From Verrucomicrobiales bacterium (GTDB taxonomy: Bacteria; Verrucomicrobiota; Verrucomicrobiia; Limisphaerales; UBA11320), in the NCBI GenBank assembly GCA_016793885.1, contig JAEUHE010000138.1, positions 1 to 47,203 of the forward strand: 47,203 nt of DNA, in the 5' to 3' direction. Position 1 is the stretch's first letter. Every line of letters begins with the position of its first letter. This document shows positions 1 to 47,203 of the stretch, piece after piece. The position numbers and the translations under genes are program-made. The notes beneath the pieces were generated by a model. It saw nothing but the letters and a program-made list of their open reading frames with translations, was not told the DNA's origin and ran no database searches.

Positions 1-267
1 TGGGTTGAGAGGGTCAATGGGACCTGGGTCCACGAAAATGTCTCGTCCATCGGGATCGATTTTGGTGTTTGGTCCGTTCTCAACAAACGAATAATAGTTC
101 AGCCCTCCTTTGTCGCCAATCGGATCCCTGGATAGCCACCTTCCGATCCGATCCTCGGGACGCCGCAACCTGCGGCAGCGGGTCAGAAGCGGTGAGCAGG
201 CCGGATTGGAAAGCCCTGCCCTACTCGTATTCCGCCGCGCGTTCTTCGTAATTACGCCGCAAATCAT
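1..267 (-). pseudogene. RHS repeat-associated core fragment, C-terminal part, runs off left edge
   Basis: Read on the minus strand, the frame ending at base 1 stays open back to an ATG at 267, with a stop just upstream of it. From about base 156 down to 60 it reads like the conserved RHS core junction: IGRWLSRDPIGDKGGLNYYS, followed by a FVENGP..KIDPDGR stretch. RHS/YD-repeat proteins are large secreted or surface polymorphic toxins and adhesins. This core normally sits near the end of more than 1000 residues and is followed by a variable tip. Here fewer than 40 residues precede the core, they look unlike YD repeats, and there is an upstream stop. The piece is therefore either an orphan RHS tip module or a decayed gene. 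The continuation lies outside the window. The core match is clear; the status as gene or pseudogene is not. Confidence 0.6.
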
Positions 268-430
268 GCACTTCTAAGCGCGACCGTAAGCATATCCAGC
301 CCAACAATCGAGCTCGGTTTGCCGCCGCTCCCGCTGAGACCCGTGATGTGCACTTCACACCACCACACCACCCTTCCCCACCAACCGGCCACGAGGGCAG
401 CCGGACGGCGATTCCGGGGCTATCAGGTTC

Positions 431-464
431 TTAATCCGGGTCATCCGTGAAATCCACGGTTAAA
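431..464. repeat. short 'TCATCCGTGAAATCC' intergenic repeat
   Basis: The stretch reads as tandem variants of an ATCCGxGT/ATCCGTGA/ATCCACGG unit ending in GGTTAAA. It lies 15 bases beyond the CotH stop codon. Related words (CCACGGATC, CCGTGTGxTC, CCGTGGGCAAAA) occur at 28760-28845 and 38944-38981. The whole gene-free stretch 268-479 shows nothing else that I can name. Confidence 0.5.
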
Positions 465-479
465 GTGCCCCGATCCTGC

Positions 480-3400
480 TCACTTTTCCCAAACCGCCAA
501 AGGTCCCCACATGACATCTTCAGTCCGCACTCGAACCAACAACTTCGCGGTGCCACCCAGTCGGATGGGCGCTTCGTAGGGCTTGGCGCTCGGCGAAGGT
601 TCGCCGCCCGGCTGCCGAGGGTCGGAACCATCCAACGTATAGAAGATTTTTCCACCCCTCCCCTTCACGGTGGCCCGGGTCTCCCCATTCTCCGCCTTGA
701 CCTGAATGGACGGCGGAGCGGGCATCTGCCGGTCGATCCAGGCAATGCGATCCTTCACCCATTCCTTCATGTAGTTGATCTCCTCCTGATAGGTCTCACC
801 CACAAACGCGTTGGGATGCACGTGACGCCCTAGAATTGACCAGCGCCGGAAGTTGCGGGCTTGTGCCTCCTGCAGCAGCGCAGCCATTTCATCAATGCGA
901 CGATGGATGGATTCGGGTTGGAAAACAGTCCGACGCAACTCCCACCAACGGTCCAACTGCTTTTGATTATACTCCGGATCCGCCACCAACCGCCGCGCCC
1001 AGGAGATCTCGGTGTCCCGCAGCTGCTCAGTATACCATCCCGAGGGACTCTCCCCATCCAGGTAGTTGGCGTTCCCGAAGCTCAGGTTCCAGTCCCACAC
1101 CGGTGCCGACTTGACCTTGCCACCGCGATCTTTGCTGAAGTAAACGCTGTAACGGAAGCCATCGATGTTCTTGGACATCTCGATGAGCCAATGCTGGTCG
1201 ATGAAGGAGGGCACGTCCAAGTAGTGCTGATAGCCCTTCCGGGGATCGAGGAACTGATTGCCAAAAATCGATCGCTCCAACGCTCGCCAATGACGCTCGA
1301 TCCATTCTCGCTGCTGAGGAGAAATGTCCTCGGCGTCCGGCTCAACCATAAAGAACTCTCCGCCACGCGACGTGAAGGTAGGTGACTCCTTGTTCGAATG
1401 ATCTCGTTTAAAAATATACCCACCGGAAATCTCGGAATCACCATTGTCGCTGGGACCCAGCTCTTGAATATCCACCCGATTCTTGCCGCGTTTGATCTTC
1501 TCAACCAAGACATACACGCCGACGTAGTCGCGGAACGACAGGCTGTCGCCCGTCTGGTTCAGGAAAACCTCCACGAACCGTGTGCGGGTGGCGTAGTGAC
1601 CCATCGCTCGGCTCAGATCGTAAGCCAGCACATCGCGCATGAGCGTCTTGTCAGGATAAGGCGCCAACAGCACCCAGTCTGAATCCTTAGGCATGCCGAG
1701 CAGCCCTACTTTGGCTTTCTCCCCATACTCGTCCCGAAGCCGGAAAGTGAATGACTTTTTGGGGTAACGAGTCGAGCTGAACCCTCGGACATTCACATCC
1801 CCACGAATCTCCAACGACGCCGCCCCTTTGAGCTGAGCACGCCCCTGCCCTGGCTCGATGAACCGGGCCACCACCGGCGTTTTCTGCGTCTCCGAGTTGG
1901 GACGTCGGGAAGAAGTCAGCACCAGAATGGGCAGATTGGAACTGAATTCTTCGACATCCTTCTCGAGTTGAGTGTAGGTCTCCAGGACGGCTTCGCTCGA
2001 CAGATAGCCCGGCGCAAAGACGGAGGCCTTTAACACCGCCCCCGAACCAATCTCCAACGGCGCTGAGTAAACCTCAGAGGATTCGGTCGGCTCACGACCG
2101 TCCAAAGTGTAGCGGATCACGCCCCCGGGCAAAGAGGATGCCAGCTTCACCGACTGATTGCCGCGGATGGCACCGCCACGCGGGGAGACGGTTGGGGTAG
2201 GTGCCACGGCCCCGAAACCCGGATCGCTGTTCGCCGACAAGGGCGACGCCGGTGAAAAATAACGCGGCGAATCCAAGCGCAGCTGGGTGCTGAACGCATA
2301 CAGCTCCGGGAGGATCAGGAAGTCCGAATCCTCAGCAGCCCGGTTCAACCCCAGCACACAGAGCACATTCGTTCCCGGCCGGAGAGCGCTCCGCCAGGCA
2401 GTGAGGTCGAAGTCCTCACTCAGAGCATCCGCCGAAGGTGTCCAGCGGGCCTGCAAATTCTCCAGATCCATCGTCACGAGGCTGGCACGGCTATGCCCGA
2501 TGATCTGAAGTCGGGAAGGAACCGGCTTGAGCCCAGGCATCGGAACGCGATTCGCAATGACGGCCTCGCGACCCGAACCGCCCCGGACGTCGGTCAGCAC
2601 CTTCAACGTCACCGCGGCACCCTGCGCCGTGTAATCCATCTTCAGGGAGGCACGGTGATAGAAGCGCCAGCCCAGGCTGGGCTCCCGCACGGGGACATCG
2701 ATTTTCTCCCCTCCCGGAGAATACAGATACACACGAGAGTTCTGGCCGCTCGGATCGATCTCCAACTGCACCAGCGTCGCACCTTGCGGCTCGGGATCGG
2801 AGCCGGTGGCGAACGCCTTCAAAGGCAGCCCGGGGCCGCTCGCTCCGAAGTCCTTCACCGGAATTAACGCCAGCGTGAGACGATTGGGATTGCCGCCCCC
2901 GCCCTTGATCCGAAAGTCGAAGTCCAGCTGGACTGCCGCCGGGGCTCCCGTAAGGGTCTGCGGAAAGGCCACTCCGTTCAGCTGCTCAGGCAACCGGCCA
3001 TTGATCAAACGAAGGAATCGGTTGGTGTCCGGAGTCGAGGTGCTCACTCGCGCTTTCCCCGCCGGGTCCCCGTTCATGAGCACGTACTGAGGCTCCCCCT
3101 CGAAACCCTCGCTCCAATCCACGCTGCTGGCGGTGTCTCGCGAACGAGACGCGGCCAGGTTGCCCGTCAGCGATTCAGGCGCATTGCGGCGGGCGACTTC
3201 GCGACCATTGATCCAGGCCACGAATCCGTCATCATAAAACATGCGCAGGGCGAGACGGCTGAAATCCGTCTGACTCAGGCTGAACGGAACGCGCACCAGA
3301 ACCGCGGCACTCTTTCCCTTCATCAAAGTCCCCACATCGGCACCTAACCAAGGCAGCAAATTGGTGGTCGAATCGAACCCGACGCCCCCTTTGCCCGTGC

Positions 3401-4070
3401 TCCAACCGGAAGCGTCAAAGGCTGGCTCCAACCACTGGGTCCCAACTTCTCCCGTCGGCACCCGGACCCATTTCACGGCATCCGACTGAACCAGGCGATG
3501 CACCTCCTCGCGCAACGGAATGCCATACGAGACATCAGGACGCAGCGCGGGAAGCTTGGGCTTGAACTGGGTGGAGATCGTCCTTCCGTCGGACTGAACC
3601 AAGGCCAGATAATCGCCATCCGTATCCAGTTTGAAATTGGTGTGCAGCTCACGTCCAGGCTGCCGCCGATCCTTGCCCGAGGCGAACACCAGAAGATAAT
3701 CCCCTATGCCCAAAGGAGACTCGGGAAAAACCCACTTGTTCAACTGCTTCGGATCGTCCGTAAGCGACCATCCCTTCAAGTCCACCACCTCATCCCCCGC
3801 GTTGAAAAGCTCGATCCAATCCGACAGCTGCCGGTCCTCATCCAACACGGTTCGCCGGTTCGAGGCCATCACCTCCGAAATGATCACCCGGGGCGCCGCA
3901 ACCGCGACCGCAGGGACCAGGACGCAGCCCAGGACCCCAGCCAGGCAACTCCCGGCAAACCATCGAGGACACCACCCTGGACTCACCGGTCCTCGAGCGA
4001 AGCGGAAGATCTGGAAAAGAAATAGAAAACCGGCTCGGGTGCGACCAAGAATGTCGTTAGTCAGGATCAC
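480..4070 (-). CDS. Secreted lamin-tail / CotH-kinase-like protein
   Basis: This is a large exported protein of 1196 residues with a lamin tail domain near 62-185 (VIISEVMASN..WIELFN...LKGWSLTDD). A jelly-roll-like region follows at about 200-590, with a chitobiase-C-terminal-like segment at 628-700 (VIRYTLDGREPT). A CotH-like domain spans about 710-1110 and includes SKNIDGFRYSVYF at 967-979 and VWDWNLSFG at 991-999. A second chitobiase-like segment closes the protein (KIFYTLDGSDP). CotH proteins are atypical protein kinases with a Bacillus spore-coat member; in Verrucomicrobia the substrates are unknown. The start taken is a GTG that overlaps the upstream gene's end by 14 bases. A GTG at 3986 would give a more typical signal peptide (hydrophobic segment at residues 40-58) and is equally possible. 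It is probably co-transcribed with the glycosidase gene before it. Confidence 0.88.
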   Translation of the reverse strand: MILTNDILGRTRAGFLFLFQIFRFARGPVSPGWCPRWFAGSCLAGVLGCVLVPAVAVAAPRVIISEVMASNRRTVLDEDRQLSDWIELFNAGDEVVDLKGWSLTDDPKQLNKWVFPESPLGIGDYLLVFASGKDRRQPGRELHTNFKLDTDGDYLALVQSDGRTISTQFKPKLPALRPDVSYGIPLREEVHRLVQSDAVKWVRVPTGEVGTQWLEPAFDASGWSTGKGGVGFDSTTNLLPWLGADVGTLMKGKSAAVLVRVPFSLSQTDFSRLALRMFYDDGFVAWINGREVARRNAPESLTGNLAASRSRDTASSVDWSEGFEGEPQYVLMNGDPAGKARVSTSTPDTNRFLRLINGRLPEQLNGVAFPQTLTGAPAAVQLDFDFRIKGGGGNPNRLTLALIPVKDFGASGPGLPLKAFATGSDPEPQGATLVQLEIDPSGQNSRVYLYSPGGEKIDVPVREPSLGWRFYHRASLKMDYTAQGAAVTLKVLTDVRGGSGREAVIANRVPMPGLKPVPSRLQIIGHSRASLVTMDLENLQARWTPSADALSEDFDLTAWRSALRPGTNVLCVLGLNRAAEDSDFLILPELYAFSTQLRLDSPRYFSPASPLSANSDPGFGAVAPTPTVSPRGGAIRGNQSVKLASSLPGGVIRYTLDGREPTESSEVYSAPLEIGSGAVLKASVFAPGYLSSEAVLETYTQLEKDVEEFSSNLPILVLTSSRRPNSETQKTPVVARFIEPGQGRAQLKGAASLEIRGDVNVRGFSSTRYPKKSFTFRLRDEYGEKAKVGLLGMPKDSDWVLLAPYPDKTLMRDVLAYDLSRAMGHYATRTRFVEVFLNQTGDSLSFRDYVGVYVLVEKIKRGKNRVDIQELGPSDNGDSEISGGYIFKRDHSNKESPTFTSRGGEFFMVEPDAEDISPQQREWIERHWRALERSIFGNQFLDPRKGYQHYLDVPSFIDQHWLIEMSKNIDGFRYSVYFSKDRGGKVKSAPVWDWNLSFGNANYLDGESPSGWYTEQLRDTEISWARRLVADPEYNQKQLDRWWELRRTVFQPESIHRRIDEMAALLQEAQARNFRRWSILGRHVHPNAFVGETYQEEINYMKEWVKDRIAWIDRQMPAPPSIQVKAENGETRATVKGRGGKIFYTLDGSDPRQPGGEPSPSAKPYEAPIRLGGTAKLLVRVRTEDVMWGPLAVWEK

Positions 4071-5265
4071 GACGGGGCGAATCTTTCTTCAATATCACCA
4101 GTCCATTGGCGGTGTTTCGTTCACGCCCGTGACTCGGGCTGTTCACCACCTGTCCGAACAACCATACGGTGGCAGAAGCTCCGCCATCAAGGTTCAAGGC
4201 GTTCTTGACTCCGATTTTTTGCAGATACTCGGAGAGTTCAGGAATGGTCATCCCCACCGAAAGCTGGCTCTGTCGACCGTCCACCTCCACTAAATACCAA
4301 TAGGCATCATCCCAACCGAAGGCGGTCCGAGGGTGCCGATCGTTCCTGCCCCGATAGGTGGCCGGCTTGCCATCGCGCAATAACAAAGGCCCGCCCCCCA
4401 ACGCGATCTCGCATCCCGTGGTGTCGGGAATGGTGCGCGGCGAGAGTTTGACCAGATCCCCCACCGCCATCTTTCCCGCCCGCGCAACCACCGCGGAATC
4501 GAGCGACACCACCACCACGTCCGGGGATAACTTGGTGTTTCCCTGATCGCGAATCTCCCGAATCTTGCCGCGCAGCAGTTTTCCGGACTTAAGCGGCAGC
4601 CAATCCGCCTCATCGGCCCGCTCCAGGACGATCTCCTTGCCGCCGGATGTCTGGGTCGATGCCCCCAGCCGCGGCGTGTAAACGCGAACGGTCTCTTTCA
4701 AACGCTCCTCGTTCAGCTCAAATGGCAGCGTCGCTCCGCTCGGAAAGGTCACTTCGAATCGGTCCTCCATGACCCCCAAATGCGGCGTGCCCCCCGCGTC
4801 GATCCAGAAGCACGGCTGGTTCGTGCGCGCTCCGCTCACCAACTCTCCCTGCATGACCTGGAAGCCCAGGGGATCGCCGGCGTAGGGCTCGCGATCGGTG
4901 CGATAAAAGTCTCCGTTGATGGCCACCTGAGGTCGCATGCCCGCCGTCTGCATCGCTTTGACCTGGTCGCTGAGCGTGCCCAACTCCAGCACCGTGCCCT
5001 TGGCGAGAGTGGTCGCTAGCACCAGGTCGGGGCGCGAACGATCGACCTTCACCACATGAATGGAAAGCGGCTCGGATGGGCTGAAGGAAATCTTGTCGTT
5101 CTTATACTGAATTCCGGTGCCAGCCGAGGATGGCCGAGCAGCGGCGGTGGCTCCGGACGACGGTTCCTCAGCGCGCAGTTCAGGCCAGGCAGCTAAGACC
5201 ACCCCGACTAGCAGCATCGTCGTCGCTAGAGCTTTCCTTCCCGACCCGGGTAGCGAGGCTTGCAT
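4057..5265 (-). CDS. Phosphodiester glycosidase family protein (NAGPA-like), secreted
   Basis: The protein resembles the phosphodiester glycosidase family (the domain of mammalian 'uncovering enzyme' NAGPA and bacterial YngK-like proteins). Family members hydrolyse GlcNAc-type phosphodiesters. Visible hallmarks are VAINGDFYRTD in the N-terminal half, CEIALGGGPLLLRDG, the RHPRTAFGWDD segment, and NLDGGASATVW near the C-terminus, which is the most conserved family motif. A signal peptide (KALATTMLLVGVVLAAWP) precedes the domain. I start at the ATG at 5265 because the alternative ATG at 5343 would put about 40 residues before the hydrophobic segment. A sequence identical to a perfect SD (AAGGAGG) sits 18 bases upstream of the chosen ATG, which is farther than usual. 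The gene end overlaps the CotH gene start, so the two are likely one transcript. Confidence 0.85.
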   Translation of the reverse strand: MQASLPGSGRKALATTMLLVGVVLAAWPELRAEEPSSGATAAARPSSAGTGIQYKNDKISFSPSEPLSIHVVKVDRSRPDLVLATTLAKGTVLELGTLSDQVKAMQTAGMRPQVAINGDFYRTDREPYAGDPLGFQVMQGELVSGARTNQPCFWIDAGGTPHLGVMEDRFEVTFPSGATLPFELNEERLKETVRVYTPRLGASTQTSGGKEIVLERADEADWLPLKSGKLLRGKIREIRDQGNTKLSPDVVVVSLDSAVVARAGKMAVGDLVKLSPRTIPDTTGCEIALGGGPLLLRDGKPATYRGRNDRHPRTAFGWDDAYWYLVEVDGRQSQLSVGMTIPELSEYLQKIGVKNALNLDGGASATVWLFGQVVNSPSHGRERNTANGLVILKKDSPRRDPD

Positions 5266-5343
5266 GGCGGGAGAGCTTACGCACCTCCTTAACGAACTGA
5301 CAACGGAAGAACGAGAACCATTTTTGGGCGGCAGTAGATCCAT

Positions 5344-5678
5344 AATCCAAATCAGCTCACTCTGTTGAACGACGCCAACGCGTTTTGGGTCACACCCAGA
5401 TTACCCGGGGTTCCTCTTAAAAGACCCGGGAACACGAATTAAGACAGCCGAAGGGCAAATAAAGTTTCGAGAAAGTTGCGCGCCAGATAAACCCAAACTG
5501 CGCCACAATGGCACAACCCCCGATTAAACATTGCCCGGCATTGGACTCCGAGACACTCTCGGCTGGTTAGCGTCGCGGCATCCAGCTCACGGCTGGGGAT
5601 GCTGCTGGCGAAGCGGTTGGCGCGGTCCCGGCCTGACGGGAAGCTCACCACCGCTCCTGGGAATCGAAGAAAACACGT
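5344..5678. other. Intergenic region between divergent glycosidase and TPR genes
   Basis: These 335 bases separate two divergently transcribed genes and must hold both promoters. I see two CCCGGG words around 5405 and 5425 and a GC-rich stretch at 5575-5650, but no convincing -35/-10 pair, operator or coding frame. Confidence 0.4.
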
Positions 5679-6527
5679 ATGAAAGGCTTTCTCAGTTCGT
5701 CCGTCGCGCTGGCATTCTGGATCGGGAGCGCGGGGGGTCTGCTTCCCACCCGCGCGGCGGCTCACGGGGACACTCATGAAATGGTCCGGGTTCTCAATGA
5801 AGAGATCCGTCAGAATCCCCGCGACGCCGATGCCTACTTTCGCCGGGGGGAATTGAACCGTCGTCACGGAGAGTTTGATCTCGCTCTCCACGACTACGAA
5901 CTGGCGCAGCGCTACTCGACCAACACACCCATGTTGGATTTGGCGAGGGGGCTGCTCTACGTGGAAGCCAAGTGGCCCAACAGCGCCAAGCTCTACCTGG
6001 ATCGTTTCTTGTCCCGCGAGACGAACCATGTGATCGGGCTGAGCGCTCGCGCGAAGGCTTTTCTCCAGCTGACCAACCGGGCGGCGGCGGTCGCAGACTA
6101 CACCGCGGCCATCCGCTCGTCCGCCGAACCCCGCCCCGAACTTTACCTCGAGCGGGCTCAAATCTTGATTACCGAGGATGGAAAGCATCTGGATGAGGCG
6201 ATCGCGGGGCTGGATGAAGGGGCCGAACGATTGGGTTCCGTGATCACTCTTCGACTGCATGCCATCGAACTGGAGCTGCGCAGGCGCCAAACCAATGCGG
6301 CCATCGCTCGGCTCGATCAGCTGATCGCGCGATCCCCGCGCAAAGAGACTTGGTATGCCCGGAAGGGAGAAATTCTGCAGCAGGCCGGCCGGTTTGGGGA
6401 GGCGAAGACCGCCTACAGCCAGGCCTTGGACCACCTCAAATCACTCCCTCCTTCTCGCCGAAATGTCCCGGCCATCCAGGAGTTCGAAAAGCGAATCCGC
6501 GAGGCCTTGGAGGCCGTGCAGAAATAG
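5679..6527 (+). CDS. Exported TPR-repeat protein
   Basis: This 282-residue protein starts with a signal peptide (MKGFLSSSVALAFWIGSAGG, cleavage after about residue 28). It continues with tetratricopeptide-type helix pairs: DADAYFRRGELNRRHGEFDL near 47-66, further pairs around 85-160, and a last clear one at about 225-255 (ETWYARKGEILQQAGRFGEA). TPRs are protein-binding scaffolds, so the protein probably acts as an adaptor outside the cytoplasm; no enzymatic motif is visible. A long frame on the opposite strand is only a shadow of it. The neighbours are on opposite strands, so no operon partner is suggested. Confidence 0.85.
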   Translation: MKGFLSSSVALAFWIGSAGGLLPTRAAAHGDTHEMVRVLNEEIRQNPRDADAYFRRGELNRRHGEFDLALHDYELAQRYSTNTPMLDLARGLLYVEAKWPNSAKLYLDRFLSRETNHVIGLSARAKAFLQLTNRAAAVADYTAAIRSSAEPRPELYLERAQILITEDGKHLDEAIAGLDEGAERLGSVITLRLHAIELELRRRQTNAAIARLDQLIARSPRKETWYARKGEILQQAGRFGEAKTAYSQALDHLKSLPPSRRNVPAIQEFEKRIREALEAVQK

Positions 6528-6643
6528 GTGCTACTAGTTTGTTCCGTCGTCCAAGGCCGGTTGACTGATGGCCCTGGGAGGCCTGAAGGCTAACACCGGC
6601 CAGAGCCGCGGAACCGAAGGATCTGGCCGGAACACTCGGCCGT

Positions 6644-6952
6644 CTACTTGCTCAAAGGCAGCTCAATCGGATAGCTTAAATCCACCCTCCGAGACAGGTC
6701 CACCGCAGGCAAGACATCGACCAGCCTGGGGCCATCCTTCAGCCGGTCGCTCGTGGCGGTGCTGAGGCTGGTAACCGGAGCGTCCGAACGCACTTCCCGG
6801 AGCTCTGAAGCTCGAACCTCCACCGGGGCTTCCGATTTGACCATGAGCATGACGAGACCGCCCACCAGCATTCCCCAGGCGAGCCGAGTGGTGAGCATCG
6901 GAAGCCCGGAGGACTTCCGCTTAATTTCCGTATGAAGCGATTTGGATTTCAT
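6644..6952 (-). CDS. Small membrane-anchored protein of unknown function
   Basis: This 102-residue protein has a basic N-terminus (MKSKSLHTEIKRKSSG), one hydrophobic segment at about 23-41 (LAWGMLVGGLVMLMV) and a polar tail of about 60 residues. It looks like a single-pass inner-membrane protein with its tail outside. An AAAAGG sequence 5 bases before the ATG is a good ribosome binding site for this window and supports the start. I do not recognise the family. It stands alone between two plus-strand genes. Confidence 0.55.
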   Translation of the reverse strand: MKSKSLHTEIKRKSSGLPMLTTRLAWGMLVGGLVMLMVKSEAPVEVRASELREVRSDAPVTSLSTATSDRLKDGPRLVDVLPAVDLSRRVDLSYPIELPLSK

Positions 6953-7116
6953 AACTGCCTTTTCTGAGCCATTCCAAAGCTGAACTCAGTCCAGAGATGG
7001 AACCATCTCCTCTAGGGAAATAATCGACAGGCGCCCAGATCCCTTAAGTGTCCACCACCCGATCAAGTTTATCTTGGAAAGGCCCCGTTTTCGGGCTACG
7101 GAAAGCAGGTCAACGC

Positions 7117-8571
7117 ATGAACCCCTGCATCCGCTCCATGATAAAATCGATTTACCGTCTCCTCCCCGTCCGCCTGCTCCTGCTCGTGCTCCTGTTGACT
7201 GCTGCGGTTTCTGTTCGGGCTCAGGACCCAACCTCGCTGTGGGTGGAGGGCTACACGGGTCAAGTGAGCTATCAGCCAGGCGACGACCTCTCGCTTCATC
7301 TCTCGAGCACCGCGTCGGTGGTCGGCATTGAGATCGCGCGCCTGGGTGTCCAGCGGGAAACCGTCACGAATTTCATGCGTGTTCCGGTGAAAGCCTATCC
7401 GGTCCCCGACGACGCCTCGGCCAACGGATGCGGCTGGCCGGTCGGACATCAGTTCAAGATCCCGTCCCACTGGCGCAGCGGCTACTATCTGGTGACACTG
7501 CGAGTCTCGGATGGAGGCGGCTCCTACTCGCGCCGCGGACGCCGCACCGCCGAGGCAGATTGCTTCTTTATTCTCCGGCCGTCCGAGCCCGGAAAGAATA
7601 CCTCGATCCTCCTTCAGCTCAGTTCCAACACCTACAACGCGTACAACAACTACGGAGGACTCAGCCTCTACAGCTACAACGCCCGCGGAGGCGCCCAAGG
7701 GCATCGCGTGTCGTTCCTGCGTCCACCCGCCAGCCAGTTCAACAATTGGGAACGCCCATTTGTGGAGTGGGCTGAAGCTCAAGGCTACACCCTGGACTAC
7801 TGTGCCAACCAGGATTTGGAAGCACGTCCTGAGCTGCTGGCCAAGTACCGTCTCGTCCTGAGTGTGGGGCACGACGAATATTGGTCTTCCAAGATGCGGG
7901 ACCACCTGGAGGAGTACATCGGCAAAGGTGGCAACGTCGCCTTCTTCAGCGGGAACACGTGCTGCTGGCAGGTCCGAAGCGAGGACAACGGCAACGCGCT
8001 CACCTGCTGGAAGCAAGCCTTCCAGTTCGATCCCGTGTATTCCGCGGGGGACCACCGCCTGCTGAGCACCCTATGGAGCCATCACTTGGTGGGACGCCCG
8101 GAAAACCAACTGACCGGGGTCGGCTTCCTGTGGGGAGGTTACCACCTGAGCCACGGCCAATTCATGGACGGCAAAGGCGCATACACCGTCCATCAACCCG
8201 ATCACTGGATCTTCCAAGGAACTCAGCTGAAGCGGGGAGATACGTTCGGGGGCAAGGATACCATTGTGGGTTACGAGTGCGACGGCTGCGAGATTCGGAT
8301 GGAAAATGGCCTCCCCGTGCCGACGGGCAACGACGGAACGCCCAAAACTTTCTCAATCTTGGGAACCTGCGAAGCGAAGTGGCATCCGGATGACGCCTAC
8401 TGGTACGAGCGCTTCGCCAAGGGCCGCGTCGGGGCGGCCGTGCTGGGAACGTACACTCGGGGCGGGACGGTGGTGACGTCGGGAGCCACGGATTGGGCTC
8501 ACGGGCTGCGAGGCAAGGATCCGATTGTGGAACGAATCACGCGAAACATCCTCGATCGACTCTCCCGCTAA
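7117..8571 (+). CDS. Secreted N,N-dimethylformamidase beta-subunit-like protein
   Basis: The 484-residue product carries a signal peptide (LLPVRLLLLVLLLTAAVSVRAQ) and a beta-sandwich-like N-terminal part. The C-terminal domain matches the one shared with the large subunit of N,N-dimethylformamidase: NTYNAYNNYGGLSLY, SVGHDEYWS, a GKGGNVAFFSGNTCCW segment, and ATDWAHGL near the end. Dimethylformamidase hydrolyses an amide, but most secreted homologues in soil and aquatic bacteria are uncharacterised. I see only the fold family and not the substrate. The start at 7117 is preceded by AGG at a 7-base spacing; an ATG at 7138 is an alternative, and a longer frame from 7048 would bury the signal peptide. 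Confidence 0.82.
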   Translation: MNPCIRSMIKSIYRLLPVRLLLLVLLLTAAVSVRAQDPTSLWVEGYTGQVSYQPGDDLSLHLSSTASVVGIEIARLGVQRETVTNFMRVPVKAYPVPDDASANGCGWPVGHQFKIPSHWRSGYYLVTLRVSDGGGSYSRRGRRTAEADCFFILRPSEPGKNTSILLQLSSNTYNAYNNYGGLSLYSYNARGGAQGHRVSFLRPPASQFNNWERPFVEWAEAQGYTLDYCANQDLEARPELLAKYRLVLSVGHDEYWSSKMRDHLEEYIGKGGNVAFFSGNTCCWQVRSEDNGNALTCWKQAFQFDPVYSAGDHRLLSTLWSHHLVGRPENQLTGVGFLWGGYHLSHGQFMDGKGAYTVHQPDHWIFQGTQLKRGDTFGGKDTIVGYECDGCEIRMENGLPVPTGNDGTPKTFSILGTCEAKWHPDDAYWYERFAKGRVGAAVLGTYTRGGTVVTSGATDWAHGLRGKDPIVERITRNILDRLSR

Positions 8572-8625
8572 CGGCGGGGTCGCCGCCGAGACCTGCCCTC
8601 TCAACCCCATGGGCCGACACGGCTC

Positions 8626-8643
8626 ACGCTACGACTGTAGCGT
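8626..8643. terminator. 7-bp hairpin downstream of the dimethylformamidase-like gene
   Basis: ACGCTAC, a 4-base loop and GTAGCGT form a perfect hairpin 55 bases after the stop codon. No T tract follows on the plus strand, so this may be a repeat hairpin and not a working terminator. Confidence 0.25.
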
Positions 8644-8761
8644 CGTCCATGCTGGATTATTGGGAAATTCGGTCTGACTGCTTAGAATCGGTCTGTTTTG
8701 CCTCAATTGAGTCCGCTCGGAGACACGTCTCCTATTGTAAACGCCACCGTTGGAGGGACTA

Positions 8762-9016
8762 GAACCCGCAGGGTTCAAAGAAATTAGCCGGGGCGTGGAG
8801 CGCAGCGACACCCCCGGTCTGTCACCCCCCCCATTCAACAGCACCGTGAAAGGTGTGCCACCCGTTGGCGAACGGACTGACGAACCGATGAGGTTCCTTG
8901 AGTCGGGTGACACAAGTCTCAGAAGCCGGTGGCATCGCTGCGCGATGCTCCGTACTTTTAACGGTTCCGGGGGTGCGAGCACCCCCGGCTAGATCTCTTT
9001 GAACCCTGCTGGGTTC
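8762..9016. repeat. Palindromic composite repeat (two inverted GAACCC...AGCCGGGG arms)
   Basis: The left arm (8762-8816) begins GAACCCGCAGGGTTCAAAGA and continues to AGCCGGGG and ACACCCCCGG. The right arm (9016 back to about 8960) reads GAACCCAGCAGGGTTCAAAG, then TAGCCGGGGGTG. The arms are clearly inverted copies. Beyond the right arm the unit continues with a GCATCGC-TGC-GCGATGC palindrome near 8932-8948. That extended unit recurs at 46808-46947. The rest of the gene-free stretch 8572-9194 shows no coding signal. Confidence 0.75.
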
Positions 9017-9137
9017 GGGACCTGCCGCCAACGTGTGAAACGCTGGCGTTGCCCCGCTCGCTCCCCTGCCACCAGGTTCATGACCTCGATTCACGTCCGT
9101 TTTTCGGAGGTGTCCCCTTCCCATGAAGCACAACAGG

Positions 9138-9187
9138 GCTCCACAGCCGGACTCACGTCCGCTGGGGACAAGTCCGACAGGCTGCTC
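9138..9187 (-). repeat. Post-stop-codon repeat, copy 1
   Basis: On the minus strand it reads AGCAGCCTGTCGGACTTGTC, followed by CCC, AGCGGACGTGAGTCCGGCT. It begins a few bases after the stop codon of the cytochrome c-FGE gene. A second copy stands in the same position and orientation after hemC (23217-23266). GGACT and AGTCC can pair into a hairpin, so a role in transcript 3' ends is possible. Confidence 0.65.
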
Positions 9188-9194
9188 GTGGGAC

Positions 9195-10931
9195 TTATTC
9201 CTTTTCTACCCCGTTGTTCCAATACTTCTGCATCTCTTCAGCGCTCGGCACTTGCAAGGGGCGCACAATGCGGAAGCCAAGGAACTGGGCATCCGTCAAA
9301 TACCAGATGCTCTTCGGAAGCTGAGGATCCTGCATCTTCCAACTCTTATCGGAAGCGCGGCGGACCGCAGATCGGAGGCTCTTCGGCTCATCATCCCAGG
9401 ATCCACCCTTCGCGACGTGCGGATAGGGAGTCTTCGAGGGAACATAGGGGTTGAGCTCCCCTAAAGCTTTCAGGGCCTCAAAGGAAGGCTGATACTGATC
9501 CAAGCACCACTCGGCCACGTTGCCGTGCATATCATACAAACCCCAAGCGTTGGGCTTTTTCTTACCCACCTTCTGATACTTGAAATCGCTATTCTTCTCA
9601 TACCAGGCATATTCGCCAATCTTGCTGGCATCGTCGCCAAACGAATAAGCGGTCGTCGATCCGGCGCGACACGCATACTCCCATTCGGCTTCCGTAGGCA
9701 GACGGTAGAAATGTCCGGTCTTGGCGCTGAGCCACTGACAAAACTTGTTGGCCGCGTGATGGGTCATACTGATCGCCGGGAACCCGTCCTTGCCCATTCC
9801 AAAACTCATCTCCACGTACGGCTTGGTCGGACGGGTCACCACATCAGAAACCTTGTCGACCTCGGGATCCGTGCTGATCTCGGATTTGAACTTATGTTCT
9901 TCGTCCGGATACATGAACAGTTCGAACTCGTTCCAGGTCACTTCATATTGCCCCATCCAGAACGGAGGGATCTGAATCTTCACACGAGGTCCCTCATCGT
10001 CCTGGCGCTTGGCCTCGGTCTCCGGACTGCCCATCAGAACCTCTCCCCCCGGAATCGCCACCATGGCATACCGAATCTTGGTGCCAGGAATGAGGTTGGT
10101 GTAGCGCTCCATGGCGGCGGCTGACGCCACCTTGGATTTCTCCACGATCATCTTATGAATGTTTTTGACCAACTCTCCCTCGTTGGCCCCCGGTGCGCTT
10201 TCCGCCTTCTTGGCTTCCAGCTTCACCCCATCAGGCCAAGGAGCACCCTGCTCAATCCAGGCCTGCAGCAACTCCACCTTCTCCTTGGGCATCGGTCCAC
10301 CCTTTTTGGCCGGAGGCATCACACCATCATCATCCGCCGTCAAGGTCGTGGTCACGAAAACCCGGCTCTTTTTCGGATCGAATGGGACGATGCCAGAACC
10401 GCTCTCGCCCCCACGGAACGCCGCTTCCTTCTCATCAAGCCGGAGCTCACCTTTGATGTAATCCGCCCGATGGCAGGACACGCAGTTCTGCTCCAAAATG
10501 GGTTTGATATCCTTGGTAAATTCAGCGCGACGGATCTTCTTTAAGGTCACATCCGCAGGCCAGTTGGCACCTTGCTCAATCCACTGCTTGAGCACCGACA
10601 CCTGCTCCTTGGTCAGCACATCCCCTTTGGGCGGCATGATATCATCGTGATCGGCCGGGAGGATAATGCTCTTGTAGATCGAGCTTTCCTCGGGCTTGCC
10701 GGGCACCAAACCCGCTCCTTTGTTCTCGCCGCCGCTCTTGGTCGCGGCCGCCGTATCCATGCGGAGCTTCCCCTTCGGATGTTCAGCGTCGTGGCAGCTC
10801 AGGCAGGTCGATTCCAGAATCGGCCGAACATGTGTTTGAAAATCAATGGGTTCAGCAGCAAAGCCCGACACCATGGTCGCTCCCATGACGGCGGATACCC
10901 ACATCGTTCGAGAAAAATCAGTCGCAAACAT
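9195..10931 (-). CDS. Secreted di-haem cytochrome c / formylglycine-enzyme-like fusion
   Basis: This 578-residue exported protein begins with a signal peptide. Two 'planctomycete cytochrome c' type modules follow, with haem-binding CLSCH at 43-47 and CVSCH at 150-154. Each has a downstream KGxLRxD motif and a distal methionine motif (DIMPPKGD at 97-104, GVMPPAKKGG at 203-212). The rest (about 285-560) is an FGE-sulfatase/SUMF1-like domain: MVAIPGGEVLMGSPETEA, YRLPTEAEWEYACRAG, GLYDMHGNVAEWCLDQY, GGSWDD, LGFRIVR. The reactive cysteine pair of true formylglycine-generating enzymes is not seen before LGFRIVR, so sulfatase activation is unlikely. A periplasmic electron-transfer or binding role is inferred. 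The stop is followed directly by a repeat. Confidence 0.87.
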   Translation of the reverse strand: MFATDFSRTMWVSAVMGATMVSGFAAEPIDFQTHVRPILESTCLSCHDAEHPKGKLRMDTAAATKSGGENKGAGLVPGKPEESSIYKSIILPADHDDIMPPKGDVLTKEQVSVLKQWIEQGANWPADVTLKKIRRAEFTKDIKPILEQNCVSCHRADYIKGELRLDEKEAAFRGGESGSGIVPFDPKKSRVFVTTTLTADDDGVMPPAKKGGPMPKEKVELLQAWIEQGAPWPDGVKLEAKKAESAPGANEGELVKNIHKMIVEKSKVASAAAMERYTNLIPGTKIRYAMVAIPGGEVLMGSPETEAKRQDDEGPRVKIQIPPFWMGQYEVTWNEFELFMYPDEEHKFKSEISTDPEVDKVSDVVTRPTKPYVEMSFGMGKDGFPAISMTHHAANKFCQWLSAKTGHFYRLPTEAEWEYACRAGSTTAYSFGDDASKIGEYAWYEKNSDFKYQKVGKKKPNAWGLYDMHGNVAEWCLDQYQPSFEALKALGELNPYVPSKTPYPHVAKGGSWDDEPKSLRSAVRRASDKSWKMQDPQLPKSIWYLTDAQFLGFRIVRPLQVPSAEEMQKYWNNGVEKE

Positions 10932-11021
10932 TGAGAGAAGAGTTTCTTACCAGAACCCAAGGTTATCAAGAGTCAAGTTGAGGACGAAGGACACCCCCTC
11001 AGGTATTCAACTGAGAATCGA

Positions 11022-13910
11022 TCAGCGGCTTTGAAACTGATACTCGCCCGACCCGACAGTCATCACCACTCGATCCCCTTCGCGACGCAGAACTCGGACG
11101 CCTTCGGATTGGTCCACGGGATGCCCACCCTCGGAAATACTGGCCTCATCCCGCGCGGGGAAATAGACCGTGGCCGTGGCATTCGCCGGCACCGTCAGGT
11201 TCAGCGAAAACACGGATCCATCCCGGTGCCACGAACTTCGAATGGGACCCCGGATCGAGTTGTAAGTGGCATCAACCCTATCAATGGGCGCACTCTTCGC
11301 CTGGGGATCGAGGTCGCCTTTTCCGGGTCCAGGCCGAATCACGATCTGCTTATAGGCCGGTCCATCCGTGTCGATGCCCGCCAGCGAGCGAAACGCCCAC
11401 TCGCAGACCGCTCCAAACGAATAGTGGCTGAAGGAGTTCATCGCGGCGTTGTGGCGTCCAAAGCCCTCCTCCTTGGTATAGCTATCCCAGCGCTCCCAGA
11501 CCGTCGTCGCGCCGTTGATCACCTCGTAGCCCCAGGAGGGAAAGTCCCGGCTTTGAAAGAGTCGCAACGCCAGATCGTGATGCCCGTGGGCGGTCAGAAC
11601 CGGCAGCAGCCACTTCGTCCCCAGAAATCCGGTAGCCATTCGATGGCCGTTCTTGGCGATTTTCTCGGCCAGCCGATCCGCAGCTGCCTTGCGCTGATCC
11701 TCCGGCAACAGCTCAAAGGCCAGCGCCAGCACGTAGGCGGTCTGCGTATCCACCTTCAACCCGCCTCGGGGCAGCCCATAGTGTTTGAGGAAGGCGGCCC
11801 GCACCTCGCCAAACCACCGCCGATAGTTGGACGCCTCCACGTCGCGACCCGTTGCTTCGGCCAGCTCCGCCATGAGCGCCGAGGTATGCGCGGCATAGCA
11901 GGTATCGATAAACTCAATCGGCGTTTCTTCGCCGAGGTTCAGCCAATCGCCCCAGGTGTTGCCAATGGATAAACCCAGATGTTTGGAACTCGCGGCCATG
12001 CGGAACTCCATGAACCGGGACATCGATTTCCACTGACGATCCACGAGACGCTTGTCCCCATAGACCTTCCACATGGTCCATGGACAGATGATCCCCGCAT
12101 CCATCCAGGCCGTGCCAAACGACTTTCGGGGTTCTCCATGCGACATCGGATAGGGGGCATAGTCGGGATAAGCTCCGAACGAGCGTTGCGCCTCGGCCAC
12201 ATCGTCGAGCCATTTGGTGAAAAAAGCGGCCACATCCGCGTTAAAGGAGGCCGTCCGGGCATAGATCTGCGCATCGCCCATCCAGCCCAGACGCTCGTCC
12301 CGCTGAGGGCAATCCGTAGGCACCTCCACGAAATTGGCGCGTTGAGTCCACAGCGCGTTGGTCCAAAACTTGGAGAGAACCGGGTCGCTGCAGGAGAAGG
12401 TGGCCGCCAGAGGCGTGTCGTTGTGCATCACCAACCCGACCGCATCTTGAAGCTCAGGACGCACCGGCACTCCGGAAATCTCAACATACTGAAAGCCGTG
12501 ATACGTAAACCTGGGAGTCCAAACTTCGCCGGCCGGGTCCCCTTTCAAAATATAATAGTCGGTAGCCCGGGCCTTCCGCAGGTTCTCCGTCATGAGCCGG
12601 CCATCCGGGTGCAATAGTTCGCCGTAGCGGATTTGCACCTTGGTCCCGCGGACCCCGCGCAGCTTGAGCCGAGCCACGCCGGCGAAGTTCTGGCCGAAAT
12701 CGAAAATATAGACGCCCGGATTGGGCTTCATCAGCTGAATGGCGGGCAACTCCTGGGTCACCCGGATCGCGGGAGCTGGATACGATTGCAAAACAGGCGG
12801 TGCCCGAAAGCCGAGATCGACCTCGCGATCCCCCATGGTGTCCGAAAAGATCGCCCTCACACTGCCGTTCCCCTCCGCCCGAATACAGGGCGCCCACTGT
12901 CGATCGTCAAAGCCCGCCTCAGCCCAGCCCGTCAGTTCGGCCCGCGAATCAAAGGTTTCTCCCATGATCAGGTCAGCCTCGCGGATGGGACCCTGGTCGG
13001 TCACCTTCCAGGTGGCATCCGTCCCTACCCAGGAACGTGTTCCATCCTCAAACTCAACCTCCAGCTGAGCGCACAACGCGGGCGTCTTCCCGTAGATCGA
13101 CCGGCCTGTACGGTACGGCCCGTAACCGACCAGCAGCCCATAGCCAACATAGCCGGCATACCATCCATCGGCCACAATTCCCCCGATCGCGTTGGTCCCT
13201 GCCCTCACCAATCCGGTCACATCGTGGGTGCGATAATACACCCGCTTGGCGTAGTCGCTCCACCCAGGCTCGAGCAGGGCATCGCCAACTCGCCGACCGT
13301 TGAGGTACAGCTCATGGAGTCCGAGGGACGAAGCGTAAATGGTCGCACGCCGAACCGCCTTCGGAAGGCCAAACTCTTTGCGGTAGTGCCGAGCGGGAGG
13401 GAGGTGGAGCTGATCGCGATCCCGATGCAAGGGCGTCTTGTCGCGAACACTGATCCACACTGCTTTCCAGTCACGAGGATCGAGCAATCCCATGGACCAG
13501 CTGGCCGTCTCGCTCCATTCGGATTCTTGCCCCGCCTGATCCCAAACCTTCACCTTCCAGAAACAGAGCTGGCCTGAACCGAGCGGTTTCCCTTCATAGG
13601 CCCGGCCGATGGTCTCGTCCGACGCCACTTTGCCGGTATCCCATAAGTCGCCCGAGTTTGCTTCGAGGGCTTGCTTGGAGCTGGCGACCAGCACGCGATA
13701 ACCAGTCTGTCGCTGGGCGCGCAAACTGGATTCCAGCTTCCAGCTGAGGCGCGGAGAAGGGCTATCAATGCCCAGCGGATTCTGAAGCCACTCGGTTCGC
13801 AACGCGACCGGGCTCAACCCCTCGGCCGACAGGGATACCGGCCAGGGCCCGATCAGAAGACCGGCAACCAGCAACGCCCACGACCCCGGCATCAGACAGC
13901 GATTCAACAT
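11022..13910 (-). CDS. Alpha-L-rhamnosidase, glycoside hydrolase family 78, secreted
   Basis: The 962-residue enzyme hydrolyses terminal alpha-L-rhamnose from plant or microbial polysaccharides and glycosides. After the signal peptide (LLVAGLLIGPWPVSLSAEG) come a fibronectin-like domain (about 35-145), the rhamnosidase N-domain with LYLNGRRVGD and WSDYAKRVYYRTHDV, and a beta-sandwich. The six-hairpin catalytic domain holds DCPQRDERLGWMGD at 533-546, where E539 is the expected general acid, and TVWERWDS with E806, the expected base. Length and order match GH78. I start at the ATG at 13910 because a longer frame from 14072 would overlap the upstream sugar-binding gene by about 100 bases and bury the signal peptide. 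It follows that gene by 58 bases on the same strand, probably one operon. Confidence 0.93.
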   Translation of the reverse strand: MLNRCLMPGSWALLVAGLLIGPWPVSLSAEGLSPVALRTEWLQNPLGIDSPSPRLSWKLESSLRAQRQTGYRVLVASSKQALEANSGDLWDTGKVASDETIGRAYEGKPLGSGQLCFWKVKVWDQAGQESEWSETASWSMGLLDPRDWKAVWISVRDKTPLHRDRDQLHLPPARHYRKEFGLPKAVRRATIYASSLGLHELYLNGRRVGDALLEPGWSDYAKRVYYRTHDVTGLVRAGTNAIGGIVADGWYAGYVGYGLLVGYGPYRTGRSIYGKTPALCAQLEVEFEDGTRSWVGTDATWKVTDQGPIREADLIMGETFDSRAELTGWAEAGFDDRQWAPCIRAEGNGSVRAIFSDTMGDREVDLGFRAPPVLQSYPAPAIRVTQELPAIQLMKPNPGVYIFDFGQNFAGVARLKLRGVRGTKVQIRYGELLHPDGRLMTENLRKARATDYYILKGDPAGEVWTPRFTYHGFQYVEISGVPVRPELQDAVGLVMHNDTPLAATFSCSDPVLSKFWTNALWTQRANFVEVPTDCPQRDERLGWMGDAQIYARTASFNADVAAFFTKWLDDVAEAQRSFGAYPDYAPYPMSHGEPRKSFGTAWMDAGIICPWTMWKVYGDKRLVDRQWKSMSRFMEFRMAASSKHLGLSIGNTWGDWLNLGEETPIEFIDTCYAAHTSALMAELAEATGRDVEASNYRRWFGEVRAAFLKHYGLPRGGLKVDTQTAYVLALAFELLPEDQRKAAADRLAEKIAKNGHRMATGFLGTKWLLPVLTAHGHHDLALRLFQSRDFPSWGYEVINGATTVWERWDSYTKEEGFGRHNAAMNSFSHYSFGAVCEWAFRSLAGIDTDGPAYKQIVIRPGPGKGDLDPQAKSAPIDRVDATYNSIRGPIRSSWHRDGSVFSLNLTVPANATATVYFPARDEASISEGGHPVDQSEGVRVLRREGDRVVMTVGSGEYQFQSR

Positions 13911-13968
13911 AACAGTGGCATAGGACCGTGAGACATCTGCAACGTGAGGAACCCAGCCCGACCCAGAC

Positions 13969-14979
13969 TCAAAAATCGAACTGATCAATGTTCTCTTTGT
14001 TAAAGATAAACGGTTTCCCCAAGAGGATCTGATCCCCCTGGATCTCCAGATTACCGAGCCGACCCGCGGCATAGGAGGTCGCCCCGGGCTTTAATGTTCC
14101 GGCGGCCAACCCATTCGCGGCATGAACCGTCAGGTAGCCCAGATCGACTGTCTTCCAAAGAATGACGCTCTGGGTGACGTCCTCCTTCACATACCTTCGA
14201 TTCTCGCTGGGCAGTCCCAGGCCGATGACTTTGACGGTGCCCGCCTTGCCAGCCTGCTTCACCGCCTCCGCCGCTCCCGGCACCGCCGGAGAACAGATCG
14301 CCATGATGAGCTTAAGATTCGGATAAGCGCTGAGCAGCGAGGTCGCTTCGGTCTGGGCTTTGTCCTTCAGATCATCACAGGGCTTGGTGGCCACGAGTTT
14401 CATTTTGGGATATTTCTCGGCCAACCGGGCTTCGATGTGTTTACGCCATTCGTTCATGTTGGCCGCGGTCAGGGATGCCGTGATAATGGCGAATTCCCCC
14501 TCCCCGCCCAGCAGGCGGCCGGCTTCGTCCATCAAGGTATGGCCGATGCCCTCCGGGGTGGCTTGGTTGACGAAGAAGTCGCGGGCATCCGTGGCGGCAT
14601 CCGAGTCATAGGTCAACACCTTCACCCCCTTTTGCTTCGCCTTGCGGAGGGCGGTGGAGATGCCTTCCTTGTTTTCGCAGGCCACGGCGATCACGTCCAC
14701 GCCCAAGGTGATCCAGTTCTCGATGATCTCATTCTGCTTGGCGGGGTCCGGATCCGTCGGGCCGTCGAACAAGAGATCCGCCTTCAATTCCCCGGCGGCC
14801 TGATCGGCACCCTGCTTGCAAGAGATGAAGTAAGCGTTGCCTTTGCTTTTGGGCATCAGCGCGATGGTCCGCTTGGCTGAGGCGGTCCCCCCCGAGTTCG
14901 AACCTGTTTCGGCCGGTTTATTGCATCCAACGGTCCCCAGCATCGCCAGTGATGCCAGCAGCGTGATAAGCTTTTGCAT
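13969..14979 (-). CDS. Sugar ABC transporter substrate-binding lipoprotein (rhamnose RhaS/LsrB-like)
   Basis: This 336-residue type I periplasmic binding protein has a lipoprotein signal ending in LGTVGC (Cys19), so it is probably membrane-anchored. The body matches the peripla_BP_4 group that includes rhamnose- and autoinducer-2-binding proteins: KGNAYFISCKQGADQAA, PAKQNEIIENWITLGVDVIA, VLTYDSDA, MNEWRKHIEARLAEKYP and IMAICSPAVPGAAEAV. Its position right before a GH78 rhamnosidase suggests L-rhamnose or a related sugar as ligand. No permease or ATPase gene lies next to it; the upstream neighbour is a mobile element and then a divergent gene. The transport partners must therefore be elsewhere, or the protein acts as a sensor. 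Confidence 0.88.
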   Translation of the reverse strand: MQKLITLLASLAMLGTVGCNKPAETGSNSGGTASAKRTIALMPKSKGNAYFISCKQGADQAAGELKADLLFDGPTDPDPAKQNEIIENWITLGVDVIAVACENKEGISTALRKAKQKGVKVLTYDSDAATDARDFFVNQATPEGIGHTLMDEAGRLLGGEGEFAIITASLTAANMNEWRKHIEARLAEKYPKMKLVATKPCDDLKDKAQTEATSLLSAYPNLKLIMAICSPAVPGAAEAVKQAGKAGTVKVIGLGLPSENRRYVKEDVTQSVILWKTVDLGYLTVHAANGLAAGTLKPGATSYAAGRLGNLEIQGDQILLGKPFIFNKENIDQFDF

Positions 14980-15051
14980 AGGTCAAGTAAGTGGTAGAGG
15001 GGATCATGAGGCGAGATCTGCAACGGTTGCAACCTCGGAACCGGCCAGATG

Positions 15052-15060
15052 CAAGCGGCA
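15052..15060. repeat. 9-bp target-site duplication, left copy
   Basis: CAAGCGGCA directly abuts the left end of the palindromic element and is repeated exactly at 15440-15448 on its right end. Confidence 0.8.
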
Positions 15061-15439
15061 GGGTGTGATTAAACCCGGGCGAGAATGGTGGTGAATTCGC
15101 GACGGACTCGGCGGCCTTATGCCGGGCTTTCAGCCCTTGATGCAAGGGGGGATGGCCACCTGGGGTTGTCACCCCAGGCTGGGATGGGACGCACCGTTGG
15201 CGCTCAAGGGCAACGATTCACTGGACCGATGCAACCCAGCTTAGACGAGTGAGCCCAGATACGTAGGGGCTCCACCAGTGGCGTTAGACTCCACGGGCCA
15301 AAGGCCCAGCACCATACCAGCCTGGGGTGACAACCCCAGGTGGCCATCCCCCACGCACGCCGAGGGCTGAAAGCCCGCACCATCGCGGGAGCCTACACGC
15401 GGAATTCAATCTAAATCTCACCCACTTCTAATCACACCC
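15061..15439. mobile_element. MITE-like palindromic element, 379 bp, with terminal inverted repeats
   Basis: The ends are GGGTGTGATTA at 15061-15071 and its complement TAATCACACCC at 15429-15439. Inverted symmetry continues inward for roughly 130 bases on each side: TGAATTCGCG against TGAATTCCGCG, GGGCTTTCAGCCCT, then GGATGGCCACCTGGGGTTGT and CACCCCAGGCTGG. The central 120 bases are unpaired and contain no coding frame. An exact 9-bp duplication, CAAGCGGCA, flanks the element, which is the mark of transposase-mediated insertion. It carries no transposase, so it would be mobilised in trans. The terminal GTGTGATTAxAAGTGGGTGAG word recurs at 47012-47032. Confidence 0.82.
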
Positions 15440-15448
15440 CAAGCGGCA
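15440..15448. repeat. 9-bp target-site duplication, right copy
   Basis: CAAGCGGCA abuts the right terminal inverted repeat and is identical to 15052-15060. Confidence 0.8.
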
Positions 15449-15509
15449 GGAGGTCGCACCCGCGCCTTGACCCCGGGCAAACCAACATTACTATAACATC
15501 TGTATTTAT

Positions 15510-18500
15510 ATGCATTTCGCCAAGGTGTGTCTGACCTCGTGGTTGCTTCCTCTCTTGATCGCGTTCTCGTGTTCGGTGAGCACTCGAATATTCGCCCAAG
15601 CGGACAATGATCATTTCGAGAATGCGACCCAACTGATCGGCGATCGCGGGACCCTGGAGGCCTTTGTCCTGAACGCAACCCGGCAACCTGGAGAGCCGGA
15701 GGCCCCGGAGCTGAAGGCTGGCAGCGTCTGGTTCAGATGGGTAAGCCCCACCAATGGAACCTTGGAACTCTCACGGCAAAGTGTCGGGTTTCCCGATGGC
15801 CTCCAGACCGTGGCCCTCTTTACCGGTCAATCGCTCAGCTCGCTCGTCAAGGCCGTCTCCACCCTGAATAGCGACTTCCCCTTCTCCCGTCTGCGAACCT
15901 CGGTCGCAAAGGGCCAAGTCCTGTGGATCGCCGTGGGCGGGGAAGGCCCCTCCGTATCAAGTTCCCCGGATCGGTTAACCCTCGCCTATCGAGTTGATCC
16001 GCTTCCACAAAACGACATCTCGACGCGTGCGTTCGTGCTGACCGGTGACGACATCGAATGGGACGTGCGAGCGTCCGGAGGCACGAGCGATGCGCTGGAG
16101 CAAAGCGTGGATTTTCCACCGAACACGTCGGTGGTTTGGTATCGATGGACCTCCCCGAGCCGAGCGGTCTGCACGCTGCGGCTGAATGGGGAGTTCATTC
16201 CTGCGAACGCCCAGATCTTCCGTCGAAACTCCAATCAGACCCTGCAGAAAATCCAGATCGACGCGCCCTTCACGTTCACCACCGCCGCGGGCACGACCTA
16301 CTGGATAGCCATTGAGGAAACGAGCTGGCGGCCCATGAGGTTCCGACTCATGGCCACCTACCTGTTATCTATGGAGGGGTTTGTTAACAACGCCAAGGAA
16401 CTGCCCAAACCCCAGGACTTCGTTTTCCGGTCCTCAGGCTACCTTCCCCAAGATCAGATCAGCTCCTACATGCTGGCGCTCTCCCATCCACTTAACGTGG
16501 TCTTGCAGACCAACCGGGTGGCGGACTACGTCATTCCCTCCATCGCCCCTGGCCAATACACTGTCTTTATCCAAGCGACCACGACCTCCGGACGAAACTA
16601 TGGGCTCGCCCCGACGCTCCTGACAGTGCGGCTCCCCAATGATCGCTTTGAGCAGCGAACGGAGCTACAAGGGATCGACCTTTTGTTCGACGCAGACCTC
16701 CGTGGTGCGACCGCGGATGCGATCGACCCGGTCGGCATGCCCAGCGCGTGGTGGAGGTGGAGGGCCCCGTTCTCCGGCCGTCTGGTGCTCGAACCGAGTT
16801 TCCAAAGTCCGGTGATCGATGCCCGGATATTCCGCTGGAGTTCCGAGAGCGGATTGTCGCTCGTGAACCGGGACGAGATCCAGGAGGGCCAGGAATATGC
16901 CATCGCGTTCTACGATGCGCAGGCGGGGAATCGGTTCAACGTTCGACTGGCGCTCGTTCACAATGAGTATCCGCACGATCAATTTGACCAACGAAAACTG
17001 ATTGCCAGCACCCCATTCGTCGAGCGGCTCCGGAGCGACCGTCTTTCGGCCGAGACCGGTGAACCCGCCGGGTATTACGGCAACGCAGCCAGCCGAACCG
17101 CCTGGTACACCTTCTCCTCGATCGAAGAGGGAAATCTGACGGTGGGAACCGTCGCCAATGCGGAGCAGATCTTCAACTACGACTCCAGTTTCGCCGGAGA
17201 GGTGTATCGTGGAACCGAACTCACCAACCTGACCCTCGTCTCCTCCCTGTCGCGCCCCAACAGCTTTCGTGTCTTGCCGGGCGAAACGTACCAGATCCGC
17301 GCCGTGTGCCCCCCTTATGACACGTGGCAACAACCTCTATTCTACTGCGCGTTCCATGCCAGCCCCACCAACGATTGGTTCGCCACCGCACAGACGCTCA
17401 CTGGAACCCATCTTTCGGTCCGGACCACTCTGGACGGAACCTCCACCGAAACGAACGAACCGCCCCTGCAACCCGTCAGCGGTCTCGCTGCGAGGAGAAG
17501 CATCTGGTTTCGTTGGAAGGCTCCACGGGAGGGCAATGTCGCGGTTTTTGTGCAGCGGAACGCGCCGACGAACGCGATCGTCGCCGCGCCGGTGATTCAA
17601 ATGTATCGTGCGGAAGGATCAGACTTCTCCGGGCTGATCCCGCTAGCCCCTGCTCCACTGCCAGAGATCGGCAGCAGTTTCACCGTAGCCGCCGGCCAGA
17701 CATACGCCATCCGGGTGGCGGACCATCCCGCCAAACCAAGCACTAACTCAAGCTTGGTCCTCGAGCTCCACCTCGCAGAGGTTGAGGCGGCGTTCGAAGG
17801 AAGCAACGGAGTCGTCTCACTGGCAAATCCGAAAGAGTTGGTAGTGACGAATGCAGGGATCCGACCGGAGGGCTTGACGCACTACCTCAAGCTCTATTCT
17901 CCCGATCCGACCCTGGTTGAAGGCGCTACACAGGGCTGGGGCAGATTCCCCCTGCACACGATCCAGGAGTCGGGAGCCTTTTCCTTCACCACCTGGAACC
18001 CCGGGCGCTACTGGCTCGCCATCGTGGCCTCGAATCAATGGGGCGAACTGGCCTACTCACGCCCGCTGGCTCTCGTGCTGCAGCCTGGAAATGATGATTT
18101 CTCGAATAGCTTTGCGATGCTCGGAAGCGCCACCAACGCGTGGGTGGCCACCGCCACCGTGGAGTCGGGAGAGCCGCTCCTGGGACAGACTTACACGAAC
18201 GGAACGATCTGGTTCCACTGGACAGCCCCGGCTGACGGCGTGGCCACCGTGCAAACCACATCCAGCGCGTCGGTGGTCGTTTATGAAGGGGATACCCTGG
18301 GGCAGTTAACGCAAGTCGCACCCGTCCAGGGCAGCGGTTCGAGGATTTCCTTTTACGCGGTCACGGGCCATCGCTACCAAGTGCAGGTCGCGACGTCCGC
18401 CATGCCGAATCCATCCCAGAACCGACAGATCACGCTCACCCTCGGATTGGTAAGGCCTACACTCACCTGGAGCCCTCAGCCTTTACCCTGGGTGATCTCT

Positions 18501-20405
18501 GCGGGGACCTCGGTCGAACTGTCGTTTGATTTGGCCGGTCGCGCCGAGAATGTTGCGGATGTCTGGGTTCAGGTCGGCGACCAACGGTTGCCGGCCCCGA
18601 CCGTGCCTCCGTTCCAGGTTTCGTTCCAATCCAATGTCCCGGGAGGATTTTCAGCACAGGCGTTCATGCGCCTGGGCTCCGGATTCATCCTCAGCAGCCC
18701 CGAGATCACCCTCTGGTGTTCGGTGACCAACGGAACGGCTGCCGCGGCGGTGCCGCTCGCGGGCTCGAAGGGTCTGATGCGGATAGAACCTCCGTTGGGG
18801 GCCGGAAGCACGGCGGACTTCGTGTCGGAGCAATGGTTCTCTTGGCATTCGCCGGCCACCGGTGCCTGGTTCGTTGAAGGTGCCCAAGTCCAGCCGCTGC
18901 CTCGGCCCATTGAACTCTATCGAGTCGACCCGGAGGGAAACCCTGTCCTGATTCCCTACCAATCGGGCTACGAACCCAACCCTTGGATGGCCTATCCAGT
19001 GGAAGCGGGAGTGACGTATTCAATCCGGGTCCACTCGTACCCCACCGAGCCCTCCTTTGTGCTCCCCTACTCTTTCGAGACGAATCCACCCAATGACACT
19101 TTCGCGAACGCGAATCCGTTGGTAGGAAGCCAGTTCTCAGCGGATGCGTTCGCTCTGCTCGCGACCACAGAATTGGGAGAGGATCTACTCGGCCATACAC
19201 CTACTCGCACACTCTGGTGGAGTTGGGCAGCGCCCCAGGATGGATTGCTCAAACTGAGCGTAAGCCGTCCCCACCGATTCTATCTCGGCGACCGCTTGAA
19301 CGGCCTTACCCTGCAACGCAATACTGTCGGGAACCCTGGCTTGGGGGTTTATCGAGTTCAAGCCGGCCGCAACTACCGCATCATGGTAGAGAACGAAGAT
19401 CTCCCGGCGACCCGCGTGCACTTGGAAGGAAGGCTGGTCAGCACGCCCCTCAACGACGCCTTTGCCAAGGCGATAGTGCTCAGCGGCCGGCGGAACCATT
19501 TCGAGGGATCCCTGGCGGGCGCGACCGCAGAACCGGGTGAACCCTCCCTGACCTCTCCGACGGCGCCAACGGTGTGGTGGACCTGGACAGCACCCCACAC
19601 GGGCGAAGCCCGCTTCAGCCTGGCTGGATACAAAGACTACTATTCGCTGAGTGCATTCGAAGGAACGAAGCTGCTGGAATTGACGCAGCTCGCCAGCGGA
19701 ATCAACGAAGTCCGCTTCACTGCGATCCAAGGGAAGCCGTACTACCTGAGATTCGCCTCCTCCGTTCCGGAAGGAGCTGACTTTTCCCTTCGCCTAGTCC
19801 AGGCGACTCCACCGCCGAACGACTCGTTCGCATCACCTGAGCGACTGGCAGGTTCCACTGCTGAGGCATCCAGCTGGACCTATGGCGCTACCCGCGAATT
19901 TCAGGAGCCGTGGCATGGGGGAGTTTACGGAGGCCGATCGAGTTGGTTTGCATGGAATCCGCCTTCAGGCGGCCAGGCCAGGCTGCGCATCGAGGGAGCC
20001 TTCTTCGGACTCGTTGGGATCTATCGGGGCACCGAGCTGCACGATCTGGCGGAGGTCGCGAGCGTCAGCGGCCAGCTTCCGTTGGAGTTAGCCTTCGACG
20101 TGGACGCCGGAGGTGCTGTCCTCATCGCGGTGGACTCCGCGAACGGTGAATCGGGGGATTATCGGCTCTCGCTAGGGGTCGCGCCCCCCGTCCAGCTCCA
20201 CATCGTTGCGGCATCGGATCAGACTCTCCGCCTGAGAGGGTCAGGCCTACCCCAAAAACCGGTCGCCGTCGAGCACTCCGAGGACCTCCTCGAATGGGTC
20301 GTCTGGCAGACCATCACTCCCGCGGAGGGGACATCGGAAGCCTCTATCCAGCTCCCGCCTGCGAGTGAAGGCCGTCGATTCTTTCGGCTCCGGGAGGTTC
20401 GGTAG
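15510..20405 (+). CDS. Giant secreted protein with ten beta-sandwich-like repeats
   Basis: The 1631-residue protein has a signal peptide (residues 1-29). It then carries irregular repeats of about 110-240 residues that begin with NDxF-type heads, at about 33 (NDHFENATQL), 168, 377, 489, 621, 861, 1195 (NDTFANANPL), 1315 and 1437. Each is followed, usually after a GEP motif, by an aromatic strand of the form VWFRWVSP, such as LWWSWAAP or VWWTWTAP. I count ten such strands, one lacking its NDxF head. The layout resembles pre-peptidase C-terminal-type beta-sandwich domains. The last 70 residues (VEHSEDLLEW...GRRFFRLREV) match a C-terminal module common in verrucomicrobial exported proteins. No catalytic motif is visible; a surface, matrix or glycan-binding role is only inferred. 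No clear SD precedes the ATG. Confidence 0.85.
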   Translation: MHFAKVCLTSWLLPLLIAFSCSVSTRIFAQADNDHFENATQLIGDRGTLEAFVLNATRQPGEPEAPELKAGSVWFRWVSPTNGTLELSRQSVGFPDGLQTVALFTGQSLSSLVKAVSTLNSDFPFSRLRTSVAKGQVLWIAVGGEGPSVSSSPDRLTLAYRVDPLPQNDISTRAFVLTGDDIEWDVRASGGTSDALEQSVDFPPNTSVVWYRWTSPSRAVCTLRLNGEFIPANAQIFRRNSNQTLQKIQIDAPFTFTTAAGTTYWIAIEETSWRPMRFRLMATYLLSMEGFVNNAKELPKPQDFVFRSSGYLPQDQISSYMLALSHPLNVVLQTNRVADYVIPSIAPGQYTVFIQATTTSGRNYGLAPTLLTVRLPNDRFEQRTELQGIDLLFDADLRGATADAIDPVGMPSAWWRWRAPFSGRLVLEPSFQSPVIDARIFRWSSESGLSLVNRDEIQEGQEYAIAFYDAQAGNRFNVRLALVHNEYPHDQFDQRKLIASTPFVERLRSDRLSAETGEPAGYYGNAASRTAWYTFSSIEEGNLTVGTVANAEQIFNYDSSFAGEVYRGTELTNLTLVSSLSRPNSFRVLPGETYQIRAVCPPYDTWQQPLFYCAFHASPTNDWFATAQTLTGTHLSVRTTLDGTSTETNEPPLQPVSGLAARRSIWFRWKAPREGNVAVFVQRNAPTNAIVAAPVIQMYRAEGSDFSGLIPLAPAPLPEIGSSFTVAAGQTYAIRVADHPAKPSTNSSLVLELHLAEVEAAFEGSNGVVSLANPKELVVTNAGIRPEGLTHYLKLYSPDPTLVEGATQGWGRFPLHTIQESGAFSFTTWNPGRYWLAIVASNQWGELAYSRPLALVLQPGNDDFSNSFAMLGSATNAWVATATVESGEPLLGQTYTNGTIWFHWTAPADGVATVQTTSSASVVVYEGDTLGQLTQVAPVQGSGSRISFYAVTGHRYQVQVATSAMPNPSQNRQITLTLGLVRPTLTWSPQPLPWVISAGTSVELSFDLAGRAENVADVWVQVGDQRLPAPTVPPFQVSFQSNVPGGFSAQAFMRLGSGFILSSPEITLWCSVTNGTAAAAVPLAGSKGLMRIEPPLGAGSTADFVSEQWFSWHSPATGAWFVEGAQVQPLPRPIELYRVDPEGNPVLIPYQSGYEPNPWMAYPVEAGVTYSIRVHSYPTEPSFVLPYSFETNPPNDTFANANPLVGSQFSADAFALLATTELGEDLLGHTPTRTLWWSWAAPQDGLLKLSVSRPHRFYLGDRLNGLTLQRNTVGNPGLGVYRVQAGRNYRIMVENEDLPATRVHLEGRLVSTPLNDAFAKAIVLSGRRNHFEGSLAGATAEPGEPSLTSPTAPTVWWTWTAPHTGEARFSLAGYKDYYSLSAFEGTKLLELTQLASGINEVRFTAIQGKPYYLRFASSVPEGADFSLRLVQATPPPNDSFASPERLAGSTAEASSWTYGATREFQEPWHGGVYGGRSSWFAWNPPSGGQARLRIEGAFFGLVGIYRGTELHDLAEVASVSGQLPLELAFDVDAGGAVLIAVDSANGESGDYRLSLGVAPPVQLHIVAASDQTLRLRGSGLPQKPVAVEHSEDLLEWVVWQTITPAEGTSEASIQLPPASEGRRFFRLREVR

Positions 20406-20492
20406 CAGGATTCCGTGGGGTTCTCCCGGATCGGCCCTCTCCTGTTTTGGCTCGCCATGACAGCCGAAATCTGGCGATATCTGCCGTTCAGA

Positions 20493-21401
20493 ATGATCTA
20501 CCGTCGCCTTTTACTTCTTGGGGCAGCTTGCTTGCTTCACTCCGCGATCCTGAACGGATTCGCCGCGGAACCCAATTCTCCCTTTCAACAGAAACAGGAT
20601 GTGGTGTACGGCGAAGTCCACGGAACGGGGCTGCTCATGGATGTCTTCACCCCTACCGGGAAAGCCAACGGACTGGCGATCATCGATGTCGTCAGCGGTG
20701 CCTGGCACTCGGATCGCAACAAGCTCCGCGATCACATGCTCACCCAGATGTTCCACATCTACTGCGGACGCGGCTATACCGTGTTCGCGATCCGGCCCGG
20801 CTCCAAAACGCGATACACCGCCAGCGAGATGGAACGTCATGTCAAGGTCGGCATCCGCCACGTCAAAGAACATGCCGCCGAATATGGGATCGATCCTAAC
20901 CGACTCGGATTGACAGGAGCTTCGGCCGGCGGTCACCTTGCCACGCTCGCCGCCCTGACGCCGGAGCCCGGCCGGCCGGAATCCAAAAGACCAGCCCAAC
21001 GATTCGACACCACCGTCCAAGCCGTCGGCGTCTTCTTCCCCCCCACCGACCTAGTCGATTGGGAGGAAGGCAAGCCTGCCGACCCCAAAATCCTGCAGCC
21101 GTTGCTCTCGGTGGGAGAAAGCGCGCCGCTCGACGATGAGGAGGTCATGAAGCGAGCGCGGGCGGTCTCTCCGCTCCACCGGATTACCAAGCCCGGTCCG
21201 ACATTCCTGCTGATTCACGGAAACGCCGACCTCGTCGTGCCCCTCTCCCATTCCGAAAGGCTCGTCAAGGCGATCAAGGAGGCGGGCGGCTCGGCGGAAC
21301 TCATCGTCAAGCAAGGTGGCGGCCACCCCTGGCTCACTCTTCCCGAGGAAGTCAAAGTGATGGCCGACTGGTTCGACAAACAGCTGATCAAGAAAAACTA
21401 G
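20493..21401 (+). CDS. Secreted alpha/beta hydrolase (BD-FAE-like esterase)
   Basis: This 302-residue serine hydrolase has a signal peptide (RRLLLLGAACLLHSAILNG). The fold shows the nucleophile elbow GASAGG with Ser144, an HGNADLVVP strand with Asp246, and GGGHPW with His278, giving a complete catalytic triad. Relatives remove acyl groups from plant polysaccharides or act as general esterases; the substrate here is not evident. I chose the ATG at 20493 because it gives a normal signal peptide; upstream starts at 20457 (ATG) and 20415 (GTG) are possible. The yhbY-like gene starts one base after its stop, so the two are translationally coupled. Confidence 0.85.
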   Translation: MIYRRLLLLGAACLLHSAILNGFAAEPNSPFQQKQDVVYGEVHGTGLLMDVFTPTGKANGLAIIDVVSGAWHSDRNKLRDHMLTQMFHIYCGRGYTVFAIRPGSKTRYTASEMERHVKVGIRHVKEHAAEYGIDPNRLGLTGASAGGHLATLAALTPEPGRPESKRPAQRFDTTVQAVGVFFPPTDLVDWEEGKPADPKILQPLLSVGESAPLDDEEVMKRARAVSPLHRITKPGPTFLLIHGNADLVVPLSHSERLVKAIKEAGGSAELIVKQGGGHPWLTLPEEVKVMADWFDKQLIKKN

Positions 21402-21402
21402 C

Positions 21403-21702
21403 ATGTCCGATAAGCTTACAACCCAACAGATCTGCGCGCTCCGTGGTAAAGCGCAAACCATGGATGCGGTCATCAAGGTCGGAAAACAGGGGCTCACTCC
21501 GGGGTTCCTCAAAAGCGTCGACGAGGCGCTCAATCAGCACGAACTGATCAAGGTGAAGTTCGCCGATCTGAAGGATCAGAAGCGTGTTCTGTCCCCTCAG
21601 CTGGCCGAGCAAACCCAGAGCACGCTGATCACTCTGATCGGCAATGTGCTGGTCCTTTACCGCCAGCAAACAGACCCCGCCAAACGCAAAGTCGCCCTCT
21701 GA
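21403..21702 (+). CDS. yhbY: YhbY/CRS1-CRM family RNA-binding protein
   Basis: This 99-residue protein is a single CRM domain, the usual size for bacterial YhbY. YhbY associates with pre-50S ribosomal particles and probably helps large-subunit assembly. The family signature VIKVGKQGLTPGFLKSVDEA at about 25-44 contains the GxxG RNA-binding loop, and LIGNVLVLYR is the conserved last strand. It is placed one base after a secreted hydrolase gene, an unusual partner. A strong hairpin terminator lies 250 bases downstream. Confidence 0.92.
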   Translation: MSDKLTTQQICALRGKAQTMDAVIKVGKQGLTPGFLKSVDEALNQHELIKVKFADLKDQKRVLSPQLAEQTQSTLITLIGNVLVLYRQQTDPAKRKVAL

Positions 21703-21781
21703 GCCGGAGCGGAGCGCAGACGGATGGGGATGGATCCGCAAATCCCCGATCGTGTCTCACGTAAACCCTCCGCTTTGTGTA

Positions 21782-21980
21782 CTACGCCCTGCTGGTGTAG
21801 ATTTCAGGCGTCGAGATACTGCTTAGGTTCACGTCCTCCTGTGTGGGAAGGACGTTTGTTGTGAGCGTTCCAGAAATGGAAACGGGGTATCCTGGTTGTG
21901 AGTCCAGGATACTTCTTACGAGTGGGTAATAAGCACTTCTTGACCAGGAGCCCGCAGCTTGCTGCGGGCTCTTTGCCTTT
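21782..21980 (+). ncRNA. Candidate structured RNA: four consecutive hairpins before a terminator
   Basis: Between the convergent yhbY and methyltransferase genes stand CTACGCC/GGTGTAG (21782-21800, two pairs via G-T), ACGTCCT/AGGACGT (21831-21855), an imperfect CGTTCC/GGAAACG hairpin (about 21865-21883) and a perfect 9-bp GTATCCTGG/CCAGGATAC hairpin (21887-21912). An 11-bp terminator hairpin follows. This could be a small RNA gene or a long structured 3' untranslated region of yhbY. It does not show the conserved motifs of tmRNA, RNase P RNA or SRP RNA that I know, and 6S RNA is not excluded. Confidence 0.35.
21948..21980 (+). terminator. Rho-independent terminator
   Basis: GAGCCCGCAGC and GCTGCGGGCTC form a perfect 11-bp GC-rich stem around TT, followed by a moderate T tract (TTTGCCTTT). 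It ends plus-strand transcription after yhbY or the candidate RNA. On the minus strand no T run follows the stem. Confidence 0.8.
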
Positions 21981-21996
21981 GGGGCGAGAGACTGAG

Positions 21997-22860
21997 CTAC
22001 CTCGGCTTGGGAGAGGCAGCCACCATCATGAGCCTCCGGCCGAAAGGATACACGACGTCCTTCTGGTGCAGCACCTCCAAACCGGCCTGCCAGGCGAGCA
22101 GAGGGTAGTTGTGTGAAAAGGTCAGCTCCTGGCCGGCGGGACGAGAATGCAATTCCTTGGCTAGGCTAAAGTCTTCATCCAAGGGTTCCACAATGGCGAC
22201 CGCTGATGGTGCCGCCGTCGAGCCGATGAGCTCGAACAGCCGTTTCACACGGGGCTCGGTAAAGTATTCCAAGACACCGCCGTGCGTGCTCACCATAAAC
22301 CCGGGCTTGGCATGAGCCTCCAGCCAGTTCAAACCGTCGTCCGCCACAAAGTGCAGGCGCGAATCGCGATACTGTTCCTGGGTCCGGGCCGTTTGACGGA
22401 TGGAAACATCGATGCCGGTGAAGGTTTCAACCTCCGGAAAGGCCTGTGAAAGATAGTTCAATACCCTTCCGTTGCCCGAGCCGATCTCGCAGAGCTGTCG
22501 AAACGTGTTGGGGCGATCCGCCATCAACTCGCGCATCCAATCGATGATTTCTGAGTGGTGACTCTGGAGATGTTCCAGACCTCGCCCCCGAATCTGGTCG
22601 AAAAAGCGATCGGCTTCCTGGCTAGACCAATAACGGCGATGCAAATCCTCCAGCTCAGATTGGTTGGTCGAAAGGACCGCGCGGCGGTAGACCGCGGCCT
22701 TGATGAGACGCTGCCAAATGGTCTCGGAGGCAAAGATCTGCTCAGATTGCTGGATCGCCTTGGGACGCAGCCAAATCACTGCTTCCCCGAGCAGGGCTCC
22801 GACGGTCTTGCGAAAACTGAGATGGTTCACACGATTGGATGCGACGTTGCAAAGAAACAA
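21997..22860 (-). CDS. Class I SAM-dependent methyltransferase
   Basis: The 287-residue protein has a helical N-terminal region of about 115 residues and then a Rossmann-type methyltransferase domain. Motif I is CEIGSGNGRVLNYLS, followed by FTGIDVSIRQTARTQ, with VADDGLNW as the acidic adenine-contact segment and FMVSTHGGVLEYF as motif IV. The methyl acceptor is not identifiable; the long N-terminal region suggests a dedicated substrate such as a lipid or glycan head group. The frame begins with TTG at 22860; a GTG at 22830 is a reasonable alternative. It is convergent with yhbY and separated from hemC by 400 bases, so it is likely a separate transcript. Confidence 0.82.
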   Translation of the reverse strand: MFLCNVASNRVNHLSFRKTVGALLGEAVIWLRPKAIQQSEQIFASETIWQRLIKAAVYRRAVLSTNQSELEDLHRRYWSSQEADRFFDQIRGRGLEHLQSHHSEIIDWMRELMADRPNTFRQLCEIGSGNGRVLNYLSQAFPEVETFTGIDVSIRQTARTQEQYRDSRLHFVADDGLNWLEAHAKPGFMVSTHGGVLEYFTEPRVKRLFELIGSTAAPSAVAIVEPLDEDFSLAKELHSRPAGQELTFSHNYPLLAWQAGLEVLHQKDVVYPFGRRLMMVAASPKPR

Positions 22861-22870
22861 CCATCACCCG

Positions 22871-23216
22871 AGGCAGAGGCGAAAACATTAGGCGGCGCTG
22901 CCAGGATGACTCATTCATGTTGGATCGAGCCGAAATCCTCACTCGAGAATCATCGGGTTACGTCTAACCGACAGCCAAACTAGGCCACTCCAGAACTTCG
23001 AAGTAATTGCAATATGGCGCAAAGGTTGGGCTTGTCAAACGAAGCTGCCGCGAGTCGGGGAGAAGCGGCAAAAAGTGCCCAAACGAGATGCCGCAGAGGT
23101 AGCGCCAGGGTCGGCTCCAGCTTCGCTTTCTCTGATCCACGCAGCATGAACCTCCGAAAGCCAAGCACCCTCTTGATGATTCAAACACCGCCTCCACCGC
23201 TGCAGCCCAGAGATGA
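22871..23216. other. Gene-free stretch between the hemC 3' region and the methyltransferase start
   Basis: This holds the methyltransferase promoter region. A GC-rich segment at about 23035-23125 has AAGCTG-type words at both ends (CGAAGCTGCC and CAGCTTCG), suggesting an imperfect palindrome. Short frames here lack any recognisable domain. Confidence 0.35.
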
Positions 23217-23266
23217 GGCTCAAAGCCGGACTCGCCTCGGGTGGGGACAAGTCGGACAGGTTGCTA
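23217..23266 (-). repeat. Post-stop-codon repeat, copy 2
   Basis: On the minus strand it starts within the hemC stop codon and reads AGCAACCTGTCCGACTTGTC, CCCACCCGAGGCGAGTCCGG. It matches copy 1 (9138-9187) at most positions, with the same orientation and the same place after a stop codon. Confidence 0.65.
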
Positions 23267-24250
23267 GCTTGAGACTTCGGCGGCTAGCCGGCGTCCCAAG
23301 GCAGCAGGATCTTCCTTCGAGCCCATGCCCCGAGCCCGACGAGGTTGACCGTTCAGGTAGGAGACCACTCGCATTTCGAGACCTCCGGCGCCGATCTCCG
23401 CCAAGGCCGCGACGGCGGCCTGACAGCCACCGCCCATGGCGTTCAAAAAAGCTCGCTCCGCCGTCACGCACACTTCGGTATCCACATGCGTCAGGGCAGC
23501 GCAGACCGGATCGAGCAAAGCATCCCCCTCACGCACCTCGATGCCAATCGCCGCTTGGCCGACGCATGGGATCATTTCATCGACCGCCAGATAGCTCGCT
23601 CGAACTTGCCCCGCTGGCACCGGTTCCTTGTCGGCGGGCCCACCGCTCAGACAATCCGACGCATCCTGGGTGAACCCGAGCCGACGCAGCCCTGCCGCTG
23701 CAAGCAGGGTGGCATCGACGTCCTCCTGCTCGAGGAGCTTGCGCAATCGGGTGCCCACGTTACCTCGAATGGGAACCACCTGAAGATCGGGCCGCAGCTC
23801 TTGTAACTGAGCCGCGCGGCGGGTGCTGCTCGTGGCCACCGTCGCTCCCTTAGGCAACCCGGCCACCGTGAGACCAGGAGGAAACCCGCGGTGAAGAGTT
23901 CCTTGGCCAGAACGATAGAGAAGCACGTCGCGCGCATCCTCCCGACGTCCCGCGGCGCCGAGCTTCAGTCCTTCTGGCAACGACGTCGGCAGGTCCTTGA
24001 GGCTATGCACCGCAAGATCCGCCTCCCCGTTCAGCAAGGCCACCTCCAGCTCTTTCGTGAACAGACCCTTGGGCAGCTCGGTGTTGGCGAGGGACGCTGT
24101 TTGGAGCTTATCGCCGGTCGTCTTGAAAATCCGGATCTCAAAGGATCGATCCGGAAAGGCGGCACGGCACTGCGCCAGCACGGCGTTCGCTTGAACCAAA
24201 GCCAACGCGCTGCCTCGGGTGGCGATGATCAAGGGTTTGGAAACAGTCAT
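23264..24250 (-). CDS. hemC: Hydroxymethylbilane synthase (porphobilinogen deaminase)
   Basis: This cytoplasmic enzyme polymerises four porphobilinogens into hydroxymethylbilane in haem and corrinoid synthesis. The 328 residues include IIATRGSALALVQAN at the start, HSLKDLPTSLPEGL with the catalytic Asp near 86, VATSSTRRAAQL, RGNVGTRLRKL, and GGGCQAAVAA with Cys276, which carries the dipyrromethane cofactor. The usual motif is GGCQVPxG, so the PxG part is replaced here. Length is normal. It lies 34 bases after hemA on the same strand, the classical hem order. The ATG at 24250 aligns with the family N-terminus. Confidence 0.96.
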   Translation of the reverse strand: MTVSKPLIIATRGSALALVQANAVLAQCRAAFPDRSFEIRIFKTTGDKLQTASLANTELPKGLFTKELEVALLNGEADLAVHSLKDLPTSLPEGLKLGAAGRREDARDVLLYRSGQGTLHRGFPPGLTVAGLPKGATVATSSTRRAAQLQELRPDLQVVPIRGNVGTRLRKLLEQEDVDATLLAAAGLRRLGFTQDASDCLSGGPADKEPVPAGQVRASYLAVDEMIPCVGQAAIGIEVREGDALLDPVCAALTHVDTEVCVTAERAFLNAMGGGCQAAVAALAEIGAGGLEMRVVSYLNGQPRRARGMGSKEDPAALGRRLAAEVSS

Positions 24251-24284
24251 AGGTTCAAGGTCAAACGAAGCATCTCGCCGCGAA

Positions 24285-25343
24285 TCACTCAGGACTCAAG
24301 GCCGGCTGTGTCCCCGGGGCGGGATGCGCCGGACGGGCTCCGGTCAACAGCGCGTTGGCTTTCTCGCGTATGATCTTCAGACAGGCCCCAATCTCCTCCT
24401 GGCGCTGCTTCAGGTAGCCATCGGCGATGCTCTGCAGGTCATCCACGTTGTACAGATACACGTTGTCGAGGTAGTTGACCTCCGGATCGATGTCGCGCGG
24501 CACCGCAATATCCACTAACAGAAGCGGCCGCTGCTCCCGCAGCCTCATCAGCGGCTCCAGCTTGGATCGATCCAGAATATAGTGGGGAGCGGAGGTGCTG
24601 CTAATGACGATGTCGATGTTGTGGAACTCGGCGTCCCACCGTTCGAAGTGAATGGCTCGCCCGCCCAACTCCTTGGCCATCGCTTCTGCGCGATCGAACG
24701 AGCGGTTCGAGACGAGCACGCTGCGCGCGCCGCGCGAGAGCAGTGCTCGGGCCACCTTCTCGCTGGTATCCCCTGCCCCGATCACCATGACCTGACGATC
24801 TGAAAGCGACTCAAAAATCTTCTCGGAGAGTTCTACGGCAGCCGAGGCCACCGAGATGCTCCCGCGCTGAATCTGAGTTTCGGTGCGCACCTGCTTGGCA
24901 ACATTGAACGCTCGCTGGAATGCCTTGTTGAGCTGACTGCCGGTGTAGCGATGCTGCAAGGCGAGATCGTAGGCCTTCTTCAACTGGCCCAGAATCTCGG
25001 TCTCACCCAGAACCATGGAGTCAAGACCGCAGGCGACCTTGAACAGATGCTCCACGCTCTGAGGCGCTCCAAGTCCGTAAAGCTCGTCGTTCAACGAGGA
25101 GGAAACCTGCCGCTCCGCCAGGAGAAAGCGCCGCAGCTCCGGAATCGCCTGCCTCGCTTCCAAGGAACTCGCGACATACAGCTCCATCCGGTTGCAGGTC
25201 GAAAGGATCACCGCCTCGTCGGCCAAACCCTGCGTGCGGAGTCGAGCAAGCACTTCCGGGATCACCACCTCCGCAAAGGCCATCTTCTCCCGCACCTCCA
25301 CGGGAGCGGTGTGATGACTCAGTCCTATGACGTAAATGCCCAT
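24285..25343 (-). CDS. hemA: Glutamyl-tRNA reductase, short C-terminus
   Basis: This NADPH-dependent enzyme reduces glutamyl-tRNA to glutamate-1-semialdehyde, the first step of C5 tetrapyrrole synthesis. It begins MGIYVIGLSHHTAPVEVREK, and STCNRMELY holds the nucleophile Cys50. GETEILGQLKKAY and VMVIGAGDTSEKVARALL mark the catalytic and NADPH-binding domains, and VDIAVPRDIDPEV is typical. At 352 residues it is about 65 shorter than common family members. The dimerisation domain stops after its first helix (LKQRQEEIGACLKIIREKAN) and ends in a Pro/Ala-rich tail. No remnant of the missing part lies in the 34 bases before hemC, so this is not a fresh frameshift. It begins 7 bases after the HemX-like gene. 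Confidence 0.95.
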   Translation of the reverse strand: MGIYVIGLSHHTAPVEVREKMAFAEVVIPEVLARLRTQGLADEAVILSTCNRMELYVASSLEARQAIPELRRFLLAERQVSSSLNDELYGLGAPQSVEHLFKVACGLDSMVLGETEILGQLKKAYDLALQHRYTGSQLNKAFQRAFNVAKQVRTETQIQRGSISVASAAVELSEKIFESLSDRQVMVIGAGDTSEKVARALLSRGARSVLVSNRSFDRAEAMAKELGGRAIHFERWDAEFHNIDIVISSTSAPHYILDRSKLEPLMRLREQRPLLLVDIAVPRDIDPEVNYLDNVYLYNVDDLQSIADGYLKQRQEEIGACLKIIREKANALLTGARPAHPAPGTQPALSPE

Positions 25344-25350
25344 GGGATGC

Positions 25351-26202
25351 TTAAGAGGGTGCCACCGGGTTGCCGGGCCCTGGTTGGTGCAGTCCAGATA
25401 GAAGGTAAAAACCCCAGAAGGTGAGAATCACGAAAGCGAACCCCCCCACAGCACCCAAGGCAAAGCGACGGCCGCGATAGCCAAATCGATGGGTCATCAC
25501 CGTCAGAATGCCATACATGAGCCAAACGCCTCCCGACCAGATGATGGTCGTATCCGGCTTGAAGTAGACCCCATGTCGCTCCTTGAGCCAGAGCGCGCCA
25601 GAAACCAAACCAGCGGTCAGAAGACCCAGCCCGACCTGCATCAAGCGACGCGTGATCTGCTCCATCCGTTGGATGGGAGGCAGACGGTTCATCATCGCCC
25701 GCAGCTTGTTTCGCTTAAGGTCTCGATCCTGCATCAAGTACATCCACGCCGCCACCGAGCTTAAACCGAAGGCTCCCGAAGCCAGGAGGATCAGAGCCGC
25801 ATGCAGACTGTGCATGCCCCCGGAGAAATTGGGATGCTGCGGCTGATACGGAGGATCCAACGAAGGCATCAGGGCAAAAACACCGATGCCCAGAAGAATC
25901 GGGGAGGCAAACGCCCCTAGAAAACGCACGCGCGACCAGGCACCAATGACCAGATAGGTCGTCACGATCGTCCAGGCGATAAAGATGGTCGCTTCGTAAA
26001 GATTATTGATCGGACAGCGCTGCAGCGAGAACCCGCGACTCGCCATGGAAAACGTGTGTGCAACCCAGCCCATCAGGAGCAGGAGGTAGTTCACCCGGTT
26101 GTCCTGGCGGAAACCTCCTCGCAATAAAAAGATCGAGTACAAGGTGCTGACGCCGTAGACCGCTACGGCAATCCAGAACCAACCTCGATCGGTGATCGGC
26201 AT
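25351..26202 (-). CDS. CcsA/HemX-like cytochrome c assembly membrane protein
   Basis: This 283-residue polytopic membrane protein has about eight hydrophobic segments. It resembles the CcmC/CcsA haem-handling family and HemX, which is commonly encoded beside hemA. Visible features are RGFSLQRCPINNLYEAT in an early loop, the histidine-bearing NFSGGMHSLHAALILLASG segment, and the WLKERHGVYF...TIIWSGGVWLMYG part that corresponds to the last conserved histidine region. Cytochrome c assembly proteins of this type export or position haem for attachment. The window also encodes a c-type cytochrome. It is first in the hemX-hemA-hemC run, with a 7-base gap to hemA, so its promoter should lie in 26203-26400. 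Confidence 0.85.
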   Translation of the reverse strand: MPITDRGWFWIAVAVYGVSTLYSIFLLRGGFRQDNRVNYLLLLMGWVAHTFSMASRGFSLQRCPINNLYEATIFIAWTIVTTYLVIGAWSRVRFLGAFASPILLGIGVFALMPSLDPPYQPQHPNFSGGMHSLHAALILLASGAFGLSSVAAWMYLMQDRDLKRNKLRAMMNRLPPIQRMEQITRRLMQVGLGLLTAGLVSGALWLKERHGVYFKPDTTIIWSGGVWLMYGILTVMTHRFGYRGRRFALGAVGGFAFVILTFWGFYLLSGLHQPGPGNPVAPS

Positions 26203-26246
26203 AGGGTAAAGCTAAGGGCTTGGCCAAGAGGTGCAAGCGTGCATTT

Positions 26247-26270
26247 GAGGTGACAGGCACCCTTTTTTGC
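26247..26270. repeat. Short GGTGACAGGCACCC-type palindromic motif
   Basis: GAGGTGACAGGCACCCTTTTTT lies between the divergent hemX-like and ROK genes. GGTG and CACC pair around ACAGG, and a T run follows. It resembles the AAGGTGCCTGxCACC words widespread in related genomes. It could be a repeat remnant or a weak plus-strand terminator. Confidence 0.35.
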
Positions 26271-26425
26271 TGAAAGCGCGTGGGAATTTGTACACCCGCA
26301 GGTAGGGGGGAAGGTGGACGCGATGTGCCCAGAGTGGACAAATCGACTCAATCGTCAGCATTCGAATCCAGAACGCTCTTCCTTATTGCTTCCTCAGCAG
26401 GAGTTTGGACATTCTTCCGCCGACT

Positions 26426-27826
26426 ATGGTCGGCCATTCGATTCTCTTTCAGAAACCCGCGGTCTTAGCACCGATTCCCATTCCGTTCTTTCCCATGTCC
26501 TTGGGAAACCGGGCCTATCAGCAGGCGGTGGCCCGCACCAGCCAGCGCGCCACTGTCGAGGTGGCTTTGGAACGCAACCAAGGCTATGTCAGCCGGCATC
26601 AGACAGAGATCCTCCTGAGCGGCCCGACCGCTGACACGTTGCTGTATCTGGATCGGTGGCTAAAATCCCTCCTGTGGCAAATCGGCGGCTGGCGAATCTG
26701 GCTCAGCGCCCCGGACGAGATTGGAGCCGAGTTGCAGCGACGCTACTCCGCCACCGGTGAGCGTGCTTTCGACACGCAGCTGATGGAGCAATCCTACGAC
26801 CAAAAATTTCGTTTCGAGCGGGTATCAGCCGCCCAACTGCCGCCCGCTAAGGAGTGCTCCACCATCCTCGGGGGGCATCTCGACGGATGCCGTATCGGCT
26901 TCGATCTCGGAGCCAGCGACTACAAACTTTCAGCGGTTCAAGATGGAAAGGTCCTCTTCACCACCGAAATTCCGTGGGATCCCCGAGTGCAACCCGATCC
27001 CGAGTGGCATTACCAGAAAATCCAGGAAGGCTTGAAGCTCGCCGCCAGCCACCTGCCCCGCGTGGATGCGATCGGCGGAAGCTCCGCTGGCATCATCCTC
27101 GACAACGAGGTGCGCGTGGCGTCCCTCTTCCGCAGCGTCCCGCTCGCGCTGTTCCGAGCCAAGGCCCGGACGCTATTCAAGCGACTGCAGCGCGAATGGA
27201 ATGTTCCGCTGGAAGTCGCCAACGATGGAGATGTCACCGCTCTGGCCGGTGGCATGTCGCTCGGACTGAAAGGCATTCTGGGAGTCGCAATGGGCTCCAG
27301 CCTTGCCGCTGGATGGCTGGACGGCAGCGGCCGAATCCTGGGTTGGCTCAACGAACTCGCGTTCGCTCCCGTGGACTACCATCCGGACGCCCCGATCGAT
27401 GAGTGGTCCAAGGACCGGGGATGCGGCGTTCAATTCTTCTCTCAACAAGCGGTGATCCGCCTCGCCAACGTGATCGGAATCACCCTTCCGCCGGGCCACC
27501 CCGCCGAGCAGCTCAAACATGTCCAGGAGCTTCTCCAGAAAGGCGACGCCCGCGCGGCACAGATCTTCGAGTCCGTTGGCGTCTACTACGGATACGCCGT
27601 AGCCCAGTATGCTGATTTCTACGGACTGGAGCACGTGCTCACGCTCGGACGCGTGACTTCCGGAGCGGGAGGCGACCTTCTTTTGGATCAGGCTCGGAGA
27701 GTTCTGAAGACCGAGTTTCCCGAACTCGCCGCCCGCATCTCACTGCACATTCCCGACGAGAAAAGCAAGCGCCACGGCCAGGCAGTCGCCGCCGCCAGCT
27801 TGCCCCTCCTGAACTCAAAATCTTGA
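26426..27826 (+). CDS. ROK-family protein with an extra N-terminal domain and altered zinc motif
   Basis: The C-terminal 310 residues match ROK sugar kinases and repressors. GFDLGASDYKLSAV is the first phosphate-binding loop. GGSSAGIILDNEV and VANDGDVTALAGG follow, with the catalytic Asp kept in ANDGD, and then GVAMGSSLAAGWL. The usual GEIGH histidine is replaced in NELAF, and the CxCGxxGC zinc cluster is reduced to RGCGVQFFSQQ, so zinc binding is unlikely. About 150 residues without a helix-turn-helix precede the domain. An amino-sugar kinase role is suggested by the PIG-L deacetylase gene 3 bases downstream. The start is uncertain: TTG at 26405 and ATG at 26495 are alternatives, and AGGAG at 26399 fits none of them well. 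Confidence 0.8.
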   Translation: MVGHSILFQKPAVLAPIPIPFFPMSLGNRAYQQAVARTSQRATVEVALERNQGYVSRHQTEILLSGPTADTLLYLDRWLKSLLWQIGGWRIWLSAPDEIGAELQRRYSATGERAFDTQLMEQSYDQKFRFERVSAAQLPPAKECSTILGGHLDGCRIGFDLGASDYKLSAVQDGKVLFTTEIPWDPRVQPDPEWHYQKIQEGLKLAASHLPRVDAIGGSSAGIILDNEVRVASLFRSVPLALFRAKARTLFKRLQREWNVPLEVANDGDVTALAGGMSLGLKGILGVAMGSSLAAGWLDGSGRILGWLNELAFAPVDYHPDAPIDEWSKDRGCGVQFFSQQAVIRLANVIGITLPPGHPAEQLKHVQELLQKGDARAAQIFESVGVYYGYAVAQYADFYGLEHVLTLGRVTSGAGGDLLLDQARRVLKTEFPELAARISLHIPDEKSKRHGQAVAAASLPLLNSKS

Positions 27827-27829
27827 TCC

Positions 27830-28684
27830 ATGAAGCTTAGCCAGCCCACCGCCGATGTCTTCGTTCCCGACCAGGTACCCCTCGACCAGGCCCTGGCCCG
27901 AACCACTCATCTCGCGATCGGAGCTCACCAGGATGATCTCGAGTTCATGGCCCTCCACGGCATTTTGGAATGCTACCAACGAACGGACCGCTGGTTCACC
28001 GGTGTCACGGTAACCGATGGGCGGGGCAGCTCACGGATTCAGGAATACGCCAGCTATTCGGATGATCAGATCCAAGCCGTGCGACGCCACGAGCAGCGCA
28101 AGGCGGCGTTTGTCGGTGAGTACGCCGCCGCCATCCAGCTCGACTTTCCCAGCTCCGCCGTGAAAACCCCGGATTCGGGACGGGTGGTGGCCGACCTTCG
28201 CGAAATTCTGTCGCGGGTCCACCCCCAAGTGATTTACACCCACAACCTCGCCGACAAGCACGACACGCATATCGGAGTCGTGATGGCGGTCATCGAAGCC
28301 CTCCGGACGCTTCCTCCCACTCAGCACCCGCAAAAGCTCTATGGCTGCGAGGTCTGGCGCGACCTGGACTGGATGGTCGATGAGGACAAGGTCCTGCTCA
28401 ATTGCAGTCCTCGTGAGAATTTGTCCGCTGCGTTGATGGGAATTTTCGATTCACAGATCAGCGGAGGCAAACGCTACGACCTCGCCACTCTGGGACGGAA
28501 GCGGGCGAATGCCACCTATCTGGCCTCTCATCACAGCGACAATGCCAAGATGTTGGAATACGTGATGGATCTGACTCCCCTGATTCAAGATCCCCAAGCG
28601 GATCCAGTCGCATTCATTCAGAAACATCTCGACCGATTCTCCAAGGATGTGACGACGAGAATCCGCCGTCGATTGCCCGCCTAG
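27830..28684 (+). CDS. PIG-L (LmbE-like) family deacetylase
   Basis: This 284-residue protein is a zinc-dependent deacetylase of the family that acts on N-acetylglucosaminyl conjugates, as in mycothiol, bacillithiol and GPI synthesis. The metal site AIGAHQDDLEFMA (His33, Asp35, Asp36) and the later HNLADKHDTHIGV (His138, His144, His147) are intact. Length fits the family, and there is no signal peptide, so it acts in the cytoplasm. The 3-base gap to the ROK gene indicates translational coupling. Together they could process an N-acetylated sugar by deacetylation and phosphorylation. The exact sugar cannot be read from sequence. Confidence 0.88.
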   Translation: MKLSQPTADVFVPDQVPLDQALARTTHLAIGAHQDDLEFMALHGILECYQRTDRWFTGVTVTDGRGSSRIQEYASYSDDQIQAVRRHEQRKAAFVGEYAAAIQLDFPSSAVKTPDSGRVVADLREILSRVHPQVIYTHNLADKHDTHIGVVMAVIEALRTLPPTQHPQKLYGCEVWRDLDWMVDEDKVLLNCSPRENLSAALMGIFDSQISGGKRYDLATLGRKRANATYLASHHSDNAKMLEYVMDLTPLIQDPQADPVAFIQKHLDRFSKDVTTRIRRRLPA

Positions 28685-28759
28685 CAGCAAAGGACCAAAA
28701 GGACGCCACGTCTGAAGGGACGCAGAGAAGAGCAGTTCCAGAGAAACCCAAGACGGAAG

Positions 28760-28845
28760 TTTCAACCACGGATCTCTCGGTTGCTGTTCTGCTGAATTCC
28801 CTCCGACTCCGTGTGTTCTGTGTGTTCCGTGGGCAAAACTCTTCC
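28760..28845. repeat. Modular repeat: CCACGGATC / CTGTTCTGCTGAAT / CCGTGGGCAAAA
   Basis: Three words occur in a row: TTTCAACCACGGATC, TTGCTGTTCTGCTGAATTCC and CGTGTGTTCTGTGTGTTCCG followed by TGGGCAAAA. Two of them recur at 38870-38981, but with the CTGTTCTGCTGAA word inverted relative to the other. The rest of 28685-29027 shows no gene. Confidence 0.55.
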
Positions 28846-29027
28846 TTGGAGCGACCTGTCTCCGCCGTCCCGAGCGCCTAGGTCTGCCACGTGAGGTTAC
28901 CGACGGTTTTGCGAAGCGAGAGGGCGATGGGAACAACTCAGAAAAACGCCTGATCTTGAAGGCGTTTCGGGTCCATAAACCGGCGAATAACTGACCAATA
29001 ACTTTTCCTTCAAAATCCTCTTGCCCC

Positions 29028-29076
29028 CCACAAAATATTGGGCATACATTCACCACCCGCCCCCACTAATTGGGGT
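29028..29076 (+). promoter_or_regulatory. Possible tandem NrdR boxes upstream of the ribonucleotide reductase gene
   Basis: CCACAAAATATTGGGC at 29028-29043 matches 12 of 16 positions of the NrdR box consensus ACACAATATATTGTGT. A weaker palindromic CCCCACTAATTGGGGT (9 of 16) stands at 29061-29076. The centres are 33 bases apart, about three helical turns, the arrangement usual for NrdR. NrdR is a zinc/ATP-cone repressor of nrd genes. No B12 riboswitch motif was found in this leader. Confidence 0.4.
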
Positions 29077-29268
29077 TACCCTGCGGTTAGCGAGTTGTTT
29101 ACGCATTCTGTAGGGTGGGAATTTTTTGCCGTACCGCCCGTAATTCAGCTTAGTTCTCAGCTCAGTTTTGTCCGTGGAAGTACCTGGATTTGAAATGAAT
29201 GCCTGCATCCGCTCTGCCCGGATGTAGAGCAAAGGATAACCGTTAATAGTTTGAAAAAGAATCTCGCC

Positions 29269-32200
29269 ATGATCGATGCCCGTGAAGATGTACTCGCCTC
29301 CGCCCCCTCTCGACGTAAAACTGGCCGCGTGAGTGTCCCCCGCTCCAGTTCTAAGAAATCGGCCCGTAAGACGCTCCGCGTGGAACGGGTGTTCAGCAAC
29401 CCCAAAGTTCAACCGTTCGATGAGATCGAATGGGATCGCCGCACGGCCGAGATTACGGACGATGCGGGCAAGGTCATCTTCAGTCAGTCCAACGTGGAGG
29501 TGCCCAAGTCCTGGTCACAGCTCGCAACCAAGGTGGTTGTTTCCAAATATTTCTACGGGGAGCAAAACACTCCCGAGCGAGAGGTCTCGGTCAAGCAACT
29601 GATTCACCGCGTCACCCGCACCATCGCCGATTGGGGCATCGCTGACGGTTACTTCACCAAGCAGGATGGCGAGCTGTTCTACCAAGAGTTGACCTGGCTG
29701 TGTGTGAACCAATACGGCGCCTTCAACTCCCCCGTCTGGTTCAACGTCGGGCTGCATCATCAATACGGCATCGGCAAGCGTTCCGACAAAGGCAACTGGT
29801 TCTTCAACCGCAAGTCGCTCAAGTCCGAACGCGCCCCCACCCAGTACGAGTATCCCCAATGCAGCGCCTGCTTCATCCAATCGGTGGATGACAACATGGA
29901 GTCCATCATGAACCTCGCTTACAGCGAGGCCATGCTGTTCAAGTTCGGGTCCGGCACCGGCACTGACCTGACCCCCATCCGCTCCAGCAAGGAGAAGCTG
30001 AGCGGCGGCGGTCGCCCGAGCGGTCCGCTGTCCTTCCTGAAAGTCTACGACCAGGTGGCCAACGTCGTGAAGTCGGGTGGCAAGACCCGCCGCGCCGCCA
30101 AGATGAACACTCTCCGGGACTGGCACGGAGATATTGAAGAATTCATCGACGCGAAGCAGAAGGAAGAGAAAAAAGCCTGGGCTCTGATCGAGCAGGGCTA
30201 TGACGGCTCTTTCAACGGCGAGGCGTACGGCAGCGTCATGTACCAGAACGAAAACCTCTCCGTCCGGGTCAGCGACGAGTTCATGAGCGCGTCGACCGAA
30301 GGGCGGGAATGGTGGACACGCACCGTCACGGGCAATAAGCAGCTGCAGAAGAAGGACGCCTCCCGACTGCTCGACAAGATCGCCGAGGGCACTTGGATCT
30401 GCGGGGACCCTGGTCTCCAGTATGACGGCGCCATCAACAAGTGGCACACCTGCAAGGGCACCGAACCCATCCACTCCACCAACCCCTGCAGCGAGTACGT
30501 GTTCCTCAACAACACCGCTTGCAACCTCGCATCGCTGAACCTCATGAAGTTCAAGCGCGAGAACGGAACCTTCGATGTGGCTCGGTTCAAAACGGCCGTG
30601 CGCCTGTTCATCACGGCTCAGGAAATCCTGGTCGACAACGCCTGCTACCCCACCGCTGCGATCGCCGAGAATTCGCATATCTTCCGCACGCTGGGACTCG
30701 GCTATGCCAACCTGGGCTCGCTGATCATGAGCTACGGACTGGCCTACGACTCCGATGAGGGGCGCGCGCTGGCCGGGGCCATCACTGCCATCATGACCGG
30801 TCACGCCTATCAACAATCGGCTGAACTGGCCAGCATCATGGGAGCGTTCCGCGGTTATGAGGATGCCCGCTGCGCTGGCGTCAGCAAGCCGGCCAAAAAG
30901 AACAACATCGACTCGATGCTTGAGGTCATCGCACTGCACCGGGCAGCGGCCGACAGCATCCAACCCAGCCGTGAGTTCAACTATCTGAAGGACGAAGCCA
31001 AAGCGGCGTGGGACGGCGCCTTGGCCCGCGGCAAGGAAGTGGGTTATCGCAACGCGCAGGTTACGGTCTTGGCCCCCACCGGCACCATCGCCTTCCTCAT
31101 GGATTGCGACACGACCGGAGTCGAACCCGACATCGCCTTGGTCAAATACAAGCTGCTGGCCGGCGGCGGCATGCTGAAGATCGTCAACCGCACCGTGCCC
31201 GAGGCCCTCGAGCGCCTCGGCTACTCCGCCAATCAAGCCGCCTCCATCGTCGCTCACATCGAGAAATACGATACCATCGAGGACGTCACCGGGGACGACG
31301 GTGCGATTATCACCAGCGGCCTCAAGTCTCAGCATCTCTCGGTCTTCGATTGCGCCTTCAAGGCTCATCGTGGGGTCCGCAGCATCCACTATCAGGCCCA
31401 CTTGAAGATGATGGGCGCGGCTCAGCCCTTCATCAGCGGCGCGATCTCCAAGACAGTCAATCTGCCCTCGGAGGCCACGGTTCAAGACATCCGCTCCGCC
31501 TACATCGAAGCGTGGAGGATGGGACTCAAGTGCGTGGCGATCTACCGGGATGGCTCCAAACGCTCCCAGCCGCTCAACACCAAAAAGACCACTGAGGGTG
31601 GGGAGAAAGTCTCAGCCGCCGCGACCAATGCGTCCCTGGAAACGCGCATCCTGGAACTCGAGACTGAAGTCAGCCAGTTGCGCCAGGAAGTCGGCCAACC
31701 GCTCCGCCGTCGCCTGCCGGAAACCCGCATGGCGGTGAACCACAAATTCGAGATCGCCGGGCATGAAGGTTACCTCACCGTGGGCCTGTTTGAGGACAAC
31801 CAACCAGGCGAACTCTTCGTCACCATGGCGAAGGAAGGTTCGACCATCGGCGGCTTGATGGATACCATCGGCGCCCTGACCAGCATGTCGCTGCAATACG
31901 GCGTGCCCCTGGAATCCTTGGTCAAGAAATTCGCTCACCAGCGCTTCGAGCCGAGCGGTTTCACCCGCAACCCGGACATCCGCAACGCCTCGAGCATCAT
32001 CGACTATGTGTTCCGCTGGATGGCCTGCCAGTTCATCCCGGGATATCGCGAGCAAAACGCTCCCAAGATCCAGCCGGAGCTGCCCATCCCGGGCCTGGAG
32101 GACGCTGAAAAAAAAACGGTTAATCGGCCGGTAGCCGAGCTGCCCCTGGCGGAAGACAACGACGTGATCTCCGTAAGCTCATCGCGGTCCACCCCGACGG

Positions 32201-32364
32201 CCATCAAGCCGTCCCGACCGGGCAATGGACACGCCCTGACGCTGAGCAGCACCTTCGTCAACCAGCACGACGCGCCGTCCTGCCCGAACTGTGGTCACAT
32301 CGCCGTGCGTAACGGCGCTTGCTACAAGTGCATGAACTGCGGCGAGAGCCTCGGTTGCTCCTAA
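29269..32364 (+). CDS. nrdJ: Vitamin B12-dependent ribonucleotide reductase (class II)
   Basis: This cytoplasmic enzyme of 1031 residues makes deoxyribonucleotides with adenosylcobalamin and needs no oxygen. QYEYPQCSACFIQSVDDNM contains the first reactive cysteine region, FKFGSGTGTDLTPIR is a class II hallmark, NPCSEYVFLNNTACNLASLN contains the NxCxE active-site motif, and VLAPTGTIAFLMDCDTTGVE is the conserved late motif. A long C-terminal extension follows and ends in two CxxC pairs (CPNCG, CMNCG), probably a zinc ribbon used in re-reduction. The ATG at 29269 starts the shorter form; a TTG at 29251 adds six residues. The gene is monocistronic, with a strong terminator right after it. Corrinoid dependence fits the hem genes nearby only loosely. 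Confidence 0.96.
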   Translation: MIDAREDVLASAPSRRKTGRVSVPRSSSKKSARKTLRVERVFSNPKVQPFDEIEWDRRTAEITDDAGKVIFSQSNVEVPKSWSQLATKVVVSKYFYGEQNTPEREVSVKQLIHRVTRTIADWGIADGYFTKQDGELFYQELTWLCVNQYGAFNSPVWFNVGLHHQYGIGKRSDKGNWFFNRKSLKSERAPTQYEYPQCSACFIQSVDDNMESIMNLAYSEAMLFKFGSGTGTDLTPIRSSKEKLSGGGRPSGPLSFLKVYDQVANVVKSGGKTRRAAKMNTLRDWHGDIEEFIDAKQKEEKKAWALIEQGYDGSFNGEAYGSVMYQNENLSVRVSDEFMSASTEGREWWTRTVTGNKQLQKKDASRLLDKIAEGTWICGDPGLQYDGAINKWHTCKGTEPIHSTNPCSEYVFLNNTACNLASLNLMKFKRENGTFDVARFKTAVRLFITAQEILVDNACYPTAAIAENSHIFRTLGLGYANLGSLIMSYGLAYDSDEGRALAGAITAIMTGHAYQQSAELASIMGAFRGYEDARCAGVSKPAKKNNIDSMLEVIALHRAAADSIQPSREFNYLKDEAKAAWDGALARGKEVGYRNAQVTVLAPTGTIAFLMDCDTTGVEPDIALVKYKLLAGGGMLKIVNRTVPEALERLGYSANQAASIVAHIEKYDTIEDVTGDDGAIITSGLKSQHLSVFDCAFKAHRGVRSIHYQAHLKMMGAAQPFISGAISKTVNLPSEATVQDIRSAYIEAWRMGLKCVAIYRDGSKRSQPLNTKKTTEGGEKVSAAATNASLETRILELETEVSQLRQEVGQPLRRRLPETRMAVNHKFEIAGHEGYLTVGLFEDNQPGELFVTMAKEGSTIGGLMDTIGALTSMSLQYGVPLESLVKKFAHQRFEPSGFTRNPDIRNASSIIDYVFRWMACQFIPGYREQNAPKIQPELPIPGLEDAEKKTVNRPVAELPLAEDNDVISVSSSRSTPTAIKPSRPGNGHALTLSSTFVNQHDAPSCPNCGHIAVRNGACYKCMNCGESLGCS

Positions 32365-32415
32365 GCACGCGGCTCAGCCAACCCAGCCCTGACCGAGGGC
32401 ATCGAACTCAAGACC

Positions 32416-32450
32416 AACGGCCGGAAGCGCTCGCTTCCGGCCGTTCGCTT
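32416..32450 (+). terminator. Rho-independent terminator of nrdJ
   Basis: AACGGCCGGAAGC, loop GCTC and GCTTCCGGCCGTT form a perfect 13-bp stem 51 bases after the nrdJ stop, followed by CGCTTT. The T tract is short, but the stem is very stable. Confidence 0.8.
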
Positions 32451-32514
32451 TCCCCGCCCCGCCCCGCCCGCTTTTGATTGTCCAATTCCGTCCCGAGGTG
32501 CTAAGTGATTCTCC

Positions 32515-33423
32515 ATGCAACTCACGTGCTCCGGACCAAACGCTGCCAGAATCCTCACGGCGCTGGTGCTGATCGGCTCCCTACTCCCCATGAACCTTCA
32601 GGCGCACTCCGAGATCTCCCTGACGCTTCGCTCCCGCGTCCGCTCCAAATCCAAAGCGGCGGATGGCCCAGCCTTCCAGCAGCGCGAAAAGAAGGCCCGA
32701 TGGAAGGCGAACGAAACCGCCATCATCATTTGCGACATGTGGGATGACCACTGGTGCCGTTCCGCGGCTCGCCGTGTCGTCGAGTTGGCGGGCCCCATGA
32801 ATGACGTCGTCAAAACCGCGCGAAGCCAGGGAATCTTCATCATCCACGCCCCCAGCAGCGTGGTCTCCTTCTATCAGAAAACGCCGCAGCGCCAACTGGC
32901 GTTGAAGGCTCCCTTTGCCAAGACCCCCAAACCTCTGTCGGCTACCGATCGCTGGGGGACCGCCTGGTGCTGGCCCGACCCCGACCATGAGGGAGCACTG
33001 CCGATCGATGATAGCGATATGGGTTGCGACTGCCCTCAAAAATGCACGATCCGCGAAGCGTGGACCCGCCAGATCGCCAGCCTGGAGATGGGTCCCGACG
33101 ACGCCATCACGGACAACGGCCAAGAGACCTACAACTTGCTCCAAGCGCGCGGGATCAAGAATGTGATCCTGATGGGCGTGCATCTGAACATGTGTGTGTT
33201 GGGCAGGCCCTTTGCCATTCGTCAGATGGTGAGGATGGGTAAGAACGTGGTGCTCATGAGAGATATGACCGATACCATGTACGATCCCCGTCAGTATCCC
33301 TACGTAAGCCATTTCCGAGGCACCGAACTGATGGTGGAACACGTGGAAAAGTACTGGTGCCCAACCATAACCAGCACCGCGCTGACGGGCAAGGACCCGT
33401 TCCGATTTCGTGAGGCTCCCTGA
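32515..33423 (+). CDS. Exported cysteine hydrolase (isochorismatase-like)
   Basis: This 302-residue protein of the isochorismatase/nicotinamidase superfamily has the expected aspartate in IIICDMWDDHWC (about residue 74) and the nucleophile in GVHLNMCVLGRPFAIRQM (Cys227), plus LMRDMTDTMYDP. Unlike typical cytoplasmic members it has an N-terminal signal-like segment (ILTALVLIGSLLPMNLQA) and an insert rich in cysteine (DMGCDCPQKC at 168-177). The substrate is unknown. It is followed 14 bases later by the exonuclease gene on the same strand, although a functional link is doubtful. Confidence 0.82.
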   Translation: MQLTCSGPNAARILTALVLIGSLLPMNLQAHSEISLTLRSRVRSKSKAADGPAFQQREKKARWKANETAIIICDMWDDHWCRSAARRVVELAGPMNDVVKTARSQGIFIIHAPSSVVSFYQKTPQRQLALKAPFAKTPKPLSATDRWGTAWCWPDPDHEGALPIDDSDMGCDCPQKCTIREAWTRQIASLEMGPDDAITDNGQETYNLLQARGIKNVILMGVHLNMCVLGRPFAIRQMVRMGKNVVLMRDMTDTMYDPRQYPYVSHFRGTELMVEHVEKYWCPTITSTALTGKDPFRFREAP

Positions 33424-33437
33424 GTCGCGGGATCGCT

Positions 33438-34460
33438 ATGGTCTCCGTGACCGACCGAGGACTATACTGCGCTGCGGGGGATTTCTATATCGATCCGACC
33501 CGAGGCGTGCCGCGAGCGATCATCACCCATGCCCACAGTGATCATGCTCGCCCGGGCTCCGCGAGTTACCTCACCGCGGCGGAAGGTGTCGGCGTATTGC
33601 GGCAACGACTCGGCCGAAACCCCAGCATCACCGGAATCCCCTACGGACAGAAGATTCACTTCCACGGAGTCACAGTCTCGTTTCACCCGGCGGGCCACGT
33701 GTTGGGATCCGCCCAGGTCCGGCTCGAACGCGGCGGCGAAATCTGGGTCATCAGCGGCGACTACAAGATCGAGCCAGACCCCACCTGCACGCCCTTCGAA
33801 CCGGTTCCCTGCCACACCTTCATCACTGAATCCACCTTTGCACTCCCCATCTATCAATGGGCTCCCTCAGCCGAGATATTCGCCGAGATCGGCGAATGGT
33901 GCCAACGGAACCAGGCGCGGAACCGGATGAGTCTCCTGTTGGGATACTCGCTCGGCAAAGCGCCGCGTTTGCTGGCCAGCCTGCCGAGCGGATGTGGGCC
34001 CCTCCTGGTGCACCCCTCGGTGGAAACCTTTCTACCCCATTACCAAGCGGCCGGGGTAAGGTTTCCAAGCTATCAGAGGGCAACCCGTGCCGCAATGAGG
34101 GCAGCTCGAGGCAGCGGTGTGCTCATCGCCCCTCCCCAGTTCGTAGGCTCCGAGGATTTTCAAGAGTGCGGCGACACGGAAATCGGAATGGCTTCGGGCT
34201 GGATGCTGCCACGGGGAAAACTACGTAGGTCTTCCGGATTTGCCGTCTCTGATCATGCCGATTGGCCGGGACTTATCTCGGCTATCCGCGCCACCGGAGC
34301 CGGGCAGGTCTGGGCCACCCACGGATACACCGCCCCGCTCGTCCGCTGGCTGCGGGAGAACGGCTATGCGGCGGAAGAGATCGCACCGGTGAAACGTCGA
34401 GCCGCCCCCCCAACGGACCTAGATGAGACCGCGAGGGAGGATCGCGAGCGACCATCGTGA
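33438..34460 (+). CDS. Ligase-associated DNA exonuclease, metallo-beta-lactamase / beta-CASP type
   Basis: The 340-residue enzyme matches the 'ligase-associated DNA exonuclease' family of the DNA-repair cluster that also contains an ATP-dependent ligase, a DEXH helicase and the PdeM endonuclease. All metal and active-site motifs are intact: ITHAHSDHA (HxHxDH at 31-36), HPAGHVLGSAQ, WVISGDYK with Asp108, TESTFALPIYQW, AVSDHADWPG and a late THGYT. The start MVSVTDRGLYCAAGDFYIDP aligns with the family. Its last four bases overlap the next gene (GTGA), so the two proteins are made together. The helicase and PdeM genes are not adjacent. Confidence 0.92.
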   Translation: MVSVTDRGLYCAAGDFYIDPTRGVPRAIITHAHSDHARPGSASYLTAAEGVGVLRQRLGRNPSITGIPYGQKIHFHGVTVSFHPAGHVLGSAQVRLERGGEIWVISGDYKIEPDPTCTPFEPVPCHTFITESTFALPIYQWAPSAEIFAEIGEWCQRNQARNRMSLLLGYSLGKAPRLLASLPSGCGPLLVHPSVETFLPHYQAAGVRFPSYQRATRAAMRAARGSGVLIAPPQFVGSEDFQECGDTEIGMASGWMLPRGKLRRSSGFAVSDHADWPGLISAIRATGAGQVWATHGYTAPLVRWLRENGYAAEEIAPVKRRAAPPTDLDETAREDRERPS

Positions 34461-36109
34461 AGCGCTTCACAACACTCATCGATCGCCTGGAGACTTCCCC
34501 CTCCGAGGAAGGCCGCCTGAGCACCTTGCTCGACTACCTGCTCGCCGTTCCGGCTGACGAGCTGAACTGCGCCATTTCCTTTCTGCTCAACGCGGCCGCG
34601 ATCCCGCGTGTGCTCAATCAAAAGCAACTGCTCAACGCGGCCGCCCAAGCGGCCGGCCTTCCCGAGTGGCTGTCGACGGCTTGCCGCGACGAAGTCGGCG
34701 ACATCGCTGAGTTGACGGCCTTGCTGGTGCCTCGGGCCATCCGACCGCAGTCCGCTACCCTCACCACGCTGCTCCCCAAGTTTTACCTGCCGCTCCGCGG
34801 GCTCGATCACCCAGCGCAACAGGCTTTTCTCCATTCCGCATGGCAGGAACTGGACCTGGCGACCCGACGGCTCTGGCATCGGCTGCTCCTCGGCGGCCTC
34901 CACGTCCGGCTCAGCCGGAAACAACTCGCCACTGCGCTCTCGCACCGATACGGGATTATTGTCCCGCTGGCTCTCCAAAGGTTCGAGACAGCGCCATCTT
35001 TCCCCACGATCCCCGATTGGCTGGCGCGGCTGACGGCTCCCGCCTCCAGCGAGGAAGCACTCGGCTGGCCAGTGCCGTGGGCACAACCCGGCGAATGGTC
35101 AGGACTAAACGATTCCGGGCGGTCGGAGCGAGACTGGCAATGTGAGTGGGTGCCCTACGGACGACGCGTGCAATTGGTCCGCCGAAGCACTGTCACGTGG
35201 GCGTGGTCGGCCGATGGCGATTTGCTCAACCACTCACTCCCGAAACTAATCGATGCCGCCCACTCGCTGGAGACCGGTTTGGTTCTGGAAGGCGTTTGGG
35301 TGGAGCATGCGCCCGAGCTACTGTCGGGCCGATCCACCGAGGCTCTTGCCGGACAATTCTGGGTCCAGGATGTCCTGGAGTATCGCGGATCGGATCAACG
35401 TGATCGGCCGCTGAGTCAACGGAGTGAATGCCTAACCCACCTCCTAAGCCACGCGGCCAAACAGGCCCCGATGCCGCCGCAACGACGCGGGAATACATCC
35501 GGGGAGGAACGGGAGGAGCAACCCGAACTTTTCAGCGGCGCAACGCCATCCCAGTCCGAGCCCGAGCCAGCACTCTTCCGCCGCATCCCAGCCCTGCCAT
35601 TGGGGGGCTGGGACCGAATCGCATCCGCGAGAGCGGAGGCACAAGCGCGTGGCTATGCCGGAATTCTGCTCCGGTCCGAGCAATCGCTTCATCCTGGCAG
35701 CCAACGCTGGCATCCACAGGATGGCCTATGGCTGCCGAACAAGCGCAGACACTGCACCGCCGTGCTCCTGTCGGTCCAGGTTGGGGACGCGGGATCAGAT
35801 TACTCCCTGGGGATCCGCCACGAGGGAGGATGGCTGCCCATCGCGCGGATTCGCGAAGGGATCCCGGAGGGCGAGCGCGCGCAGGTCCTGCGTTTCATCC
35901 AGGAGCATACCACTCAGAAATTCGGGTCCTCGCGATTGCTCCGTCCAGCGCTCCCGGTCCGACTCAGCTATGACTACTCGATGCCCTCGCGCCGCCACAA
36001 AGCAGGTTTGAAGCTAGTGGGGGCACGCTGGGAGCACCTGCTTCCCGAGACAAGCTTAACGGCATGCTCCAGGCTGGAGGAGGTTGAGGGGCCGTGCAGG
36101 GTCCCTTAG
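34457..36109 (+). CDS. Degenerate ATP-dependent DNA ligase (predicted pseudo-ligase)
   Basis: The 550-residue protein follows the layout of the ligase in this cluster. An N-terminal helical DNA-binding domain (MKRFTTLIDRLETSPSEEGR, VGDIAELTALL, LLLGGLHVRLSRKQLATAL) is followed by a nucleotidyltransferase-like domain (about 195-425) and a C-terminal OB-like domain (YSLGIRHEGGWLPIARIREG, RRHKAGLKLVGARWEHL). Where motif I (E-W-K-x-D-G-x-R) should be, it reads EWVPYGRRVQL at 230-240: the AMP-accepting Lys is Val and the Asp is Tyr. Motif III LDGE reads LEGV, motif IV EGLMLK reads AGILLR, and the motif V lysine pair is largely lost. It is therefore predicted to be catalytically dead but still DNA-binding. 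The GTG start overlaps the exonuclease stop, and the 3' end overlaps the convergent LysR gene by 4 bases. Confidence 0.75.
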   Translation: MKRFTTLIDRLETSPSEEGRLSTLLDYLLAVPADELNCAISFLLNAAAIPRVLNQKQLLNAAAQAAGLPEWLSTACRDEVGDIAELTALLVPRAIRPQSATLTTLLPKFYLPLRGLDHPAQQAFLHSAWQELDLATRRLWHRLLLGGLHVRLSRKQLATALSHRYGIIVPLALQRFETAPSFPTIPDWLARLTAPASSEEALGWPVPWAQPGEWSGLNDSGRSERDWQCEWVPYGRRVQLVRRSTVTWAWSADGDLLNHSLPKLIDAAHSLETGLVLEGVWVEHAPELLSGRSTEALAGQFWVQDVLEYRGSDQRDRPLSQRSECLTHLLSHAAKQAPMPPQRRGNTSGEEREEQPELFSGATPSQSEPEPALFRRIPALPLGGWDRIASARAEAQARGYAGILLRSEQSLHPGSQRWHPQDGLWLPNKRRHCTAVLLSVQVGDAGSDYSLGIRHEGGWLPIARIREGIPEGERAQVLRFIQEHTTQKFGSSRLLRPALPVRLSYDYSMPSRRHKAGLKLVGARWEHLLPETSLTACSRLEEVEGPCRVP

Positions 36110-37020
36110 CCGATGGCTCGCGGGGCGGCTTTGGCGGTGGGCAATGATCGCACGAGTTTTACCAAGCGCTGGCAGGCAGGGGAAAGCTCGCGATGCCGAT
36201 AGGCCATGCCTACCACCAACGGTGGAGGTGCCGGCCGCAGGGGAAGAACCTTGAGCCGCGCGCCAGCGAGGCAGGACAGCGACGAGGGCACGATCGCTAC
36301 GCCGCGTCGGGCCTCCACCGCTGCGATCAGACTGGTTGCACTGTCATGCGACTCCCCAATCGTGGGCCTCTTTCCCACCGACTGGAACAGTTCGGCCAGC
36401 ATCTGATGATACTCCGGATACTCCTCGACGCCGTACACCACCAGCCGCTCGTGAGCCACCTCCTCGAGCGGGGCCCATTTGCCCGCGGCGAGTCGATGCT
36501 CCCGCGGCATAGCCACGCAGGTCGGATAGCGACACAGTTCCTCGAACACCAGGCTCTTGGGAAGCCGCTCCGCCAGCTGAACCATCAAGGCGACCTGCAG
36601 CCGCCCTTCCATCAATTCGCGAAGCATCTCCCCCGTGGATAAGTCATGCAGGATAACACGAACTCCCGGGGCCTCGTTCTGATAGGCGTGCAGAATCCGC
36701 GGCAGCAGCTCCACGGTGAGGGACGGGGCATAGCCCAGATGAACCTCGCCACGCTCCCCGGTTGCGAACGCGCGGACCACCCGCTCAGCCTCCTCCAGAC
36801 GCAGGAGGACGGCACGCGCCTCCGCCAGAAATGCCTCGCCTGCAACGGTGAGGCTGGCGCCCCGCGGGCTGCGCTCCAGCAGCTTCACGCCCAGCGCTTC
36901 TTCCAGGTCGTTCACCTGGCGACCCAAGGCAGGCTGAGCCACCCGCAGCCGCTGAGAGGCCTTGGTGAAGTTCTTCGCCTCCGCAACAGCGATAAAGTAG
37001 CGAAGATGTCGCAGTTCCAT
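36106..37020 (-). CDS. LysR-family transcriptional regulator
   Basis: The 304-residue protein has the LysR winged-helix N-terminus (MELRHLRYFIAVAEAKNFTK through RLRVAQPALGRQVNDLEEAL) and a substrate-binding effector domain (VHLGYAPSLTVELLPRIL). It probably regulates the divergent pirin operon and itself. I start at 37020 and not 37050 because MELRHLRYF is the family's usual first residue and a T-N11-A operator would otherwise fall inside the coding region. Its stop overlaps the end of the convergent pseudo-ligase gene. The inducer cannot be inferred. Confidence 0.93.
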   Translation of the reverse strand: MELRHLRYFIAVAEAKNFTKASQRLRVAQPALGRQVNDLEEALGVKLLERSPRGASLTVAGEAFLAEARAVLLRLEEAERVVRAFATGERGEVHLGYAPSLTVELLPRILHAYQNEAPGVRVILHDLSTGEMLRELMEGRLQVALMVQLAERLPKSLVFEELCRYPTCVAMPREHRLAAGKWAPLEEVAHERLVVYGVEEYPEYHQMLAELFQSVGKRPTIGESHDSATSLIAAVEARRGVAIVPSSLSCLAGARLKVLPLRPAPPPLVVGMAYRHRELSPACQRLVKLVRSLPTAKAAPRAIG

Positions 37021-37029
37021 CGCGCCACT

Positions 37030-37052
37030 ATGCCCAAAAGGCATGACCATGC
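37030..37052. promoter_or_regulatory. LysR-type T-N11-A operator in the divergent promoter
   Basis: ATGCC-CAAAA-GGCAT at 37030-37044 is a perfect inverted repeat whose outer T and A are 11 bases apart, the LysR recognition pattern. A second overlapping dyad GCATG-AC-CATGC covers 37041-37052. Both lie just upstream of the LysR start, between it and the pirin gene. Confidence 0.55.
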
Positions 37053-37153
37053 GAAGATCAAAGTATTGGCGGTCTCAGGTAGCCTGCGATACATGAGAGG
37101 GGTGACCATGCCCGGTGGCACCAAGCCCCGGGCGATCGAGAAAGACGAACACT

Positions 37154-37849
37154 ATGATGACTCTTCGAAAATCGGAAGACCGGGGCCATGCCAACCATGG
37201 CTGGCTTGATTCGCGGTTCAGCTTCTCGTTCGCGGACTACCACGATCCGCGGCACATGGGATTTCGCAGCTTACGGGTGATCAACGATGACAAGGTGAAC
37301 CCCGGCGGCGGCTTTGACATGCATCCTCACCGGGACATGGAGATCATCACCGTCGTGCTGGATGGAGCTTTGGAACATCGGGATTCGATGGGAAACGGCC
37401 GAACCATCCGTCCGGGTGAAGTCCAATACATGGCAGCTGGAACCGGGGTGATGCACAGCGAGTTCAACCCGTCGTCGTCCGATCCCGTTCATCTGCTGCA
37501 GATCTGGATCCTACCGGACAGGAAAGGGGCGAAGCCCACTTATGCGGAGCGTTCCTTCCGGGAGGCTCCGGCAGGCCAGCTCAACTTGGTGGCCTCGAAA
37601 TCGGGACGAGACGGATCGCTGAGCATCAACCAGGATGCCGATCTTTTCGTCGGGCGCTTCCAGGGCGGGGAAACCGTGGCTCATGTCCTTCGAGCCGGAC
37701 GCCATGCCTGGCTGCAGGTTGCGACCGGCGAGTTCAACGCGAACGGCAACAAGCTCTCCACGGGAGACGGCCTGGCGCTCAGCGATGAATCGGAGCTGAA
37801 ACTCACCGCCCAGACGCCGGGGCAGGTGCTGCTCTTCGATCTGAACTAA
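37154..37849 (+). CDS. Pirin family protein (YhaK/quercetinase-like)
   Basis: This 231-residue bicupin protein has the pirin metal-binding signature: FDMHPHRDMEIITVVLDG with two histidines, LEHRDSMGN, and GTGVMHSEFNP with the later His and Glu. Bacterial pirins bind iron or other metals; some have quercetin 2,3-dioxygenase activity and some act as redox cofactors. Preceding features are FSFADYHDP and GFRSLRVINDDKVNPGGG, as in YhaK. The ATG pair at 37154/37157 fits family starts; an upstream GTG/ATG frame from 37115 adds an unconserved stretch. The divergent LysR gene probably controls it. Two small genes follow within 15-25 bases each. Confidence 0.92.
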   Translation: MMTLRKSEDRGHANHGWLDSRFSFSFADYHDPRHMGFRSLRVINDDKVNPGGGFDMHPHRDMEIITVVLDGALEHRDSMGNGRTIRPGEVQYMAAGTGVMHSEFNPSSSDPVHLLQIWILPDRKGAKPTYAERSFREAPAGQLNLVASKSGRDGSLSINQDADLFVGRFQGGETVAHVLRAGRHAWLQVATGEFNANGNKLSTGDGLALSDESELKLTAQTPGQVLLFDLN

Positions 37850-37863
37850 ACAGGAAACTCAAC

Positions 37864-38121
37864 ATGCGCCGCATCCTACAGACCACAGGCCTGATCCTCG
37901 CCCTGGCAACACTGACCGGGTGGATCGCCACCGGGTCCAACCGAGGCTGGACCAAAACCAGCGTGGAGAGACGGATCCTGGATGAGGTGACCGGGCAGGA
38001 AGAAATTCGCTACGAGAAGGCCTTTCTGCCCGGACTCGATGTCCTGGCGCCGGCGCTCCTCCTCTCCGCCGCTCTCGCCGGACTCTCTTTTCTATTTCCA
38101 AAACGCAAATCAACTCACTAA
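37864..38121 (+). CDS. Small two-helix membrane protein, unknown function
   Basis: This 85-residue protein has hydrophobic segments at about 6-24 (QTTGLILALATLTGWIATG) and 58-78 (LDVLAPALLLSAALAGLSFL), with a charged loop between and a basic C-terminus (KRKSTH). AGGA eight bases before the ATG supports the start. It lies 14 bases after pirin and 23 before the YceI gene, so it is the middle gene of that operon. I do not recognise the family. Confidence 0.65.
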   Translation: MRRILQTTGLILALATLTGWIATGSNRGWTKTSVERRILDEVTGQEEIRYEKAFLPGLDVLAPALLLSAALAGLSFLFPKRKSTH

Positions 38122-38144
38122 ATCTAACCCAGCACTATCAAATC

Positions 38145-38759
38145 ATGAAAACACTCGTACTCACCGCGCTGTCCCTGACCACCCTCTCCGCCAGCCTCCT
38201 CGCCGCGCCGCAAACCTTCGACTTTAAAGACCCCAAGGGCGTCAACAACGTCGTCTTCAAACTCGATGCCCCGCTGGAGGCGATCAACGGCAGCGCCAAC
38301 GGAATCACCGGAACCATCTCCTTTGATCCAGCCGATCCGGCCAGCGCCAAAGGTCGCATCGTCGTGGCCACCGCTTCCCTGCACGTGCCCAATCCCGTGA
38401 TGAAGGAACACATGCTCGGCGAGCAGTGGCTGGACGCGAACAAGAACAAGGAAATCTCCTTCGAGGCAAAATCCATCACCGACGCCAAAACCACCGGAGA
38501 TGTGACCACCGCGAATGCCACGGGGACCTTAACCATCAAGGGCGTTTCCAAGGAGGTTACCGTCCCAGTGAAGTTCACGTATCTCAAGGACAAGCTGGCC
38601 GCCCGAACCAATGGTCAAATGAAGGGAGATCTCCTCGTGCTCCGCGCCAACTTTAGCGTGAAGCGCACGGACTTCGGCATCAATCCGAAGGCCCCGGAGG
38701 ACAAGGTGTCGGACACGATCGACCTGACCCTCAGCATCGCGGGTTCATCTCCACGCTGA
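38145..38759 (+). CDS. YceI-family periplasmic lipocalin-like protein
   Basis: This 204-residue protein has a signal peptide (MKTLVLTALSLTTLSASLLA) and a YceI-like beta-barrel: SFDPADPASAKGRIVVATAS, KEISFEAKSITDAK, GTLTIKGVSKEVTVPVKFTY and RTDFGINPKAPEDKVSDTI. Members bind isoprenoids or other amphiphiles in the periplasm and respond to stress in some bacteria. It ends the pirin operon, where LysR control and pirin suggest an oxidative or lipid-quality role, an inference only. Confidence 0.92.
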   Translation: MKTLVLTALSLTTLSASLLAAPQTFDFKDPKGVNNVVFKLDAPLEAINGSANGITGTISFDPADPASAKGRIVVATASLHVPNPVMKEHMLGEQWLDANKNKEISFEAKSITDAKTTGDVTTANATGTLTIKGVSKEVTVPVKFTYLKDKLAARTNGQMKGDLLVLRANFSVKRTDFGINPKAPEDKVSDTIDLTLSIAGSSPR

Positions 38760-38869
38760 TACTCCTCGCCGATGTGCAGGGCGAACGGCGGTGAACCGAA
38801 CAACAGCCCTGGCGGGCACCCTGCAGAACGACATTCGAACCCCGACGACCTCCCCGGAGTCAGAGGTGA

Positions 38870-38981
38870 TTCAGCAGAACAGTAACTTCAGTCGGCTCGG
38901 CCACTCGCCCCGCACCCGCGGTGGGGGTTGCGGTCTCCCCTCAGATCCGTGTGGTCCGCGTGGTCCGTGGGCAAAATGTCC
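38870..38981. repeat. Modular repeat, second copy (inverted module order)
   Basis: TCAGCAGAACAGTAAC at 38870-38885 is the inverse of the CTGTTCTGCTGAA word at 28785-28797. ATCCGTGTGGTCCGCGTGGT and CCGTGGGCAAAA (38944-38976) match the 28806-28838 word in the same orientation. The remainder of 38760-39038 holds no gene. Confidence 0.55.
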
Positions 38982-39038
38982 CCGTTCCCAAGGCTTCCAC
39001 ACCTGCCAACCGCCGTGCCATCGCGACGGCGGTGATTG

Positions 39039-42000
39039 CTAGAGCGCTCGAACTCGGAAGAACTCATGAGGCTCGCTAACCGGAACGGTGCGCTCGACGA
39101 CACGAGCCACCGTTCCGGGTTCAAGCTGAATGCGAGCACGCCAAACGCCGCTCGCCACGTCGGAGGTCGATTCGATTACGTAGCCGCGACCTGAGGCCAC
39201 CAGGAATCGAAGCGTCAGGCTCGCGCCATCCGCCGAAAGGCGGACGGGTTCGAACCGCATTCCGCTGGCAGGATCGCGCGGCAGACTTCCCAGCTCGTAC
39301 TCCTCACGATTGGTTAGCCCGTCGTTATCCGCATCCAGCAGCGCATCCAAAGCATCGTTGGGATCCAGCTGGTTCTCCACCTCCCACACATCGGGCATGC
39401 CGTCGCCATCCGAATCCGTACCCGGGAATCGGTCCCCCGGTGTTGGCGCAGCGGCGAACCAGGACAGCGGGTCGTTCGCAAATGCGACAGGACTTCCTCG
39501 TTGAAGGGAAAACCCGCTCCCCGAAGCCCCCGAAGGCCAGGGAAGGCCGTTGAGATACTCAACTCGCTCGACCAAAACGTCGTTCCAGGTCCCGTCGCTG
39601 GTCCGGTCCGGCCGCCAGAGGGTCACCGTATCACCCGTGTTGTTAAGCTTGCCTGAAAACGGCCCGAGCACTTTCACCACCGAGGGAACAGAATAGCGTT
39701 GGCGGAACTCGGCCAAGAGGCTCGGATCCTGAAGCGGATCGAAGGCCACGATGATCAGCGATTCGCCCACCTCCAGACGCGAGCCCAGCGGAAACTCAAA
39801 ATCAATCCCACCTCCCACGCGCCATCGATCGTCCACCTGGAGGCTGTCTCTCAAGCTGACGGAACTTCGACTGACATTCCGCAACTCCACGAACTCGCCA
39901 ATCAGGTCGCTCCCACCGCTCGGCGGGGCTGGATGAAACAGGATTTCGCTCACCATGACCGGCCCCAGGCTTGGCGGACCGTTGGTTGCCCCCGTCCCGG
40001 CACGAAACTCCTCAACCGTCCCAGGATTGTCTCTCCCAAAGGTCCTCTCGGCCTGCGCGACAAATTCCACGCGCCCACTGCGGGCCAGATACCGACCGAA
40101 GGAAACATTCTGACGCTGTGCGCCGAACTCCGCAAAGGCTCGGTAGCCAGTCAGCTTTCCATCCACCGAGGCCGACAACAGCACCTCATCCCCTCCCGAA
40201 CTCAACCCCATCGCGATGGCGGCCAACTCCGGGTTGCCAAAGGTGTCCTCGTAGAGCACGGCGAATCCTCGGGGTCGAATCTTCATCGGTGACGGCACAC
40301 GATACTTTTCCAAGAAACTTCGATCATCACTCAACCACCAGCCGCCAATATCGATTTCATCATCCGTTAAGTTAACCACCTCCACCGCGTCTTCGAAGGG
40401 AAGCGCGGTGTGGGTCAGCACCTCGTTGATCGCGACCAACGGCGATTCCCGCCAGTTTGACTCTCCAGGAGAGGCGGTACCGGCGAACCGGGTCCGGGTC
40501 TCCGCCCCGTCGGGAAAGCGCCCCTCGCTAATGCCCTGGGCCTGAACTGCGAAGGTGATGCCGTCGATGAGCGCGCCAGCGGGGGTCGAAATGCCAATGG
40601 CCTCGCCCGCTCCGCGCAGGGAAAATCCCAGATGATTCGCACCGGCCGAAACGTTTCCATCGGCCACCAACTTAATCCAAGCGTTCGTGCCGAATCCGAG
40701 GAACGACAGCGGCGGCAGGGTATGTTTGGTCAGATTTGCCAAATCATCACTTAAGCGCAGACCCGAGAGTGAAACCGGCAGCGCTCCCGGATTGTAGACC
40801 TCCAGCCAATCGTCCTCGCCCGGGACCGGATCCGCTAACCATTCGTTGATTCGAAGTGCCATCGAATCACCCAACGCCGGCAGCGGCGTATTCGGGCTCA
40901 GGGGAGTGGGCGTGCCAAGCTGCCAGTTGGTGCCTCCATCCGGCACCCGGCCGATCGAGAAATCGGCAGCCTGCAGTCCATAGGTGACCGCGTCCCGAAG
41001 CACCCCGCCTTGCTCCGGCTTATCGAAAAGGTAGATGGCCCCGCCGGAGGCACCCAAGTTGAAGCTCGCGACCGTCGCCGACGCTGCCAGGTCCGAGTCA
41101 CAGAGGATCCGGAGATAACCTCCCGCTGAGATGAGGGTGCCAGGGTGGAACACGAAACGAAGCGGCTCGCGGGCATCGTCGCTCAGGCTGAAACCTTCCA
41201 AATCGATCTGGTTGGTCGTCCCGTTGTATAGCTCCACCCAGTCCGGGGTTTTCCCGTTCTCCACCAGACCCGCGTTGCTGGCCAACACTTCGTTGATCAC
41301 CAAGGCTCCCCCTTCGGACGTTGGATTCGGAGCGGCTGGATTGGGACCGCCCGGGGTCGGATCCGAGAACCTGCGGATCAAACTGCCTCCGCTCGGGCTT
41401 CGGCCCTGAGACACGTTGGGAAGCTGGGGTTGGTAATAGGCCAAGTCAATCAGGACCAGGTTGGGATGGAACAACCCGATCTGCCCCCCCTCGCTGGACA
41501 ACGAAAAGCTCAAGTGGTCCCCGCCGGAATTGGTCTGGCCATCGGCCAAAAACCGAGTGTGCGAGCCGCCCGCCAAAAAGCTCAGACGCGGGAACAGGTG
41601 TCGACGCACATCACCCACAATCTTGTCGCTAAGGAAGAGGTTTCCGAGTGCCACCGGAAACGGCTCCGGATTGTAAAGCTCCACAAAATCACCTTCAAAA
41701 GGAGCGGTTCCAAGCGCCAACCACTCGTTAATCCGAAGAGAGTCTACCGCGCCCAGGGTCGCGGCGCGATTCACTGAACCGAAAGTCGGCTGACAGAGCA
41801 CCCATTCCCCGTCGCCATCGCGGCCCAGGGACAGGTCTTCAACCTGAAGGCCAAACTGGACCGAATCCAAGAGCTCCCTGCCCTTACCCAACGAATCGAA
41901 GAGATAGAGGGCATCTCCATCCTGAGCGAGGTTGAAACCTAGGTAGAGGCGATCGGGAGAGTTGCCGGTGCCGCCAGACAGCACCAGAAACTCGCCGGGA

Positions 42001-45000
42001 TCAAGAGCCACCCCGTCGGGAAAGATAAACTTGGAAGGACTGGTGACCTCGTCGGACATCGACATCCCGCCCAGGTTCAGGCGAACGGTTCCGCCGTTCC
42101 TCAGCTCCACCAGGTCAGGCGTTTGGCCATCCGGCAACAACGTTCCTCGGTTGGCCGCCAAAACCTCGGAGATCTGAAGGGCGGAGCTTTTGGGATCCAC
42201 CACCCAACTTCTGGAGATCGATACCGAGGCGTCCTTACCCAACAGCGCTTCATTCTGATCATACCCGCTATCCCGACGTCCGATCGCCTCAACCTGGTGG
42301 TTACCCTCGCTGAGATTCTCCAAAACGAGCGGCTGGTCGATCCCGATCAGTTCACTCCACGACCCACCGTCGAGACGCCACCGGTAATGAGTGAATCCCG
42401 AGCCGAGAGGGAATCCGGTTGCGGGTATGCCACTGCCCTGGCGGTTCGGTCCAAAGACCAGCCGTGCGCGGCGCTCAGGGGTTCGGCCCCAGGGCTCTCC
42501 TGAGATGGAAACGCCCGGGGAAATCACCGCGCCCTTGTCGCGTCCGTCCGGCCCGGTGCCCCTCGCAGGCGACCCAGGCATCAACGAAACCCAATCCCAC
42601 AAAACTTGCGCTGCCGTCCAATTGGTCACAAAGGAGGTATCCAAGCCGACGATGGATCGTCGAAACTGAGGATCGCCACTCGTGTTGGCCCCGCCCGGAC
42701 CCGACCAAGGTAGCGGCATCAGGTTATTGGTGAACGTCACCTGAGCGATCCCCTGCGTACGAACGAGCTTGGTGATGTCGGCGAGAATATTGCCTTCCAG
42801 GTAAATCCCGGCCCCCAGACCAGTGCCCGGGTCAGCGAGAACGATCACTCCGCTGTCGGTATCTTCCCCTCCGGCGGGCGTTTGTTGAATGATCGTGTTG
42901 TTCAGCAGGGTGTAGAAATTCCCCTGCTTCGCCAAGGCAGCATGGTCGACATCGTAGATCAGATTGCCGATCACGGTGATCTCAGAGGTCTGCCCGTTCC
43001 CTGATCCTCCGCTCACCGCGCTGGCGCTATCGGGAGAACCGTTGCGATGCGCGTGCAGGAAGATGTTGCCTTGCACCCACGCATCGGTTCCATCCAGGTC
43101 CAGGATATCATCGCCCGAGCCCGTGAAGACGTTATTGATGAACTCCACGATCGGACCGGGGCGGGATCCTCCGGTGAAATCCACGACATCATTGTAACCA
43201 TTGGCTGCACCGAAAAAGTTACGTAAGAACAGCCCCCGCCCCCCAGCTCGTATTCCCCCGGATCCATGAACCGGTTCAAAGGGACGGGTCGCGGTCGGGA
43301 ATACGCTGTCTTGCACCACGAAAGAGGATCGGTCCAGTGAGAGATATTGGCGATCCGTCGTGCGAAACTCGACATGATCCATGAAGAGATCGGCATCGAT
43401 GGAATGCACTCCGATATCGGAATTTCCCTCCAGAACCAGGTACGCAAGCCGAGTCTGCGGAGAATCCGAGGCTCCCAAGATGCGGACCCCACCCCATTTA
43501 TCGTGTCCGGGACTCCGGGTAAGATGGATCCAGGAGTCCGGCGTTCCTTCCGCCAGCAAGCGCCCACCAGGCTCCACCACCAGACTCGCGCCGGGCTCCC
43601 AGTACACTGTCGTGCCGGGCTCGATCCTCAACTCGGCCCCGGCATCAACCGTTACGGTGTTCGTCACCTGATAGGGCCCTGCGGCAGCGCTCCACACGGT
43701 CGATGCCTCCAGGCGCCCGCCTACCAGCGAAGATTCCAACCGATCATACCAAACCTCCAAATCAGTGCTCGCGAAAGCCACCTGGTTGGAGTTCAGAGAC
43801 TCAATCCGGATCCGGTTCAGCCCCGGTTGAAGGGTGACCGTACGAAACCATCGGGCTTCCCAGGCGGAGCGTCTCGCCAGTTCACCCTGAACGCGAACGC
43901 TCCGGGTCTCGATGGCATGCGAAAGACCGCTGAGAGCCAACGTGGAGTTGGTCGTGTACGGGACCCCGTTGGACAGGGTCCGCAGCGAATGGGTGACCGA
44001 AAGGGCGAGCGGAATCTGCGCGAGCGCGGCCAGACGCCGCCGGGCCGCATGATCCTTGATGCGATCGAGAGTGGTTTGAGAGGGCCCGTTTGGCCACTCC
44101 TCGGTGAGCTGATCCACCAAGGAGTTGAGCCGGGACGGATGCATCACCGTATCGGCCACCCGCTTGACCTCACTAAAGAACAACGGGACGAACGTTTCGT
44201 TGGTCAGCAGCCGTTTCAGCAAGGGCACGTTCGACGCGTTTCGTCCGTTACTATTGGGCGGGTTCAACATGATGAAGAGCGAAGAGTTGGTCTGGGTGGG
44301 ATAGGAGGTCGTGGTATCCCCCTGCCCCAGGACGGTATCATAGTCATGACCGATCAGAACGAACCGACGATCTTTCTCTCCCCGGTAGAGAGCATAGTCA
44401 TCACCTCGTCCGTTGAAGAGCGAGGTCTCACCGAAGTTCAGCAACGTGCCCACCGCGAAATACCGCATCCACATCAGCACATCGATTTCCGTCGGAATGG
44501 CTGCGTTGAACTCAGCCTCCGTCGCCGTCTCGCTAAAAGTCTGAGTGAGGGCCATCAGATCAGACCAATCGTTCTCGGTTCCATTCGACGCCTTAAAATA
44601 TCCCCGGGCGAGGTAACTGGACGCGTTGGTTCCCTGATAGCTCAAATCGGCGTTGTGCTGCCCCGTGGATGCCCGATAGACATTGCCACCGCCATCGTTG
44701 GGAAACAGATTTTCAGCCATGCCTCCCCCAACCGGCTCCACCAGGATGAACGCTCCGTAGCCGGCTCCACCGCGCGATCCCCCGGTGCCTGGCGCCGTGA
44801 TGGGCGAAGGATTGACGCCATTCATCCGATACTGAACGAGGTAGGCGTCGGACCCAGGCAAGCCTGCCTCCCGGGCGATCGCACCGCCTATCAACTGCGA
44901 GTGCACGTATTGACTGTTCAGGTTGATCGCGTCGACCCCCTTCCAGCGCCGATCATTGGGGATGTTTAGTCGGTTGTTCGGCGGAGTCTGACTTCTCGAT

Positions 45001-46421
45001 CCGGCGCCGCGCACCCGAACCCCACACAGGTAACGAACTTCGGTCTCATTGCCAAAGGAACTGATGAAGGTCGCGTTCATCTGAGCATCGCCATTGCGGT
45101 TGACCGGCGGAAACCCGGCACGTTCTGTGCCGGTCATGATCGCTCGAATCGTGGGCATGGAGGGGGTATCGGTCTCGTCCGACACCTGAAACAACGCGTT
45201 GGCCAAAGGTGCGCTCAGCCCATTGGTATCCCAGGCGGGTGCCGGCCAAATGCGAGTCAGACCGGCCAGGTCACTCGCCTCGATAAAGAACTCGATGATC
45301 GTGCCGTTGGTCATTGGCGGCAGAATCGCGCCATAACGCCCATCCAACGCTTGGCCGTCGCCGTGCTTACCATCGTCGGCCATCGGCAGACTCAGGAAGT
45401 CGCCCGGACTTCGCCCGGTGTGGTCCCGATAATGCACCGTCACGGCCGATTCCGCGTCGCCTTCCTCCCCCAACACCCGAGCCGAGATGGTCACCGGTTG
45501 ATCAGGAAGCGGCAGGGCAGGAGCATGGGTGGCATCCAAGATCAGCGGAGCGACGTCCGACGTCAGAACGGAATTCGGCCGTCCAGGGGTGCCGCCGAGA
45601 TCTCGGCTGGCTGCCCAGTTCTGACCGAATCCATTGCCCAGCCCTGGCTGGATCAGCTCCAACGAGGCCCCCAAGCCATCCGCCGCGCTGGCCCAGGACC
45701 AACCCGTTGCTCCGTTGTCCACCACCTGACGGCACCAGACCTGCCCCGTAACGGGGCTCGTCGGATTCCCGGGCACACTGATGCGGAAGGAGCTGGGTTG
45801 GATCCCGGTGGGGGTGAAGAATCCATTGTACTCCGGCTGATCTGCCCCCGTGATCAACAGTAGATCTCCCGTCGTATACCCATGTCCGAACAACTCCACG
45901 GTGGTCTGGTTACCAGAGCGGGTGATGTTCCCGACCCGCACGGGCCCGCCACCTCGCTCGCGTCGCGCCCAGTCTCCCTCGGTGGCATAATGCACCTGGT
46001 TTACAGTCGTTCCTCGTGCGTCCACCAATTCCAATGTTTCGTCCGTGTTCGCCAGGGTCCCCACCCATCCCCCCACCATATTGGTGACCCCAGGATGAAT
46101 TTCACGGAAGCGTTCCGGATCCGCAGCCACCACCAAATACCCGCCCGGCGGCACCGCTACCGAAGGGAACTGAAAGGATACGCCTTTCGAAAGTTGAAAC
46201 CCCGCCAATGATACGGCATTGGAGGAGACGTTGAGCAGTTCGATCCATTCCTCCAACCGATCCCCATTCAGCGGATTGAACTGAATCTCATTGATCAGAA
46301 GAGTCGACGCGATCGGGGCTCCGGCCGCCAAAACAGGCGGCGTCAACGAGGCCGACGGAAGGAATGAAAACGCGAGGATAAGCAAAGAAATCAATGCCGG
46401 CTGGAGGCTCATTTTCCGCAT
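39039..46421 (-). CDS. Giant secreted CotH / beta-helix / multi-lamin-tail protein, 2460 aa
   Basis: A signal peptide (LISLLILAFSFLPSASL) is followed by these parts. A first lamin tail domain begins near 41 (LLINEIQFNP), with an unusual ~80-residue insert. A linker near 290-400 (TVHYRDHTG) leads to a CotH-like domain at about 425-800 with RRFVLIGHDYDTVLGQGD. A parallel beta-helix follows at about 915-1265 (VEFINNVFTGSGDD, VQGNIFLHAH, IGNLIYDVDHAA). Six more lamin tail domains begin near 1414, 1560, 1706, 1852, 1995 and 2155. A calcium-type DTDSDGDGMPD module lies near 2335-2375, then the verrucomicrobial C-terminal module. It is presumably a cell-surface or matrix protein; kinase activity is unproven. 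An ATG at 46412 is an equally good start. A 540-codon frame on the plus strand inside it is a shadow. Confidence 0.9.
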   Translation of the reverse strand: MRKMSLQPALISLLILAFSFLPSASLTPPVLAAGAPIASTLLINEIQFNPLNGDRLEEWIELLNVSSNAVSLAGFQLSKGVSFQFPSVAVPPGGYLVVAADPERFREIHPGVTNMVGGWVGTLANTDETLELVDARGTTVNQVHYATEGDWARRERGGGPVRVGNITRSGNQTTVELFGHGYTTGDLLLITGADQPEYNGFFTPTGIQPSSFRISVPGNPTSPVTGQVWCRQVVDNGATGWSWASAADGLGASLELIQPGLGNGFGQNWAASRDLGGTPGRPNSVLTSDVAPLILDATHAPALPLPDQPVTISARVLGEEGDAESAVTVHYRDHTGRSPGDFLSLPMADDGKHGDGQALDGRYGAILPPMTNGTIIEFFIEASDLAGLTRIWPAPAWDTNGLSAPLANALFQVSDETDTPSMPTIRAIMTGTERAGFPPVNRNGDAQMNATFISSFGNETEVRYLCGVRVRGAGSRSQTPPNNRLNIPNDRRWKGVDAINLNSQYVHSQLIGGAIAREAGLPGSDAYLVQYRMNGVNPSPITAPGTGGSRGGAGYGAFILVEPVGGGMAENLFPNDGGGNVYRASTGQHNADLSYQGTNASSYLARGYFKASNGTENDWSDLMALTQTFSETATEAEFNAAIPTEIDVLMWMRYFAVGTLLNFGETSLFNGRGDDYALYRGEKDRRFVLIGHDYDTVLGQGDTTTSYPTQTNSSLFIMLNPPNSNGRNASNVPLLKRLLTNETFVPLFFSEVKRVADTVMHPSRLNSLVDQLTEEWPNGPSQTTLDRIKDHAARRRLAALAQIPLALSVTHSLRTLSNGVPYTTNSTLALSGLSHAIETRSVRVQGELARRSAWEARWFRTVTLQPGLNRIRIESLNSNQVAFASTDLEVWYDRLESSLVGGRLEASTVWSAAAGPYQVTNTVTVDAGAELRIEPGTTVYWEPGASLVVEPGGRLLAEGTPDSWIHLTRSPGHDKWGGVRILGASDSPQTRLAYLVLEGNSDIGVHSIDADLFMDHVEFRTTDRQYLSLDRSSFVVQDSVFPTATRPFEPVHGSGGIRAGGRGLFLRNFFGAANGYNDVVDFTGGSRPGPIVEFINNVFTGSGDDILDLDGTDAWVQGNIFLHAHRNGSPDSASAVSGGSGNGQTSEITVIGNLIYDVDHAALAKQGNFYTLLNNTIIQQTPAGGEDTDSGVIVLADPGTGLGAGIYLEGNILADITKLVRTQGIAQVTFTNNLMPLPWSGPGGANTSGDPQFRRSIVGLDTSFVTNWTAAQVLWDWVSLMPGSPARGTGPDGRDKGAVISPGVSISGEPWGRTPERRARLVFGPNRQGSGIPATGFPLGSGFTHYRWRLDGGSWSELIGIDQPLVLENLSEGNHQVEAIGRRDSGYDQNEALLGKDASVSISRSWVVDPKSSALQISEVLAANRGTLLPDGQTPDLVELRNGGTVRLNLGGMSMSDEVTSPSKFIFPDGVALDPGEFLVLSGGTGNSPDRLYLGFNLAQDGDALYLFDSLGKGRELLDSVQFGLQVEDLSLGRDGDGEWVLCQPTFGSVNRAATLGAVDSLRINEWLALGTAPFEGDFVELYNPEPFPVALGNLFLSDKIVGDVRRHLFPRLSFLAGGSHTRFLADGQTNSGGDHLSFSLSSEGGQIGLFHPNLVLIDLAYYQPQLPNVSQGRSPSGGSLIRRFSDPTPGGPNPAAPNPTSEGGALVINEVLASNAGLVENGKTPDWVELYNGTTNQIDLEGFSLSDDAREPLRFVFHPGTLISAGGYLRILCDSDLAASATVASFNLGASGGAIYLFDKPEQGGVLRDAVTYGLQAADFSIGRVPDGGTNWQLGTPTPLSPNTPLPALGDSMALRINEWLADPVPGEDDWLEVYNPGALPVSLSGLRLSDDLANLTKHTLPPLSFLGFGTNAWIKLVADGNVSAGANHLGFSLRGAGEAIGISTPAGALIDGITFAVQAQGISEGRFPDGAETRTRFAGTASPGESNWRESPLVAINEVLTHTALPFEDAVEVVNLTDDEIDIGGWWLSDDRSFLEKYRVPSPMKIRPRGFAVLYEDTFGNPELAAIAMGLSSGGDEVLLSASVDGKLTGYRAFAEFGAQRQNVSFGRYLARSGRVEFVAQAERTFGRDNPGTVEEFRAGTGATNGPPSLGPVMVSEILFHPAPPSGGSDLIGEFVELRNVSRSSVSLRDSLQVDDRWRVGGGIDFEFPLGSRLEVGESLIIVAFDPLQDPSLLAEFRQRYSVPSVVKVLGPFSGKLNNTGDTVTLWRPDRTSDGTWNDVLVERVEYLNGLPWPSGASGSGFSLQRGSPVAFANDPLSWFAAAPTPGDRFPGTDSDGDGMPDVWEVENQLDPNDALDALLDADNDGLTNREEYELGSLPRDPASGMRFEPVRLSADGASLTLRFLVASGRGYVIESTSDVASGVWRARIQLEPGTVARVVERTVPVSEPHEFFRVRAL

Positions 46422-46807
46422 AAACGCAATAGATCGATCTTAGGCTACCATCACCAAGGACTTCTCATCTGGCAAATCGAAAGCCATTCCCTGAGAGAAG
46501 GATAAGGAAGGCGCTCAGCACGACCTGCAGATTCCGTACCACACATCCGCCAGAACTCAAATGAGTTCTGTAAAACCCGATGCCGGCCTGAAACCATGAA
46601 GGACCATGGCGCCAGACTCCATCTGGGGTCCGACCAGAGCCGCATCACCTGCAAGGAGTGCGCGTTCAAGGACCGCCGGCGTGCAGCTTTTGCGCAAGCG
46701 ATCCACGCCGCCAAGGAGCGGCGAGACTGGGAAGCAGATCGTCGAGCCTCTCCCAACGGGATAGCGCCTACCTGGGTTGGTCCTTGGTTTCGGACCTCGT
46801 TCGGGCT
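46422..46807. other. Upstream region of the giant lamin-tail gene
   Basis: It should contain the promoter for the leftward gene. A minus-strand frame of 119 codons (46451-46810) lacks any known domain and overlaps repeat-like sequence (AACGGGATAGCGCC near 46754). I do not call it a gene. Confidence 0.35.
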
Positions 46808-46947
46808 CAAACCCGCAGGGTTCCTAGAGATGAGCCGGGGGTGCTGGAACCCCCGGAACTAATGAAATTACGGAGTATCGCGCAGCGATGCCTCGGGCGT
46901 CTGAAGCTTACGTCACCCTTACTCAAGAAACGAATCCGTTCGTGAGT
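46808..46947 (+). repeat. Second copy of the AACCCGCAGGGTTC...AGCCGGGGG repeat unit
   Basis: AAACCCGCAGGGTTC, GATGAGCCGGGGGTG, the ACCCCCGGAACT segment, ATTACGGAG and the palindrome ATCGCGCAGCGATGCC follow in the same order as in the inverted right half of 8762-9016. The match extends about 60 bases further, to TCACCC, ACTCAAG and CGTTCGTGAG. Confidence 0.75.
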
Positions 46948-46988
46948 CCAATCGTCTAGTCTGCATTTTTGGAGGTAAAGCTGACAGC

Positions 46989-47075
46989 CCTCTACCGCTA
47001 GGTCCCCACGCGTGTGATTAAAAGTGGGTGAGGTCAGGGGATCCCGGCTACGCCGGGGGACGAAAGCGGTAGAGG
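46989..47075. repeat. Inverted repeat around the MITE terminal word
   Basis: CCTCTACCGCT at 46989-46999 and AGCGGTAGAGG at 47065-47075 pair perfectly. Between them GTGTGATTAAAAGTGGGTGA at 47012-47031 matches the right end of the element at 15061-15439 (one mismatch). GGATCCCGGC/GCCGGGGGA forms an inner hairpin. It may be a degenerate relative of that element. Confidence 0.5.
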
Positions 47076-47118
47076 TCTCTGAGCATTACCCACAAGTTCG
47101 GAGGGCTTCCTCCCTATC

Positions 47119-47171
47119 CCAACGGGATTGCGCCTCAAAGCCCAGGGTTGGGAGGAACGAGCTACCCTGGG
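47119..47171. repeat. Palindromic intergenic repeat with CCCAGGGT/ACCCTGGG arms
   Basis: After CCAACGGGATTGCGCC, the words CCCAGGGT (47141-47148) and ACCCTGGG (47164-47171) form a perfect 8-bp inverted repeat around GGAGGAACGAGCT. It is typical in style of the repeats scattered in Verrucomicrobia and Planctomycetes. No gene is seen from 46948 to the right edge. Confidence 0.6.
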
Positions 47172-47203
47172 GAAAACGCCATAGAATCCACAACCCCATC
47201 GTG

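Follow-up and report, generated by a model that had tools for sequence, protein, structure and literature searches.

Transposases of the p-MULT groups, which include ISKra4, act on ends of 18-39 bp that finish in C and produce target duplications of 8-9 bp (Guerillot et al. 2014, PMC3942029). Some members of the ISKra4 group, and also TnGBS/ISLre2, insert ahead of sigmaA promoters, at 13-17 bp from the -35 box. Within the ISKra4 family, such targeting has been reported only for the ISKra4 subgroup and not for the ISMich2 group, whose members carry two ORFs with a -1 frameshift (PMC3942029). Verrucomicrobia are absent from the host list for p-MULT 4, and in plants the Pack-MULEs insert near the 5' ends of genes (PMC3942029).

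Few transposons are able to locate promoters to the exact base. The element described here lies in a window of 47,203 nucleotides (the whole stretch of DNA that was analysed) from a Verrucomicrobiales bacterium. It carries no transposase gene, its ends are shared with ISKra4-type insertion sequences (IS) of related genomes, and it sits at a distance from an apparent promoter that recurs across its end family.

A 379-bp element between two divergent genes

The features discussed below are as follows.

13969..14979, minus strand: divergent neighbour, a periplasmic sugar-binding protein, RhaS-like (PF13407; TIGR02637 at 5e-76, below its cut-off)
15052..15060, plus strand: target duplication, left copy, CAAGCGGCA; no duplication length other than 9 bp is enriched in the family
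15061..15083, plus strand: left terminal inverted repeat, GGGTGTGATTAAACCCGGGCGAG, with one mismatch to the 23-bp end GGGTGTGATTA-N5-GGGTGAG
15123..15137, plus strand: hairpin A of the interior module, left arm, CGGGCTTTCAGCCCT
15147..15187, plus strand: long inner inverted repeat, left arm, with hairpin B CACCTGGGGTTGTCACCCCAGGCTGGGATGG; 98% complementary to 15312-15352
15188..15311, no strand: spacer between the arms, 124 bases, gene-less
15312..15352, minus strand: long inner inverted repeat, right arm, hairpin B inverted
15363..15377, minus strand: hairpin A, right arm, AGGGCTGAAAGCCCG
15417..15439, minus strand: right terminal inverted repeat, an exact match to GGGTGTGATTA-N5-GGGTGAG
15440..15448, plus strand: target duplication, right copy, CAAGCGGCA
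15467..15472, plus strand: -35-like box TTGACC, whose first base is base 28 beyond the right end; this offset is the one enriched across the family
15489..15494, plus strand: -10-like box TACTAT, separated from TTGACC by a 16-nt spacer
15510..20405, plus strand: 1631-aa ORF downstream of the candidate promoter; its start is 71 bp from the element
47010..47032, plus strand: second end of the same type, GCGTGTGATTAAAAGTGGGTGAG, with one mismatch; its element runs off the contig end

The element occupies positions 15061-15439, between the divergent genes at 13969..14979 and 15510..20405, and is bounded by GGGTGTGATTA (15061-15071) and its reverse complement (15429-15439). Directly outside both ends lies CAAGCGGCA, so the perfect 9-bp target duplication proposed in the initial annotation is present exactly. 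An 11-bp duplication, CAAGCGGCAGG, was also considered at this element and was rejected because the end family shows 9 bp. Each arm has about 127 bases of inward symmetry, with a core of 41 nt at 98% complementarity (15147-15187 against 15312-15352) and a further 15 nt at 100% (15123-15137 against 15363-15377), while the outermost 38 nt are 71% symmetric and the first 11 exact. As a single strand the element folds at -222 kcal/mol, with z = -11.5 against dinucleotide shuffles. No ORF of at least 90 aa was found within 15061-15439, no Rfam match in the window and no intrinsic-terminator-like site at the element. The window element is a MITE: it is short and lacks a transposase gene, and it has terminal inverted repeats, a target duplication, dispersed copies and ends in common with autonomous IS. 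The same view had been taken in the initial annotation from the palindromic arms and the target duplication, and the copies and the IS of related genomes described below now bear it out.

The 1631-aa ORF has no Pfam or NCBIfam match. On the other side, an alpha-L-rhamnosidase (11022-14072) adjoins the RhaS-like binding protein and a PSCyt1/FGE-sulfatase protein lies at 9195-10931; the identities of these neighbouring genes suggest a rhamnose-use cluster at 9195-14979. The element that begins at 47010 (47010-47203) has an interior unlike that of the 379-bp element, and in this draft genome contigs often break within elements of this kind.

Dispersed copies and evidence for mobility

Copy counts were obtained by searching the contigs of the bacterium's own genome, an 8.7-Mb draft in 274 contigs. 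About 45 places in it are homologous to the 379-bp element at 74-96% identity, several of them near full length, which answers the question raised earlier of whether further copies exist. GGGTGTGATTA itself occurs 42 times, as against 2 for a reversed control, and these two counts together indicate that the element is not a product of chance. When the sites of GGGTGTGATTA were read, the full shared end proved to be a bipartite 23-mer, GGGTGTGATTA-N5-GGGTGAG, that caps differing interiors. With up to 3 mismatches this end is found at 176 sites in the own genome (5 in the reversed control), and with up to 2 mismatches it is present in 31 of the 97 genomes searched, the own genome included. Among the matches listed by an exact scan of GTDB genomes, every title naming a group was verrucomicrobial (Pedosphaera, Limisphaerales, Terrimicrobiaceae and Verrucomicrobiales, plus a few lake MAGs labelled Akkermansia), some titles saying only 'bacterium'. 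At one locus of the collection (L019; G000:C237, 67670-71048), the outer flank repeats the right end and a 9-bp word (CCGCACACG / CCGCGCACG), an arrangement that resembles two tandem copies sharing one duplication between them.

Do these ends mark units that have moved? Mobility was assessed on 60 pairs of ends from the retrieved loci, each pair having no more than 4 mismatches over its two ends together. Exact 9-bp duplications flank 24 of the 60, where 0.4 would be expected by chance, and 36 have at most one mismatch; for other duplication lengths from 4 to 13, between 0 and 2 exact cases were seen among the 60 pairs. Empty sites were also recovered. A same-genus genome without such ends (G084) has them for three copies of genome G041. 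Opposite a 173-bp copy flanked by CCACACGCG it has 280 bp without interruption, 92% identical and with CCACACGCG only once, and the sites of the two further copies are likewise uninterrupted at 86% and 79% identity. For the locus of the window copy, two same-genus genomes have the RhaS-like neighbour, but synteny breaks at the element. The flanks of two MITE loci (L370 and L377) and of other MITE loci in G041 are dispersed repeats themselves, with many matches in G084 and G007, and palindromic repeats therefore cluster in the same intergenic regions.

Insertion sequences with the same ends

The initial annotation called for a search for an IS with matching ends, and five such IS, of 1394-1446 bp, were found in other genomes of the order. 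Three have perfect 9-bp duplications, namely L037 (TTGGAAATG), L226 (GGGGAAACC) and L163 (CTCCATGAG, with 2-3 mismatches in its ends); the duplication of L269 matches at 8 of 9 positions and L116 has none. Against the NCBIfam model NF033572 (ISKra4 family), OrfB of four IS matches at 3e-52, 1.2e-48, 4.1e-28 and 1.2e-11, and L163 was found by a search for the ISKra4 family at 1.3e-59. This model is the best by far for the partner OrfB, the next (ISLre2) scoring far lower, and the OrfB scores, that of L163 included, fall below the curated cut-off of NF033572, as would be expected if the N-terminal part sits in a separate OrfA. In all five IS, OrfA (an open frame of 104-126 aa) and OrfB overlap at an invariant stretch of nine A, OrfB lying in the -1 frame, an arrangement that suggests programmed frameshifting; the OrfB copies of L226 and L269 have further disruptions. 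Three acidic residues, D118, D190 and E303 in the numbering of L037 OrfB, are conserved in 19-21 of 21 aligned transposases. By model match and by these conserved positions, the partner IS are classed as ISKra4-family elements with predicted DDE catalytic residues. Neither the family model nor the L037 protein detected an ISKra4-type transposase in the own draft genome; the copies there are therefore orphans, or their source is unassembled. We infer that the window element was moved in trans, by a transposase supplied from another element.

Interiors and the hairpin module

What lies between the ends is varied. After removal of the ends and clustering, the 60 end pairs comprise one IS group and 24 other interior groups, defined by having no match to each other at 1e-6, a grouping that rests on one similarity threshold. 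Folding with z < -3 is seen for 37 of 55 short interiors (median -6.0) as against 0 of 53 neighbouring stretches of equal length (median +0.2). Within the window element a three-hairpin module is present twice, the two units inverted relative to each other. The module consists of A (GGGCTTTCAGCCC), B (CCTGGGG..CCCCAGGCT) and C (GCGCC..GGCGC). The module is found in the order A-B-C...C-B-A, as in the window element, in a genome without such ends (G019), and in G041 it is everted and bounded by other termini, GTATGTGTTTAGCGCC. At L412-L420 of G041, the everted form is part of an unrelated repeat, about 260 bp long, whose ends are GTATGTGTTTAGCGCC...GGCGCTAAACAGATAC. Because it is found in other genera, arrangements and ends, the module is a separate repeat reused in the window MITE and not defined by it. 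The expectation that the inner words belong to a wider repeat family was thus correct, with the amendment that this family also exists elsewhere with other ends and is not delimited by the MITE.

A fixed distance to promoter-like sequences

Genomic flanks were read outward from every end, with bases counted from the end. Matches to TTGACA (at least 5 of 6) start at base 28 in 34 of 304 unique flanks, compared with 0-8 at any other base, and the excess is seen both in the own genome (13 of 121 flanks, background 0.46) and in other genomes (22 of 210, background 0.99). Paired -35/-10 matches also peak at base 28, a 17-nt spacer being commonest. The trinucleotide TTG is at base 28 in 79 of 327 flanks, while other offsets have a mean of 6.0 and a maximum of 21; the binomial p of 9e-63 is nominal because flanks were treated as independent and related copies may not be. 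The signal is one-sided: of 61 elements, 25 have TTG at base 28 beyond a single end and none beyond both. Three of the five partner IS do not show it, and no -35 stands at base 28 outside the window's second end (47010). Where TTG does occupy base 28, A is over-represented at base 19 and T at bases 21-22, a short way ahead of the -35 box. In the empty sites the promoter is there without the element, and it therefore predates the insertion. Taken at the level of sequence, these offsets indicate that the end family tends to insert at one exact distance upstream of predicted sigma70 promoters.

A model for insertion and its alternatives

The reading that we favour, with a probability of roughly 0.9, is that the MITE was moved by an ISKra4-family transposase through 23-bp bipartite ends, with a 9-bp duplication and with an end favouring a position 27 bp upstream of a -35 box. 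Under this model, the transposase (Mutator superfamily, DDE) would recognise the bipartite ends and move the gene-less element as a unit, and insertion would leave the 9-bp target duplication. Movement should require only the ends; the interior consists of two inverted units of a module that elsewhere has other ends. The favoured geometry would set an end 27 bp ahead of the -35 box belonging to a sigma70 promoter that is already there, so that elements would settle in intergenic DNA without displacing the promoter; the window copy would then stand at this 27-bp distance from what appears to be the promoter of the gene at 15510. The spacing suggests that the transposase may contact promoter DNA or RNA polymerase. 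Its source was presumably an IS with the same ends, since lost from the own genome or unassembled there. The copies, ends, duplications, partner IS, empty sites of other copies and promoter offset are observed in the sequences, and the identity of the transposase that moved the window copy, its contacts at the promoter and any effect on expression are inferred.

Could the spacing instead be a survivor effect, in which the same MITE inserts at random and selection purges hits in genes and promoters? Intergenic insertions are less harmful and would be over-represented anyway. However, selection would yield a broad zone and not one base, whereas the -35 matches peak at base 28 with neighbouring positions near background, and the base-28 signal is never found on both sides of an element. 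For this reason we regard survivorship as a very unlikely origin of the spacing. A second question concerns the enzyme, because the ends might belong to another transposase family with similar ends that the ISKra4-type IS shares or has borrowed. GG-rich ends with 8-9 bp duplications are found in several IS families, and the own genome yielded no ISKra4-type transposase by family model or by the L037 protein; yet the five same-ended IS, from different genomes, all have an ISKra4-type OrfB and mostly 9-bp duplications, and ISLre2, the next model, scores far lower, making a different transposase family very unlikely.

The strong fold of the element raises the further possibility that the inner palindrome, as a REP-like or RNA-hairpin repeat, is the mobile or selected unit, with the outer ends and duplication incidental. 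The module also turns up in genomes that lack these ends and next to different ends, its stems stay paired even as their sequence changes, and most interiors of the family are self-complementary. Against this, the 9-bp duplication lies exactly at the outer ends, 24 interior groups without the module have the same ends and duplications, and there was no Rfam match or terminator-like site. The hairpin module was accordingly rejected as the mobile unit, and we consider this alternative extremely improbable.

Comparison with known systems

The elements resemble the ISKra4 family (p-MULT 4, Mutator superfamily) in the NF033572 match of the partner IS, the end type, the 9-bp duplication and insertion upstream of promoters, and differ from ISKra4-family IS in that the window element has no transposase gene. 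The family itself, its 8-9 bp duplication and promoter-upstream insertion are known already; what differs here is the MITE form, the spacing and the two-ORF partner. In place of the published 13-17 bp, the distance from end to -35 is 27 bp, about one helical turn more; it is 18 bp when taken from the outer edge of the duplication, and how spacing is defined in the two cases therefore needs checking. The overlap of OrfA and OrfB at the run of nine A may, with its predicted -1 frameshift, correspond to the two-ORF arrangement of the ISMich2 subgroup; unlike ISMich2 as published, the elements here combine a partner IS of two ORFs with promoter targeting. TnGBS and ISLre2 (p-MULT 3) likewise insert at a constant distance ahead of promoters (sigmaA in their case), although those belong to another transposase family, are large elements or IS, and show oriented insertion 15-17 bp upstream. 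Our literature search, which covered open-licence papers only and is no proof of absence, returned no ISKra4-type MITE and no promoter-targeting MITE of TnGBS/ISLre2 type or from Verrucomicrobia. Sequence data alone supply natural insertion sites by the hundred, together with pre-insertion alleles and matching IS, and the spacing rule is therefore both measurable and testable. Part of the intergenic hairpin repeats in these genomes would have been delivered beside promoters by a targeted transposase and could affect gene regulation.

Plant Pack-MULEs and MULE-derived MITEs belong to the Mutator superfamily and combine one end sequence with many interiors. The elements described here share these properties and insertion near gene 5' ends. 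Plant Pack-MULEs carry captured gene fragments, and the interiors seen here are palindromic repeats. We speculate, as a possibility that is still rather doubtful, that they are a bacterial counterpart of plant MULE-derived MITEs, in which a Mutator-type end has repeatedly acquired palindromic interiors and, guided by contact with the promoter or RNA polymerase over a distance that exceeds the reported one by about one helical turn, has spread into promoter regions throughout an order of Verrucomicrobia.
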